This document shows, one piece after another, positions 1-64,000 of a stretch of DNA of 64,000 bases. The notes under the pieces were generated by a model that saw only the letters and a list, made by a program, of their open reading frames with translations, did no database searches and was not told the origin of the DNA. The stretch covers positions 5,394,001 through 5,458,000 of the forward strand of contig NC_088935.1 of assembly GCF_033473495.1 (NCBI RefSeq), given 5' to 3'. The stretch comes from Cercospora beticola. Lineage: Eukaryota; Ascomycota; Dothideomycetes; Mycosphaerellales; Mycosphaerellaceae. Position 1 is the stretch's first letter; each line of letters starts with the position of its first letter. Both the position numbers and the translations under genes were made by a program.

Positions 1-2
1 GC

Positions 3-128
3 TGCTTTGCCATCGAAAATGAGCCTGCAGTTGTCAAAGAGAAGTGGTTTGCGAAACGCCATACAGGTAAGTATAGTGAATGCTACAATATGGCACCAAG
101 CAGCTGGATAACAACAGTGAAGTCATAA
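3..128 (+). CDS. possible 3' end of a gene running in from the left
   Basis: The frame beginning at base 3 stays open for 41 codons to a TAA at 126-128. The first 20 or so residues (CFAIENEPAVVKEKWFAKRH) have a natural protein-like composition. A good donor-like GTAAGT lies at 67, so the real exon may end there and the later residues may be intron. It would converge on the ABC transporter that ends at 220. I do not recognise a family; without the upstream part this is only a candidate fragment. Confidence 0.33.
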   Translation, partial: CFAIENEPAVVKEKWFAKRHTGKYSECYNMAPSSWITTVKS

Positions 129-219
129 GATCTATTTGGTCATTCATTACAATACATGCCGTCAAAACGGACTTTTTTTTCGCAATCTATAGTGCTTGTT
201 CTTGCATTCCAATCTCGCG

Positions 220-3200
220 CTACTCGACCTTCTTGGTCTTCTTGGTGCGCAGCTTCATCAAGAGGAACACCAACCCATAACTTGAAATGACGAAGATGAC
301 GCAGATCGCGGCATCGCGCCACCCATAGTAGTAGTCCTTGATGTTCAGTGTCTTGAGCCAATCGCTTCCCTCGCGGTACTGGCATACTTGGCAGCCAGCG
401 GTCGCATCGGGGTTCAGTAGGTTCGCGCCAGAGCCGACGTTCTGAAGGTAGGATTCTAGGTAGGAACCACAAGTCTGGTTGCCCACTGGGTCAAATATTG
501 CCAGTTCGCTGTCCTTGCACTCCACCTGGATGTCCCAGCTTGAGAACACCAACATGGAAGAGATGAGATACTTGAAGGGATTCATCCAGTACACCCAATA
601 TTTCCAGAAGTCCACCATCTGCGAGTACGGCAGGATGATGCCAGAGAAGCCGACCAGGGTGAAGAGAACGATTGGGTTGACGAGCGCCGCAGACATCACA
701 TTAGGAGCGTACGCTGCAACGAACTGGCCAATTCCGGTGTAGATGAACTCGTACATGAGCATGACGAAGAAGATTGCACCAGCTTTGTTCGAATCTCCGG
801 GCAGTCCGACCGTCCAGTAGAAGGGCAAGAAGAAGCACACAGTGCAGATCATGAGGTAAGGCATCTCGGAAATGATCAGACTCGCCACGAACGAGATCCA
901 GCTGTACATCTTGGACTTCTTCTCGCGGGCGTCGTAGATATCTCGTCGCTCGATGAAGAGTGGCTGCAATTGAGCTGTACTGTGCGTTAGTTTTGTTTAT
1001 AAGCCTGACATCGGCAAAGAAGTACTTACAGATAACTCCTGGAGCCACGAAGATGAAGTTGAACATTGCGAACATGCGCAGTTGGAGGTCGCCCACACCC
1101 TGACCAAGCTGCCAGAAGGAGAATCCGGTGTAGAAGCCGAGGATGATGTGCAGCATGAACTTGTTGTTGACATATTGTGTGTTGCGCCACATCGATTTAC
1201 TGGCACGGATCGTTACGACCTTGATTTGTTCCAATAGAGGCGTGGCAAATTCCGATTCAATGTCGTTCTCGGCGGTGACTGAGCGTTGTCGGGATACGGT
1301 GTTGATCAGACTGTCGAGTTCTCCTAGCATCTTGGCGTGTTCGGGCGATTCCAACCAGACCTTGTTCCAGTCTCTCGATGTATCAGTGACCACATCGATC
1401 ATGTGCTCAGCCGGGTTCGTGCCTGGTGGACATGGAGCTCCATTGCGCCCGAAGTAGTCTCGAATCACCTGAGCATCGTCGCCGATGTCGCCGAAATAAA
1501 CAGTGTTACCACCTTTGGCCAACAGGAGAAGCGTGTCGAACTCAGCGAACAACTGAGCGCTAGGCTGGTGAATTGTCACCAGGATAGCCTGACCAGCGGC
1601 AGCGAGCTTCTTCAAGAACCGAACGGTATTGAATGCCGCTTGACCATCAAGACCGGAAGTCTGTAGTTTCGAGTTAGCAATGGATCTAGAAGAGTGTAAG
1701 AGATATTGCTTACAGGTTCATCGAGGAAGATCAGAACACTGGGCTTAGCAACGAGCTCGACTCCGATCGTCAGTCGCTTTCTCTGCTCGATCGTCAAGCC
1801 TGGGTTTCCGGGCGATCCCACGAGACAATCTTCGATGTCACGCATTTCCAGGAGATCCAAAATCACATCGACATATTTCAGCTTCTCTGCACGTGGTGTG
1901 CTATACGGTTGACGTAGGAGGGCAGAGAATTCCAGGGCTTCTCTCACAGTGCTAAATGCGTGTCAGTCATCTTTGTAACAAGGAGAAAGTCCAAGGTTGG
2001 TGACACTCACGTAAGGGCTTCGTGTACATCCAACTGCTCAACGTAGCCTGTGGAACGTTGGAAGCTGACAGAAAGAGGTCGACCATCGACGAGCACAGAG
2101 CCGCTGAGCACTCCGTCTGTCTTCCGCTGGGCGAGGACATCCAATAGAGTCGTTTTACCAGCTCCAGAAGATCCCATCAAAGCTCCGAGTTTGCCAGGCT
2201 TTACCCAACCATGGACATCATTGAGCAAGACACGAGGTCCTTGCGGCGTGGACACAGTATATTTGACATTCTTCCAGGTGAAGACTGCCTCGTTCCTGGC
2301 GACAGCTCCTTGGTCTGACGAGCCATCTGTGCTGTCCGATTCGGGTGCGACCTTCTCTTGAATTTGCGATTCCTCGTCAGCGACAAGTGCGGGTGTGGCG
2401 TGGTGGGCTTTCTCTCTCGGGATCAAAGGTACGCCAGCTTGCGCGAAGCTTCCTTTCTGCATGGTGGTGAAAATGATGGTGAGGATGACATAGAACGCCC
2501 ACCAGACCCTGCAGAGGACATGTGTCAGCATAGCCTTCTCATGAACAACGAGAATTTCCCAACAGGCAGCACTTACCACACGATGCCAATGTTCCTCCAC
2601 ATTTCAGAGTGGCTGTACTTGAGGCTGTCAAGGTATTGGTCGCCCAGCACAAAAGCAGCGCCTGGTTCTGCGCCACGAATGCCGGTACAAGCTTGATTCT
2701 CGGTCGAATCATACCCAGGGCCACTTGGCACGAGATTAGGACCCACACACGCTATGAACTTGTTATGGAACTCGTTCGAAAGCATAGCGTTGTAGGCATA
2801 TGAGAAGGGATTGATCCAGTACAGCCTGATACACGTCAGGTAAAGCCGCAGGCCGCTCAAGGAGGACAACAGTTGCTTACCAAACAAACCAATCAACCAT
2901 TTCCGACTTAGGAATCATGTACCCTGTGTACCCAAGAAGAGCCAGGACAGCGACGCCCGAGAACTTGCTTGCATCGTCGAAGTTCTTGAATGCCGATCCG
3001 AGCGCTCTGAAGAGAGCCATAGATGCGAATGTCGACGACAGGATAACGAACCAGAATACGAAGAAGGTACCAGCATCTCTTTCGAGATTAGAGAGGAAGT
3101 AGGTGATCAGCGAGAACGAGGATACCTGGACCAGTAGGATTGGAATGTCGACAATAATTTGGGCGAGGACCCAGGCCGCTGGGTGAAAGAAGCCAAAGCC

Positions 3201-4803
3201 TCTGTGCTTCTCCATAACGAATCGGCCGGTGAAGGAATCTGTGACCTCGGTTTGTGCAAGCATTGCGTTGAAAAACAATGTCACGAATATCACTCCTGAT
3301 TTACCAAAGAGTCCAGCGGAAGTGTTCGGCATGTTGTAAAACAGAGATCCTGTAGTCCATGCATTCACAAAGTTGGTTCCCTGCTTGATGAACAAGTTTG
3401 TCCTGTCTCCAGAAATGATAGCGACTTGGCGTTTGACGGTAGCGACCATTTGCGACCAGAAGCCGACGGTGACAGGAGATTTGGCTGTCAGAAATCCGGG
3501 ATGCTTTTCGACTGATATCGCTTTCTGAAAATCTTTGGTATGGTTTTCTGCTGCAGTGGTCGTGGGATAGTCGAGTTCAGTTTCCATGAGTTGTCTGATC
3601 TGAGATGACTGGTACGCTGCAGCGATAGCTTCAGCAGTCCTTGGGAAAGTGTGTTCATACCCGGGGCGAATCCTCCGCTCTGTTGGTACGGTAACGCCTG
3701 CATAGTTGTCAGCTTCTGATCCTGAAAGGGCGACGGTTATCAGACTTACCGGTCAAGAAATCAGCAACATTGGCGCCATCGGGACACTGAAAGCCTTGTT
3801 CTTCCATGAACGTTCTGGCCTGTGATGCCGGGCCATAGTACAGTTGTTGGCCCTTGTCCAATACCAACACCTTGTCGAACTGGTCGAAGATGGCATTACC
3901 CGCTTGATATAGCGTAACCACGGTCGCAAGCCCGAAAGTGTCCGTCATCGTCCTGATGGTCTTGACGTATTGTAAAGCGGTGCTCGCGTCGAGACCTCTC
4001 GTTGAGTTGTCCCAGCAATACACACTACCGCGTGTTGCCATCGCCTCAATGAGACTGACGCGTTTCCGTTCACCGCCTGACACACCTCGAATGTATGGGT
4101 CTCCGACCTTTGTGTCGAAAGTATGAGAGATGCCGAGAGCGTTGAGCAGAAAGTCTCGTGAGGCTCTTCGGGCTTCTTCTGCCGTGGCGTACTTTGCTGG
4201 TGTCTTGTACGGAACCTTTAGTCGCGTTGCAAAATCGACAGTCTGTCCCACCGTCATGGTGGGAAAGAAAATCTCCTCTTCAGTATTCATTACAATCTGC
4301 CCTTGGTATTTTGAAGCAGCTGTGTGGTCCATCGTGCCGTACTTGACTTCTCCTTCCACAGAAGAGAACTCCTGACGGCGGTTAGACAGTACTTTGAGAA
4401 GACTCGTACACCCAGCACCAGGACGACCGAGCACCAGTAGCATCTCGCCCGGCTTGACGCATCCATAGCTGTCTTGGATGATAGTTCGTGTGGAAGCTTT
4501 CACATTCCCTCGCTGGAGGAATGGAGGGATGTATTGTGACAGAATGTTTTCGTTGAACGACGCTTCGGCGCTGACACCTTTGATCGTGAGGTTTTGCCAT
4601 GTGAGTCCTATACTTCTTGTACCGAGAGCGCTGCTATCGCCGTCGTATACTGTGCTGGCCTCGGGCATCTCGTTCCAGTTCAGATCATCTCGACCAATCT
4701 CCTGAGCAGCTCCAGTATGCGTGCTGCCTGTCCGCCCCGATCTTGTCTGCGTGAGGCGCATATCTGAAGGATCCATTTCGATGTTTTCTTTGTTGTCCGC
4801 CAT
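220..4803 (-). CDS. full-length PDR-type ABC transporter (ABC-G)
   Basis: Pleiotropic-drug-resistance efflux pump of the plasma membrane, exporting hydrophobic toxins, fungicides or own metabolites using ATP. Seven exons splice in frame: 4803-3750, 3697-2881, 2825-2577, 2508-2011, 1951-1714, 1660-1030 and 974-220, giving 1413 residues, the usual PDR length. Order is NBD1-TMD1-NBD2-TMD2. NBD1 has Walker [10 protein letters not shown] near residue 126 (Cys for Lys, normal in fungal PDR), signature VSGGERKR near 241 and the degenerate Walker B region [12 protein letters not shown]2 has a canonical GSSGAGKT near 819, the degenerate signature LTIEQRKRL and LIFLDEPTSGLD across the intron 5 junction. 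The PDR-specific block after NBD1 ([18 protein letters not shown]) appears only when intron 1 is removed, which supports the splicing. No damage seen. Substrate cannot be read from sequence. It lies near the secreted-protein and metabolite genes but need not belong to them. Confidence 0.95.
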
Positions 4804-7800
4804 GATGCTGGACGCTTTGAGGTCTGCAAAACAAGCAGCGTCAACAGCTCACGTCACGTTTGATAAGTGCTTGAGGAACGTGGCTGCGGTGGCAGAGTCT
4901 ATCTTATAAAATCAAGACATGACGACAGCGTGGCCTGTCCCAACAGCATTGGACACCTGCTTTGTCAACGCCCGTACATGGATGGAGGAAGAACACGGCC
5001 TCAAGGGCTTCTTCTCCGGGGCCTTTCGTGCCTTACGAGAACGACACAAAGTTCATGCGGACAGATCAACCCTCCGAGTCTCGAAGAATTCGACAAATAA
5101 TAGGGCTTGCCAGACTTTCAGCCCTGGTGCCAGACTGTTGTTGCAGTGTTAGTGTGATCAACGCACGGACAAGTCGACACGGGAGAACTTTGCGATGGCC
5201 CAGACTGGGTGACGTCCACGAGTTCGCACTACTTCCCGCAATCTCTCACCCATCCTCATCCGTGAGTGGTGGCTGCCGAAGGCTGTGAGCCCGAAACTTC
5301 ATTTGCGAGGGATGCTTTGGCGAGACACGAGTACCGGCCGTATCGTTCAGTAATCGGAAAGTCAAGAGTTTGGTTCAGTAATCTTTGTTTGTGGATGTGT
5401 CATCAGGCTTGGCAAGCTCTCGCCCAGGATGGATTGACGACACCTATTCGCCCCGTTCGCATGCCGGTGCTGGATACGCTTCTATCCGCAAACACAGCTC
5501 GTACGAGGGCTTGAGCTGCGACAAGTCGTACGTTGAGTAGCCTAGCTGGTTCGACAACATCAAGAAATCATCAGGCAGTTCTAGCCATAAACCACTATTG
5601 GAGCATCTTGGTGAGCAGACAGTCGAGGTCGATTATGGTCGGGCCATGGATGTGGTGAAGGCATTGACGATCAGTTGTCGAAGAACGTATAAGCAGGTGT
5701 AGTGGACTCTGCTTCCGAGTAGACGGAGTCCGAGAGCCTGCTTGCTTCTAACCTGAAGCAATAGAAGGGCGATAACAAACGCGTCCATCGCCATGTTACT
5801 CACTGCACCTATCAGGTCTCTGGTCTTTGCGCAAGAAAAGACCACTGACCAGAAATAGTGCACCTAGGGCAGAGCGAATTCAGTTGATATGAAGTACGCC
5901 TGTGCTTTGCATGGGAAGCATCTGAGACTTGGAGCTACCTTTGACACGATGCAGGCCTGCCTCTACGACGACTCAAATTCGTTCTCAAAAGCACGAGTTG
6001 CGATCTGCAGTCTTATGCCTCCTGACTGATAGACGGACATGCCATTCGGGCTTCATGGCTGCTTGCTTCGATGCAAGCAATGCACGACGTGTGTCGGGGA
6101 ACAAGACGAGATCCATTGATAGCGTCAACATGGTTCTGGACTGTCTCAGGGTATCCGATTCATAATCATCTGTCGGCCATGTGGAAAGTACGGGACTGCG
6201 CGCTTCCGCGAGCGCCCTTGATACTTTCGATTACTCAAGGTCCAAGGTTCATCCGCTCCCCGGCTCGTACGTGTTCCCGTTGGCTGCGTCTTTGGTACTA
6301 TTCTGATCGCTAAGACTCTACTCGTCCAGTACTAACGGGTTCGGCGCACATGTCGAGACCGCCACCGACGGCAATAGAGTGTGCGCAGCGCTAGCGGACA
6401 GGACAGGACGCTGAAGACAACTATGTGAGTCTGTTTTTTTTTTTGACCTGCCCGCTGTTGCCGCTGATGTTAGCCTCATACACAGCACACGTCTCAGTTA
6501 TGCTGCTCCCGTGTTGGAATTCTCCTTGAACGAAATCAATCCTCGCCACAGCCCTTCCTAGCGTGTGGTGCAGAAGTGGAGAGATGTACCAAGACGATTT
6601 CGTGACAGAGAAGCTTCTGTTGGGCAAGTGGGGAGGGGCGCACACTTCGTGGAGAGGCCGCTGAAGTAATGTAGGATCCCTTGCCCTGTGTCCGCGTTGA
6701 TGCTGTTCTTGCGAGGCATGATCTGTGCTCCCGACTCGAGGGTGTGTCAAGCATTGAACCAATTTGTTGCGTGGTGTCACAGCGTTCCAAGGTAATCTCT
6801 CTGGAAATCACCCGCAACAGTTCAGCCGACAAAAGCCCTTCTGGTCGCAAAGTCTTGTGCTGATACACGGTCGGCAGGTGTACTAGACTCGGCCGACAGG
6901 ACTTTCGCATCCATCGGCGGTCGCTCGTCAACAGAGGACGTACCAACGTACGTCATGGAATGTGCACTGCAAATAGACCTGTTAGACTTCGTGAAATCGT
7001 CCTTGTCGATAGTCTGGGCAACGAGACAGAGACAAAGTGGACGTGGTATGCCTCATTGTCGGCTGTCGCCAGCCCTCTGGGCCCAAGCTGGAATGTTGCT
7101 ACAGTGGATAAATTTGAGACTGTAGAGCTTGGGTTCCCATTCAGCAATGGATCGCCATCTATCGAACTTGCACCCTTTCGATTACGCTTGACGCTCGTGA
7201 TCTGCTCCGAGCTGCCGAACATTCTGATCACTAAGCAACAGCGAGCAATGATGCTGCTACCGGTCCGAGCTTGCAAAGAGTATGCTGTAGCTGCGGTTGT
7301 TTCATGCTTCATCCTTGATCCGTTCTTACAAACATGCTTATAGTGTCTCCGCGCGTGATGGGTAGGGCTCTCGTAAGGTTGAGAGCTACGCAGACCGATT
7401 TAGGGCAACTGAGCTGATCGGAATGATTATCAGTACTATCATCGGTACGGTTTGGCATTCGGCGTGTGTGATCTCCTAATTCGTTATGTAGCATGTCCAA
7501 GACAGATGCCGGTGATGAGAAGTGTTTGCTGACTTTCGTCCCTGGTCTTCCAATATTTGGACAAACTCGCATTCAGTGTCGTACCACTTTTGTCCTTTGA
7601 GCCGTTGTTCTCAACAAAACAGCCTGCTCTTGCCACCGAGGTGTCTTCCAACAGGATTTGGGTAACATTGCTGCAGGCCGTCACCCCGAATGCGGCCCTG
7701 GTGTGTCTCACCGAACGCGCTCCTTTCGCCGATGCACAGCAGCTTGAGCTGTTGCTCAGCTTGACCAAATCGCTGGGGGAGAAGCTTGAAGGCGTCGATC

Positions 7801-8914
7801 ACTCTTCGCGGAAGTTCGCACGCTTTGCAATCGTCATCCCATGCGGTCTATGACACCGGCCTACAACGAGCACATTGACTTTTTTGGCGCCGTATCGGAC
7901 ATTCATCAGTCGGCCAGTGGAATTCGAATCATGCAGAACACGAGCATATTGGTCCGTCGTCGACAAAGACAGCACCCACGAACATAAGCTAACCTTGGTC
8001 GAAGACGAGCCTCAAGTTGCGGACTTTGCTGCATGACAACTTGCACCCAAATCGAACTTTCGTACGTCGAGCTCTGCTGAATACTCATCTTGGATGTCCA
8101 ATTGCTGCACGCTTCCACAGGGCCTCGATGTCAGACTCAGCCGTATAGCGCAATCGACGAGCCATGCTTTGTTACTTTCGAGTATTGCAGCATCGACAAT
8201 ATCATCGGTGAAGGCACGGCCTGATCGAATGCTTGTTCTCGCGCTTCCGCCTTCTAGGTCCTGCGTCAAGGCGGCCGATGGATAATACCGAGTTTGTCAA
8301 TCCATGGTTTGCTTCCTGTCGCCTCTCACCGAGTCTACCAAAGAGCGTCGCGCGCGTCGCTGTTTGCAAAACGGACCGAAGTTGGATGTCGTTGGTGTCA
8401 AGTTCCGCCTCTCACAATAAGAAGTTTGAGGCTACAGCTGAATTGACTGCTGGTATCAGTTCAACACGCCGTATCGTGCGCGAGGCCGAATTGCGGACAC
8501 GACTTGTCAAACATGACCGCAAGCTGGACCATGTCGAAGGACCACGTAGAGGACCCTGGGCAGATTTCAGCTACAAGTACTGCCAGAACCCAAAGTTTCG
8601 AATTCCATTGTTGTCGACATAAATGGACGAAGTGATGTGGGTAAATCAAGACTGATGAAAGTGGCTCGAGCAGGCGAAGATTCGTGGCAGTTCATGACGC
8701 AAATAATCCATACTGGGCTTGCTTTCCTCAGGCCAAGGATATGCTTTCAATCTGTGAAGCAAGGCGGGACCAAATCGGACACAGCCCGCATATCGATGAA
8801 GCAAGGGTGAATCGCCAAGGATGCAATCAAAGTATCGCGACACCTCTTCAAAAGTACTTCCATCGCTCCGTTCGAGGACTTTTAAACGTCGAGAACAACT
8901 CGCTCTGAAAAGCC
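4804..8914. other. 4.1-kb gap with no supportable gene
   Basis: Upstream region of the ABC transporter (first few hundred bases) followed by sequence of ordinary base composition. Open frames on both strands reach at most about 136 codons, overlap each other, and none shows a domain, signal peptide or spliced continuation that I recognise. It is not RIP-degraded like the right end of the window. It may hold decayed genes or a non-coding transcript; I see nothing firm. Confidence 0.4.
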
Positions 8915-9441
8915 ATGCAGCTTTTCGCTCTCATAGTCGCTGCGCTCACAGCTTCAGCTTACGCCCAGATCGATCCGACGGCCAAGGAGCTTCTCCGATA
9001 TCCTCACGCGAAAGTCGATGATTGTACGGACGGCGAATGGAAGTCATTGAAGGTAAGATCCGCCGGCCGGCATGACCTGCTCAAGCGTTGACAATAGTCG
9101 CAAAGTGCCCATTCTGGAAATCATGCTGCGCCGTCTCCACTCTCCATCACAAGAGAGCGCCGTATTGCTGTACAACAGGCGAGGAAGGCTGCTGCAACTC
9201 TGAATACACACGTTGGAAGTCTCGCCCCTGCAGCAAGGAAGAGGACCCCGCTGAAACATTTGTGAGTAACCAACGTGGTCCGACATGGAGCCCACGAAGC
9301 ATCGGCTCTACTGATTTCATCACTGCGCAGTGCTCGAAGCAACTCGGTGCTGCAGCAAAGTGCTGCGTGAAAGAGCTCACCTACGATACTCATCAATTTT
9401 GTTGCAACCCGGATTTGCATGCCAAAGATGGTTGCTGTTGA
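8915..9441 (+). CDS. small secreted cysteine-rich protein, effector-like
   Basis: Three exons, 8915-9052, 9106-9261 and 9331-9441, all joined in phase 0, encode 134 residues. Residues 1-18 (MQLFALIVAALTASAYAQ) form a clear signal peptide, so the product should be secreted. The mature part has 16 cysteines, 12 of them in six CC doublets, arranged as two similar modules: C-x5-CC-x12-CC-x6-CC, then C-x9-CC-x11-CC-x9-CC ending at the stop. This suggests an ancient internal duplication with up to eight disulfides. Intron 2 has GTGAGT and GCGCAG ends. Intron 1 has GTAAGA but needs an AAAG acceptor at 9105; the nearby TAG acceptor at 9098 would give an unrelated frame without the cysteine pattern. 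No known family recognised; small cysteine-rich secreted proteins of fungi are often apoplastic effectors or antimicrobials, which is inference here. Confidence 0.75.
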
Positions 9442-10735
9442 GTGACACGAGTCCGTTCCCCCTTCAGCATTACAATGCAGACCGCAGAATGCAGTCGGGA
9501 CACCGATCACCGTCGCCTGGAGAAAGACACAACTTGGTCGACAAAACAAGCGCAGGTCTAATTGAAGCGACATCGCTGTTATGCATCTCAACTCCCAGGT
9601 TATTCGAGTTCTGGCCCGCCGAAAGCGAAGCACGAAGTCATGTTTTTCGAGTCCATTGCCAAGTCCAATGCGCCAACTCTGCTTTGCATCAGTCTAGTGT
9701 ACGAAGCATGAACTGCCGCCTTGGAATCCATGCATACGATCGTAGCGGCTCCGGTCTGAGAGTTTTCGTCATCAGCAAGCACAATTATTAGTACGGAGCG
9801 AATAGCTCGGGAGGGTGGGACAATCCTGGGTGAAGGAGAAAGAAGTCGAGGAGCAGTGCCACAGCACCCTACACAGGCATGCGATATGTTGGTGGGTTCT
9901 TGGCCTTGATCACCTGGAGATCTGTCGACACATCCCCTGAGATGTCGACCGATGTCATCGTCGGAACAGGTTTCGGAATGCTCCCACAGGAACATCTCTT
10001 AGTTCGAACAGAATACCGGCCAATGGACAGCGCGAGTTGTCGAGAATTGATGCCGACAAGAAAGCCGAAACGCTCCTGGAACAAGCCATGGTCTGATATT
10101 GATCAAGACAGAACCTCACAGATGTTCCGCTTCTCGGAAAAAGTGGACAAACGCCTCAAGCTGCCAATTCCGACTTCTGCGGCAGTCTCGTCTCATCTCG
10201 ACCGGAAATGGCAGGCAAAGCCTCAAATCCAGGTCTTCCGTTAGCGTTTCCATACAGCAAGCCAGTGAACAAAGTTTTCGTCAAATGTCGTCCGACATAT
10301 CGGGCAATGAGGCGAAAAGTGTTTGCAGATTTGCGTCTTCAGGCCCGAGCGGGAGGACTCGCGGCAACTCTTTTCGGGGACATGGACTAGCGTTGCGGCA
10401 GACGCTGCGAATCAGACGCAAAGTATGGATTAAATGGCTTCTTCTGGCAGCCGGAGGTTAATGATGTATCACCCGATGTACGGCTCATGTGCGAGGTGAA
10501 GAGAATGGAAGTGGTGTGATGGCGGGAATCCAGCGAGAACAGAAGGCGGATCATTTCCGATCTCGCCGATTGTCTCGTGATGTTCCGCTTGGCGGCTGAA
10601 ATTTCACCCGGGCCTGCGAGACAGGAGATTTGCAAAATGACGGAGGCAAGGACAGAGTTCATCGGAAGTAAATGCATCATTTTCCAATTGCAAATTGAGA
10701 TTTGGATTCACGTGAATGACATAGCCACGATTTCC
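9442..10735. other. 1.3-kb intergenic stretch
   Basis: Lies between the ends of the secreted cysteine-rich gene (plus) and the MFS transporter (minus), so it is expected to hold the two 3' untranslated regions. Short open frames here overlap on both strands and show nothing recognisable. Confidence 0.4.
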
Positions 10736-12436
10736 TCACAGCTCATCGGCATTCGTTTTCTCCTCAACAGCACCCTTCTCAACAGGTTCTGGCTGCGGGC
10801 TCGAAATCCTCTTCCGCCTCCACTGCTTGCCCTTCCACTGCAAGACCGCCACCGGAAGCACACTGCACAGAAAGATCAAGCCAGCCATCAAACCTCCGCT
10901 CGCGGATCCCCCCAGACTCTCCAGCATATCAGGATACCAAAATGGCCCTATAAAAGCCCACGTGGACCGAACGCAGTTGATGAAGGTCCCGATACTTGCG
11001 CTGTGCTCTACATGACAGTCCACAGCATATGTTGTAGACACAGTAGCAATGATCTGGGCGCCGACGGCTGCGATTGCGATGCCGATGATGGGCGTCACAT
11101 TCCAATGACCTTGCTCGGACTGCTGAAAGCGGACGCCAAAGACGATGATGCCGACCATGCCAAGTGCGAAGCCAATGTACGACAGCCAGAGACGATGCTC
11201 AGCCGGAGGTGCCCGGTATCCCAGCCTCTTGGCTTTATGATTCATCCAGAAGTCGCTCAGACGTCCGCCGATCTGCTCGCCGATGATACTTCCGATAATG
11301 ATGCCCAAGAACTGCAGGCCGATCTGCTGAGCATTGAATCCGAATTTCGGCACAAAGAGTTGCGGGATTTCCACTGTAAGCAGAACACTGCAGAAGCCGA
11401 AGACGATCGAGTACGCGATTGTCGGAATGACGATGGAAGGATATTTGAATAAGCTCAGAGGCTGGATGAACTCGTACAGCTTGAGTGGGTTGGGGTCCAG
11501 GCGGCCAAAGGTAAGATACTCCTGCTTGAATGCAGATCCAACGTGCGTAACACCTTTGCGAACATATCTTGTCTCAGGCTGTAGGAAGAGAGCAAGGATG
11601 AATTGCGCACCGTTGATCATGGCCAGAACCCAGTAAATCCATCTGTAATTTCCGGTTTGAGTAACGACGAAGCCCATGATGAAGGGACCCAAAGGAGGAC
11701 CTATTGGACATTAGCGACTACGGACGACCGATGAGAGGGGTAAGCTTGTGATCTTACCAAGCGTGACAAGCAAAGTCCAAACACCCATGAACTGCGCTCT
11801 CTGCTTCTTGAAGTACGTCTCCGTCACCACGCCACTCCCGATACCTCCGGGAGGGCTGATGAAGAACGAAACAAAAGCACGACACACTGCCATAGTAGCA
11901 TAGCTATGCGACAAAGCACAGCCGACGTTGAAAAGCAACGATCCAATTGCACTGATGAGCCAAACAGGTCTCCGCCCATAGCGATTCGAAATCGGTTTCC
12001 AGAACAGTGGAGCGAAGCCCAGAATCGCAATTTGTAACGACGTCAAGTACGATGCCCTTGTGATCGAGGTCTCGAACTCTTCAGCAATGTTCTCGTATGC
12101 TGGGATGATGGCCGCTGCGATAAAGGTTGTCATCATGGCATGGAATGCAACACAGGACAGGTTTGCCAGCTTTTTCCATTCGGGCCAGTTGTAAGGGTCT
12201 GCTGGATCTGCTGAAGGTATCGGATCGAGGTCCAGTGTGCCATGGCGACTGAGGAGATAGTCGCGATGTTCTTGTGGGAGGTATGCTGCTTCTCCGAGGC
12301 TGATATTTGTGGCTCGATGTCCGATTTCGATGTCGGAGCTTGCAGTATCTGGCTGTATTTGAAGCTTTTGGTCGTTGGATGTGAGGTTTCCGGGCGCGAA
12401 GTCCTGCTCGTCGCCTGCCCGCTTCTGTTCTGTCAT
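10736..12436 (-). CDS. MFS transporter, DHA1-like
   Basis: Major facilitator proton antiporter of the plasma membrane. Two exons, 12436-11758 and 11700-10736, encode 547 residues; the 57-nt intron has GTAAGA and CCAATAG ends and its removal restores GPPLGPFIMG. The hydrophilic N-tail ends in the DPYNWPEWKK element common in fungal DHA1 carriers, followed by twelve hydrophobic segments. Motif A-like NRYGRRPVW follows helix 2, and PETRYVRKG lies near the central loop start. The frame is intact. It is the left-most gene of the apparent metabolite region; export of a peptide or other product is possible but unproven. The start was chosen as the first ATG of the open exon. Confidence 0.88.
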
Positions 12437-13549
12437 CGTTGCTGGATGCTGTAGCGAGTTCGCAAAGGCTTCCGAGGCACAGCCTTATAAGCTGAGGATA
12501 AGGCTCTCTTTCAGCTTCAATTTCAACTCCCACGAGATTTCTCAGGCAACACACGAGCTTTGGACGAAGATTGAGCAGTCTCTTCGCTGAAAATCGACCT
12601 GCGAAATCCAAGAAAAGAACAGCCAAGCACTCCTTCGCTGCTGAGAACGATTCAACGTCCAAAGAAAGCAACAGAAGTGGAACCACACGATATCATTCTC
12701 GGTCAAACAGAGCAAAAAGAGAAGCAAAAAGCAATAGTGCGTGGAAGGGGAGTAGCAGAGAGGAGTCGCAATCGCTCGCAAATCCCAGTCTGCTCGCCGC
12801 TGCTGCGGCGTCCCGTATAAATAGCCCAGCTCGAGCTCGGTTAGGAATCACAGCGACGTCTGGCATCGTTCTTCCCCATAAAGACATTGGGGCGAGACAC
12901 TGATCACTTCCCCCACAATCTCCCACACGCTTTCTCCAGACTTGTCCAACGTACCGCGTGAAAGTCCTCCATTGTCAAATGCCGTTCTGCTGCTCCGGGA
13001 GAGCGTTACCACGGGTATTGTAGAGGGACCACGCGGCAGGATAAAGGAAGTGGATAAGGTGGAGTCATTGGGACGTCGACTAAGACGAGCGAAGCAGTAA
13101 GTCCAAGCATGTCAAGCTTTTGAGTGGCCGTTCTTCCATCTTTAGCGTGGGAAAATCGGAGCCGAGTGACGATCCGCTTCGGTGGAAGTGGACCACCCTG
13201 GAGCTTTCTGTTGGTGTGTCCGAGAGCAGATCCGAGACGGCCGTAATTTATTGGCGCGTGGGAGCTATTTTCTGGCAACCGACTGCTGCGTTGCGTGCGC
13301 ACAACATTTGATCGAAAAGGACGACCTGGTGGCCAATATCCTACCTGATACTTGACCACGATCACAAGCGAACTTGAAATGCGAATGTGGCAAAGGCGTC
13401 AAACCCCGATGCAATACGCATCAGCATGCGCCAGCCGGAAGAAGGAACATCCAAAAGACTGACATGCGGATGTTGGCCGGGTGCTGACTTGTTGTCCACT
13501 TCAGCGGCTTATACTGCGGATGACTTCCATCGAATGCATTACGGAAGTG
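12437..13549. other. intergenic: MFS promoter side and P450 3' side
   Basis: Contains the upstream region of the MFS gene and the 3' side of the first P450. A perfect TATAAATA lies at 12816-12823. Its complement also reads TATA-like, so it could serve either strand; it is about 380 bp from the MFS start. Nothing else is supported, although open frames of 100-200 codons overlap here. Confidence 0.35.
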
Positions 13550-15287
13550 TTACGAAGTCGACTTCCCTCTCTTCGAAATCCTCACTTCCAAGCCTTCCTG
13601 CACTACGAAGAATGTCGAATGATACTTCAACTCTTCGTTGGGTCGCAGAAGCTGGAACTCATAATCGCGGAAGAGTAGCGGCAGAGTTTTGTTCATCTCT
13701 AGTAGAGCCAAGTTCTTGCCGATGCATAGATGTGCACCTCCTCCAAACTACCCAATGATCAGCACAAGCGCGAAGACGAGATGTGTTTGATGAAGACTCA
13801 CCTGGAACATGTATCTCTCCATCGTCTTCGCATCACCTTCTAGCCATCTCTCCGGGCGAAAGAGATGCGCGTCTGCGCCGAAGATTTCTTGGTCGCGATG
13901 TAGGACCCATCCGTTAAGAGCAACTTGCGTTCCTCCTGGAAGACTGTTGCCTTCGATTTCTGCTCCTGCTGGAGGTACGAGACGAGTGATATTCAAGCCT
14001 ACCGCAGGTCTGACACGCATCGCTTCCTTCAGGCAGGCCTGGAAGTATGGAAGAGCTTGAACCTCGTTCCACTGCGGCATTCCCGACAGCTGAGCAGATT
14101 GAGTGGCATCGTCGAGCTCCTTCTTCAATTTCGTGTAGATGGCCGGATCGCGCAGGACATGATAGCTGAAACTTTGCATCGTAGAAGCCGTGGAGTCGGA
14201 TCCAGCGAAACTACATTACCAAGGTCAGTCAATCGAGTCCAGTTTTTACAATTCCGACAGCCTGCACACTCACATTGCACCATGAGCAACAGCAAAAACA
14301 TCGCCATCTCGAAACACGTCCGGAGCCTTATCATGCGCCTCAATCAATCTCTGCAAGAGATCCTTCCTCTCCTTCCCTCCGCCGACTTTCCTTCTCTCTT
14401 CAATCGCTTCCAGCGCCATTCTCGTGATCAAGAATCTCTTCGGCCCCTCTCCTCCTCCAGGGACCAACTTCCAAAGCGGATTTCTGCGAAACACCCAATC
14501 CCACTCGGGAATTTGCCCGACCAACCCATCATACCATTGCATATCATCTATCGTCTTAATCGCATTTTCAACGTCGAAGCCGGCTTCCAAGAACCCAAAT
14601 CTTCGCGAGAAAGCAATTTCACCCAGCACATCGAAGGCGAAGTAGTGGAGCCAATTTCCTAGATCGCAACTCTCCCTCTTGTCCACATCCTGGCAAATCT
14701 TATCCAGACGTTGAGTGAGGTCTCGCTCCACACTCTCAATGACATCCGCCATAGTATGCATGGTCGCCATACTATACGGACCCGAAGCATACCGCTTTTT
14801 CACAGCATGCACGTCTTCGCGCGTTTCTGTGAAGATGTCTGGGTTCTCAGGAGGAGGGAACACTGCATAGAATTGCGTCTTGTGGAATCCTGACCCAGCA
14901 GCCAAAACACTTCTCGCTGCCTTGGGCGAAGAAAAGCCAAGTTCATTGGGTGCGATGCGTACGACAGGTCCATATTTCTCGTGCAGTCGAATGTGGTCGG
15001 TTTCGGTGTGGCCGGAGTAGGTGGAAAGGACTGCGAACATGGTTCACGAGTCAGGTATGTATCAACCAATACAGAAGCTGAAGCTGCTTCTGATACTGAC
15101 CTTTCCAGGCACGACTCCCTGAAGCAAGAAACGGACCAGGGTATCTCCTCAATGGCGACGCGTACTTGTAGTAGAAGAACCTTAGCAGCAATACCGCCGG
15201 CAGAATCAGGATCCAATAAGTTCGCAGAATTCGATAAGCTGCGAGCACGACAGGCTCGTCATGCCGGGCATCTGGCAGCACAGCCAT
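13550..15287 (-). CDS. cytochrome P450 monooxygenase
   Basis: Haem-thiolate monooxygenase, anchored in the endoplasmic reticulum. Four exons, 15287-15101, 15030-14274, 14210-13802 and 13747-13550, splice in frame to 516 residues, the normal fungal size. An N-terminal membrane anchor (residues about 20-37) is followed by the basic/proline hinge YASPLRRYPGP. The I-helix AGSDST is at 317-322 (oxygen activation), EXXR at 377-380 (EAMR), the FRPERW motif follows, and haem ligand FGGGAHLCIG is at 452-461 with Cys459. The usual Arg of the haem loop is His. The I-helix and haem motifs appear only after splicing. Overall style is that of the fungal benzoate-hydroxylase/pisatin-demethylase-like P450s. 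It sits between an MFS transporter and the RiPP precursor, so tailoring of a metabolite is plausible; the substrate is unknown. Confidence 0.92.
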
Positions 15288-18004
15288 TTTGGATGCGATG
15301 TCAAATGCAATCCGGTGGTCGGTGAGAGTCGACTACAACGAAGCGCAAACCTCTCAATCAAGAGAAGTGGAAGTTCTCCATCATAAGAGAAGTCCATGCG
15401 AGCCGCCACTGACCCCTCGCAAACACCCAGTGACCTCTCCATTTTCTCTCCTAATGAATGCTTTCCCAGTAACGAACGGCAAATGCTACTCCGCACCTCG
15501 TACGAAAGAATAGGCTTCTGAACGTGCCAACCATGACCTGTCAGCCGCCAAGCACGCACCCAGCCAGAGTATCAGAAATGGCCCAGAAGTCCAGACGAGC
15601 AGACCGGACAGTTGATCTGTGCGTGTTGACGCAACAAATGCGGGGCAGGCTGGATGTGTGTGGTGGATGCCTCGATGCTGAGAATTCGGCAGTTGATTGC
15701 AAGTGCAATCGCGAATGGAGGACGGACGTGGGGACGCGGGGAAGTGGAGAAGCTGCGGCGTTTGTGGCGAATGGGATGCGAGGGAGCTCGAACCTGGCGC
15801 TGCATCCTCTGGCCTTGCCGAGCACTAGATGCACATCATGGGAAGCCTTGCGCTGGCGCTTGACCTCCCTCCTTCTCTCAATACTGGAGCTTGGAATAGA
15901 CCTGCCTCCTTGCCTCGAGGGGACGTTGCTGAGGATTACAGCTGCAGGGTCGACAAAGTGTAATACTGATGAATCTCGTTCACAACGGAACCAAGGTCTT
16001 CAGCTCAATGTCCGTGTGTCTGTCCAGTTGTCATCAGTCTCGTGCTGTCCCATTTATGCAGATCGGTCACTCCGGCACAATCGCGTCCTTTTCGAAACTT
16101 ACGGCCATGCTTTTACTTCACAGGTCCGTGAGTCCATCGACAATGCTGCGCTGGATTGTTGAACGCAGTCTCCTAGGTATTCGCTGCCCACATGAGATTA
16201 ACGAGCAATATGTCTTCAAAACACTCACAAGTCCAAAATTTTAACTTCTGTCACAAAACAGGTTCTCAGCTGTTCTGCCTGCGCTACCGGAGCTCTTCGA
16301 AAATACGTTGATCGGCGTACATGATTCCCTTCCAAGATTTTGAATATTCCAGTGCATGTCGCTCTGGTAAATGCGGACCTGCTCAACATCAAGGTGAAAC
16401 AATGAGCGTGTTCGAAAGCAAAGTTTACTGTCAAGCTGAACGAGATTACAAGCTACGGCATGGCGTGCATAGATTTCAGCTGATGGCAGCATAACATCAG
16501 TACCGTCAAGATCTAAAACTCGACAAAAAAACGCCTCTGCCATCGAAGCCTCGCTCGCTGATCAAGCAGCGGTACATCAGAAAAACAGGAGGCGAGTCAT
16601 CTAGCAATGGACTTGAGGAGTCTTTGCTTTGAATGAGTTCGAACAGTGCAAGCGTGCTCGCCATCTCGGGACGCATAGCCTGTTTCCACACTTACAGGTA
16701 TATTCCGACTCACCGAGCAAAGCGACTGCGACTTTCTTGGTGGCTTTTGGGTTTTGGAAAATGGAGCCGTGGACTCTGGAAGACCATCCTCTCTGAGGCG
16801 GCTGTACAGGAACATCTTTAGAGCAAGTCAGACGACATCGACGCTTCCCGCAAGGCGTAAGTGCTCTGAGCAAAGACTCGAGAGGTACCGGGAAGGGCAT
16901 TGTACAGAAAACCTACCAAGTTCTGATATTTCCGCTTCAGGCGACACCAAATGGTCGTGTACCATACCCTAGTCGCGCATGCGATCGAGCCCCGTGTTCT
17001 CATCGGCCTTGTGGCGTGTCAGTAGGTGCCGGACCAAGACATTATACTATGCTGACACTAGGCGGCTAGCATGCCATAAGCCTCCTCCACGGTGATACCC
17101 CAGATTTACCCCATGATTCCCCGAGCGGTGAAACATGCTGTAAGCCTGTCAGGCGGCGAAGCTAGGCAACAATTTTACTGACCGATTTCAAACGTGAAAC
17201 TGGACTAGCATCGAGTTCTCGCATCATGCTGTTCTTTGCCATAATATGCGGAACCACTACCCGGGGATGAATGATGACCTGATCTGCCTGCCAGCTTCTA
17301 GATTGATCTATATCTCGTGCCACGATCGGCCCGCATCTGTGGCTCCGCTGACGCTCCTCTTGCGTTAGAGCTCATGGGCAAGCTACTGCTTACGCGCACG
17401 GTGAAACTGTCCTACTTTGGTAGTTTTGCACAAAAATCAGAAAAGCTTAGTGCAGACTAAGAAGAGCTTGGCCTAGTAGTTAAAGTCCGGCGGAACGTCA
17501 TGTTCTAAGCCCAAGCATGAGACGTGTGGCGTGCCTTTCGTAAACGCTGGTCGATGGCCCTTTCACTGCAAAGGTACTGCTTGGCTGGACGCTGGCCAAG
17601 ACCCAACTGCGTGATCTTGGAACTTTAAATCATCTGTGGATCAAATTGCACGAGACCAAAGATCGCCCAAAGGGACTTGGTCGAATGTCGCTATAGTCGC
17701 CGATACACTACGCAACCACTGTTGAAGGATCTCTCATGCACTTTTGAAAGATATGTAACTCGAGTGGTACTGACAACAAGGACTGAACTTCTGCAAACCT
17801 CAAGTATAGATAGCTATGTACACATCCACGTTCATTTCCCAGACGCGGAACTTGTCTGCATACATCCCCGGTCTCTTGAAGCCAGCCGAAAGCCCGTTCA
17901 CTTTTCTTTCCTACGATGCTGCAGTTAGAGATTAAATGGAGGAAGAAGCCCTTGCTCTCGGATGACCTATAGCGGAGAGTCATATAACTTCAGATGCATG
18001 ATCT
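15288..18004. other. 2.7-kb stretch with no supportable gene
   Basis: Begins with the P450 promoter side and ends at the 3' side of the peptide precursor. The longest frame (15524-16162, 212 codons) has low-complexity, arginine-rich translation and overlaps several frames on the opposite strand, so I do not call it. No HxxHC (UstYa) motif, transporter or P450 fragment was seen here. Confidence 0.4.
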
Positions 18005-18965
18005 CTAGTCCTCCCGCTTCTCCTGGTAGTGTGGCGAAAGGTAGTTTGGGTTGAAGGGGTTCTGAGCCTTACGCTTCTCCTTCTCCTAGTAGTATAGCGA
18101 AAGGTAGTTTAGGTTAAAGGGGTTCTAAGCCTTACGCTTCTCCTTCTCCTAGTAGTATAGCGAAAGGTAGTTTAGGTTAAAGGGGTTCTAAGCTTTATGC
18201 TTCTCCTTCTCCTAATAGTATAGCGAAAGGTAGTTTAGGTTAAATAGATTCTAAGCCTTACGCTTCTCCTTCTCCTAATAGTATAGCGAAAGGTAGTTTA
18301 GGTTAAATAGATTCTAAGCCTTACGCTTCTCCTTCTCCTAGTAGTATAGCGAAAGGTAGTTTAGGTTAAAGGGGTTCTAAGCTTTACGCTTCTCCTTCTC
18401 CTAGTAGTATAGCGAAAGGTAGTTTAGGTTAAATAGATTCTAAGCCTTACGCTTCTCCTTCTCCTAGTAGTATAGCGAAAGGTAGTTTAGGTTAAAGGGG
18501 TTCTAAGCCTTACGCTTCTCCTTCTCCTAGTAGTATAGCGAAAGGTAGTTTAGGTTAAATAGATTCTAAGCCTTACGCTTCTCCTTCTCCTAGTAGTATA
18601 GCGAAAGGTAGTTTAGGTTAAAGGGGTTCTAAGCTTTACGCTTCTCCTTCTCCTAATAGTATAGCGAAAGGTAGTTTAGGTTGAATAGATTCTAAGCCTT
18701 ACGCTTCTCCTTCTCCTAGTAGTATAGCGAAAGGTAGTTTAGGTTAAAGGGGTTCTGAGCCTTACGCTTCTCCTTCTCCTAATAGTATAGCGAAAGGTAG
18801 TTTGGGTTGAAGGGGTTCTGCGCTTCGCGCTTCACTGCAACCACGTTAGCCGGATGTACTCTTACGAAATTTTGGTTGCATATAAAGCGGTGGCAACTTA
18901 CGCTCAACGGGCGCTGCCATAGCGCCAGCTGCGGCCATAGTCAAGAGGAGGGTTTGAGTCTTCAT
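18005..18965 (-). pseudogene. Kex2-processed repeat peptide (RiPP) precursor, inactivated by RIP
   Basis: Exon 1 (18965-18902) encodes the signal peptide MKTQTLLLTMAAAGAMAAPVE. A 67-nt intron (GTAAGT, branch CTAAC, TTGCAG end) leads to exon 2 (18834-18005), which opens with L-KR-EA, a Kex2 site followed by an Ala dipeptide. Then come 13 units of 63 bp, each 21 codons: a core readable as NPFNPNYLSPHYQ, an EKEK linker and KR. The total of 894 nt (298 codons) keeps frame to a TAG at 18007-18005, where the last unit ends EKRED. Only that 3'-most unit is undamaged. In the other twelve the Gln of HYQ is TAG, and in ten the Gln before NPF is also TAG; Pro and His codons show CCA-to-CTA and CAC-to-TAC. 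All are C-to-T on the coding strand, nearly all at CpA. Kex2 repeat precursors feed dikaritin-type RiPPs; a UstYa gene lies 1.4 kb away. As read, no peptide could be made beyond the first unit. Confidence 0.88.
18008..18834. repeat. 13-unit 63-bp tandem repeat (minisatellite)
   Basis: Contiguous head-to-tail units of exactly 63 bp. The unit nearest 18008 is 6 bp shorter; the one nearest 18834 diverges at its outer edge. Two linker classes, one reading aaaggggttctaag and one aaatagattctaag on the plus strand, alternate irregularly. The second has extra C-to-T changes on the complementary strand. The period is a multiple of three and it codes the repeat precursor on the minus strand. Confidence 0.97.
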
Positions 18966-20370
18966 GGTAGCGACTTGTACGGGGTACTGATGTGTTGTGT
19001 TCGAGAATGAGTACTGGAGCTTGCAGGAAGAATGATCTCAGCTGAAGGAGATGCTCTCTTTTATAGACATTTTTCGACGGCTGTTTTGGCTCTCATCGAT
19101 CTCGACTGACCACTTCTCGGCGATACATGCTGCTTCTGACTTCGTCTGCTCAGACACTTTTCTTCATGGCCCTGCTTGACTTCCGGCCGTCTAACCCCGT
19201 TATGCAGTACCTGATCTGCTGTTCCAGCTAACGACGGGCCCTAAGTCGACTAAGGCCTTCTACTAGACTTGTTGCCTACCTCAATCAACCACGGCAAGCC
19301 GGCTCTTGCTCTTGTCACAAGTTTAAGCGATGGTAGCGAAAGATCGCGTAAATGAGCGATGAGGCCAGGAGAGCTCCCAAAGGTCACGAAGCCTCATCCT
19401 TCAGTGGCGGTGAAGAGTCTAGGATCTAGTGTGACGACTGACACCGTACACGACGGGTAGAAATACCAAAGACCAGTTCGGAAAAGCCTGAACTTTCCAA
19501 GTGAATCGCCATCTGCTCTCGTGTAGTGGAGCTCACATGCGCACGCAAGTGCGTCTTCCGAGCCCCAGAACCACTAGATAAAACCATGGGGTTCCTCCAT
19601 TCTCCAGGAGATAACTGCCGAGTTGGAGATGGGTCGCAACTCGGGGACATCGTACTTCCCAGTGACCCAAGACGTGGGTTGCTCTAAGGACGGAAGGTGC
19701 AGCATCCTGTAACAGTTAGCATCCACGCTTGTTGACTCTCGCCAGAACTAAAAATGTTTCGCCGCAACAAAAGACGGCCGAGGACAACCGCCGCGCCAGC
19801 GTGTCTGACCAGTTGATTCGAGACGGACTTAGTAGTCAAGGCAAGCGCTGGTCTGAAGTATGACACTGTCCCGTCGTGCAACCGTGTGGGAATAGATTCG
19901 GTCTTGCAATTCACCCCAGCAAGGAAGGTGGAATCGATGGGCCAGAGAAGATGAAGCAGCGAGTGGACGGCCCAGCAACTCGAGAAGACTTCTTCACGGG
20001 TAAACACGTCTGGTCGTCGCCCAGAAATCCGCCGGCATGGATTCGCACTCGGTCACGCTGCCTCCGCTTTTCAGCGGAGTTTCCCCGACATCCCCAGGAC
20101 TTGTAAGTGAGCCCTAGAACACACTTAGGTCTGGAACCCCACACAGACCGAATGGTCGCTTATGGACAATCCGGGTTTGGTGCAAGATGATGGTGCTGGG
20201 ATTTGAAGAATAAGTTGGAAGAGAGAAGAATTTCCCCGAATGGAAGTTTCCCCAAGTTTTGGAGCCCACAAATTTTGGGCTTCGTGCCTTCTACAGCAAT
20301 TGCCTCCCTGCCTCTCAAACACCAACGCCGCAAAGGTCAAAGCATAGAACTGTATGAACGCGATCAGAAG
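18966..20370. other. divergent intergenic region, precursor to UstYa gene
   Basis: 1.4 kb between the start codons of the minus-strand precursor and the plus-strand UstYa gene, so both promoters are expected here and could be shared by a pathway regulator. Apart from the TATA box at 19058-19065 I see no gene; the short open frames are mutual shadows. Confidence 0.5.
19058..19065 (-). promoter_or_regulatory. TATA box of the peptide precursor gene
   Basis: Minus-strand TATAAAAG ends about 92 bp upstream of the precursor ATG at 18965, a sensible core-promoter distance. It supports a real gene on this strand rather than a chance frame in a satellite. Confidence 0.6.
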
Positions 20371-21377
20371 ATGGGATACCATCGCCTCACATCACCAGTC
20401 TACCATGACGAAGCAGAAGAAGCATCGCTCACGCATGGCGAGTCGAAAGAAGATGACAATCCGCATCGTTACAAGAAGCCTTCGATCTGGAAAATGCGTT
20501 TTATCATAGGAATGTCAATAGCGATGAACGTCGTCACCTTGATGCTCTGCGCAGCTCTCTACTCGAAAATCACATCACAGCTTGACAGAGAATCCAAACT
20601 ACGTAAGTTCGGTTGCAGCGACAGTGAAGGAGAGATATGTCCAACTGAATACTTGAGACAGATCCCTTCTTCGAAGGAGTAGACGACGGCCGCTACCCAA
20701 ACGACTTCGAAGCAGTCCACTTATCGTCATCGAAATTCTCTCAGCCCGTATCAGTCGCCGGCGACAAGGTCGAAGAAGAATGGATCAAAATCGGTGCATT
20801 CTGTAAGTCTGCGTTCAACTCCCCTACGGCCCACCATCCTCATCATATCTTTCCCTCAGTAGCTAACCACAATAACTCATTGATCATCACAGACCAACCC
20901 GCATTCCTCCCCGACAAATACGCCGCAGACTTCAACTTCATTCCAGGAAAACACCTCCGCTACACGCCCTCTGACGGGGACTACGCCCTCTACAGCGGCT
21001 ACTCCGCCGACGTCGCCATGACACACTACATCCACTGCGTCAACCTCCTCCGCGAATCCCTCTGGTTCAACTACGACTACTACCGCAGCATCCACATGAC
21101 ATCTTTCAACGTCCCCGAAGGCCAAGAACAAGCCATCATCGATCACGTTTCGCATTGTGTGGATGCTTTGCGGAAAATGATTATGTGTGAGGCGAGTTTG
21201 GAACTTTGGCCTTTTGTGACGAATGCTGATGGATTGAATGTTACGGATATGAGTGCTAGTACGAGGAAGTGTAAGAATTATGAGGCGAGGAGGAAGTGGG
21301 TGGAGAAGTGGCAGAGTTGGGGCGCGCCGCATCAGGTTGATGATCATCATCTTTCGCATTGGAGGGTGTCTGGATGA
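20371..21377 (+). CDS. UstYa family (DUF3328) oxidase
   Basis: Copper-type oxidase family that cyclises or otherwise oxidises side chains of fungal RiPP peptides such as ustiloxins. Three exons, 20371-20602, 20662-20802 and 20893-21377, encode 285 residues. A cytosolic N-tail is followed by one membrane helix at about 43-65, then a lumenal domain with the family hallmark HxxHC-(x)n-HxxHC: HYIHC at 169-173 with a following LLRESL, and HVSHC at 209-213 with a following DALR. Both introns are needed to carry the frame into the domain (junctions give ESKL-HPFFEG and GAF-YQPAF). The start chosen is MGYHRLTSP; an in-frame ATG at 20203 would add 56 residues of poor, non-family-like sequence. It points away from the ruined precursor across a 1.4-kb intergenic region. 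The frame is intact and the motifs are complete, so it looks functional even though its likely substrate gene is not. Confidence 0.93.
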
Positions 21378-21553
21378 GAGGGAAGCTGGAGAAGATCGTT
21401 CGTCATTTGCATTGGTGATTTTCTTTGTACATGTCCAAAATCTTTGTAAGACGAATTTGCAGATGAGATGATCTTTTTCTTTCTGTCTTCACACGGACGA
21501 GAGATATAGCAACCCTACGAAACGATTGGCTTCAACCTCAGCCACAACCCCCC

Positions 21554-23136
21554 TTAATCATCAACACAACCCCCCCAATCAAACTCCAACTTCTGCCTCT
21601 GCCCATCCCTCCCCTGCCCTACATACTCCATCTCAAACTCCCTTATCAAACCCGCCAACACAATCGCCATTTCAGCTCTTGCCATTTTCTCTCCAATGCA
21701 CATCGTCGGTCCTTCTCCAAACGTCATAAACGCCAAACGCTCTTTTGCTCCTCCTGTGGGATCGGAAATCCAGCGGGTGGGGAGAAATTGGGATGGGTCT
21801 TGGGACCAGAGTGAGGGGTTGTGGTTGAAGACTTTCTGGACGATTATAAGGACTGTGCCTTGGGAGATTTGGTGGCCGAGGAGGTTTACGGAGGGTGTGG
21901 GTTCGCGGGCTAGGGCGGGGATGATAGGGTGTAGGCGGAGGGTTTCGTTGCAGATTGCGGTAAGGAGTGGGATGGAGGTGATGAGGTCTAGATGAGTGGC
22001 TGCGAGAGAGGAGGAGTCCTCTTTTGATTGGATATGCTCCTTGATTTCTGCGCGGACACGAGTTTGCAGCGTTTTGTCTTTGCTTAGCTCAAAGATTGCT
22101 AGGCATATCGTTTGGGCGATGGTTTCGTGGCCTGCTCCGAGGATTCCCAGTGCTTGGTTTACTAGCATTTCAAAATCCGTGATGCCGCCTTCACTAATAC
22201 ACGCGGAGATGATGTCGTTGTGCCCTTCTCCTATAGCAGCCTTTGACAGATTCGAAGCTTCCTCCCCCTCGTCTCGATCAACTATACTATCTTTCCTTCC
22301 CACCTCCGCTGACGCGAGGATCTCAGCCTTTTTCTTCGCAATCACCCCTCCGATTCGCCGTCGTACTACCTCTACCGCTTTAGCAGTCTGCTCATTTCTT
22401 TTCGTCGGAAACTTCTCCACGATTTTCCCGGGCAAAAGGTGCGCGAGCATTGTCCATGCCAGTCCTGCTCTCGCCCCATTTCCTTCGCCTCGGAAGACAG
22501 CAGCGTATTCTTTCCAAAGATCGTTGTCCGGATTTGCGAGACAGTCGAAGTCAAGACCAAAGCCTGCTTGTCCGACAATGTCTAACGTGGTGCGATTTAT
22601 GAGTTCTGAGATTTCGACTCTGCTGTCCGTCGCTGCTGCCTTGTGCAATAGATTGACAAGTTCTTGGGTTTGGCCCAGAAGAGCGGATACTGATTCTTGA
22701 TCTGTCGGCGTGTAAACATCGGTTGGAGAAGTTTCCGTTGCTTCTGGTGGTCTTCGCCTACAGCCGTCACGAGCCCGTTGCCCAGAAGTGAGGATAGGAT
22801 TTTTCGGGATATAGTTGCTTTCTGGTACCTAGAGTTTGCTGCTCCTCTTTGGTATACTTCTTGAATGGCTGCTGGAGTGGTGAGCAAGATTTTGGGCTTG
22901 TTGAACATGCCTCGATAGAGGATCAGACCGGAATTGGGGACGCTGTCTGCCCATGCTTTTCGCTGGTCGTGGTCTGGTTCGATGAAGAAACGGCGCCATA
23001 TGGGTGCTTGCGGCGCTTGAGGAATGGACTGAGTCCAGTCATTCGTAGTGAGGTAGGAAGAGATGAGTAGCAGGGAAAGTGCGATGATTGCAACGGCCAA
23101 AACGGTCGCTGGGTCAAGAGCTGGTACGTTGGTCAT
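21554..23136 (-). pseudogene. cytochrome P450 with a one-base frameshift
   Basis: Single-exon P450 frame. It opens with a membrane anchor (MTNVPALDPATVLAVAIIAL and on) and runs well through LLGNGLVTAVGEDHQKQRKLL. After about residue 155 the frame changes at 22669-22671 within GGCCAAACCC on the minus strand. One missing A there would join PLFWAK to TQELVNLLHKA and give 527 residues. Downstream, all P450 marks are present: I-helix GAGHETIAQT, EXXR (ETLR), a PTRW motif and haem loop FGEGPTMCIG with the Cys ligand. The usual Arg of the haem loop is Thr. No GT-AG intron of workable size spans the shift. So this is either a recently broken gene or a sequencing error in a short A run. It lies tail-to-tail with the UstYa gene (177 bp apart) and would be a natural tailoring enzyme of the same peptide pathway. 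Confidence 0.83.
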
Positions 23137-23694
23137 TGCAGTTGTGGGTAATGTAGCAGCAGCCTATGTTGCGTCTTGAAGCGATGGTTCCAGCTGGAAC
23201 GGGGTCCAGATTTGATATCAGTAGATAGTAATCAAGTCGCAGCTCCGCGCCATCCGACTGCTGGGTGAGTTCCCTAATAACATGGCTCTTCCATGTAGCT
23301 GGGCATTTCCCGATGCAGAGTTTGAGACCTCTCGGGCTTCTATAGCGTGGAAGAGGCAGCGCAGTGTCATCAGTCCACCACGGGTCTTAAGTGATACGCA
23401 CAAGACAAGTCTTTCGTCTTTGTAAGCAAAGACCTCTTTCAGGACTTATTCCGCCCCTGTATTACACACTATTTCTGTTCTGTTCTGTTGTTATAGTAGT
23501 AGTAGTACCAGTACCCAGCGAGCTCTGTTCATCTCATGACATCAAGGAGAAATGAAATAAGAAGAAAAGAGAAATAGGCGTACTCTGGTATCTCGCACAC
23601 ACGCAAACACAAAAGGAAACTGAAAAAGTAATTTTACACGCCCTCCCCATGTCCAATCTGATGATGAATGAGCCCAGCTCATATCCCCGGGAAT
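23137..23694. other. intergenic: P450 promoter side and syntaxin 3' UTR
   Basis: The only structure noticed is a short TAG trinucleotide run (gtagtagtagta) near 23496. This interval seems to mark the end of the metabolite region, because the next gene is a housekeeping syntaxin. Confidence 0.4.
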
Positions 23695-24739
23695 CTATGC
23701 ATTGGTCGTGTTGTTGTTATTGTTGTTGTTGTTGTCGCTCTTGAACCACCCTTGTGTGGCTCCGTAGATGACGATGATGAGGACGATGACGAGAATGATG
23801 GCGACTATGATTTGTGTTAGTATCGGCTGAAAGAGAGACAAGCAGAAAGACTTGATACTCACCACAAATACCCAAGCAAATCCACTTCTTCTTCCGCGCG
23901 GCACGAGCACTGCTGACACCCTTGTCCAGATGTACATTGCCCGCCTCGATGTGAGTATAGGTCTCCTCGGCCTTGGTCTCAATATCCATAACGGCAGCTT
24001 CTTGCTGAACAACAATCGCATCCAGATCTTGGAACAGTTGTTGCAATTCAATCATGGTCCTTTCAATCTGCTGAATGGCATCGTGTCGCTGTTGGACATT
24101 GCGCAATGTGCTGTTGGCTTGGCCTCTGCGATCCGACTGCATGAGAGCTTGCTGGAAGATTTGTGTATCACCGCCCGCCTCTGTTGCCTCGCGAATCTCC
24201 GCTTCTGACGCATCTGGCTTCACGATGAGATATTGACGACGTTGCTGCTCTTGCACCTCTTTGCGGAAGGCGGCTTCGGTCTGCTGGTAAGACTGAATGG
24301 CCTTTCGTATCCTTCGGTCAAGCGCATCGACTTGTGGTTTGTTTCTTGGGTTGCCTGCGTCTGGTTGTCCCTTGATGCGCTTCACGCGATCTGCCAATCC
24401 ACGGTATCCTGACATGATATCTGCGCTGAGGGCGTCGACATCTTTGTTAGAGACGCCGGCGCTGGAGATGAAGGATCGCTGTAGTCTCTGCAGTTCTCCC
24501 AAGCGGCTCTCGAGGTCGTCAATGGCTCGGCCGACGGCGCGACAATCGTTCAGGATCTGATTGGGGTCGCGTTGGGGTTGTTCGTTCGAGTACGGAGCGC
24601 CATTGTGTGCGAGGGGTTGCATTTCGACGCCGCCGCCGTAGGCTGGAGGAGGTTGGCCATAGCCGCTGCTGTCGGTATCGTATGGGTTGGCTTGGCCGTA
24701 GCCACCGCCGCCATATGTGTTGTTGTACTGTGTCGCCAT
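23695..24739 (-). CDS. SSO1: plasma-membrane syntaxin (Sso1/Sso2-type t-SNARE)
   Basis: Q-SNARE that docks secretory vesicles at the plasma membrane with Sec9 and Snc partners. Exon 1 (24739-23863) and exon 2 (23804-23695) are separated by a 58-nt intron (GTGAGT, ATAG) and encode 328 residues. A Gly/Tyr/Pro-rich head precedes the Habc three-helix region (from DPNQILNDCRAVGRAIDDLE), then the SNARE helix containing LQQLFQDLDAIVVQQEAAV, followed by IETKAEETYTHIEAGN. A juxtamembrane ARKKKW and one C-terminal membrane helix (IAIILVIVLIIVI-like) complete the plan. The intron falls just at the start of the membrane helix. After it comes an unusual tail with eight consecutive Asn. The start chosen is MATQYNN; an in-frame ATG 66 nt upstream adds non-conserved residues. 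Confidence 0.9.
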
Positions 24740-26011
24740 GTCGCTGTCAGTGCGCGTTCTCGCTCGTTCATGGCTCGAAGTGGCAGCGTGGGAGGTGGGA
24801 AGCACAACAACAACAACACAACGGGTGCCTGGGTGGTGGTATTATGTTGTTGTTCTTGCGCCCCGCCATCTTGCTGCACATGATGAAGTGCTTACTCACA
24901 GCCATGCTGATGTGAATTCCTGGCGCCTGACTCTGTGCCGCTGGCGTGCGTGGTGGCAGTCCGGTGGTCGACTCCTGAGCCCGCTCGCGGTTGCCTGTCC
25001 TTCCGTCCCGTGGAATGCTGCTGCGCGTGCTGGCTCGCGGACAATGGAAATGGGAAGTGATATACAGACGAGGCGGGGTCGAGCCTGTGCAATGTCTCAA
25101 AGTCGCGAAGGGTATGGAAGAAGGAGAGTGGGCGCAGGCGTCTGTAGTTGTTGCTGTTCTGCTGCTGCATTCAATTCAGGGTTCGCGTTTCACCCTTGCT
25201 CGCGACGGCGCTAAGGCAACCCTACGCTTCGTCGCCACCCGACTACTGCAGCAGCACAAAATAGCAGCCTGCACAGCCATTGCCATTGCACAACGCAGCT
25301 CTTTTTCTTCCACTCTGCCAGCATCATCGCGTATGAGGAGCTGCAAAATCCTGCTGCCTCTCGCTGTCTACACTGGATGATCCGGCAACTCGCCTCTCCC
25401 GACCACGGCCGCACGAGAATCACATTGAGAACAGGCAGTGGCCCAGTTCGGCGCGATCCGAGGCTGGGCTTCCTGCACCGTGCTGACCACTTTGTTGCAT
25501 CTTTCGCACAATGCACTGCCAACGTGATGCTGCCGCTTCCAGGATAGCCTCATCATCCTCAGCTGAGAGCTCTTGCCCGCCACGCCTGCCGCGCACCTCG
25601 TCAGCACGCCGGCATTTTGGAAGCCGAGTTGTACGAGAGCGCCGTCTGAAGCGGTCAAGGAGTCTGCTCCGCCGTCCTGTTTTGACAACCAACGTCCGTG
25701 ATAAGACACGGTCTGTGTCGCAACACCAATCCGGCACCACTTCGCATACTGTATCGCATTCTCGCAACTGTCTGTGCTGAATCGATCGTGCACTGCCATT
25801 GCTGCAGACAGACGTCTTCCAGTGTGATGAAGCTGGGCATCTCAGCGAAGAGAATGGCAAGGTATCGAACGACTCAACTCAGCTTAGCAATAACAATACT
25901 ACCTATGCGTGCATCAGCTCCCAACAGCTCGCCTGTCTCTGCAAGCCCTCTTCCCATCCCTCGATGTCATTCTGCGAAATCAGCAACTCTTCGCCTTCAT
26001 CCGTCACAGGC
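24740..26011. other. 1.27-kb intergenic region
   Basis: Promoter side of the syntaxin and 3' side of the next minus-strand gene. It contains CAA/GTTGTT-type runs near 24800-24860 and 25150. Frames of 100-165 codons occur on both strands but are mutual shadows of low-complexity sequence; none is called. Confidence 0.4.
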
Positions 26012-27266
26012 TCATTTCTCGCTGCGACCGCGCTCAACAGGCTCATCATCCTCGTCCTTGGAAACACTCGTTGCCTCACGCTCGATCGACTTCTTCTTGA
26101 CGGGCTGAGTCCCAATCAGCTGCTCCAGGATCGGATTTCTCTCATGCATCTTCAGCCTCCTTTGCATCTCATCCTTGACCTCGTCCTTCACCTCGCCCAG
26201 ACCTTGCTCCGATCCTCGCTTGTCACCCAATTGCTTCACGCGATCATTGAATCTCTGGTCGACCGCCTCTCTCACAATCTTGAGGATTGGACCAGTCATT
26301 TTGAAGCCATCATTCATTTCCTCCCACCGATGATTGAACCTCTCATCCGTCAATTCGGTCACAGTCTGCACAGTCAAACATAAGCTCTCCCAGTCCAAAG
26401 GGAACAGTAGAATTCATGCAGAGCTCAGAATCTCTCACCTGCTGATAATTTGCTCTCCACTTCGCAACAAGAGTTGCATGGAACCGAGTCGCTTCGTTCT
26501 GACGATACTCGTCGAGCTTGCTGGCAATCATGCGCTCAACATAAAGGCGCTCGTTGTGACTTACGACATCCACCCTAGATTGGACCATGCGCGAGACTGC
26601 TTGAGCCACTTCGACTTCCGGAGCTTGTCGCTGGGCAGGAGGATTTGGCGATGAAGCCGCCGCCGCGTTGCTGTCAAGCGATGGTCGAGCAGCTCCTCTC
26701 GGTCCACGACGTCCAGTCCTTTGTGGTGGAGAGAAGGTAAATTCTGCAGAAGGACGGTTTCTCTTGTTGTTGGCGCGATCTGAGTTTGGACTTGGTCTCT
26801 TTCCTTGGCTGGGAGAAGGTCCAGATGCCGGAGGCGCACGTCTTCCAGTGCGTTGTGATGGTAAAGGGGATCCATCTGGGCCGTAAAGTCGAGAAGGGTA
26901 ATCTGTAGTCCAGTCTTCAGTGTCTGTGATTCCTTCGGGGTTGGAATCCTCGCTTGTACCTTCTTCCCCGTTGCTACGCGTGGCAGGAGAATCAGCAAGT
27001 AGTTCGAATCCTCTCGCTTTGCCTCTGCGACCTGGACGCTCTGCGGAGGTAGGACTGGTGACTGGGCTGACTGGCGGACTCTCAGAGCTGCCAGCCTCAA
27101 CGGGCTCTTGCTTGATTTTGATGTCTGGCTCGTTGGCTTTAGGAGGAACGCATTCGTGTTGACTGATGTCCTCGCCCACTCTGAACCATTGACTGCAAAG
27201 GTCGCATGATTTCATCTTGCCAGGCATCCAAGGGAGTGCGGCCGGGCTGAAGTTGCTGGGGTTCAT
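26012..27266 (-). CDS. unknown protein with an N-terminal C2HC zinc motif and helical C-terminus
   Basis: Exon 1 (27266-26439) and exon 2 (26365-26012) are joined in phase 0 by a 73-nt intron (GTGAGA, GTGCAG), giving 393 residues. Near the start, CDLC-x12-HEC looks like a small zinc-binding finger. The middle is long, Pro/Ser/Arg-rich and probably disordered, with repeated QRTGRR patches and basic KR clusters that could serve nuclear import. The last 150 residues are charged and helical. I recognise no family. It heads a row of three minus-strand genes of similar build (disordered middle, charged helical end). The MNPSNFSP start was chosen; 69 upstream in-frame codons look like untranslated sequence. 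Confidence 0.65.
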
Positions 27267-27712
27267 GGCGGATCGCTTGGAGTGTTCGGTGCGTGGGTGA
27301 TGTGTCGCGCAAGTAATAATGGTGTGATCTGGGAAGGTGGTTGTCAACGGAAATTCTGACGACTCCGGAACTGAGGGAAGGATGTGGATAGTGTGGTGGG
27401 CGAGTTGGATGTGAAGGCTGATGATAGCGGTGGAAGAACAGGCAGCCTGAGAGGCGCTGTTCACGAAGCACACTTCTGACTCACAGAATGCTGTATTGAA
27501 CGAGTTCGCTGTTGAGTGCTGCTATCTGTTCCAAGTGTGTATGTACAAGGTCACCAAAAAAAGGACGTAGCAGCAGCAAGAAGCCTCGCGCTTCCAACTC
27601 GCTTCCTCCACTAAAAGGTAGTCACTGCCAAAGTTTCGAAGGACAACAGTGCAACTGCGGCGCTGCACCAGATAACAGAGCCACCATCGCTGACACTTGC
27701 TTCGCAGCGATT
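27267..27712. other. 446-bp intergenic region
   Basis: Promoter side of the zinc-motif gene and 3' side of the first coiled-coil paralogue. No further feature seen. Confidence 0.35.
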
Positions 27713-29128
27713 TTACATACTTTGCAAGAACTCCATCATTCTGGCTTTCTCTTCCTTCATTGCGTTCTGTACCTGCTCCTTTACCATAGAGTCGATCTGC
27801 GCCTTCGCCGCAGCGATCTGAGCTTCAGCCTCAGCCTTGGTGTCAGCTTGGAACTGCGTCTTCTCGGCAGCGAGCTGAACTTCCCTTTCTTCGATAAATG
27901 CTTCGCACTTGCGGTGCACTGCGGCAAGCTGGGCTTCCTTTTCCTCGATGAAGGATTCCAGCTTGTTCTTCTCAGCAGCGAACTGGGCCTCCTTCCCGTT
28001 GATGATAGAGTCGAACTCCATCTTCTCGGCAGCAACCTCAGCCTCCTTTTCGATGATCATAGACTCGTATATTTTCTTGCAAGCAGCAATTTTGGCCTCA
28101 GCCTCCTTCTCACGGTCAGATTCGTGCTTCTGGATTTCTTGCAGGGCTTTTCTCTGAACTGCATCCTCGAAGATAGCAGCCAGTCTCTCGCGCTCTGCTC
28201 CGAGTTGTTGTGTGAGACGAGCGTCGTACGCGAGGCCCAACGCTGCTGTGCGTTCGTCCAAACGCTGGTTGAACAGTTGCTGAACCTCGACTCCCACGCT
28301 TCGTGTGATGGGCTGGCCATGACGGCCCGGGGTCTCGACAGAAGAGTGTCGGTTGTCAATGGACAGCTCATCAGGCTCGGCGAAGAGAGCGGTGCTCCCG
28401 GGCAGCGGAATGGAGCTGGCAGGGTTTGCAGAAGGGGCAGTGGACACCTGGAAATGTTTTCTCAGTGGCTTCGACTTCCTGGGAGCGACAGCGATAACAT
28501 CCTCCGAATCGGACATGGCTTCGTCGGCAGACACCTCATCTTCATGATTGGGAAAGCCATCGTCACGATCTCTGACTTTGAATGTTTCGAAGCGCTTTCT
28601 TGAGGGCCTGGAGTGCAAGTCGAAGTCGAAGTCTTCAGATCCACTGGATCGCTTGCTAGGAATCGACGACATCTTTCCGCCGGACGAGATCGTACCTTGC
28701 GTCGTGTCCGTGAATTCTGAGTCATCGCTGTACGCGCTCTCTGATCTTTTGCTCAAGTTTTTGAGCATACTGTATTTGACTCTGCCGAGAAATTGGTTCC
28801 ACGTCGATGAGTCACAGTTCTGGCGAGTGCCAGAGAACAGTTCCGCGAAGAGGGGGCTGCTGCTTTCGACTTCAGCCCAAAGGCGCGCGCGGTGAGCGCC
28901 ATCTGGGTCGAAATCATTCAAGTTTTGGCGAAGCAGCGCTTTACCCCCGAAGATTTGCTGCTGGCCGGTCAACTTGATCTGCTGCCGAAGCATGTCGTAT
29001 TCCGTATTGGCGCAAGCTAGAACTTGTTGGCATTCTGCCTTGGAGAGCCAGCCTCTGTTCCCCTTGCCTTTGAAGGGTGGAAGGGACGATGCGGTGTGCT
29101 TCACCGCGCCGTGTGGTGAGGTCGACAT
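27713..29128 (-). CDS. coiled-coil protein, tandem paralogue A
   Basis: Single-exon, 471 residues. The N-terminal 115 or so residues form a compact domain shared with the neighbour at 29510-30574: a Cys-containing helix (WLSKAECQQVLACANTEYDM), then LWAEVE-x3-PLFAEL, then RQNCD and a Trp-containing end. The middle is acidic and Ser-rich with KR/RKR patches. The last 160-170 residues are Ala/Glu/Lys-rich with heptad-like repeats (KEAEVAAEKMEF, KEAQFAAEKNKL, KEAQLAAVHRK), a long coiled coil. Family unknown. A start 120 nt upstream would add a signal-like N-terminus, but the paralogue lacks one and the product looks nuclear or cytosolic, so MSTSPHG is preferred. Confidence 0.75.
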   Translation of the reverse strand: MSTSPHGAVKHTASSLPPFKGKGNRGWLSKAECQQVLACANTEYDMLRQQIKLTGQQQIFGGKALLRQNLNDFDPDGAHRARLWAEVESSSPLFAELFSGTRQNCDSSTWNQFLGRVKYSMLKNLSKRSESAYSDDSEFTDTTQGTISSGGKMSSIPSKRSSGSEDFDFDLHSRPSRKRFETFKVRDRDDGFPNHEDEVSADEAMSDSEDVIAVAPRKSKPLRKHFQVSTAPSANPASSIPLPGSTALFAEPDELSIDNRHSSVETPGRHGQPITRSVGVEVQQLFNQRLDERTAALGLAYDARLTQQLGAERERLAAIFEDAVQRKALQEIQKHESDREKEAEAKIAACKKIYESMIIEKEAEVAAEKMEFDSIINGKEAQFAAEKNKLESFIEEKEAQLAAVHRKCEAFIEEREVQLAAEKTQFQADTKAEAEAQIAAAKAQIDSMVKEQVQNAMKEEKARMMEFLQSM

Positions 29129-29509
29129 GGCGAATGCAGTATTGCAATGTTGATGAGTGAGAGTGAAAGCCGACACGCTTGTCGTTGCAATTGTAGCTGC
29201 AAACGCCAACATGGCGCTATGCAGCACGCGAGATGCAAACACAATCATTTTGGTGCAGGGTGCATTGTTTTCAACGGCGCGTTTGAGCGCAATGGGGCAA
29301 CCTCATTGTTACTGATGCCTTCAGATGCAGGTCGTGCAGCGAATGCTTTCTTACAAGACCAATGTCAATCTGATCAGAATTCCAATTGCAGCTAGATAGC
29401 CAGTGAGGTACCGTTGCCTTCAGTCCTCCAGTCTGCCTTCACTTGGCTGACTCTGGCTTGCACGTGCGTACGTTTCGGCATTTCCTTGCGGAAAACACTG
29501 CCATCTGCT
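29129..29509. other. 381-bp spacer between the tandem paralogues
   Basis: Promoter side of paralogue A and 3' side of paralogue B. Nothing else seen. Confidence 0.35.
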
Positions 29510-30574
29510 TCAGAATAAGCTCTTCAGCTGCTTTGCAACTGCCTCTTCCCATTTGATCCTCTCTTCTGGCAGTCTCATTTGCACTTCTCGCTCGACCAGA
29601 ATGCCAATCTCGTTCCTCTCGGCAGCAACCTGAGCTTCAGCTTCTCCCATGATGGCAGATTCCAATTTCTGCTTCTCTGCAGAGACTCTTTCTTTCACCT
29701 GCTCTTCTACGACGCGAGCCAGATTTTTGCGCTCTTCTGCTTGCTCTGCGCGCTCCTCGGCGATTTCTGCTCGCTCTGCTGTGACTTGTACTGCTACACG
29801 AGCTTCGAAGGTGTCCTCCAGATCTGCGATACGCTGTTCTAGATGCTGTTTGACGAGCTGCATCATCTTGTTTGCGAAGCCGCTGGCGCATTCGTCGGAG
29901 AACTGGTCGTGAGGGGGAAGTATCTCCTTAGAGTGACGCTGATCGTCATCCAAGATCTCTTCGGCCCCTTCCAGTGAGTTAACACTCTTACGAAGTGGAG
30001 TGGTATTCCTGCTAGCAGATAGGGAGATCTCAGGCGCGTCCGGGATCCGCGAAGACAGCTTTGGTCTCTTTTCAGGGCGTCCACTGGTTTCTGACCCGAG
30101 CGTGGTATCGAGTTCCTTCACTTGCTCATTCGCATGCTCCGTGTCGTTGTCAAGATCGATCACTTCGGATGTGCTGCCGCGCTTTTTCGGTATCGACTTC
30201 GCGCCGTTGGTGCTAGCTATCTTCTTCCTCAATGGCTTTACCACGATGTGTATTATGGCTGACTTGACCCTGGTAACGTATTCTGACCACGTCTTTGCAT
30301 CGCAATTCTGTCGTTTGCCTGCGAGCAGTTCTGCGAAGAGCGGGTTGCTCCTCTCGACTTCAGCCCACAGCTTCCGCCGATGTCGCCCCAAAGAGTCAAA
30401 TTTCCGAAGGTCCTGGTCAAAGAGCGTTTTGCCATCAAAGCTGGGCTTTGTACCGATTGACAGTACAGCATCTCTAAGAAGTGTAAACTCGTGGTCGGTG
30501 CAGGACAGAGTTTGAAGGCATTCCGGGTTTGTCAAGTAGGTGCCTCTGCCTGGGAGGTCCGGCAGATCTGCCAT
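29510..30574 (-). CDS. coiled-coil protein, tandem paralogue B
   Basis: Single-exon, 354 residues. The first 115 residues align throughout with paralogue A: YLTNPECLQTLSC for WLSKAECQQVLAC, LWAEVERSNPLFAEL for LWAEVESSSPLFAEL, and RQNCDAKTW for RQNCDSSTW. The middle is basic/acidic and Ser-rich. The last 90 residues are again a charged coiled coil (AERAEIAEERAEQAEERK), about half as long as in A. The two genes sit head-to-tail 381 bp apart, so they arose by tandem duplication and then diverged. Function unknown. The start MADLPDLP was chosen over an upstream in-frame ATG (+57 nt). Confidence 0.75.
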   Translation of the reverse strand: MADLPDLPGRGTYLTNPECLQTLSCTDHEFTLLRDAVLSIGTKPSFDGKTLFDQDLRKFDSLGRHRRKLWAEVERSNPLFAELLAGKRQNCDAKTWSEYVTRVKSAIIHIVVKPLRKKIASTNGAKSIPKKRGSTSEVIDLDNDTEHANEQVKELDTTLGSETSGRPEKRPKLSSRIPDAPEISLSASRNTTPLRKSVNSLEGAEEILDDDQRHSKEILPPHDQFSDECASGFANKMMQLVKQHLEQRIADLEDTFEARVAVQVTAERAEIAEERAEQAEERKNLARVVEEQVKERVSAEKQKLESAIMGEAEAQVAAERNEIGILVEREVQMRLPEERIKWEEAVAKQLKSLF

Positions 30575-31117
30575 GGCGGGCAGTTTTGTGCCTCGTGTGT
30601 GAAGATCGTGAGCGACGTGTTTATGTTGCAACGCGTTGAATGGAAGTCGACTCGTTCTGCATCGATTGTTGCCGTTGCTGCTGCAAACGCGGATGTCACG
30701 CTAGCGCGCGAAAGCAGGGGTCCTCGAGGGTAGGCACGCCACGTCTATGCTCGCTCCACCGATCTTTCAGCGCCTCCACCAATTAGGCACACGCAGTCCA
30801 TGAAAGTAGCCGCTACGGTCATTGTTATGTCCGTGGAGGCAAACCAGTCAGTACGAGCATACTCAATTCCATCGTTTGCTTTGCGTTCACGCCGACAACT
30901 CTGGCTCCACCGGTATCTTGACCTCGATTTTATCAGGGTCTGGCCTGTCCTCGCACTGAGACATCAGTCCTGCTTCTACAACGCCAAACTTCATCTCCAT
31001 GTCATGGCTTCCGCAGCGAAGACTTCCCAGCATCCTCGTTCTCGTACTCGTGGTGCAACAGCGGTGAGACATTCCTGTTAAGCGACCTCAAATGCGTCAT
31101 GGAGCATCCAAATCTGC
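30575..31117. other. 543-bp intergenic region
   Basis: Promoter side of paralogue B and 3' side of IPI1. No further feature seen. Confidence 0.35.
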
Positions 31118-32134
31118 TCAGCTCACTTCGACGAGCCTCAGCGCCTTGTCAACAGCGCTGGCAGCTCGTCCTACTTCGCCTCCCTCTCTTTTGGCCTCTT
31201 GCACGCCGAATTGGAACGCCCCGTGCATGTTCAACTCTAGGAACACATTCATCCTCTCATCCGGATCATCATACACTTCGCCTTCCACATCTCGCGGCGC
31301 GCCGAACAGGTTGAGATACCCAAAAGGGTTGCTCCTCTTTGACAGCAGATGACAGTCTGTCTGACACAGCGGAAACAAGGCCGCTGCTCTTCGTGCTTCC
31401 GCTTGAAGATCTGGCGGAGGCCGTATGAGTCCAGCATTGATGAAGTGCGCCAGCGTCGAGAGCTGATGCACAAGAAGCCTGTTACTGCCAAGATTTGTTT
31501 TCGTCTTCGTTGCTGACCAGTCTCCATTCTGAACCACTCCACTGCTGCTTGTCCCTTGCCAGGAGAGCAAATTCTGGAAAGTCTGTAGAGTCTTCACCCA
31601 TCCTCCTGCCTGGCTGACAACCGCCTCTCCGTTCGCCTCGAGCAGCCAGTCTAGGACGTCCAGTGCGGTCAAACGAATGTCATTCGAAAGATGTGACAGT
31701 CCAGCGCGAGTGTAGAGCACAGTCTGCTCCAGGTTTCCCAGCTGTCCAGCTGGCAGGAGCTTCAGCAATTTCAGCACCTGACCTCGTACCGCCGAGTTTC
31801 CATCCAAGATCAAAGGGCTGACTTTAGCCAACACACCCGACGCAGGCTTCGGCAAATTCCCGCTCGGCGCAGCTGCCACTGCCGTGATGAGATATGTCAG
31901 AGCATCTCTCCTTTGGGTCTCGTTCCGACTGCTCAAAAGGGACAGATTGTGGTGGAAGAGTGCCGCAGCATCTCGAGTGCCTTCGCTGAGGGACTGCTGT
32001 TTCAAGACGATAGATTTGGTTGAGAAACTGGTATCGGTGGCATTTGTATTTTTCGGTCGTGCTTTCCCGACTTTGAGCTTGGGTTTGGCGAAGTCGGCTT
32101 TCTTCTCTTTCTTCTTCTTGGCTGAGGAACCCAT
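31118..32134 (-). CDS. IPI1: pre-rRNA processing protein Ipi1
   Basis: Subunit of the nucleolar Rix1 complex (Rix1-Ipi1-Ipi3), needed for ITS2 processing and maturation of the pre-60S ribosomal subunit. Single-exon, 338 residues. The very basic start (MGSSAKKKKEKKADFAKPKLKVG) leads into TDTSFSTKSIVLKQQSL, the family's typical opening, and then ARM/HEAT-like helices (RDALTYLITAV, GQVLKLLKLLP, DIRLTALDVLDWLLE). Length matches fungal Ipi1. The gene is divergent from the Roadblock gene with 230 bp between start codons, a shared promoter space. Confidence 0.85.
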   Translation of the reverse strand: MGSSAKKKKEKKADFAKPKLKVGKARPKNTNATDTSFSTKSIVLKQQSLSEGTRDAAALFHHNLSLLSSRNETQRRDALTYLITAVAAAPSGNLPKPASGVLAKVSPLILDGNSAVRGQVLKLLKLLPAGQLGNLEQTVLYTRAGLSHLSNDIRLTALDVLDWLLEANGEAVVSQAGGWVKTLQTFQNLLSWQGTSSSGVVQNGDWSATKTKTNLGSNRLLVHQLSTLAHFINAGLIRPPPDLQAEARRAAALFPLCQTDCHLLSKRSNPFGYLNLFGAPRDVEGEVYDDPDERMNVFLELNMHGAFQFGVQEAKREGGEVGRAASAVDKALRLVEVS

Positions 32135-32364
32135 CGTGTGTGATGTCGCGCTTTCGTCTGGTATCTGTCTTGGCTCGCGAGGTCCTGCTTTCACATGTCG
32201 AACAGTAATTTGGAAGTGAAGCAAGAGTAGTTTCAGATTTAGAGTTGCGGGACGATCTTCCCGAACCGAGACTCGCCCGCTTGCACTTGCTCACCCGACG
32301 ACCCTAGCATCTTGTTTGCATTTGACAACACGACACGGCCATGCTGCGGTTGGACAATTGAAGT

Positions 32365-32833
32365 ATGGCATCCCAGCAGCCATCGCCATCTGCCGAGACA
32401 GAAGCGCTCTTGTCGCGGCTATCGCAGCGTCCTGGAGTCCAAGGCACCCTCATCCTCGCCCGCGATACTGGAGCTATCGTGCGCTCTTCAGGACTGGTCA
32501 CCGATGCGGACAACGCCGACGAGGAAGCGCGCCCACCGACTTCAAATGGAGCAGATGATGGAGTGAAGAAGAGAGGGACTAGAAAGGCTGAAGAGGTTGC
32601 GCGGCTGGTGTACAAATTTGTGCAAGGCGCGGGAGAGATGATAGAGGACCTGAATGGGGAGCATGATGAGGCGAAGCTGTTGCGTGTGAGGACGAAGAAG
32701 AATGAGGTGGTGATCGTGCCGGGTATGCGAAAATACAATCGAATGTGGAATGGTGCCGTGCGAGATGCTGACTGGAGATACAGACGCGAAGTTCTTGCTT
32801 GTGGTGATCCATGACACTCCGCCAGCACCTTGA
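32365..32833 (+). CDS. dynein light chain, Roadblock/LC7 type
   Basis: Light chain of cytoplasmic dynein, in the Roadblock/LC7 fold also used by small-GTPase regulators. Exons 32365-32722 and 32784-32833 (61-nt intron, GTATGC and ATACAG) encode 135 residues. The opening ALLSRLSQRPGVQGTLILARDTGAIVRSSG is the classic LC7 strand-helix start. The short second exon supplies AKFLLVVIHDTPPAP, the family's closing strand, which joins NEVVIVPD only after splicing. An insert of about 25 residues (DADNADEEARPPTSNG and on) between the first and second halves is common in fungal versions. Confidence 0.9.
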
Positions 32834-33650
32834 CCCAGACCGCCGCCGACTGAATACAGCACCAGGCTCATCATGCTCCGACGACACACTGCTTGTCGTC
32901 TCAGTTCTATGTCGCCGCTTCATGACTCGATGCTGAAAGATGTCTCCATCTCCATCCATTGCGGCAGGCAGACCAAACGTGCAGGTCAAAGACACCAGAT
33001 CACAATCAACTGGAAAGTGGCCCCAACGAAATGCGGGCACATCGTCGGACATCAGACACACGAAATCTCTTCCGCAAGAGAGTGCACGGAGTGAGCTAGC
33101 AAAGGCGCATGACGGACGATGGACATCAGCGCAACGCTGTTGATACCGAGGGCAGAGGCTAGACGTCCACCAATGCTCGTTCTCTGCCTCCAGGTCGAAG
33201 TCAAACGGTGCACTCAATCATCCGCTCTTTACACAAGTTCTACGCTTCCATCATCTCTTCAGTCTTGCTATTTGCCCCTCCATCTCGTTTTCCCTATCTG
33301 CTACTCTCGTCTAGCATCTGGCGCTAGAATTCATCTTTGAGGCGTGTCGAATCTGATCACAGCGCTGAAAAGGAATCGGACAGCCATGTGCTGAGGAAAC
33401 CAAGCCTCGAGAGTAGACGAATCTGGATGTTCCCCTTTTCCCCCATCGTGCATACAGTGGCTGTGCTGAGGGACGTATGTGGCGCGCACGAGATGGCGGT
33501 CTCAGCCTCGTTGAGCTTTTTGAGACGAGGCTGAGCCCCTGGACCTCTTGCCTGTTGGACATCTCGTAGTCCCAGCTACTGCTTCATCGCACCAGGTCAC
33601 AACGAGCAAGCGTTCCATCGTGCCGCCGACTTTGGTGGCAGGGTGGCAAT
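32834..33650. other. 817-bp intergenic region
   Basis: Lies between the Roadblock stop and the HET gene start. It should hold the HET promoter. Nothing specific seen. Confidence 0.35.
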
Positions 33651-36090
33651 ATGAGACTTCTGCGCGCCGGGGGCGAGGAACTTGTTCTGGACAACGCCTA
33701 CGGCGAGAGCAACGAGTACGCCATATTGTCCCACAGATGGCTGCCACAAGACGAACAAGAAATCAGATACCCCGATATCGTAAACCAAAAGGATGGATTG
33801 GACACCAAGGCTGGCTGGAACAAGTTACAAGGGTGTCGCCGGCAAGCTGTACTTGATGGCTTGCCGCATGTCTGGGCAGATACCGCATGTATTGACAAGA
33901 GCAGCAGTCAAGAATTGACAGAATCCATCAACTCCATGTATTAATGGTACAAAGAGGCCAAAGTCTGCTACGTCTATCTCCACGACATGCCCGATCCGGG
34001 AACAGTGTTCAACGACTTTGGACGTGTCACAGCTGAAGCTGATATTGCCGATGCAATTACGACGAACGGGTTGCAGCCCTCAGTCGCAGCGTTCAACGAA
34101 GATCACATACCATCTATATGGGACACCTGGGACCGTGAAGCCTTTAGGAAATGCACGTGGTTCACCCGAGCTTGGACGTTGCAAGAGATGATCGCCCCGC
34201 GTCAAGTCAGGTTCTACAGTCAGTCATGGCGCTTTATATGTGACCTCGAGGATATCGTCCCAGACATTTCAGGACTGACAGGCGTACACGAGTCCCTCTG
34301 GACGGAGCAAAGACCTTTAGATACCTTCAGCGTGGCGCAGAAGATGTCTTGGGCATCAGCACGCACAAGTAAGCAGAATTTGCCACTTCGAAGGATGGTG
34401 CCGCTGATCGCGCGCAGGTACAAAGATTGAAGATCGCACGGTATGTGCGTCGCTCAGCGGCACTCAAGCGTAGATGGCCTACTTCGTTGCCTACCTCCAC
34501 ACGCTTGATAATGAGGCTCGGCTTTCTTTTTCTTCTTCTTCTTTTCTATTTGTTTCAGTGCTGACCACATCGTAGTACTCGCTGCTCGGACTTATGGGCG
34601 TCAACATACCCGTCGTGTACGGAGAGGGCATCAAAGCATTCCAGAGACTTCAGGATGAAATTCTTCGCACTGGCTCAGATGACTCAATCTTCGCATTCAA
34701 GTCCAGTAGGGGGACCTACGGCGTTGCCACTTACTACACGATGTTTTTGTTGGCTCAATCTCCCGAAGAATTCCGGGGATGTGGAAATATCGTTATTCGC
34801 AACGAGCACGTTGCAACTGGCTATCGGGCTGGCACACGCGAGGTCACGTTCCATCAGAGGATAGTTGGAAGATTCGACGGTCTACGGTGGAAACATAGGC
34901 ACGAGATAACACGCACTCTCTTTGGATGGTACAATGTCGCTTCGGACTACAAGGTGAAACGATTTATGATCTTGAGATGTGCCCTCGAAGACAAGCCTGA
35001 GATCGTGCTAGCCATGCGACTTCAATCTCTAGATTTTCCCCGGTCAGACCTCTACGCCGTCGATGGCTCTGGCTCTGGCCTTCACGTGGAGCCTCTGCGT
35101 ATAAGTGCCCACGATTACGACTCTTGTCCCTACAAGACTTTCAGCGTGCTACGCGATCCGATGCCCGATCGATCTCAAGAATATGTCCAGAGCAAGAGAA
35201 ATGTAATCATCCTTTGCGATTCCAAATGCACTCTGAACATTGGGCTAAAGAGCACATCCATCCAAGGTGCTTGGAACCAGGGACGGCTGTGCTTCGAACT
35301 ACGAGCTGATGAACATTATTCATTACCAGAATTTGATGCAGAGCTCGAGCTCAGCATGCCAGGATCCGAATCAAAAATCAGGGCACATGTCAAGTTCTGG
35401 CCGACCGATAACGTGAGCAGGTTTCTGCGATTGAGATTCCACCAAGCAATCTCCTTGCCCTGGTGGACGACCCTTATACTTTGGACGGATATGTACTACT
35501 CTACTTTCGTCCCTTACGAGAGCGGATTCCTGGTCGGGAGAGCTTATCCTTGGAAAAGCCCTCTAGGGAAAAACAATCTTCTATTCTTGGAGTTCGAATA
35601 CATGGAATTGCCGCTCTTGCTGTTGCACGCCTGCCGTAGGACTGGCCTGTTCGTCGCCTCTTGCATCGCTTTTATGCTCGTCATTGCTGCCATCGGAACT
35701 ATGGGAGCACCGACCGTAATGTGGTCTACATTCAAGCAAAAGGCAGTGATCTGGTTCCTGCTGCCAATGTTAATCTGGTTCCTAACCAGTGCAGTTCTGT
35801 ACCATTTTGACAAGATGCCTTTGAGGATCTTGCTTGCTGTGCCTTTCGGCATACTAGGAGCATTAAGCGCCATAATTATGCTCTATTTTTCGATGATACT
35901 ATCGCCAACGTGCTGCGTCCCACTCACTGGTTCCAAGAAAGCTCAGGAAGAGATTGAGCGCTTCAAGGCTCTAATGGAGGATCCACATTGGTCCCAGCAA
36001 AACTGGACTCGAAGAGCTATGGAGCATATCAAGACTTTCGTTATAGAATGGTGGTTTGGAATCAAGTGGGTTATATCATATAATTTGTAA
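33651..36090 (+). pseudogene. HET-domain (heterokaryon incompatibility) gene with one nonsense codon
   Basis: Exons 33651-34368, 34418-34440 and 34576-36090 sum to 752 codons in one frame. The HET family controls non-self recognition and cell death on hyphal fusion. The N-terminal domain is typical: MRLLRAGGEEL, YAILSHRWLPQDEQEI, WADTACIDKSSSQELTESINSMY, FTRAWTLQEMIAPR, then across the two small introns MSWASARTSTKIEDRTYSLLGLMGVNIPVVYGEG. The C-terminus has three or four membrane helices from about 35640 on, unusual among plain HET genes but known. The single defect is TAA at 33942-33944 (codon 98), between NSMY and WYKEAKVCYVYL, exactly where relatives carry Arg, Gln or Lys. CAA-to-TAA by C-to-T at CpA would explain it. 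No intron can remove it without losing the conserved motif. Confidence 0.87.
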
Positions 36091-36151
36091 TTGGTAAGAA
36101 GAAGACGACCTCATACTGCTGACACCAACCAAAATCACAACATAATTTGCT

Positions 36152-36607
36152 TCACCAATGCTCCTCCCCAATCTCCACCGCATCAACATCCAGCCCCTCC
36201 TTGAACCACCTCTCCTCCTCCTTAGTCTCGACATCATTCCCACTCATCTGCCTCTTCCTCATTTTCCCCTCTTCATCAAACGTCCAATCCTCCAAACCAT
36301 AACACCTCTTCCACTTCATCCCGTCATTCTCATCTTGATACTCGTACCAAAACTGCACAGCGATCCGATTTTCTGTGAAAGCGAATAGTTCTTTCCGAAG
36401 GGTGTAGTTTTTCTCTTTTTCCCATTTCGCTGTGAGGAAGGCGATTATTTGGTCTGTGCCTTGGAGGAAGTTGTCTCGGTTGCGCCAGATGGAGTCGGCG
36501 GTGTAGGCTTGGGAGATTTTGGTGGGATTTTGGGTGTTCCAGAGGTTTTGGGCGACTTTGACTTTTTGATGGGCGGTTGAGGCATTGTAGGGTGGCTTGA
36601 GAGACAT
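36152..36607 (-). CDS. DUF1348 (SnoaL/NTF2-like) protein
   Basis: Single-exon, 151 residues. The family pattern is very clear: SIWRNRDNFLQGTDQIIAFL, KWEKEKNYTLRKELFAFTENRIAVQFWYE and then RCYGLEDWTFDEEGKM. DUF1348 proteins have the NTF2-like cone fold; their reaction is not established. Cytosolic, with no targeting signal. The gene is convergent with the HET gene (about 60 bp apart). Confidence 0.88.
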   Translation of the reverse strand: MSLKPPYNASTAHQKVKVAQNLWNTQNPTKISQAYTADSIWRNRDNFLQGTDQIIAFLTAKWEKEKNYTLRKELFAFTENRIAVQFWYEYQDENDGMKWKRCYGLEDWTFDEEGKMRKRQMSGNDVETKEEERWFKEGLDVDAVEIGEEHW

Positions 36608-37500
36608 TTTAGGAGTGAGAATATGGACAGAGGTGAGGCTGAGATGTTAGGAGATGAGGTCGAGATGGTTCACGTCTTCTTTGAAGTTGATGCTATCAAT
36701 TCCACGTCATTTTTATACTGCAATGGTGGATGCTGTGCACTCTGCCAATACCATTCTCAATCATATCCGCGTGGAGTCCGTCCCGGGAGTTCTGCGATCT
36801 AGCCGTACAAGCATCCTCATCCTGGTTGTTCGTGTTCACGGTAACTAGGCGTCCCCTTCGCCGGTGTCGGTTCTCCAAGGTGAATGGTAGTCATATGTGT
36901 GCTTTACTCATCGTATCTGTCATCTGCTGCCAAGCTATATCTAGGGGCGTGAGAGTTGCCCTGCAGCGAGGGACAATCTTGGGAGAGTGCATTGTCCCAA
37001 TGAGAAGAGGATGATGTCGGCCGTACGAAGTGTGGAATCGGCCGGTTGAAGTGGCAGACCAATAGCAATGATCATGGATCCACTTCGGCGCCGATCCTAC
37101 GTGCTGACAAAGAATGAGCAGGGCAGCATCTCGACCAACATAGTTTGCGACAGCAAAGTCCGAAGGTGCGAAGCTAGCTATGGATAGTAGGCTGTTCGGA
37201 TCGGAAACATTGGCTGTATGAGAAGCGGTTTATCCGGATTGGCCTCCGTAAGACGACGTCTTCCATTCGACCTGAGCGAGAGCGTGAGTAGAGCAAGACA
37301 ACAACGTCCAATGCGCTAGGCGGCAGACTGCGTGCGTGAGCAACACAAGCACTGCACGCGTGCAAGAAGGGCTCGTGGGCATTCCTGCAGGATCACTTGG
37401 CTCTGTCGAGGCCTCATCCAAGCTGCGCAACTAATCTGATTACTTGCGTCGCCCCCATCGTCCGATCTTCCACCGCACGCGCCCGCCCTCTCTTCTAATC
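36608..37500. other. 893-bp divergent intergenic region
   Basis: Shared upstream space of the DUF1348 gene (minus) and the large Zn2Cys6 factor (plus). No further feature is supported. Confidence 0.35.
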
Positions 37501-40500
37501 ATGTCGCAAGGCCCCGCTGACGCCAGCGAGAGCGTCTCGCCTACTTCCAACTCCGCCCACCACGCGCTGAATAAGCTCGCAAATGGAGAACACCTCAAGC
37601 AGAAGCGCGCGCGATCGCAGTTGTCCTGTATCCCCTGCCGGCAAGGAAAGCTGAAATGTAACCGATCTCACGACCCGGCCTGCGACCAGTGTATCAAGAG
37701 GAGCCGCGAAGGCCAATGCCATTATGTCCCACCTCCAAAGAAGCAAAAGGCGAATCAGAATGTCAAAGGGCGGATACGGCAGTTGGAGACGCTCGTGGTG
37801 GACTTGATGAACCAGCAGAGTCAGAAGCAGGCACAGACACAGCAAGCGGAGAGCACGGCCACGACACAATCGTCAGCCACGCGGACACCATCAATAGAGA
37901 GCAGGCAGGGCGCTGCGACTCAGCTCACTCCACCCAGCGATAGCGATGACTATGCCCCGCAAGATGGACACAATGGACACGGCGAAGCGCAGGACGACGT
38001 GGACAGCACGACAAAGCCTTTTGGCAAGCTGCGCATCAGCAATGGAGAGATCAGCTATGTCGGCGAGACGCACTGGCAAGCCATATTGAACGGCATATCG
38101 GACCTGAAGCGAGAGCTGGGTGACGAGCAAGATGACGAGCAGGCCGAAGGAGACTCTCCCGAGAGGACTGTCGCTGATGTCTATGGCACGACTCCCATGA
38201 GCCAAGCGGCCTCGCAAAATCTGGCACCCGATCAGACTTCTTCACATCTGGGCTTGATGCTCGGTGGTGCGGGCGGCGCAATGACCAGAGAGCAGCTCAT
38301 CAAAGCAATACCTGAGAAGAGAATAACAGATCGACTATGTGCCTTATGGTTCAACTCGCCAGATCCTTTCAAACCTATCATTCATGCGCCAACTTTTCAA
38401 GATCAGTATCGGTACGTGCGTGTCTGCTAATGGGTCGCTCCTTTGACTGAGCAGTCTTCAGGAACTTTTGGCGCGATCCGAGAGAAACTCCGACCATGTG
38501 GATTGGTCTGCTATTTGCCATCCTCTCGCTTGCGGTATGATAATTCATGCACTGCTGTTGTTGTGATGCTTGCTGACTCAAAAGACCTCGTTCGGTCTTC
38601 GTGACGCAGATCCAGACTCTGACGCGGCCAAGCGAATACTTGCTGAAATGACCAAATTTCACTCGCTGGCTGGATCTGCTGCTGGTAAGTCAGATGCATG
38701 ATTACTCCAGACGCGACAAAGACGAATTGCAGACTGATAGCATATCTCTGTAGTGGCTGCGGACTACACCAAAGGCCAAGCGCATACGATGGAGTGCTTG
38801 ATGCTCTTTGGAGCCGGCATGCGAAGTGCCGAAGCCTCTGTCAGTGCTTGGTTGATTATTGGCCTGGTGGTCAGACTGGGCCTGCGCATGGGATACCATC
38901 GAGATTCGGACAACCATCCCGGCATCAGCGTCTTCGATGGTGAGATGAGGCGGCGGATCTGGTCTGTCATCAGCATGATTGACGTCTTGTTCTCGTTCCA
39001 ACTTGGCATGCCAGGAATGGTAGGTTCAGACTATTGCTAGCTACTGCGTATCAGCTAACATTGCCACAGGTCAAGAGGATTCAGTCCGACACGCGGCCGC
39101 CGAGGAACTTGCTCGACAGAGACTTCAACGTCAACACCACTGTGCTGCCACCCGACCGAAGCGTCGATGAGATCACGCCTTCATCTTACATGCGTGCCAA
39201 GCTTGGCCTCGTCGCAGTCTTCGCAGAAGTCAACGAGCTCATCCATGCCACTGTGCCGCCATGTCATGGACAGATGATGGATCTTGACAGAAGACTGGAC
39301 GAAGCGAGAGCCGCGATGCCGCCTCCTCTGCAGATGCCCGATATGAGCGAACTTGTCACCGAGCCGGCCGAGCAAGTGATGTGTCGAATCAACTTGGATT
39401 TGATCTACCTCAAGACCAAGATGGTCTTACACCGACGTTACATGGAACGACCATTCGCTCAACTCTCCGTCGAAGAGCAACAGTTCGGCATTGGTTTCAG
39501 TCGCAGATCTTGCGTTGATGCCGCATTGAAGGTCCTGCGGCATCAGCACGAAATCTATGCTGCATCTCAGCCTGGAGGTCAGCTGGAAAGTGTCAAGTGG
39601 TACATGGGATCGATCTCGACCCACGACTTCCTTCTCGCCGCTATGATTGTCTGCCTGGAGCTTTCGCAACAAATCGGCGACAACGTAGCTGTGCTCAATC
39701 CCAACCTCATCATGTGTCCCATCCGAGGTGTCATGATGGACGCATTGGAAAAGAGCCACAAGATCTGGTCCGCCGCCGCCGCTGCAGGACGAAAGCGTGA
39801 TCGTAATGCTCCTCAGCAGATCGGAAAAGAGCACATGCTTGACGAGACGGAGAAGGCCTGTCGTGCCATGTCTACCATGTTGACCAAGGTGCGAGCCCGA
39901 TTCCCACACCAACCTGATGCTACGCGGAAAACGAATATGAACTGCGCGGCGCCCTCGCGACCTGGAATGGGTATTGCGAACGATGATCTCGGCATTGACT
40001 TCTCACTGCCGCAAAGCGTTCCTGCTCAGACGTCAAAGGCCACTCACACCGCAGGTGGGATGCCTTTCGGCGGCATCGTATCTTACCACAATTGGGACGA
40101 CACTGCTGATCTTGGCGAGAGCTTGCAATATAACGCACCACATAATGCCAACGGGAATTCCCAAGGACCGTCTGTCTCGTTCTACATGCCCCATCTTTCT
40201 CAGGAAAGAAGCCTCTCCTCGAGCGAAGCAACAGGTCCAATGAGCACAAATCAATACACCTCTTCCTCGGGACCCAACTCGAACGAACCTTCCCCCAACT
40301 CCAACTCGCAAGACTATTCCCTTCTTCCCGAATTCGGCATGATTGGTGATATGCTCGACATGCCCGGATCAATTGACTGGGAGATGTTCGACGCGGGAGT
40401 CATCAAGAACAACAACCCGACTTCGTTGACGCATGATGCGATAATGGACAATCCTATGCCGGGGAGTGCTATGAATGGACCCATTGATTATGGAGGAGCA

Positions 40501-40656
40501 AACGGCGGGGCGAGTAGTGGACCTTTTGGCTTTTCGATGGGCGGTGATTTGATGGTTGCTGGTGGGACTAACGGTGTGGGAAATTATACGGCGAGCAATT
40601 ACTACATGCAATATGGGGATGATGGTTTTGGAACGAATGGGATGGGAATGGGATGA
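37501..40656 (+). CDS. Zn2Cys6 transcription factor with fungal-specific TF domain
   Basis: Exons 37501-38411, 38462-38534, 38585-38684, 38754-39019 and 39070-40656 encode 978 residues. The DNA-binding cluster is C-x2-C-x6-C-x7-C-x2-C-x8-C (CIPCRQGKLKC to EGQCHYV), preceded by KQKRARSQ. A coiled linker (VKGRIRQLETLVVDLMNQQ) follows for dimerisation. Gln/Ser/Thr-rich sequence then leads to the Fungal_trans middle-homology domain over exons 2-5: FWRDPRETPTMWIGLLFAILSLA, WLIIGLVVRLGLRMGYHRD and EMRRRIWSVISMIDVLFSFQLGMPGM. The C-terminal 250 residues are Asn/Ser/Gly/Met-rich, a likely activation region. Intron 1 is ambiguous; an acceptor at 38461 gives the best join (QYR-NFWRDP). Target genes are unknown. 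It is far from the RiPP locus and separated from it by housekeeping genes. Confidence 0.9.
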
Positions 40657-41350
40657 GAAGACGAGAAGTGGAAAGGATGAGGGGGAGATACATTCATGCC
40701 AACGGAGTGCTGTGCACGAGTGGCGAGCTCCTGGTCGTGCCATTTGCTGACGTAAAGCGGTGGCATGGGCAAGTGTCATCACTTACTTCTGTTCTGGAAG
40801 AACAGCATGCGAAGCTCGGGGCTGACATGCGACTGCAGCGTCGGAAGCACAAATATGGGGAAGGGAACGAATTGACGAAGAGCACATACCCAAGGCAACT
40901 CAATGATACTTGGCAAGACACAAGGGAAGTGCCAATTGACTCTACGGATCTCTTCAAAGGTGCAACTAGGCCTTTTCCTTATTCGGCCCTTCGACAGGCC
41001 GTCACCACTGAGGAAGCACTGCGTTGTGAGTAATGTCCATTGACACGAGACGCCCGAGCCCTTCAATCTCCGGGGTAAGTAACATCCAGCCTTTTCACCA
41101 TCGCCACCCTCAGCCCCTCAGCTACACGTTGACTCAACAGAGATCACGCAATGCTTCTCGTCACTCCTCCTGCACCTATCTCTGACGAGTTGGGACTTGG
41201 CGATGCAGACCGGCCTTCGACGTGCGCATGAAACCGGAGTCGGAAGATAACTTTCATTTTCACGAATCTGCTCAAATGAAGTTACTACAATACACAATTG
41301 AAACAAAAATTTCGCTCCTTTCAACACTCCATGGATCTCCGCGCGACCTT
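40657..41350. other. 694-bp convergent intergenic region
   Basis: Between the 3' ends of the Zn2Cys6 gene and the small membrane protein on the other strand. No feature seen. Confidence 0.35.
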
Positions 41351-41899
41351 TCACAACCCGCCTTCCTCCTCGTTGCCTTGAGTTCCCGTATAACGACCGA
41401 AGTGCTCGATCACCTGCCCTATGTCATGCATCTTCACCAAAGCGAATAGCACGAAGAAGATGGGACAGGTGAAGAAGAGAGCTTGGATTTGCTCCCACGT
41501 GGTCTCTCCCGAGATGGCTTCGTCCTCTTTTGGCCTTAGCAAGCCATCGTCTTCTTTGAACTCTGAGGCTGGGTCCGAGGCATCGCGTAGGCCGCTTTCG
41601 AGGTCAGCCGCTTCGTCTGGTTGGCGGAGATAGGAGAGGCGCCGCTCTGGTTGCTGCAGCGAAGTTGCAGCTTTCTTGTCGGCCTGAGGTCTCCTTGGTG
41701 GCTTGCTTGAGTCTCTTTTTGGAGAGTAGGATGGCCGGCCGGGTTGAGTGTACACGGGGCACCCGGCGTACATTGGTGCTGCGAAGGCGATTGGTGGAAG
41801 GGGAGTGAGGGGTCCTTGCGCGGGCTCTGGGTTGTCGGCGCGGCGTGTCTCTGGGACTATGCCCGAGAGAGCGGACTTGAGCTTGGAGATGTTGAACAT
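41351..41899 (-). CDS. unknown protein with one membrane helix
   Basis: Single-exon, 182 residues. The first 130 residues are Pro/Arg/Lys/Glu-rich and look disordered. A single hydrophobic helix lies near residues 139-157 (ALFFTCPIFFVLFALVKM), followed by about 25 mixed residues ending in acidic EEEGG. No signal peptide, so a tail-anchored or type II-like topology is possible. No family recognised. The frame is clean, with a fungal-like start context, and faces its own upstream region shared with the next gene. Confidence 0.6.
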   Translation of the reverse strand: MFNISKLKSALSGIVPETRRADNPEPAQGPLTPLPPIAFAAPMYAGCPVYTQPGRPSYSPKRDSSKPPRRPQADKKAATSLQQPERRLSYLRQPDEAADLESGLRDASDPASEFKEDDGLLRPKEDEAISGETTWEQIQALFFTCPIFFVLFALVKMHDIGQVIEHFGRYTGTQGNEEEGGL

Positions 41900-42501
41900 T
41901 TTGGCTTGAGCTGTTGATCGGAGTGATGTGTGGTGATGATTTTGGGTGCGAGAATCACTGTTATGAGAGGATGCTGGGGTGGGAGGCAGATGTAGTATAT
42001 ATGGAAAGAATTCGAAAAAATTTGGATGGTAAGGACATATACTTCGTGGGTCCTACCACAGTTTCGATTCTCTGACGATACATAACACTTCGCCATGTTC
42101 GAAGATATACGAGACGTAATCCTCTTCGCTATGTCCCCTGATTGGATCACTCAGACCTTGCGGCCTCATGTTGCTCCGTAATGTGCTTCAGGCTGCGCTG
42201 ATTGTTCTCCTGTGCTGGTTCGGTGGATCGTACAGTTTATTCCAGCGAGCATAATAAATGGGGTGCAAGTCTTGGCGCTGTGCATACCGATGCAAGGGAG
42301 ATGTGCGGTTCCCTTTGTCTCTATCAGGCTTCTTGGCGGGCGAGGAACAGACAATAATGCAGACTGTGCCGGATACGGGAGTTCAGAATGTTGAACAAAG
42401 AAGTCAGTCGCTTGCACTCTATGAGTCTCTCCTGGTCGACTGAATTATACTCCATTGTTTTGCAACTCAACACGAGACTTCTAAGACTAGTTGCACTCAT
42501 C
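41900..42501. other. 602-bp divergent intergenic region
   Basis: Upstream space shared by the single-helix protein (minus) and the next unknown (plus). AT-rich patch near 41990-42030. No definite site called. Confidence 0.35.
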
Positions 42502-43500
42502 ATGCCGGCTATCACTCGAAGAGGAAGGGCGTCCAAAGTTGTGAAGAATGTGGCTCCGGCAGCAAGACGACAAAACCCTGCCCAGGATCGCCACACATCC
42601 CGCAAGCCATTTGCATCAACACGCGGACAGCGAGGCAGAGCTCGCGGCCGCGGTAGCCACAGGCCAACTCCCGCTCGAAACGTCGAAAGCGTAGACAAAC
42701 AAGTGAATGCCTCCGAACAACAGATCATCGCCTCTGCTCATCCCGATCCAAAGGATGCCCCTGGCACGCCAAAAGTGACGCGAGTGTACACTGAATTGTT
42801 TGAATCGAAGCCGACGTCTCTCAGTTTTGTTTCTCAGGGCAATCTACCCACGTCGCCGGATGTGGAAACTATGACATTGAACTTGATGGACTTTTGTCTA
42901 CTGGAGGACAACTGGAATCCTGCGCTGAGCCACAACAAACTTGCTGCGAGCTGCTTCTACTTTGCATCGAAGATTGTTGAATCTGGCGGGGGGATCAAGA
43001 TTACACCAGAAGACGTTGCAAGGGCCTTTGAGCAGGAAGCAGAGATGAGTGCAAGTGCGTGGATGATGTGGATGGCCAAGTCAGGAAGCGGAGCAAGTCA
43101 ACAGTATGGCCCAGCGCAGAATGACGATGCAGAGCTGAGGGAGAGAGCGAAAGTGGCTTGTCAAGTCTCCGCAGATGATGTTGAGACGGGATCAGCAATC
43201 CTTTTGGACATGAGAGATAGACTTGGAGAATCAGTGGGAGAATATCGAGATGCACTGATGGGTCTGTCTCTTTCGAAGACAGCAGAGCATGAGCAAGAGC
43301 CGGAGACAAGCGTAGCTGTGTCGGGCGAAGCTGTCAAGACAAGTGAGCAAGATCTCGTGGATGATTCACTGTTCAATCAAATATCTTGGGAGAGCAAAGA
43401 CGACCAGGAAGCTAGTGAGTTGCTCGAAGCAGGAATGAAAGGGCCGGAATTGGTCGAGCTTGATGACTTCGAAGCTTCGGTTGAAGACTTTGCTTCGTAG
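42502..43500 (+). CDS. unknown basic/acidic protein
   Basis: Single-exon, 332 residues. The N-terminal 60 residues are Arg/Ala/Gly-rich (RRGRASKVVKN, RGQRGRARGRGSHR), like an RNA- or DNA-binding or nuclear-import tail. The central 100 residues (MTLNLMDFCLLEDNWNPAL, AASCFYFASKIVESGGGIKITPEDVARAFEQEA) look like a folded helical domain. The C-terminal third is acidic. No family recognised. The ATG at 42502 was chosen because the 38 in-frame codons before it are not protein-like. Confidence 0.6.
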   Translation: MPAITRRGRASKVVKNVAPAARRQNPAQDRHTSRKPFASTRGQRGRARGRGSHRPTPARNVESVDKQVNASEQQIIASAHPDPKDAPGTPKVTRVYTELFESKPTSLSFVSQGNLPTSPDVETMTLNLMDFCLLEDNWNPALSHNKLAASCFYFASKIVESGGGIKITPEDVARAFEQEAEMSASAWMMWMAKSGSGASQQYGPAQNDDAELRERAKVACQVSADDVETGSAILLDMRDRLGESVGEYRDALMGLSLSKTAEHEQEPETSVAVSGEAVKTSEQDLVDDSLFNQISWESKDDQEASELLEAGMKGPELVELDDFEASVEDFAS

Positions 43501-44557
43501 CTCTGTATTGATAGGCCTCCTATGAAGGCTTCTGGCCTCTGACACAATCATCGTCATGCTCTGCGTACCGTCTTCTGGCAATCATCAAGGGCCGATCCAG
43601 TCAGGGTAGAAGAGCGTCATCGGCTCTTGGTCTATGGCTGCTTCAGTCGTGATGGAACAGCTTTCGAGCCGCCTCCCATGATTGCTGCAAAAGCGTCACG
43701 CATGCTTTCCGCAGGACCTGGCCGGCCGATAAGACCTTTCGAATCTGGGGCTGGCTGGCAAGCAAGAATAATTGTGCAGACAGTTTGTAGTGTAGCTTCC
43801 ATTCCAGCAAAGATCTCGCCACTCCCAGCTAGCCACAGTCCCGCCACGATATCAGTTGGCCAAGCCCACCTGCATCACTCTCTATCAAATATGTATGTGT
43901 ATTGCTGTGATCTTGGGCCGACGAGTTGAAGCGGGAATCTGCAAGGAGTGCAAAGCTTCATTTAATCCTTGAATGGGCGTGAATTGAGAATAACAGGGTG
44001 GGCAATTCTGACTCGAACAGCAGTATTGGGCAGGAGGAAGCGACTTCTGTTGTACATTTTCCTGCTAAGCTGTGCATCAGGCCATCAGCTGTTATAGTCA
44101 ACGCCACGTGTACGCCACGTGCAAGTGGTTTTCTCTACACGCTTGCGAGGTCCGCAGCTCACCAGCTCATGAACATCCATCTGTTCCACGCAGCTCCCAG
44201 ATCGCAGGAATGATGTTCAGTCACGCTTTGATGATGTTCTTTGCTGTACTGACAGCATTTTCACCTGGCATCCCTAAACTGGAGGGATTGCGATGAAGTC
44301 CGACTTAGAAGTGAGTTCAGCCACTCTGAAGCTTCGTGCAAGCTTTGAGCGTGCACGAATGGCGTTGATCCAGATGTGCCACATCACCAAAGAATACACT
44401 TTTATCAAGCGAGAGCGCACACCATCCAGGCAGGCCCATGGGTCATGGCGTTGCAAGTGTTTTCGCGTATAAGAACAGATCTCCCGTCGCCATGTAACCA
44501 ACCCAGACCTCTGCTGCACCAGACGACACGACATCCCACCCGGCCTTCTACCGCAAC
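43501..44557. other. 1.06-kb intergenic region
   Basis: Contains the promoter of the secreted protein that follows. Otherwise nothing supported. Confidence 0.35.
44468..44475 (+). promoter_or_regulatory. TATA-like box of the secreted protein gene
   Basis: TATAAGAA lies 83 bp upstream of the ATG at 44558, a normal core-promoter distance. Confidence 0.4.
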
Positions 44558-45389
44558 ATGATTTTCAACCGCTTCTTGCTCGCCGTGATGCCAGTGACTG
44601 GTGCGCTGGCAGATCTAAGGGCTCTGGGCACGACAAGCAGCTCGTGCAAGAATGGTGCCATCTCTCTCAGGGGTCGATATTGTACTCGTCATTGTGTTTA
44701 CGAGCTCACAAGTGGCAGCTACAAGAACGATTGGCGTTCCTGCTTCGACGACTGTGCGAAGGCTTGCGCTGCGGACTCGTGTTGCTTGGATGCGAAATGG
44801 AGCAGAACAAGCAAGAAGTGCTACTATCGCAGTGACAGCGCTTCGTACCTGCAGAAGACTGGCCGAGGCGATACTGTTCGATGCAAGAAGCCAAAGCCGG
44901 TGACTACCACCAAGTGCACGACGACCACGTCAACTACGCGGACGACGGTATGATATGTTTCTTCTTCATGGAGCACTTGAACGCGTTGGTCGTAGAACAC
45001 TTCGTGTACAGCGTGGCTGACTTGCCGACTATCAGACAACAACCACCACTTCCGCGGCTTCGGGGCCGACCTGCCTCTCGCTCAATCACATCCCGCCGTT
45101 TATCGATGCGAATACCTACTACGAGTTCGATTATGGCGTGGTCCCATTGACATATGACACTTGTCGCTTATCATGTCTGAACTCTCCACCAAAGAACGAG
45201 GGCGAAGGCGCTCCACGAGGCATCGGACCGTGTCTCATTTTCGCGGCAAAGCCGGACTACTGTCTCAAGTACTATCAGAAGGAGGGAAATAGCTATATCC
45301 CACGCATTGCGGAATTCACGCCAACTGACAATGAAGGTGGCGTGAGATTGAATGATAGAGCATGCCCTGCGGGATTAGTCTCACCTTGA
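44558..45389 (+). CDS. secreted two-part cysteine-rich protein (PAN/Apple-like N-domain)
   Basis: Exons 44558-44947 and 45036-45389 (88-nt intron, GTATGA and ATCAG) encode 247 residues. Residues 1-18 are a signal peptide (MIFNRFLLAVMPVTGALA). The first domain has the PAN/Apple-like pattern SYKNDWRSCFDDCAKACAADSCCLDAKW, with further Cys before and after. A Thr-rich linker (TTTKCTTTTSTTRTT and on) crosses the intron and is probably O-glycosylated. The second domain has TCLSLN, YDTCRLSCLNS, CLIF and DYCLKYYQK, ending shortly after a last Cys. Such layouts occur in fungal adhesion or cell-wall proteins and in effectors; the exact role is unknown. There is no GPI or membrane signal at the C-terminus. 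Confidence 0.78.
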
Positions 45390-47035
45390 GAGCTGTGGTA
45401 TTCTCGCTTGTAATGCGTCAAATTTGCTTGCAGAATGTGTGTAGCAGACTCTAATGAGAGAGTCTGCTTGCCAGAGAACGGTCCCGTAGCTTGTATAGAG
45501 TTCCCAGCTAGGATGAACGACAGGAGGCCAATAAGTATGTCAAGAAGACAGTGAAAGCTCGATTTTGCCTAGGTCGGATCTCACCTTTCCGTATGCATTC
45601 TGTCAATTGTGGCAGATGTGGACCTCTTCATCTCGTATCTGCTGGAGATCCGTCGATTCATCGAATAAACGAATGCAAATCTTGAGGAAATTCGGGGATG
45701 TGCGGCAGTTCCGTTGCGATGGGAGTTGACGTGATGTGACATCGGACTCCGAATTGTGATGCAGTTGCGCGACGTCCTGGAAATAGCAGCAGAGCGAACG
45801 GACTGCAAACGTTCCCATATAACAGATCGAACTGTGCTCACTTACCGTCTTGTTCATGATAATGAGCGACATGAGCAGCGGACGATGTGATCTGTCAATC
45901 CTCCATCGTCGCATCAATGTTAATTTCATGAAGTCTACGAGTGCTCCCAAGAATTTGGAAAGCACTGACAACACTCTAGCTGCGGGACACCCTGACAAAG
46001 CGAAGAAGACCCTGATCTGTCTTAATCATTGCCAAGATCGTGAGAGCGGGCCTTACGAGGGGCTGGATCTTATCGCACATGTACCAGATGGGAGAGGAGG
46101 GACAGTTGCATAGCCCGACGATGCACTGCCCAGCCACGTACGCCATATGTGCACGCCTCGTGTGCGAATACAGAATCTTTCCGCAGCTGGGTCGCATTGT
46201 TTGCGAGTTGGTAATTTGTGGAGTCTGTACTTGACGCTGCAGTTGTGGCTGTCAAATTGTGGCAGCGGTAGGCCGATATGCTCCCGTGCCAGTCAACCAC
46301 TTTGTACTCTTTGCCATTGGCGAGCTGACACGAGGCTGCGAGGATGTCAATGGCGGCAGGCACGTATTCGTGCCTTTCTTGTGCTTGGTTGAGTAAGGAT
46401 GTACAGATACACTGCCGTTCGTAGTGCAATTTATGCACGCATGTTTCTGCTTCCTGTGCTTTCGGATCGTCCGAACAGAATGCATAGCGTCTGAATTCGT
46501 CCCCTGATGTGATGGCCCCTCACTTTGCTGGCTAGGCAGCCTGTTTGAACTATGTGATGTGCCTTTGTCAGCCCCTTCAAGCAGGAGTTACGGGTCCGAC
46601 ATGTCCGATGATGTTTGACCAGCATTGCATCGCCATCCGGCGGCAGATAAGCGTTGCCAAGCAACAGTTTGAAGCCATTGGAGTGGTGCTTCGCATTCGT
46701 TCCGATCGTTCCGAAGTCGCCCAGACCTAGCCGTATCTCTCTGCCCCGGTTAGTTGAGATCTAAATCTGGGGAGCTCGCTTTGAATGCGAGGCTAGCAAA
46801 CATACATTCAAAACGTCTGCCTGGTTGTCGTCGTATATAGGAGGGAGTGTTCTTGAAGATGGATTCGGTGTCAGCAGCCTTTTGCAAAGCACGACAACCA
46901 GTTCAAGCCAACAGAATAACACCAGATACCTGAGATTTGGAACGAGATTCAAGCTTCGGTCGACAAGCGAACAGCCAGAAAGTCGAACACTCAGCAACCG
47001 AGCTGTTCATAGTCGACGGGTCGACGACTCCCATC
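45390..47035. other. 1.65-kb intergenic region
   Basis: No supportable gene. Open frames up to 131 codons overlap on both strands without recognisable content. Confidence 0.35.
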
Positions 47036-47657
47036 ATGGCCTTCAAGGATTACTTCCAAGCTCGTTACAAGCTTCCGGTACAGATCGTGTACATCATTCT
47101 GGTCGTCGTTGCAATGGGTCTCTCAGTACCCCGACTTTTCATGAAGAATCAACCCAGGACAAGAGCGAACACTATCGCGCTCGGCATGGCATGAGCCACT
47201 GATGATTCTCGCATGAACTGCGAATGCTAACATTTGAACAGGGAGCCAAGAGCTTGATATTGATCGGCTACGAGTTGCTGTCGGAGCACACGAGGTTTCT
47301 CAGGAAGTGGAAGAGCTTGAAAGCATACGCGATCATCAATTTCCTCGAAATCATTTTCTGGGCAGCTGTGATGGGATTGATTTTCCAAGCGAATCTGAAA
47401 AGCTGCAAAGGAGTTGGATGTTATCTCAGTTGGGGCGTGATGGGTGTCGCAGGAGTGTTGAAGTGAGTCCTGCTTGGCGTCGAGCAATGGCCACGATTTG
47501 CAGAACCTTGACTGACATTCTCGCGTTCAGTCAGTTGGCCGTCTGGTGTTTCCTCGCATCCTGGTTCGAGTTCCGCGAGTTCAAGCGCAGTCGCAACACC
47601 GAATACAAAGAGGAGCGACTTGATTCGTACCAGATGAGCAACAAGTCCACTGTCTAA
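47036..47657 (+). CDS. small multi-pass membrane protein
   Basis: Exons 47036-47188, 47242-47462 and 47531-47657 encode 166 residues with about four hydrophobic segments (VQIVYIILVVVAMGLSVPRLF, AKSLILIGYELL, AYAIINFLEIIFWAAVMGLIF, GVMGVAGVL-NQLAVWCFLASWF) and a charged tail (FREFKRSRNTEYKEERLDSY). The plan resembles fungal MARVEL-like unknowns. Intron 1 is atypical: the only donor that links ALGM to GAKSL in frame is GCATGA (GC-AG), while its 3' side has a good CTAAC branch site and ACAG. Intron 2 is normal GTGAGT-TTCAG. If the GC donor is not used, translation stops after ALGMA. Confidence 0.7.
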
Positions 47658-49397
47658 GCGAATATGAGGAACATGTCGCTCAGAAGTGGACAGAACTCTC
47701 AAGTTGCAATGAGCTTTGACGATTCCGAGGACGGATATACGACGAATAAGAGCTTTGAGATAGATCGGCAGGATTGTGAGACAGGTAGCGTTGGAGTCCG
47801 GGAGTAATAGTCAGGATCTGGGCGGTTCTCTTTCGACAGTATCGTAGCGGCGTCATATGATGGTATGGATGCCGTTTCTTAGCTCGATGAGCTACGCGCG
47901 AATACGACGTCGTTTTTGTGTCGACCGACGACCGCTCTGATGTTCTCCCTTACAGCAACAGATCTGTGGCGCGGCTCAGGTATTGCTGGCAATTGCGGAC
48001 AGGTTGTTGGACTCCGCGCTCAACATTTCCTGCTCAACAGGTCGGTTTCTTTCCTCTCGCCTTACTGATCCAAAGCGAGAGCAGCACAGCGACTTGGCTA
48101 CGTCATCCACCGACATCTCAGAACCCAGCCGTCGTTGCAAGGACTATAGCAAGAACATCAAATTAGTCGCCCGACCACTCAAACAGCCTTTGATGGGGAT
48201 CCAGCTCTCCTGGAGACGTCCTGCCCACTCCGACTATGCTGGGAAACGTGCTTGGGCGACTGACCCGGATCTGCAAGAGGTGAACTGCAAAGCACGACGT
48301 CCCGGTATAGTCGGGAAATGTTGACGCAGCAGCACCAAATTGGGGACTTGCTGGCACTTTCGGGCAAGACCTGGGCACACCACTCCTGATGCAGGCATCC
48401 CATTCCCGGCCAACTACGAGAGTACTTCCGGCGAGGTAGAAAGACTGTCGCAGCAATAGTGCGCGCACGCTGTGAGGTGAGCGACACGTCCTGGCGAGAT
48501 CGAATGGAATGGTATGGGTATATTGCCCTAGCGAAAGGCTATATGCTGCGGAGAAACGGGATCCAAGAACAATGGAGGTCGTGTGCCTGACAGAACGGCT
48601 CACGTAAGAAGGAACGCTGTCCTGAGTCTGGCTTTGATCATGGGCTGGGCTCCTTGCTCCGCTCTGATCGAATTGGCGGATCTGGTCGCTTCGTGGTGTT
48701 ATGGGCCATCTTGCATTCGTAGGGCGGCGCGCTTGCACTCGAGCGTATTGCCACTGTGACGTGTCCACGAGTCGGCTACCAAGGGGAAATAGAGGACCCT
48801 ATTTTCGGGTCAATGATGTTGGAACATTGCCTGGTTGGCGATAATAGTCATCGTCGGTAGATTGATACATTTGCGTTCGTATCGACACCGTTCTTTTGCC
48901 TGTTAGATCAGTCCCGTCAACTTTGAAGACCATTTTTCGGCTTCATCTCCTTTTAGCATCCTAGAAGCGAGGTGCTCCATTCGTGGCATCTTCCGCCGCC
49001 GGCGTGGTCTGTCGTCCTTCGAATCTGGAGGCTCTCTCCGTGTGCTTTGCTGGCAACGGCTGCGGCTGCGGCTGCCCTTAATGACCGGGCTTCGCTCTCG
49101 ACGGAGCGTATGTTCGTTGTTCGACCGCCGCGGCGTTCCGCGATGTAGGTGAGAAGTCAGCAGTGAGAAGGAAGAAGGTCATGATGGCGAGGCAAACACC
49201 TGCGGTCGCGTCTGGTCGGCAGCATCCGAGCCGGTGCCGCCAAGCAATCTGTTCTTTCCGGCTGGCAGTGCATTTCAGGCTACAACATCTGCACTGGACT
49301 GAACGGGCCATTGCACGCCGAGAATTCCATCAACGAATTATGCGATAACTCTTTAACAACACCAGCGGCGGCTGCTCAGTCGCGGCGACATGCGACC
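47658..49397. other. 1.74-kb intergenic region
   Basis: No supportable gene. Should contain the promoter of the Zn2Cys6 gene at its right end. Confidence 0.35.
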
Positions 49398-50955
49398 ATG
49401 TGTCGGGTGGGGCACAAGAAGAGCCGAAGAGGATGCATGGCGTGCAAGCGACGACGCGTGAAGGTAGCTGCTCTGCCGGCGCGGCGCGCTGTTTTGGTGA
49501 AGTGAATCACTAATCGGTATATCGACAGTGCGATGAACAAGTCCCATGCAGGAACTGCGTACGGCGCGGCGAGCAGTGCAGTCTGCAGAATCTGCCTTCC
49601 ACCACCACCACGGTATGTGGCATCCAAGATTTGCCGCGCGCGCGGCTCCGAGATCCTGGATCGCATTCCCTGCACCAACAAGATTAAGACTTGCACAAGA
49701 TGGGCACTGATCGATGCGTTCCAGATCCACGACAAAGATGGCGAAATGGCCATCTCCGTCGACGATTGGATGGGAGACTTACGACTCCTCCGGCACTTCA
49801 TCGTAACCACGACGCTTGAGCCCGTAGGAGCAACGAAAAATGTACAGAGACTATGGCGAGATGTGGTATCAGAAGAAGCGACCCGTCATCCTTTGGTAAG
49901 TGCATTTATTTTCGAACGAAAGCAATGCACTGGCTGACTAGTCCTTCAGTATGTCAAACTCGCAGCACAGCATGGCCTGGGAATGTACTGATTGCTACAG
50001 CGTAATGCATGGAGTGCTCGCACTCTCGGCGCTGCACATCATTCATCGACGACCGAACGAATCAGAACGACATATGAGACTGTGTGACAACCACCAAGCG
50101 AAGGCGGTCGGCGCCTTTCACTCATTGCTATCCACCCAATTGAACGAGCAGCTGTCTCAGCCAATGTTCGCGTTGGCCAGTGTAATATCAATTTCGTTCG
50201 TCAGCATCAAGTCTTCCTTGTAACTCTTGAGCTAACATAAGCCCAGATCTGTTGCGAGATCCTGCGCGGTCGCTTACGCCTTGCCAGAACCACGATACGT
50301 CAGCATGGATCAAGTCACCGAACTATTCTTGCTAACACGGGGAGTGGGGACAATAGTTGATGCATGCGTCTCGTGGCTCCGTTCGAGTCCACTGGCGCCC
50401 GTGCTCGCTGGGTACGATATTCCCGATCGCGATCAAGTAACTTTGCCGGACGTTGTCACGGAGCGGTTTCGTGTGCTGGACGAAATGATTGAGACAGCTT
50501 GCTTTGGCGAACACCAGAGAAATATCTGCAGAGACGCACTTTCTGCCCTCGAAGACGTTCACAGGAGCGTCGTGCATTACTCAGCTAAGAACCAGCTGCA
50601 GACGGGTAAAAACACATGTCATTCAATTCAAAGTCACAGCTGACAACAAGAAGGCCATGTTTTCAGCTGGATGACCGCAATACCTCTGGACTTTGTGACC
50701 TTCATTCGAGCTTCAGTGCCGCCGGCGCTAGTCATACTCGCGCACTTTGCATCCGTGTCGCTTGCTGTACAGTCCGCCTGGTACAGCACGAATTGGGGCA
50801 ATTACTGTCTGCAAGGAATAAAGCAGGAGCTACACGGTCACGATCTGCAGCATTGGCTTGACTGGCCAAAAGCTCACGCAGACACAAACATGGTGAGCAG
50901 CATTGACGAGGGTCCTAAGCACATTGCTGATCAGTTATTCCCAAGTCGATCTTGA
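49398..50955 (+). pseudogene. Zn2Cys6 transcription factor, probably damaged
   Basis: The zinc cluster is spliced from 49398-49463 and 49529-49612: GCMACKRRRVK joins CDEQVPCRNCVRRGEQCSL in phase 0, a complete C6 cluster. Later blocks match the sterol-uptake-regulator-like class: WMGDLRLLRHFIVTTTLEPVG (49725-49895), MHGVLALSALHIIHRRPNES (50001 on), LPEPRYVSMDQVTELFLLTRGVGTIV (about 50281 on) and SWMTAIPLDFVTFIRASVPPALVILAHF with WLDWP (50667-50955). Good splice signals flank most blocks, yet the phases disagree at the junctions after 49895 (acceptor 50000), after about 50183 and after 50605 (acceptor 50666). Either the gene carries indels or it uses splice sites I have not found. A regulator role is known for the family; targets here are unknown. 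The MFS gene lies next to it downstream. Confidence 0.62.
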
Positions 50956-52065
50956 CAGCGGAGAGTAATCAAAGCTCCTCTTAGAAGCATCGTTCAGCCA
51001 AGTCGACGCCCAGCGCTGGCTGCTAGCCACACATCGCAAATGCTGCCCAGTTCTAGTGTCAACCTTTGCCTCGACGCAGCTTTTGACCGACTATTCACCT
51101 CGCCTCTTTCACAGCCGCTGAAAGTTGGGCTGCGACTCCCCCGCTCGGCATGCGAGGAAAACAATCGGACAAACCTTTTAGATGCGGAAGCGAAAGTCTG
51201 CCCTTGCCAGACCAGTAATCGAAGAGATCTCATTGCTTATCAGTAGCTGCATCACGCATGGCGCTCACCATCTTCAATGACGACGCGGGCTACATCCCAT
51301 TTTCTTTACCTCACTGACTCAATCAAGTTTGGTTGAATCTGCCAATTACGATTGAAGGATGCGTTTATTTCCTCACCGGCCACAGAATTCGTTGGAGACA
51401 GCAGCCTCGAGCAATGTGACTTTTGGACCACGTACAGAAATCACAGAATCGAAGCTGCGTCCCATGGAGTCGACGCCTTGCCACAAACTAATCTCTCGAT
51501 GCAGAAGTTTCAAATCTGGAATGCTCTGTATGCAGCCGTCATTGCCATCATTGCAGCGCCTGGCATGACTTAGACTGCAATGTTCCAGACCGAACTCTGG
51601 CGAGGATGATGGCACCTCGCACAACTGGTGCTCACTGCAAAGGCAATCCCGGGCCATAGGGCGGACTGTGCAAACGCGCCGATGCATCCTATGGAGAACT
51701 GCGGGCAGCACATACCATTCATAAGATAGTCGGGAAACCTGGCTCCGAATGCGAGATCGTTTCAGCTAGCGCAGCAGACAAGGATGACCTCCTTTCACTA
51801 GGACCCGCCAAGATCCAGAGTCGTCAGCCACAGGCTCTTAGTACCCGGAGCGGCAAATATGTCATACCGATGGTGGCATTCAGCACATATGCAGGTCGTA
51901 TTTGTCGTATCGTTACCAAACCTCGAGCCTGCAGACTACAAAACGTTGTGGGCCACGCCTCATGTAGGCGCTGGTCTTTGACAGCAGGAACATCGCACAG
52001 ACTCGCTTCGCACCCATCGCGTGGACCTGGATTGAGTGCTCGTCCGGTAACATTTCATCGGCGAG
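50956..52065. other. 1.1-kb intergenic region
   Basis: No supportable gene. Holds the upstream side of the MFS gene that follows. Confidence 0.35.
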
Positions 52066-53888
52066 ATGGTTCTGTCTGAGAAGTCAAGATACCTGCCCGA
52101 TGAAGTTTCAGACAATGCTGAGCAGAATTCGCCGGCGAAGTTGACCTCTGGGCCTCAGACCCCTCGATTGAGCGCCGAACAGTCACTCGATCAGGATTCC
52201 ATTCGCGATCTGGACATCGAACGAAATGCATCGCTGGATGGCGATGCCGCAGCAACAGCCCGTGACGAATTCGAAGTATGGTGGGAGGAGCCCGCAGATC
52301 AAGATCCGGAGAATCCTTTGAATTGGACCAATACACGGAAGATCATCACCATCATCACTATTTCTTTCGTCACCTTTCTGACGTGCGTAAGTCGGATCTC
52401 AAAGAGTCATGGACCTGATGCTGATTTGCAAGAAACAGTCCACTCGCATCATCGATGTTCGCACCTGGCGTTCCAAATGTCCTGGACGAGTTCAATACGG
52501 ATTCCGAAGCCATTGCTACATTCGTTGTGTCGATCTTCGTGTTGGGGTTTGCTTTCGGTCCTCTGATCGTTGCGCCTTGTAGCGAATTGTATGGCCGCAA
52601 TGTCGTCTACCATGTTTGCAACATATTTTTCGTCGTTTTCACGATCTGCAATGCTGTCTCGACGAACATTGGAATGCTGTTGGCTTTTCGATTTCTTGCT
52701 GGATTCGCTGGCGTTGGTGTAAGTCGAACGAGACGCTCATGTTCGTTCGTCCAAAATGCTGATGCTTTGCAGGCTGTTACCATTGGAAGCGGTACCATTT
52801 CCGATATGATCCCCGCAAAGCGCAGAGGGTTGGCGATGTCTTGCTGGTCTCTCGGACCTCTTTTTGGGCCGGTCATCGTGAGTACCCATGAGCAGGTGCC
52901 TTTCAAATCGCAGTACAGCTGACAGTTTGCTACAGGGTCCGATTGCAGGTGGCTACCTTACAGAATCTGCGGGATGGCGATGGGTATTCTGGGTGATAAC
53001 GATCGCGGTAAGGCTGGGAAGCGGTGGTCAAGTGACTGCAGACGTGCTGACGAGATTTAGGCTGGAATTTCGACTGTCGCCTGTTTCTTTATCCTCAAAG
53101 AAACATACGCCGATACCATCTTGACCAAGAAGGCGGAGAGGCTTCGAAAGAAGACCGGAAATCCAGCGTGGCATCCACGGCTGACCTCGAAAACTGCTGG
53201 GAAGCAGCTCATAAAAGAGTCCTTTGCACGCCCGATGCAGATTCTGCTCTTCTCGCCGGTCGCATCCTTGATGTGCTTCTACATTGCCACACTGTACGGG
53301 CTGCTGTACATCCTCTTCACGACCTTCACCTTTGTGTTCGTGGATCAGTACGACTTCTCTACGGGCAGTGCTGGGTTGTCTTATCTGGGCAGTGGAGTCG
53401 GGACTGTGGCTGGCCTGTTCGTATCTGCATCTTTCAGCGACTTCAAAGTTCGTCGCAAACTCGCAATGAATCAAGAGCCGCAACCAGAGGACCGCTTGCC
53501 GTGGTTCATGGTCCTTCCAGGAAGTCTTTCCATCCCCGTGGGCTTCCTCATCTATGGCTGGGGAGCTCATTATCGGGTACACTGGATTGTCCCGCAGATT
53601 GGGACTGCGGTGATTGGGTTCAGCGTCATCATCATCTTGATGTGCATCCAGACGTATCTGGTGGATACTTACAATCATCATGCTGCCAGTGCGATTGCTG
53701 CGAGCACTATTCTACGAAACCTGCTCGGTGCGCTCCTGCCACTGAGTGGGCTGAGCATTTACGACGGGTTGGGCTTGGGTTGGGGTAACACCCTTTTCGG
53801 GTTGCTTGCGTTGTGCGCTGCGCCCATTCCTATGTTATTTGGGATGTTTGGCGAACGGCTTCGGAACAGAGCTATGGTGACTAGGTAG
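52066..53888 (+). CDS. MFS transporter, DHA1-like
   Basis: Five exons, 52066-52382, 52439-52718, 52773-52877, 52936-53007 and 53061-53888, encode 533 residues. The acidic N-tail ends at DQDPENPLNWTNTRK, the usual entry of fungal DHA1 carriers. Helices 1-5 are spread over the short exons: TPLASSMFAPGVPNVLDEF, SELYGRNVVYHV (motif A region), RFLAGFAGVGAVTIGSGTI, GPLFGPVIGPIAGGYL and GWRWVFWV. KETYADTILTKKAERLRKKTG is the central loop. The last exon carries helices 7-12. The frame is intact. It lies between a damaged regulator and the RTA1-like gene; substrate unknown. Confidence 0.88.
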
Positions 53889-54578
53889 ATAGAGACCATC
53901 ACGGGTTCATGAGACGAGGACGAGCCACGAGTTGCTGTATCCTCTATAGTGCATCGATGACATATGTCCCTCTAATCGCAGTAGCGCAGAGTCTGCGCCG
54001 CCAGCGAAGTTGCGTATAGGTTCCCGATATTCGATGGTAGGCTGCGCAAAACTCCGTCTTCAAGTCGCCGTGTAGCAGCAGGTAGGACCCGCTCATACTC
54101 AGCCAAGAACTGTGGTTGCGTAGAGGCCGCATCATCTGCTACAAGCTCTCCGGGGACGCTGAGAACGACTGGGCTTGACATCACGGAATAGGAATAGCTG
54201 GCAATGCCCCAACGGTTTGGCTACAGAGATTGGGGCAACTGCGCCCCACTGACAGACTGGAGGTCACATTCGGTAAATTTGATGGCAGGAGTGCTGCCTG
54301 GCATAGCCTGTTGGCAGGTAGTTGAAGATGACAAACAGGGGCACCTGGCGTGCTGACGGCGTTTCAAATGGAGTTTTGCACAAGTCTTGTCTCTCGACTG
54401 TGTTTATTGGACCTTGTGCTTCGGTGTTTATTGTGACTTCTGACGTTCGTGCTATGATATACATAAGCGCCCTCACCTTCGCGTCCCCAGAAACCTCAAT
54501 TTCATCCCTCTAACCTGCACCAGCACCCGGATCCTGTGCTCAATCAGGACCTGCCTTATTCGATTCTCGATTCTCGGG
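53889..54578. other. 690-bp intergenic region
   Basis: Between the MFS stop and the RTA1-like start. Nothing specific seen. Confidence 0.35.
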
Positions 54579-55526
54579 ATGGATTCGACACTGGCTCTAG
54601 ACTGCGAGTCTACATACCGATACTACACTCCCAGCGTTCCGTTGGCTACTGTCGCTGTTGTCCTTTTCACTGTTGGCGTGGGTGCACACACAACGCATAT
54701 GGTCAAGACCAGAACATGGGACAATGCATTCATGGTCTTAGGCGGCTGCTGTAAGTGTTGTTGCAGATGATCGACTCAGGTCTTGTTAACATTCATCCCA
54801 GGTCAACTGGTTGGATACATCGCCCGGCTGGCCTCTGCATGGCATCCGTGTAGTAAATCTCTGTTTGATGCACAGAAAGTCTTGCTACTCTTCGGACCAT
54901 CCCTTCTCATGTTTACCATTACCTTGACGCACACGCAATACATCAGGGCGATTCGTGCTGAAGCGTTCTGCTGGGTACCGGCTCTTCAATGGCAGCGGCC
55001 AGCATACCTGTCATGTAACACGATTATCATTGTCTTGCAAGCCGCTGGCGCAGGACTGATAGCTACCTCCTTGTCGAGAGAAGACGCAGAAGTCGCCAAC
55101 AAAGTCGCCATAGCTGGATACATGGTGCAAGTACTGTTTTCAATCTATCTACTGGCAGAGCACACCTGGGTAGGATTCCGCACGAAGAAGGCAGCCGAAG
55201 TGAGCCGCGACGACGATTTGACAACGATGGCGTCTGAGCCCAGTCTCATGTCAGCAAAAGACCTATTTCAGCATTGGAGTCGATGGGGAAATCTCATCAC
55301 CTTGGGAATCGGCATCGCTGGCATGGGTCGGAGCATGATGCGTTTGGGCGAGACGAAGGCCGACTTCATGAAAGAAAACGAGTGGCCTAGTTATGTTTTC
55401 GATGGATATTAGATGGCCGTTGTGATGGGCTCCTGGGCCATTTTCTACTTGCTAGGCAAGTGTGCAGAAGTGCTCCGGTCGCAGAGACGTTATTATTCGC
55501 TCGCGATAGAGATACAGAGCGCTTGA
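54579..55526 (+). pseudogene. RTA1-like membrane protein truncated by TAG
   Basis: RTA1/RSB1-like proteins are seven-helix membrane proteins linked to lipid translocation and resistance to toxic lipids or azoles. Exons 54579-54750 and 54802-55412 (51-nt intron) give 260 residues with family features: an N-terminal hydrophobic segment, GGCCQLVGYIARLAS, LLLFGPSLLMFTITL, NTIIIVLQAAGAGLIA and ending EWPSYVFDGY. The TAG at 55410-55412 falls where relatives continue into helix 7. Immediately after it the same frame reads MAVVMGSWAIFYLLGKC to a TGA at 55524-55526, so the rest of the helix is still there. CAG-to-TAG by C-to-T at CpA explains the stop. The site is only about 130 bp from the RIP-degraded block. 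Confidence 0.82.
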
Positions 55527-58500
55527 GATACGAGCTGCGCTATGCGGATTATAAGGTGAACAAGAATTATATATTATCGTATTATTAAAGGCCTAGAGCC
55601 GATAATTAAGTATAAGCATTCGACCCTTACCTCTCTACTACGTCGTATTACTCGTATACCGGTCCTATATATCTAGGTCCTAGATACCTTCCCTATTAGG
55701 TTATACGGAAGTATAGCTATATATTTTAACTCTACTTCGTCTAGCTAAAGCTTTTACGAGATATAGAATATATAGAGACGAAGTACTACTAAACGTCGAT
55801 AAAAGAGATATAGCCTCGTATTATATATAAAGTTTCTTCTATAGGTACGCTATATCCGATATATATATAAAGTAGCTTAGTAGTAGAGATAATAATACCT
55901 ATAATTTTACTACTAGACTATAATTTCTAGTATAGATATCGAGGAGCTCTATATTTCTACTATAAGTAGAACTATAAAGTAATATAGTAGGACTATCCTA
56001 GACTTAGAACTTCGAGATCTATAATACTTTTATATTCGAATATATTCTAGAGTAAATAATAAGAATAAGTTAGTAGAAAAGAATACGCTAGTACTAAATA
56101 TATAGTTAGACTTTATATTCTATAGGACTACTATATAATCTAAAAAGAGCTATTCTAAATACTAATAAGTATAATAGCCTACTAAAAAGAAAATATTATA
56201 TTATAGAAGTCTAGTAATTTTAAAGAAAATAACTTAAGATCTACTTACTATCTATAACTTTTAATTACTTAATATATATAAGAACTAGATTAAAGAGCGC
56301 CTAGTATTCTTATCTAGCTAGGCTAAACTCGGTAGAGTAGTCTATAGTAAGAGATAGGAATAGTACTACTCTAACTAGTAAGAACTATTAATTCGATAGT
56401 AACTTAATAGAAAATATAGAATAGATAGTTACTTATAGTATATTTATATATCTTATATAGTAGAATAGACCTACTTTATATTAGCTCTAACTAAGTCTAC
56501 TTTTAATTCGTTATCGCTTATCTATATAGCTATTCTATAGTCGTTTATAGACTTAAAGTACTATTTATACTATATCTATAAATATACGAAAGATAGCCTA
56601 GCTCTAGAATTTATATTTAAAAAATAAGTCGCCTATAAGCTATTATTATACTAGTAGCTATACTATACGTAAATCGCCTATTAGATAAGCTTTATTATAT
56701 AAGAATATAGCTTCTTAAAGTAAAATATCTATAAGGTAATAAGTAAAGATATATAGTCGTAGTATAGAGCTAACTAGTCTATAATAAGTATCTAGAATAA
56801 AATAGCTATAGTATCTAATAAACTTTCCGAGCCTATAATTTTATTTTATATATTAATAATAGCTAATAGTAGTAAGCTTATACTTACTTAGTATATAGAG
56901 TCTAAGTAGTATTATAGCTACTATCTTTATATTTTTATTATTAGAGTACTATATATTTACTCTATAGATAGGCTAACTAGATTAGAATTAAAAGGAATTA
57001 GTAGAAGTAACTAGAAAGAATCGATAATTATACTAAGTAGCTTTACTAGAACTCTAGTATATATATAGATAAGCTCTATAGTTCTAGTTAGTATTTACTA
57101 GCGAAATAGCTATATCTATAAGTATATTACTAATTTCGTAGGCTCTATTAAAGAAGAGTATAGTCGTTATACTAAATATAATAAGTAGTAGAATATTCTA
57201 TACTATATCGAATATATTTATACTCTAAATAATTATAGTCGAGTTATTTAGAAAGTCTATATACTTTCTAGTAACTCTAATAAAAACTTTATATATAGTA
57301 GTTATAAAAGCCTTAGTTATTACTTCGTTAATAGCTATAAGTAATAGTAGTATACTATTAAAAGAGCTAAGTTCTAGTTAGAAATAAATACTATAGCTTA
57401 TATAAAAGTAATATCTATATATATATTAGATACTCTAGTACTATTAGAAAAGTAGTAAAGATTCTTATATTCTTACTTAAGCTCTAAGTATTATATTCTT
57501 AGATAATCTCGTTTATAGTATTAAGATATACTACTATAGTATACTTATTTATAGCTAGTATACTTATAGCTAAGCTAAGAAGAAAAGAAATATTTAATAG
57601 TAAGAATAATATTATAATCGACTTAGAAATACTAGTTATAAATATATAGTCGACTTTTCTATATAGTAGTTCTATATTAATATAGCTATAAAGCTCTATA
57701 TTTATAACTACTTTATTACTAATTATTTCTAGAAGCTTCGTTATAAGTACTTTAAGATTATTACTATATATTTATAGACTAATAATAGGCTTTAAAGAGC
57801 TAGCTTTCCTAAAGAAGTAAAGAATTAGCGAACTTCGAATATATATAGCTTATTTTAAACGTTTAGTAGAAATAACTTTATATTAGAATATTATAAAATT
57901 AGAAAGAAATAATATAAGTATTAAGTTAAGTAAAAGTATATAGTAAAAAATACTAAAACTATATATATAATAAAGAAAAGCTCTTTATAAAGTACTTTAT
58001 TAAGTATTATATATAGTATTCGAAATCGACTAACTATTTTATATAACTTATATATTACTATAGAAAAGATATTTAACTACTATAAATATATAGTAAATTA
58101 GAATATAAGTTATACTTATAAAAGTATTTATACTTTAATATATAAAAGCTTTTAAACTATACTAGAGTACTCTAAGTTATATAGTATATATACTATTTTA
58201 AGCTAAGCTTTTCTATACTAAGCTATCTTCGAATATATACTATAAATCTATAGAAGTATTTTAGCTAAAGTTTTTAAAAAATAGATTCTTTACTTCTTAA
58301 ATTATATTTAGACTTATAGGTAATCGGCTTATAGTAGTAGAAGTAGCTATTATTAGAAAAGTACTACTCTAGCTATTAGTACTAGTTATTAAGAAAATAG
58401 TACTTAAGCTACTAGATAATATTATCTAAATAGTAGCTAATAAGCTACTTAATATACTAGAAAATATTATCGAAGAACTATACTTATATTTAGAGTTCTA

Positions 58501-61500
58501 TATAATAGTAGTAATTTAAGTAATAGATATAGTTTATAGAATAGTTTAAGCTTATAAAGCTATTTCTAGAGTAGTAGCTATTATTATACTTAATAGAAAA
58601 GTTACTTTACTAGCTAGAGGAACTAGTAAAGTTATTATCGATATTTAAGTAATTCTAGATTTCTTACTAGTAATACTTATAGTTCTAGTCTATATAGTTA
58701 ATATAGTTATAGTCGTTACTAGTAGACTATATTTTATAACTATAGTATTACTTACTAGCTTAGTATTATTATACTCTATATTATTATACTAACTATAGTT
58801 TATATTATAGTTATTAGTAATAGCTATACTAGATAGTTACTTCTTATAGAATAGTAGTTATTATTCTAGAACTATATAATTATACTAGAGTTAGCCTAGA
58901 AGCTTTAGCTATATAGAATAGTTCTCTATAGTAAATACTATAGATTATAAAGTAAGAATATAAAGAACTAGTAATCTATAGATACTTTATATTCTACTAT
59001 ATAGTTACTTTAAAAGCTAGTTTAGTAGTATTATAATATATTCTTATATATTATAAATAGAGTCTACTAGTATAGAAAGTACTTTACTTATAGTATATAG
59101 TAGAAATATACTATCTACTAACTAAGTAGTACTATACTTATAGTCTAATAATCGCTAAAAAATTATTTAAGTTATTATTTCTATAGAATATAAATTAAAA
59201 GAAAGCTATAGAAGTATACTTTATATAACTTATAGAACTTTATAAATCTATAATTCTAGTATATTTTTAAAGTAGTATTTCTTAACTATTACTATATAGA
59301 TTATTATAATTTAAACTATATTATAATTACTATATATTAAGCTTACTAAACTAAAAGTTTAATACTATCTTTCTACTTAGTTATTATATTCTTAATAGTT
59401 TAGCTAAATTAGCTTATATATTTACTACTAGCTTTATAGACTCTATAAATATAGACTATAGAAGTAGTACTTTTAACTCTATTTATTTTAATTACTTTAG
59501 AGCTTTAATTAATTAATTAAAGTATTATTAGAGCTATCTATTAGCTATCTTATCTTCTTTAATATATTATACTTCTACTTTTACTTTAGTAGCTTATTCT
59601 TATTTAGTTATATACTAATTAAGCCTTTTACTTACGAAGTTCTATTATATACTTCTATATAGTTATAGGTAGAAATAGATAGCTTCGGCTATACTAGTAA
59701 AGTATAGAATAGCTAGATATCTATATAAATAGAAAGAAAGTAATAAAAAAAAAAAGAAAGTCTAGAAATCTATAGAAGTATATACTAAGTAAACTCTAAC
59801 GAATACTATAAACTAGAGCTAGTATAGCTAGAACTAATATAAGATCTAGTACTAAGAGACTAGACTAGAATCTCTAAATAGTAAATTCTATTCTAAACTT
59901 AGAAGCTAGAGTAGTAACTTAGTACTAAAATAAGCTAAAAAGAAAGAAAAAGTATACTATAATTAAAGCTTTAAAGTAAAGTAAAAAGAGTAGAGAGAAG
60001 TATAAAATAAAGTAGCTAAAACTATAAGAAAAATATTCTAGTCTAGATAGAAAGTAGAATAATAAGCTAAATAAGAGGCTTATAAATCTATTAAGAAGTA
60101 TACTAGAAAGAAAAAAGAATATATTTCTATATACTAGTATATATCTTTAGTACTACTAGGTTAACTACTTATTCTAAGAGATTAAGTACTCTATTTATAG
60201 AGCCTATTTATAGGTTCTATAGTAGAATTAGATAATAACTAGTAGAACTATAGGAATAGAAATATTTATTTAAAGTCTAGCTTTTTTAAATATTTTATAA
60301 TTAACTCTAAAAGTAGAGTATCTAATAAAAGTAACTCTTATTCTATACTTAAAGCTACTTATAATAGAAGAGCTAGTTTAGAATACTACTACTTAATATA
60401 ATTTCTATAAATATAGGTTATATAACTTAGATACTAAGTAAAGTAGAAAGTTTAAAGTAGAATTTTAATATTAGAGAAAGCTTCTACTATAAACTAGTAA
60501 GAAAGAGTTAGATATAAGATTAATATAAATACTAGTATAGAAACTAAAACTATATATATAGGCTTAAGTCTCTAAGCTAGTAAATAAAAGAATTAGACTT
60601 CTAAGTACTAATAATATAAGAAATAACTAAGAAGAACTATATTATAAAAGAACTAAACTATTAAGATAATATAAATTATTCTAAAAAGAACTAGAAACTA
60701 TAGAAGTAGTAAGCTATATAGAGCTTACTATAAAATATAAGAATATAAGAAAGTTTTTCTACTAGAGTACTAGTATAAGAGCTTTTCTATTTATAAAATA
60801 TATAGAGTATACTACTTACTCTATTTAAAAGAGATAGACTAGTATATAAGAATTATCTAATTAAGTCTTTCTAACTTCTACTATTTCTTTATAATTAATT
60901 CCTATATATTAGCTAGTTTTTTAGCTTATTTCTAAGCTTTCTTCTTAGCTTATTCTACTTCTTTATTTAGCTATTATTAAGCTATAAAGTCCTTAGCTTC
61001 CTTTATTTTCTAAAAGCTATATATTATAGTACTATCTATATTTAGTTTATACTAGTTATTAATTAGACTTTTACTTTTAGTTTTATATTTCTTCTTATTA
61101 GTAATAGCCTACTTTAAGCTATTATTTTTAGCTTTAAGTACCTAGTTCTAAGCTTATATAGTAAATAGCTTATTATAGAAACTTTAGAGTTATTTATAAT
61201 ACTTAAAATTAAATACTTTAAAAAGTATTTATCTAAATATACTATATATAAAGTAAAGGCTTAATTCTAAGTAAGTTAAAGTATAACTTAAAGCTTTTAA
61301 GCTAGTAGTAACTAGCTTTAATTCTAGCTACTATATACTAAATATTATTAATAGATTTAGTAAATAAATACTAGTTTTATTAAAAGAGCTAAAAATATTC
61401 TTTATAGTAAAAGTCTAAGTAAATATAAGCTAAAATAACTTAAGGAAGTTCTATTTTCTTACTATAGATAGCTCTTAGTACTCTATATTAAACTTATTAA

Positions 61501-62462
61501 GCTTCTAGCTATATCTAATAAATAAGAGCTTAAGTAATAATATATTTAGTAGCTATAAGTAGTAGGTACTATATAGTAGAAATACTATAATTAGAATCTT
61601 CTTTTCTAAAGTAAAGTTAATAAACTTTATAGTTATATAAGAGCTATAGCTATCTAGAATTAAAAGCCTCTACTTTAGCTATACTTTAGCTTTTATATAT
61701 CTATTAAATACGTTTCTAAGCTATATAAAACTAAAGTTATTATTAGTCTATCTAGTTTTAGAAGTTTATTAGTAAATCTTATAGATCTTAGAGTTAAAAT
61801 TCTATATCTAGCTATTTTAAATATAATTTTCTTAAGCTTTATAAATTATTATTAGAGATAGCTATAAACTATTAGTATAAATACTAGCTAAGATAGTAAT
61901 CTATTTATAGTTACTAGAGTAAATATTTCTAAGTACTTTCTTTATTTCTAAAGTATATTTTATATAAATATACTTTATTTTATTTATAAAGCTAATTATA
62001 AACTTTTTCTTATTTATATTATATATATTCTTAGACTTAATCTTATATTAAGTAACTTTAGCCTTTAGAAGCTAAAAGTACTAATTAAATAACTACTTAG
62101 AATTAGCTTTAAAGTATAAATACTCGATTAGTATAAAATACTTAGAAGTAATCTAATTAGGCTATCTTTTTATAAATCTTAGTATCTAGTTATTTCTAGG
62201 TCTATAACTACTAATCTTATATATAAAATTAAGAACTATTAATAGAGTTAGAGATATTCTATAGTAAATATATCTATTAATATATATAAGCTATATTTAG
62301 AATCCGAGTAGTAAGACCTTAATACTTAGAGTTTAGTAGGTATAGTACTTTCTCCGGCTCTAGGTAATATCTTACTATATAGTACCTTACTACTTAGCTT
62401 AATTAGCTATATTAACTCGTCGTATACTACGCGTTTATACTCGTCGTATATTACTATATATT

Positions 62463-62700
62463 TATATATTATATATTCGCTTATTATATATTATTATATA
62501 TTCGCTTATTATATATTTACTTATTATATATTTACTTATTATATATTCGCTCGTTATATATTCGCTTATTATATATTTTATCGTTATATATTTACTTATT
62601 ATATATCGTCGTATATTCGCTTATTATATATTCGCTTATTATATATTCGCTTATTATATATTCGCTTATTATATATTCGCTTATTATATATTTGCTTATT
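62463..62700. repeat. 15-bp AT minisatellite
   Basis: About 15 imperfect copies of a 15-bp unit, best read as ttattatatattcgc, with variants ending ttac, tttac or cgtcg. It lies inside the AT-rich block and retains regular CG steps unlike its surroundings, so it probably expanded after, or escaped, the C-to-T decay. Confidence 0.8.
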
Positions 62701-62701
62701 A

Positions 62702-62790
62702 TATACTACTTATCGTATACTACTTATCGTATACTACTCGTTATATACTACTTATTATATACTACTTATTATATTCTACTTATTATCTAT
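62702..62790. repeat. 14-bp AT minisatellite
   Basis: Six near-perfect copies of a 14-bp unit (tatactacttatcg, later tatactacttatta) directly adjoin the 15-bp array. The 65-codon open frame over this repeat is an artefact of its periodicity. Confidence 0.75.
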
Positions 62791-64000
62791 TATATATTAT
62801 ATATTATATATTACCTACTCTATATAAAACCTCTATATACTATCGGGATACTTTCGCTACTATCGAAGCGGATATTATCTACTTACTAAGCTCTCTATAA
62901 ACTAGATATCTTCGCTTTAAAGCCTATCTAAGAATATAGTATTAATTACTATAGTAGACTATATAGATACCTAAGTAAATAACTAGAAACTCTATTAGTA
63001 GAGTTTATAGTTTTATTCTTATTAAGTCTATTAGTCTACTAACGATAATACGATTAATTTTACTAAAGATAATAATAAAGTAGTTAAGTAGAGATCTTAG
63101 TAAGTTATAGCCTCTAAAGCTAAGAAAGACGAAGAAGTCTATTTTAGAATATTAGATACTAATTATAATATTTTCTACGTCCTCCGATTTATAATACTAA
63201 CTAGCTCTACTATAATAGTAGTAACCTACTTATTAGATAAATTATTTATAGCTTTAGAAGAGAAAATATTTTTAGTAAAGTCTCGAATAAAATAATAATT
63301 AACTATCTACTCTATTATATTTATAATAAAAGTAGTATACTTACTCTATAGTTCTATTAGTAAAATATAAGGATATTTTAAGTAGATTATATACTTTATA
63401 GAGAGCTAAAAGATAGTCTAGAGTATTCTTAGAAATACTATAAATATTATTATTTAAACCGAGATATATACTTAATACTATAATATATATATTATAGTCT
63501 AAATATAATAAAGTTTCGGTCGTAGTAAGTTCTTTATTAAGCTTATAGTTAGCTAGCTTTATTATATTAGCTAGATATAATAGATTATATATAGTATTCG
63601 AATAATTCTTATTATCTATAAGCTAATAAAGCTAGCTCTAAGCTAACTCGAAATAGTATTATAGGTCGTTATCTATAGAGTCTAGAATCTTATTAATAAG
63701 ATTAAGCGGAGCTATTATATAAATAACCTCCTTTATAAAGCTAGTATAAGCGCTTTCGACTTAGATAATATACTATTCGGCTAGCCTCTTCTATAGCTTA
63801 GATTACTTATAGAAAGTATTCTAAACTAGTAGTATACTTAGTATTCTAGGAAGTTTAGAGCTATATATATACTTATATAGCTTTATAATCTAATTAATAG
63901 CTTCCTTATAATCTATATTACTCTTTCTCTTTTTAATACTATTAGCTTTACTCTAGTTATATTTACTTAAAGTATCTATACTAGAAGTAACTCTATTCTA

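What the first reader, a model, noticed from the sequence alone, without database searches (positions are those of the whole stretch)
18005..18965. A satellite-looking repeat is a RIP-killed multi-copy peptide precursor
Read on the plus strand this is an anonymous 63-bp tandem repeat. On the minus strand it is exon 2 of a gene with TATA box, signal peptide, intron with branch site, Kex2 KR at the start and after every unit, and a terminal in-frame stop. All 298 codons stay in one frame, but 22 TAG codons replace the two Gln codons in most units. Gene finders would miss it because of the stops. It gives a rare view of RIP destroying a gene from inside because its own coding repeats were recognised as duplicated DNA.
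Basis: partly seen in the sequence, partly recalled or inferred. Interest (0 to 1): 0.95.

Follow-up and report, generated by a model that had tools for sequence, protein, structure and literature searches.

The report
Fungal peptide gene mutated through its repeats
A fungus that looks like a Cercospora carries a gene for a multi-copy secreted peptide, next to enzymes that probably tailored it, whose own repeated coding units appear to have drawn the fungus's anti-duplication mutation system (RIP), leaving the units full of stop codons while the DNA on either side is untouched.

Summary
Minus strand 18965-18005 reads as a two-exon gene (signal-like exon 1, 67-nt intron, thirteen 63-bp units with Kex2-type KR sites, terminal stop) with 22 in-frame TAGs in units 1-12. 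RIP indices are extreme in the array (PI 4.07, SI 0.14; 1052 overlapping control windows: PI at most 1.07, SI at least 0.95). Against the undamaged last unit, 67 of 72 CpA cells changed to TpA, against 14 of 168 other C cells. This looks like a dikaritin-type RiPP cluster with a dead precursor, in a Cercospora-like fungus. A homologous RIP-mutated array lies beside a paralogous UstYa on another contig, inside a broad RIP tract. Of the other tandem arrays seen outside RIP tracts, none is both long and near-identical, and none is mutated; 9 of 34 UstYa places were not seen. No intact homologue was found. Self-targeting is inferred, not shown.

The parts
18902..18965 (-). Exon 1 of the precursor: start codon, signal-peptide-like leader; lies in a 400-bp bin with normal RIP indices
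   Evidence: Sequence and splice signals; indices; its peptide occurs once in the 36-Mb genome
18835..18901 (-). 67-nt intron (GTAAGT...GCTAAC...TTGCAG)
   Evidence: Read from sequence; no transcript data
18008..18826 (-). Thirteen 63-bp coding units, 22 in-frame TAGs in units 1-12, unit 13 undamaged
18005..18007 (-). Terminal in-frame stop codon
19058..19065 (-). TATA-like box 93-100 nt before the ATG
   Evidence: read by eye
20371..21377 (+). UstYa (PF11807) gene, open after splicing three exons (20371-20602, 20662-20802, 20893-21377), 285 aa, two HxxHC motifs; divergent from the precursor
   Evidence: 95% identical over 100% to Cercospora kikuchii CKM354_000227900
21557..23163 (-). Cytochrome P450 gene, looks intact by eye (not spliced)
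   Evidence: PF00067 E 3.9e-53 in 21557-22828; the 22600-23163 piece is below the family cut-off; frames
13550..15332 (-). Second cytochrome P450 gene, several exons, looks intact by eye (not spliced)
   Evidence: PF00067 E 6.2e-11 in 14273-15043; outer exons and heme motif read by eye from recalled motif
10739..12484 (-). MFS transporter, looks intact by eye (not spliced)
   Evidence: PF07690 in both pieces; frames

Best explanation
It is the precursor gene of a UstYa-type (dikaritin-like) RiPP cluster, now a pseudogene. When intact it would have encoded a secreted precursor whose 13 near-identical units were cut at KR by Kex2, with the released Tyr-containing cores oxidised or cyclised by the neighbouring UstYa and P450s (inferred from homology). 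In a past sexual cycle the array, 0.94 self-identical over 740 bp at a shift of one unit even after the damage, was read as duplicated DNA by RIP, and CpA became TpA along it. That put TAG into units 1-12 and spared exon 1, the intron, the flanks, the last unit and the enzymes. Shown: frame, units, stops, RIP spectrum, sharp confinement, open UstYa next door. Inferred: that the internal repeats were the trigger, that RIP followed amplification, and that the product was a cyclic peptide.
For: RIP signature confined to the array; self-match at a lag of 63 falls to 0.32 and 0.23 outside it. 67 of 72 CpA cells C>T against 14 of 168 other C cells; 6 of 6 CpA sites hit against 3 of 14 other C sites, p = 0.002 by site. 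Edge pattern: units 4-12 hit at all six CpA sites, units 1-3 at 3, 5 and 5, unit 13 at none. Of the 7 other variable columns in the 51 nt compared, 5 are third codon positions. UstYa open, P450s and MFS apparently intact. Exon 1 and the array have no other copy found. Homologous array beside a paralogous UstYa. Genome has a DIM-2-like and two other cytosine methyltransferase genes and one Kex2-type P-domain gene. Quoted RIP limits, above ~80% identity and over 400 bp (passages of PMC2621366), are both met.
Against: No intact homologue found. The homologous C6 array lies in a broad RIP tract, so RIP there was not confined to repeats. A 222-bp repeat in two copies at 95% match is not RIP-mutated by both indices (L005, PI 1.44, SI 1.57), so identity alone does not suffice. 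PI alone is slightly over 1.15 in L005, L009 and L049 too, though their SI is normal. 14 C>T cells are at CpC; 5 of these sit before an A in a unit variant, 9 stay unexplained. RID was not identified among the three methyltransferases, and sexual competence was not shown. No expression evidence.
Confidence: 0.76

Rival explanations
1. RIP was triggered from outside: by a second genomic copy of the array or gene (perhaps since lost), or by the C6 paralogue, not by the internal repeats.
For: A paralogous UstYa-precursor cassette exists on C6 and its array is RIP-mutated too.
Against: The UstYa genes of the two cassettes align at 74% DNA identity over 472 bp, below the ~80% limit, and the window's UstYa, exon 1 and flanks show no RIP. 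A DNA search with 18500-19000 finds only this place in the genome. A copied gene would be expected to carry damage beyond the array edges.
Confidence: 0.1
2. A few units were mutated first, and damaged units then spread by unequal exchange, giving a satellite-like expansion of dead units. This may also have acted together with RIP.
For: Units 4, 8 and 11 are identical, and units 3-8 alternate between two types, so block exchange is likely. The edge units keep the older state.
Against: The two unit types (eight of one, five of the other) each occur with and without the change at one CpA site (types, sites), which needs recurrent mutation or recombination. It does not by itself explain why the changes are CpA>TpA.
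Confidence: 0.1
3. The gene is not fully dead: the first stop comes right after the first core, so it could still encode a short single-core precursor (signal, KR, one core) for the neighbouring enzymes.
For: Exon 1, the intron signals and the first core read open up to the first TAG. UstYa is open and 95% identical in C. kikuchii.
Against: Unit 1 also carries RIP-type changes (3 of 6 sites). There is no transcript or peptide evidence. UstYa may serve another precursor, or the loss may be recent.
Confidence: 0.07
4. A non-coding satellite that happens to stay in frame.
For: Tandem structure, many stops, no protein homologue found.
Against: Exon 1 with signal-like leader and splice signals, KR spacing, terminal stop, adjacent UstYa, and a second array of another period sharing the xFNxNYxSxYY pattern beside a paralogous UstYa.
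Confidence: 0.03

Closest known systems
Dikaritin precursors of ustiloxin, phomopsin and asperipin-2a (passages of PMC7329392 and PMC12048977)
   Same: Signal-like leader, repeated Kex2-bounded cores with Tyr, adjacent UstYa (DUF3328) gene with two HxxHC motifs
   Different: Stops in 12 of 13 units; core unlike those named in the passages; one UstYa found in the window; no tyrosinase or methyltransferase seen among the 40 ORFs scanned; product unknown
Kex2-processed repeat proteins (KEPs; listed abstracts and passages of PMC6339444, PMC7329392)
   Same: Repeats separated by KR, followed by EA or KA
   Different: Reading frame broken by TAGs; the main texts of the two papers do not hold the words RIP or repeat-induced
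RIP of duplicated DNA in filamentous ascomycetes (passages of PMC2621366, PMC7882544; one section and passages of PMC7296669)
   Same: CpA>TpA, high TpA/ApT, low substrate index, identity and length above the quoted limits
   Different: The duplicated DNA here is a 63-bp unit repeated within one single-copy coding gene; PMC7296669 reports that coding sequence is rarely RIP-mutated
Proposal that intragenic repeats under 400 bp may escape RIP (passage of PMC2257937)
   Same: The idea that repeat length inside a gene decides its fate under RIP
   Different: That passage concerns simple sequence repeats that would escape; this array is about 800 bp and did not

Membership tests
Kex2-processed repeat protein (KEP) | Signal peptide | tested here: inconclusive
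   Hydrophobic exon-1 leader read by eye; no predictor run
Kex2-processed repeat protein (KEP) | Near-identical motifs separated by KR sites | tested here: met
   13 units; KR at the start and in 12 of 13 units, unit 10 has KH
Kex2-processed repeat protein (KEP) | Open reading frame | tested here: not met
   22 in-unit TAGs: a pseudogene of the family, not a working member
Dikaritin cluster | UstYa/DUF3328 protein with two HxxHC motifs near the precursor | tested here: met
   PF11807 E 8e-24; motifs HYIHC and HVSHC; starts 1.4 kb away
Dikaritin cluster | Transporter or peptidase | tested here: met
   MFS at 10739-12484
Dikaritin cluster | Tyrosinase and methyltransferase (original five-gene definition, later relaxed; passage of PMC12048977) | tested here: inconclusive
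   None among the 40 of 168 ORFs of 100 aa or more that were scanned; the other 128 were not scanned
Dikaritin cluster | Cyclised peptide product | not testable with these tools
   Needs chemistry
RIP-mutated DNA | CpA>TpA bias; product index > 1.15 and substrate index <= 0.75 (values from a passage of PMC7882544) | tested here: met
   PI 4.07, SI 0.14; 67 of 72 CpA cells
RIP-mutated DNA | Duplication above ~80% identity and over 400 bp (values from a passage of PMC2621366) | tested here: met
   0.94 identity over 740 bp at a lag of 63, measured after the damage
RIP-mutated DNA | RID/DIM-2 methyltransferases | tested here: inconclusive
   Three DNA_methylase genes; one matches the 1456-aa PDB methyltransferase 9bap at E 1.4e-158, probably DIM-2 (name recalled); RID not singled out
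RIP-mutated DNA | Sexual cycle | tested here: inconclusive
   Two MATalpha_HMGbox matches, one with stops in frame (introns or decay)

The most novel reading that the evidence does not exclude
RIP acts as a filter on RiPP and Kex2-repeat precursors. In RIP-competent fungi, a precursor that multiplies identical cores beyond a few hundred bp of self-homology is destroyed from inside, so surviving clusters keep short or diverged repeats, and fungi lose the peptide while keeping the enzymes. In this genome the arrays seen fit: the long near-identical one is dead, while the four intact candidate precursors measured have 0.67-0.81 identity over at most 213 bp at a lag of one unit.
Probability: 0.35. 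Interest if true: 0.78.

Novelty: new variant of a known kind. Interest (0 to 1): 0.62.

Why it matters
RIP is known as a defence against transposons and duplicated DNA, and coding sequence is reported as rarely hit in Neurospora (PMC7296669, section 13 read). A coding minisatellite that looks RIP-killed from within, with its tailoring enzymes beside it, links genome defence to the evolution of multi-core peptide precursors. It also yields a testable rule (repeat length and identity) for which precursors can survive. In practice, genome mining that needs an open frame would miss such precursors.

Tried and rejected
Non-coding satellite: rejected on gene structure and the C6 homologue. Alpha-pheromone precursor: considered; no pheromone model was run, and UstYa neighbours are almost never seen with pheromones (PMC7329392 passage). 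Leakage from the AT-rich block: rejected, since the nearest one to the right starts at 55.5 kb and none is seen for about 28 kb to the left. Structured RNA: no Rfam match in the window at the gathering cut-offs. Intact homologue in the protein database: one search scored only the 7999 candidates sharing most words and gave 7 hits up to E 10 (best 4.2e-5; 6 named histidine kinases, 1 with leucine-rich-repeat Pfam codes, recalled), which I judge to be low-complexity matches; one search gave none of 7327. One search returned a single fungal UstYa, so fungal coverage may be thin. Polyubiquitin as a control: three open units at C6:3005820-3006482, but its DNA could not be fetched, so its repeat identity is unknown; it could speak for or against the filter idea. 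Watters et al. on tandem duplications is not held. Passages of PMC11969663 gave nothing on repeat length.

Not in print, as far as seen: the listings showed no title or abstract start about RIP of a Kex2-repeat or RiPP precursor. Several of these lists were cut (for example 15 of 106, 15 of 140, 10 of 54, 8 of 43). Three papers that hold both UstYa and repeat-induced point (PMC9453070, PMC11444983, PMC8146201) were not opened. Subscription papers were not searched.

Full report
WHAT IS THERE. The window is G000:C1:5394001-5458000 of a 36.07-Mb fungal assembly in 10 contigs. On the minus strand, 18965-18005 reads as a gene: exon 1 (18965-18902) with a hydrophobic leader, a 67-nt intron (18901-18835), and exon 2 with thirteen 63-bp units and a terminal TAG. 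TRF: period 63, 12.7 copies, 93% match, no indels. In-frame TAGs inside units: 22, none in the last unit. KR stands before unit 1 and in 12 of 13 units; unit 10 has KH.

RIP. In the array PI (TpA/ApT) is 4.07 and SI 0.14. Over 1052 other overlapping windows of 803 bp in about 1-55000, the PI maximum is 1.07 and the SI minimum 0.95. Published cut-offs are PI > 1.15 and SI <= 0.75 (PMC7882544 passage). In 500-bp bins only the array and the AT-rich block from 55.5 kb pass both. Compared with the last unit over 51 nt, units 1-12 differ in 92 cells: 67 C>T at CpA (of 72 possible), 14 C>T at CpC (of 168 other C cells), 5 C>A, 4 G>A at ApG, and 2 others. By site, 6 of 6 CpA sites and 3 of 14 other C sites are hit (p = 0.002). 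The cell-wise p (5.5e-39) overstates independence. Units 4-12 are hit at all six sites, units 1-3 at 3, 5 and 5, and the last unit at none. Of the 7 other variable columns, 5 are third codon positions. One CpA site is changed and unchanged within each of two unit types (eight and five units), so mutation recurred or units recombined.

CONTEXT. Pfam was run on 40 of 168 ORFs of 100 aa or more; 13 of 40 had a family, one of them below its cut-off. Next to the precursor lie UstYa (20371-21377, +, open after splicing, two HxxHC motifs), a P450 (21557-23163, -), a second P450 (13550-15332, -) and an MFS transporter (10739-12484, -). Only UstYa was spliced; the other three look intact by eye. UstYa has one database hit, 95% identical over its length, in Cercospora kikuchii; the species is therefore taken as Cercospora or close kin (inference from one protein). 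The genome holds 63 UstYa exon matches, a lower bound, which merge into 34 places when matches within 10 kb are joined.

COMPARISON WITHIN THE GENOME. TRF arrays (period 24 or more, span 100 bp or more) found outside AT-rich blocks and the C6 tract: the window array; L005 (222 bp x 2, 95%); L007/L049 (84 bp, 78%); L009 (48 bp, 76%); L020 (66 bp, 77-81%); L023/L047 (102 bp, 82%); L052 (45 bp, 83%, not a UstYa locus); L061 (two 102-bp arrays, 75% and 71%). Identity at a lag of one unit was measured for four of these plus the two damaged arrays: window 0.94 over 740 bp, C6 0.95 over 218 bp, L049 0.79 over 213 bp, L009 0.67 over 171 bp, L020 0.69 over 183 bp, L047 0.81 over 91 bp. Of the non-C6 arrays, only the window's passes both RIP cut-offs, and only it exceeds both quoted limits (~80%, 400 bp; PMC2621366 passages). 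L005, L009 and L049 have PI slightly over 1.15 but SI of 1.57, 0.96 and 0.88. L005 shows that identity without length does not suffice. By the looser 65% and 100-bp definition used in PMC7296669, several intact arrays would also count as duplicates, so the limits are not firm. The sample is one damaged array against a handful.

THE C6 RELATIVE. At C6:1286385-1286674 a 72-bp array of four units carries one TAG per unit (PI 5.1, SI 0.00) and matches the window array at E 1.5e-5 in a search of the whole genome. It lies about 1.1 kb from the nearest aligned part of a UstYa that is 80% identical in protein over residues 126-283 and 74% in DNA over 472 bp. The part matching residues 1-79 was not found in the fetched DNA, and RIP runs from about 1285226 through at least 1290200. 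This supports the coding origin and a precursor family. It does not support self-targeting there, since the damage is not limited to the array.

MECHANISM. Most likely RIP in a past sexual cycle paired the array with itself out of register and mutated CpA along the homologous stretch. The spared last unit and partly spared first units fit reduced pairing at the ends, but would also fit unequal exchange that spread damaged units from the middle; both may have acted, so the odds given to the explanations overlap. The genome has three cytosine methyltransferase genes, one probably DIM-2, and one Kex2-type P-domain gene. RID was not identified, and mating competence was not shown.

LIMITS. No DNA from sister species, no transcripts, no peptide. 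No intact precursor in the protein database, though coverage of fungi there may be thin. Copy number in a tandem array may be affected by assembly. The dead state refers to this genome only.

VERDICT. The finding is real and its reading is largely right. The main additions are the UstYa/P450/MFS context, the homologous second array, the sharp confinement of damage, and the contrast with short or diverged arrays. The parts are known kinds; RIP of a single-copy gene through its own coding minisatellite was not seen in the listings of the library searches made here, several of which were cut lists.

Noticed in passing
window 55501-64000: AT-rich block (about 20-23% G+C from 56001 on) with 0 CpA and 1 TpG in 56001-64000: nearly saturated RIP, about 37 kb from the array.
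   Followed up: partly
L057 385-674 (C6:1286385-1286674): Second RIP-mutated Kex2-type array, 72-bp units, beside a paralogous UstYa whose N-terminal part was not found and lies in a RIP tract.
   Followed up: yes
L049 348-644; L009 336-554; L020 113-361; L047 3941-4133: Four candidate intact repeat precursors beside other UstYa genes, with diverged short repeats; L009 has KK rather than KR.
   Followed up: partly
L005 241-684: 222-bp unit in two copies at 95% match near a UstYa gene, not RIP-mutated by both indices: identity without length seems to escape.
   Followed up: no
G000 C5:191481-191669 and C2:1431125-1431313: Two MATalpha_HMGbox matches, one with in-frame stops: introns or a mating-type gene fragment.
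   Followed up: no
G000, 34 places: 63 UstYa exon matches (a lower bound), which looks like a large repertoire for one fungus.
   Followed up: partly
window 18008-18826: Units 3-8 alternate between two types and units 4, 8 and 11 are identical, suggesting block exchange of more than one unit.
   Followed up: partly
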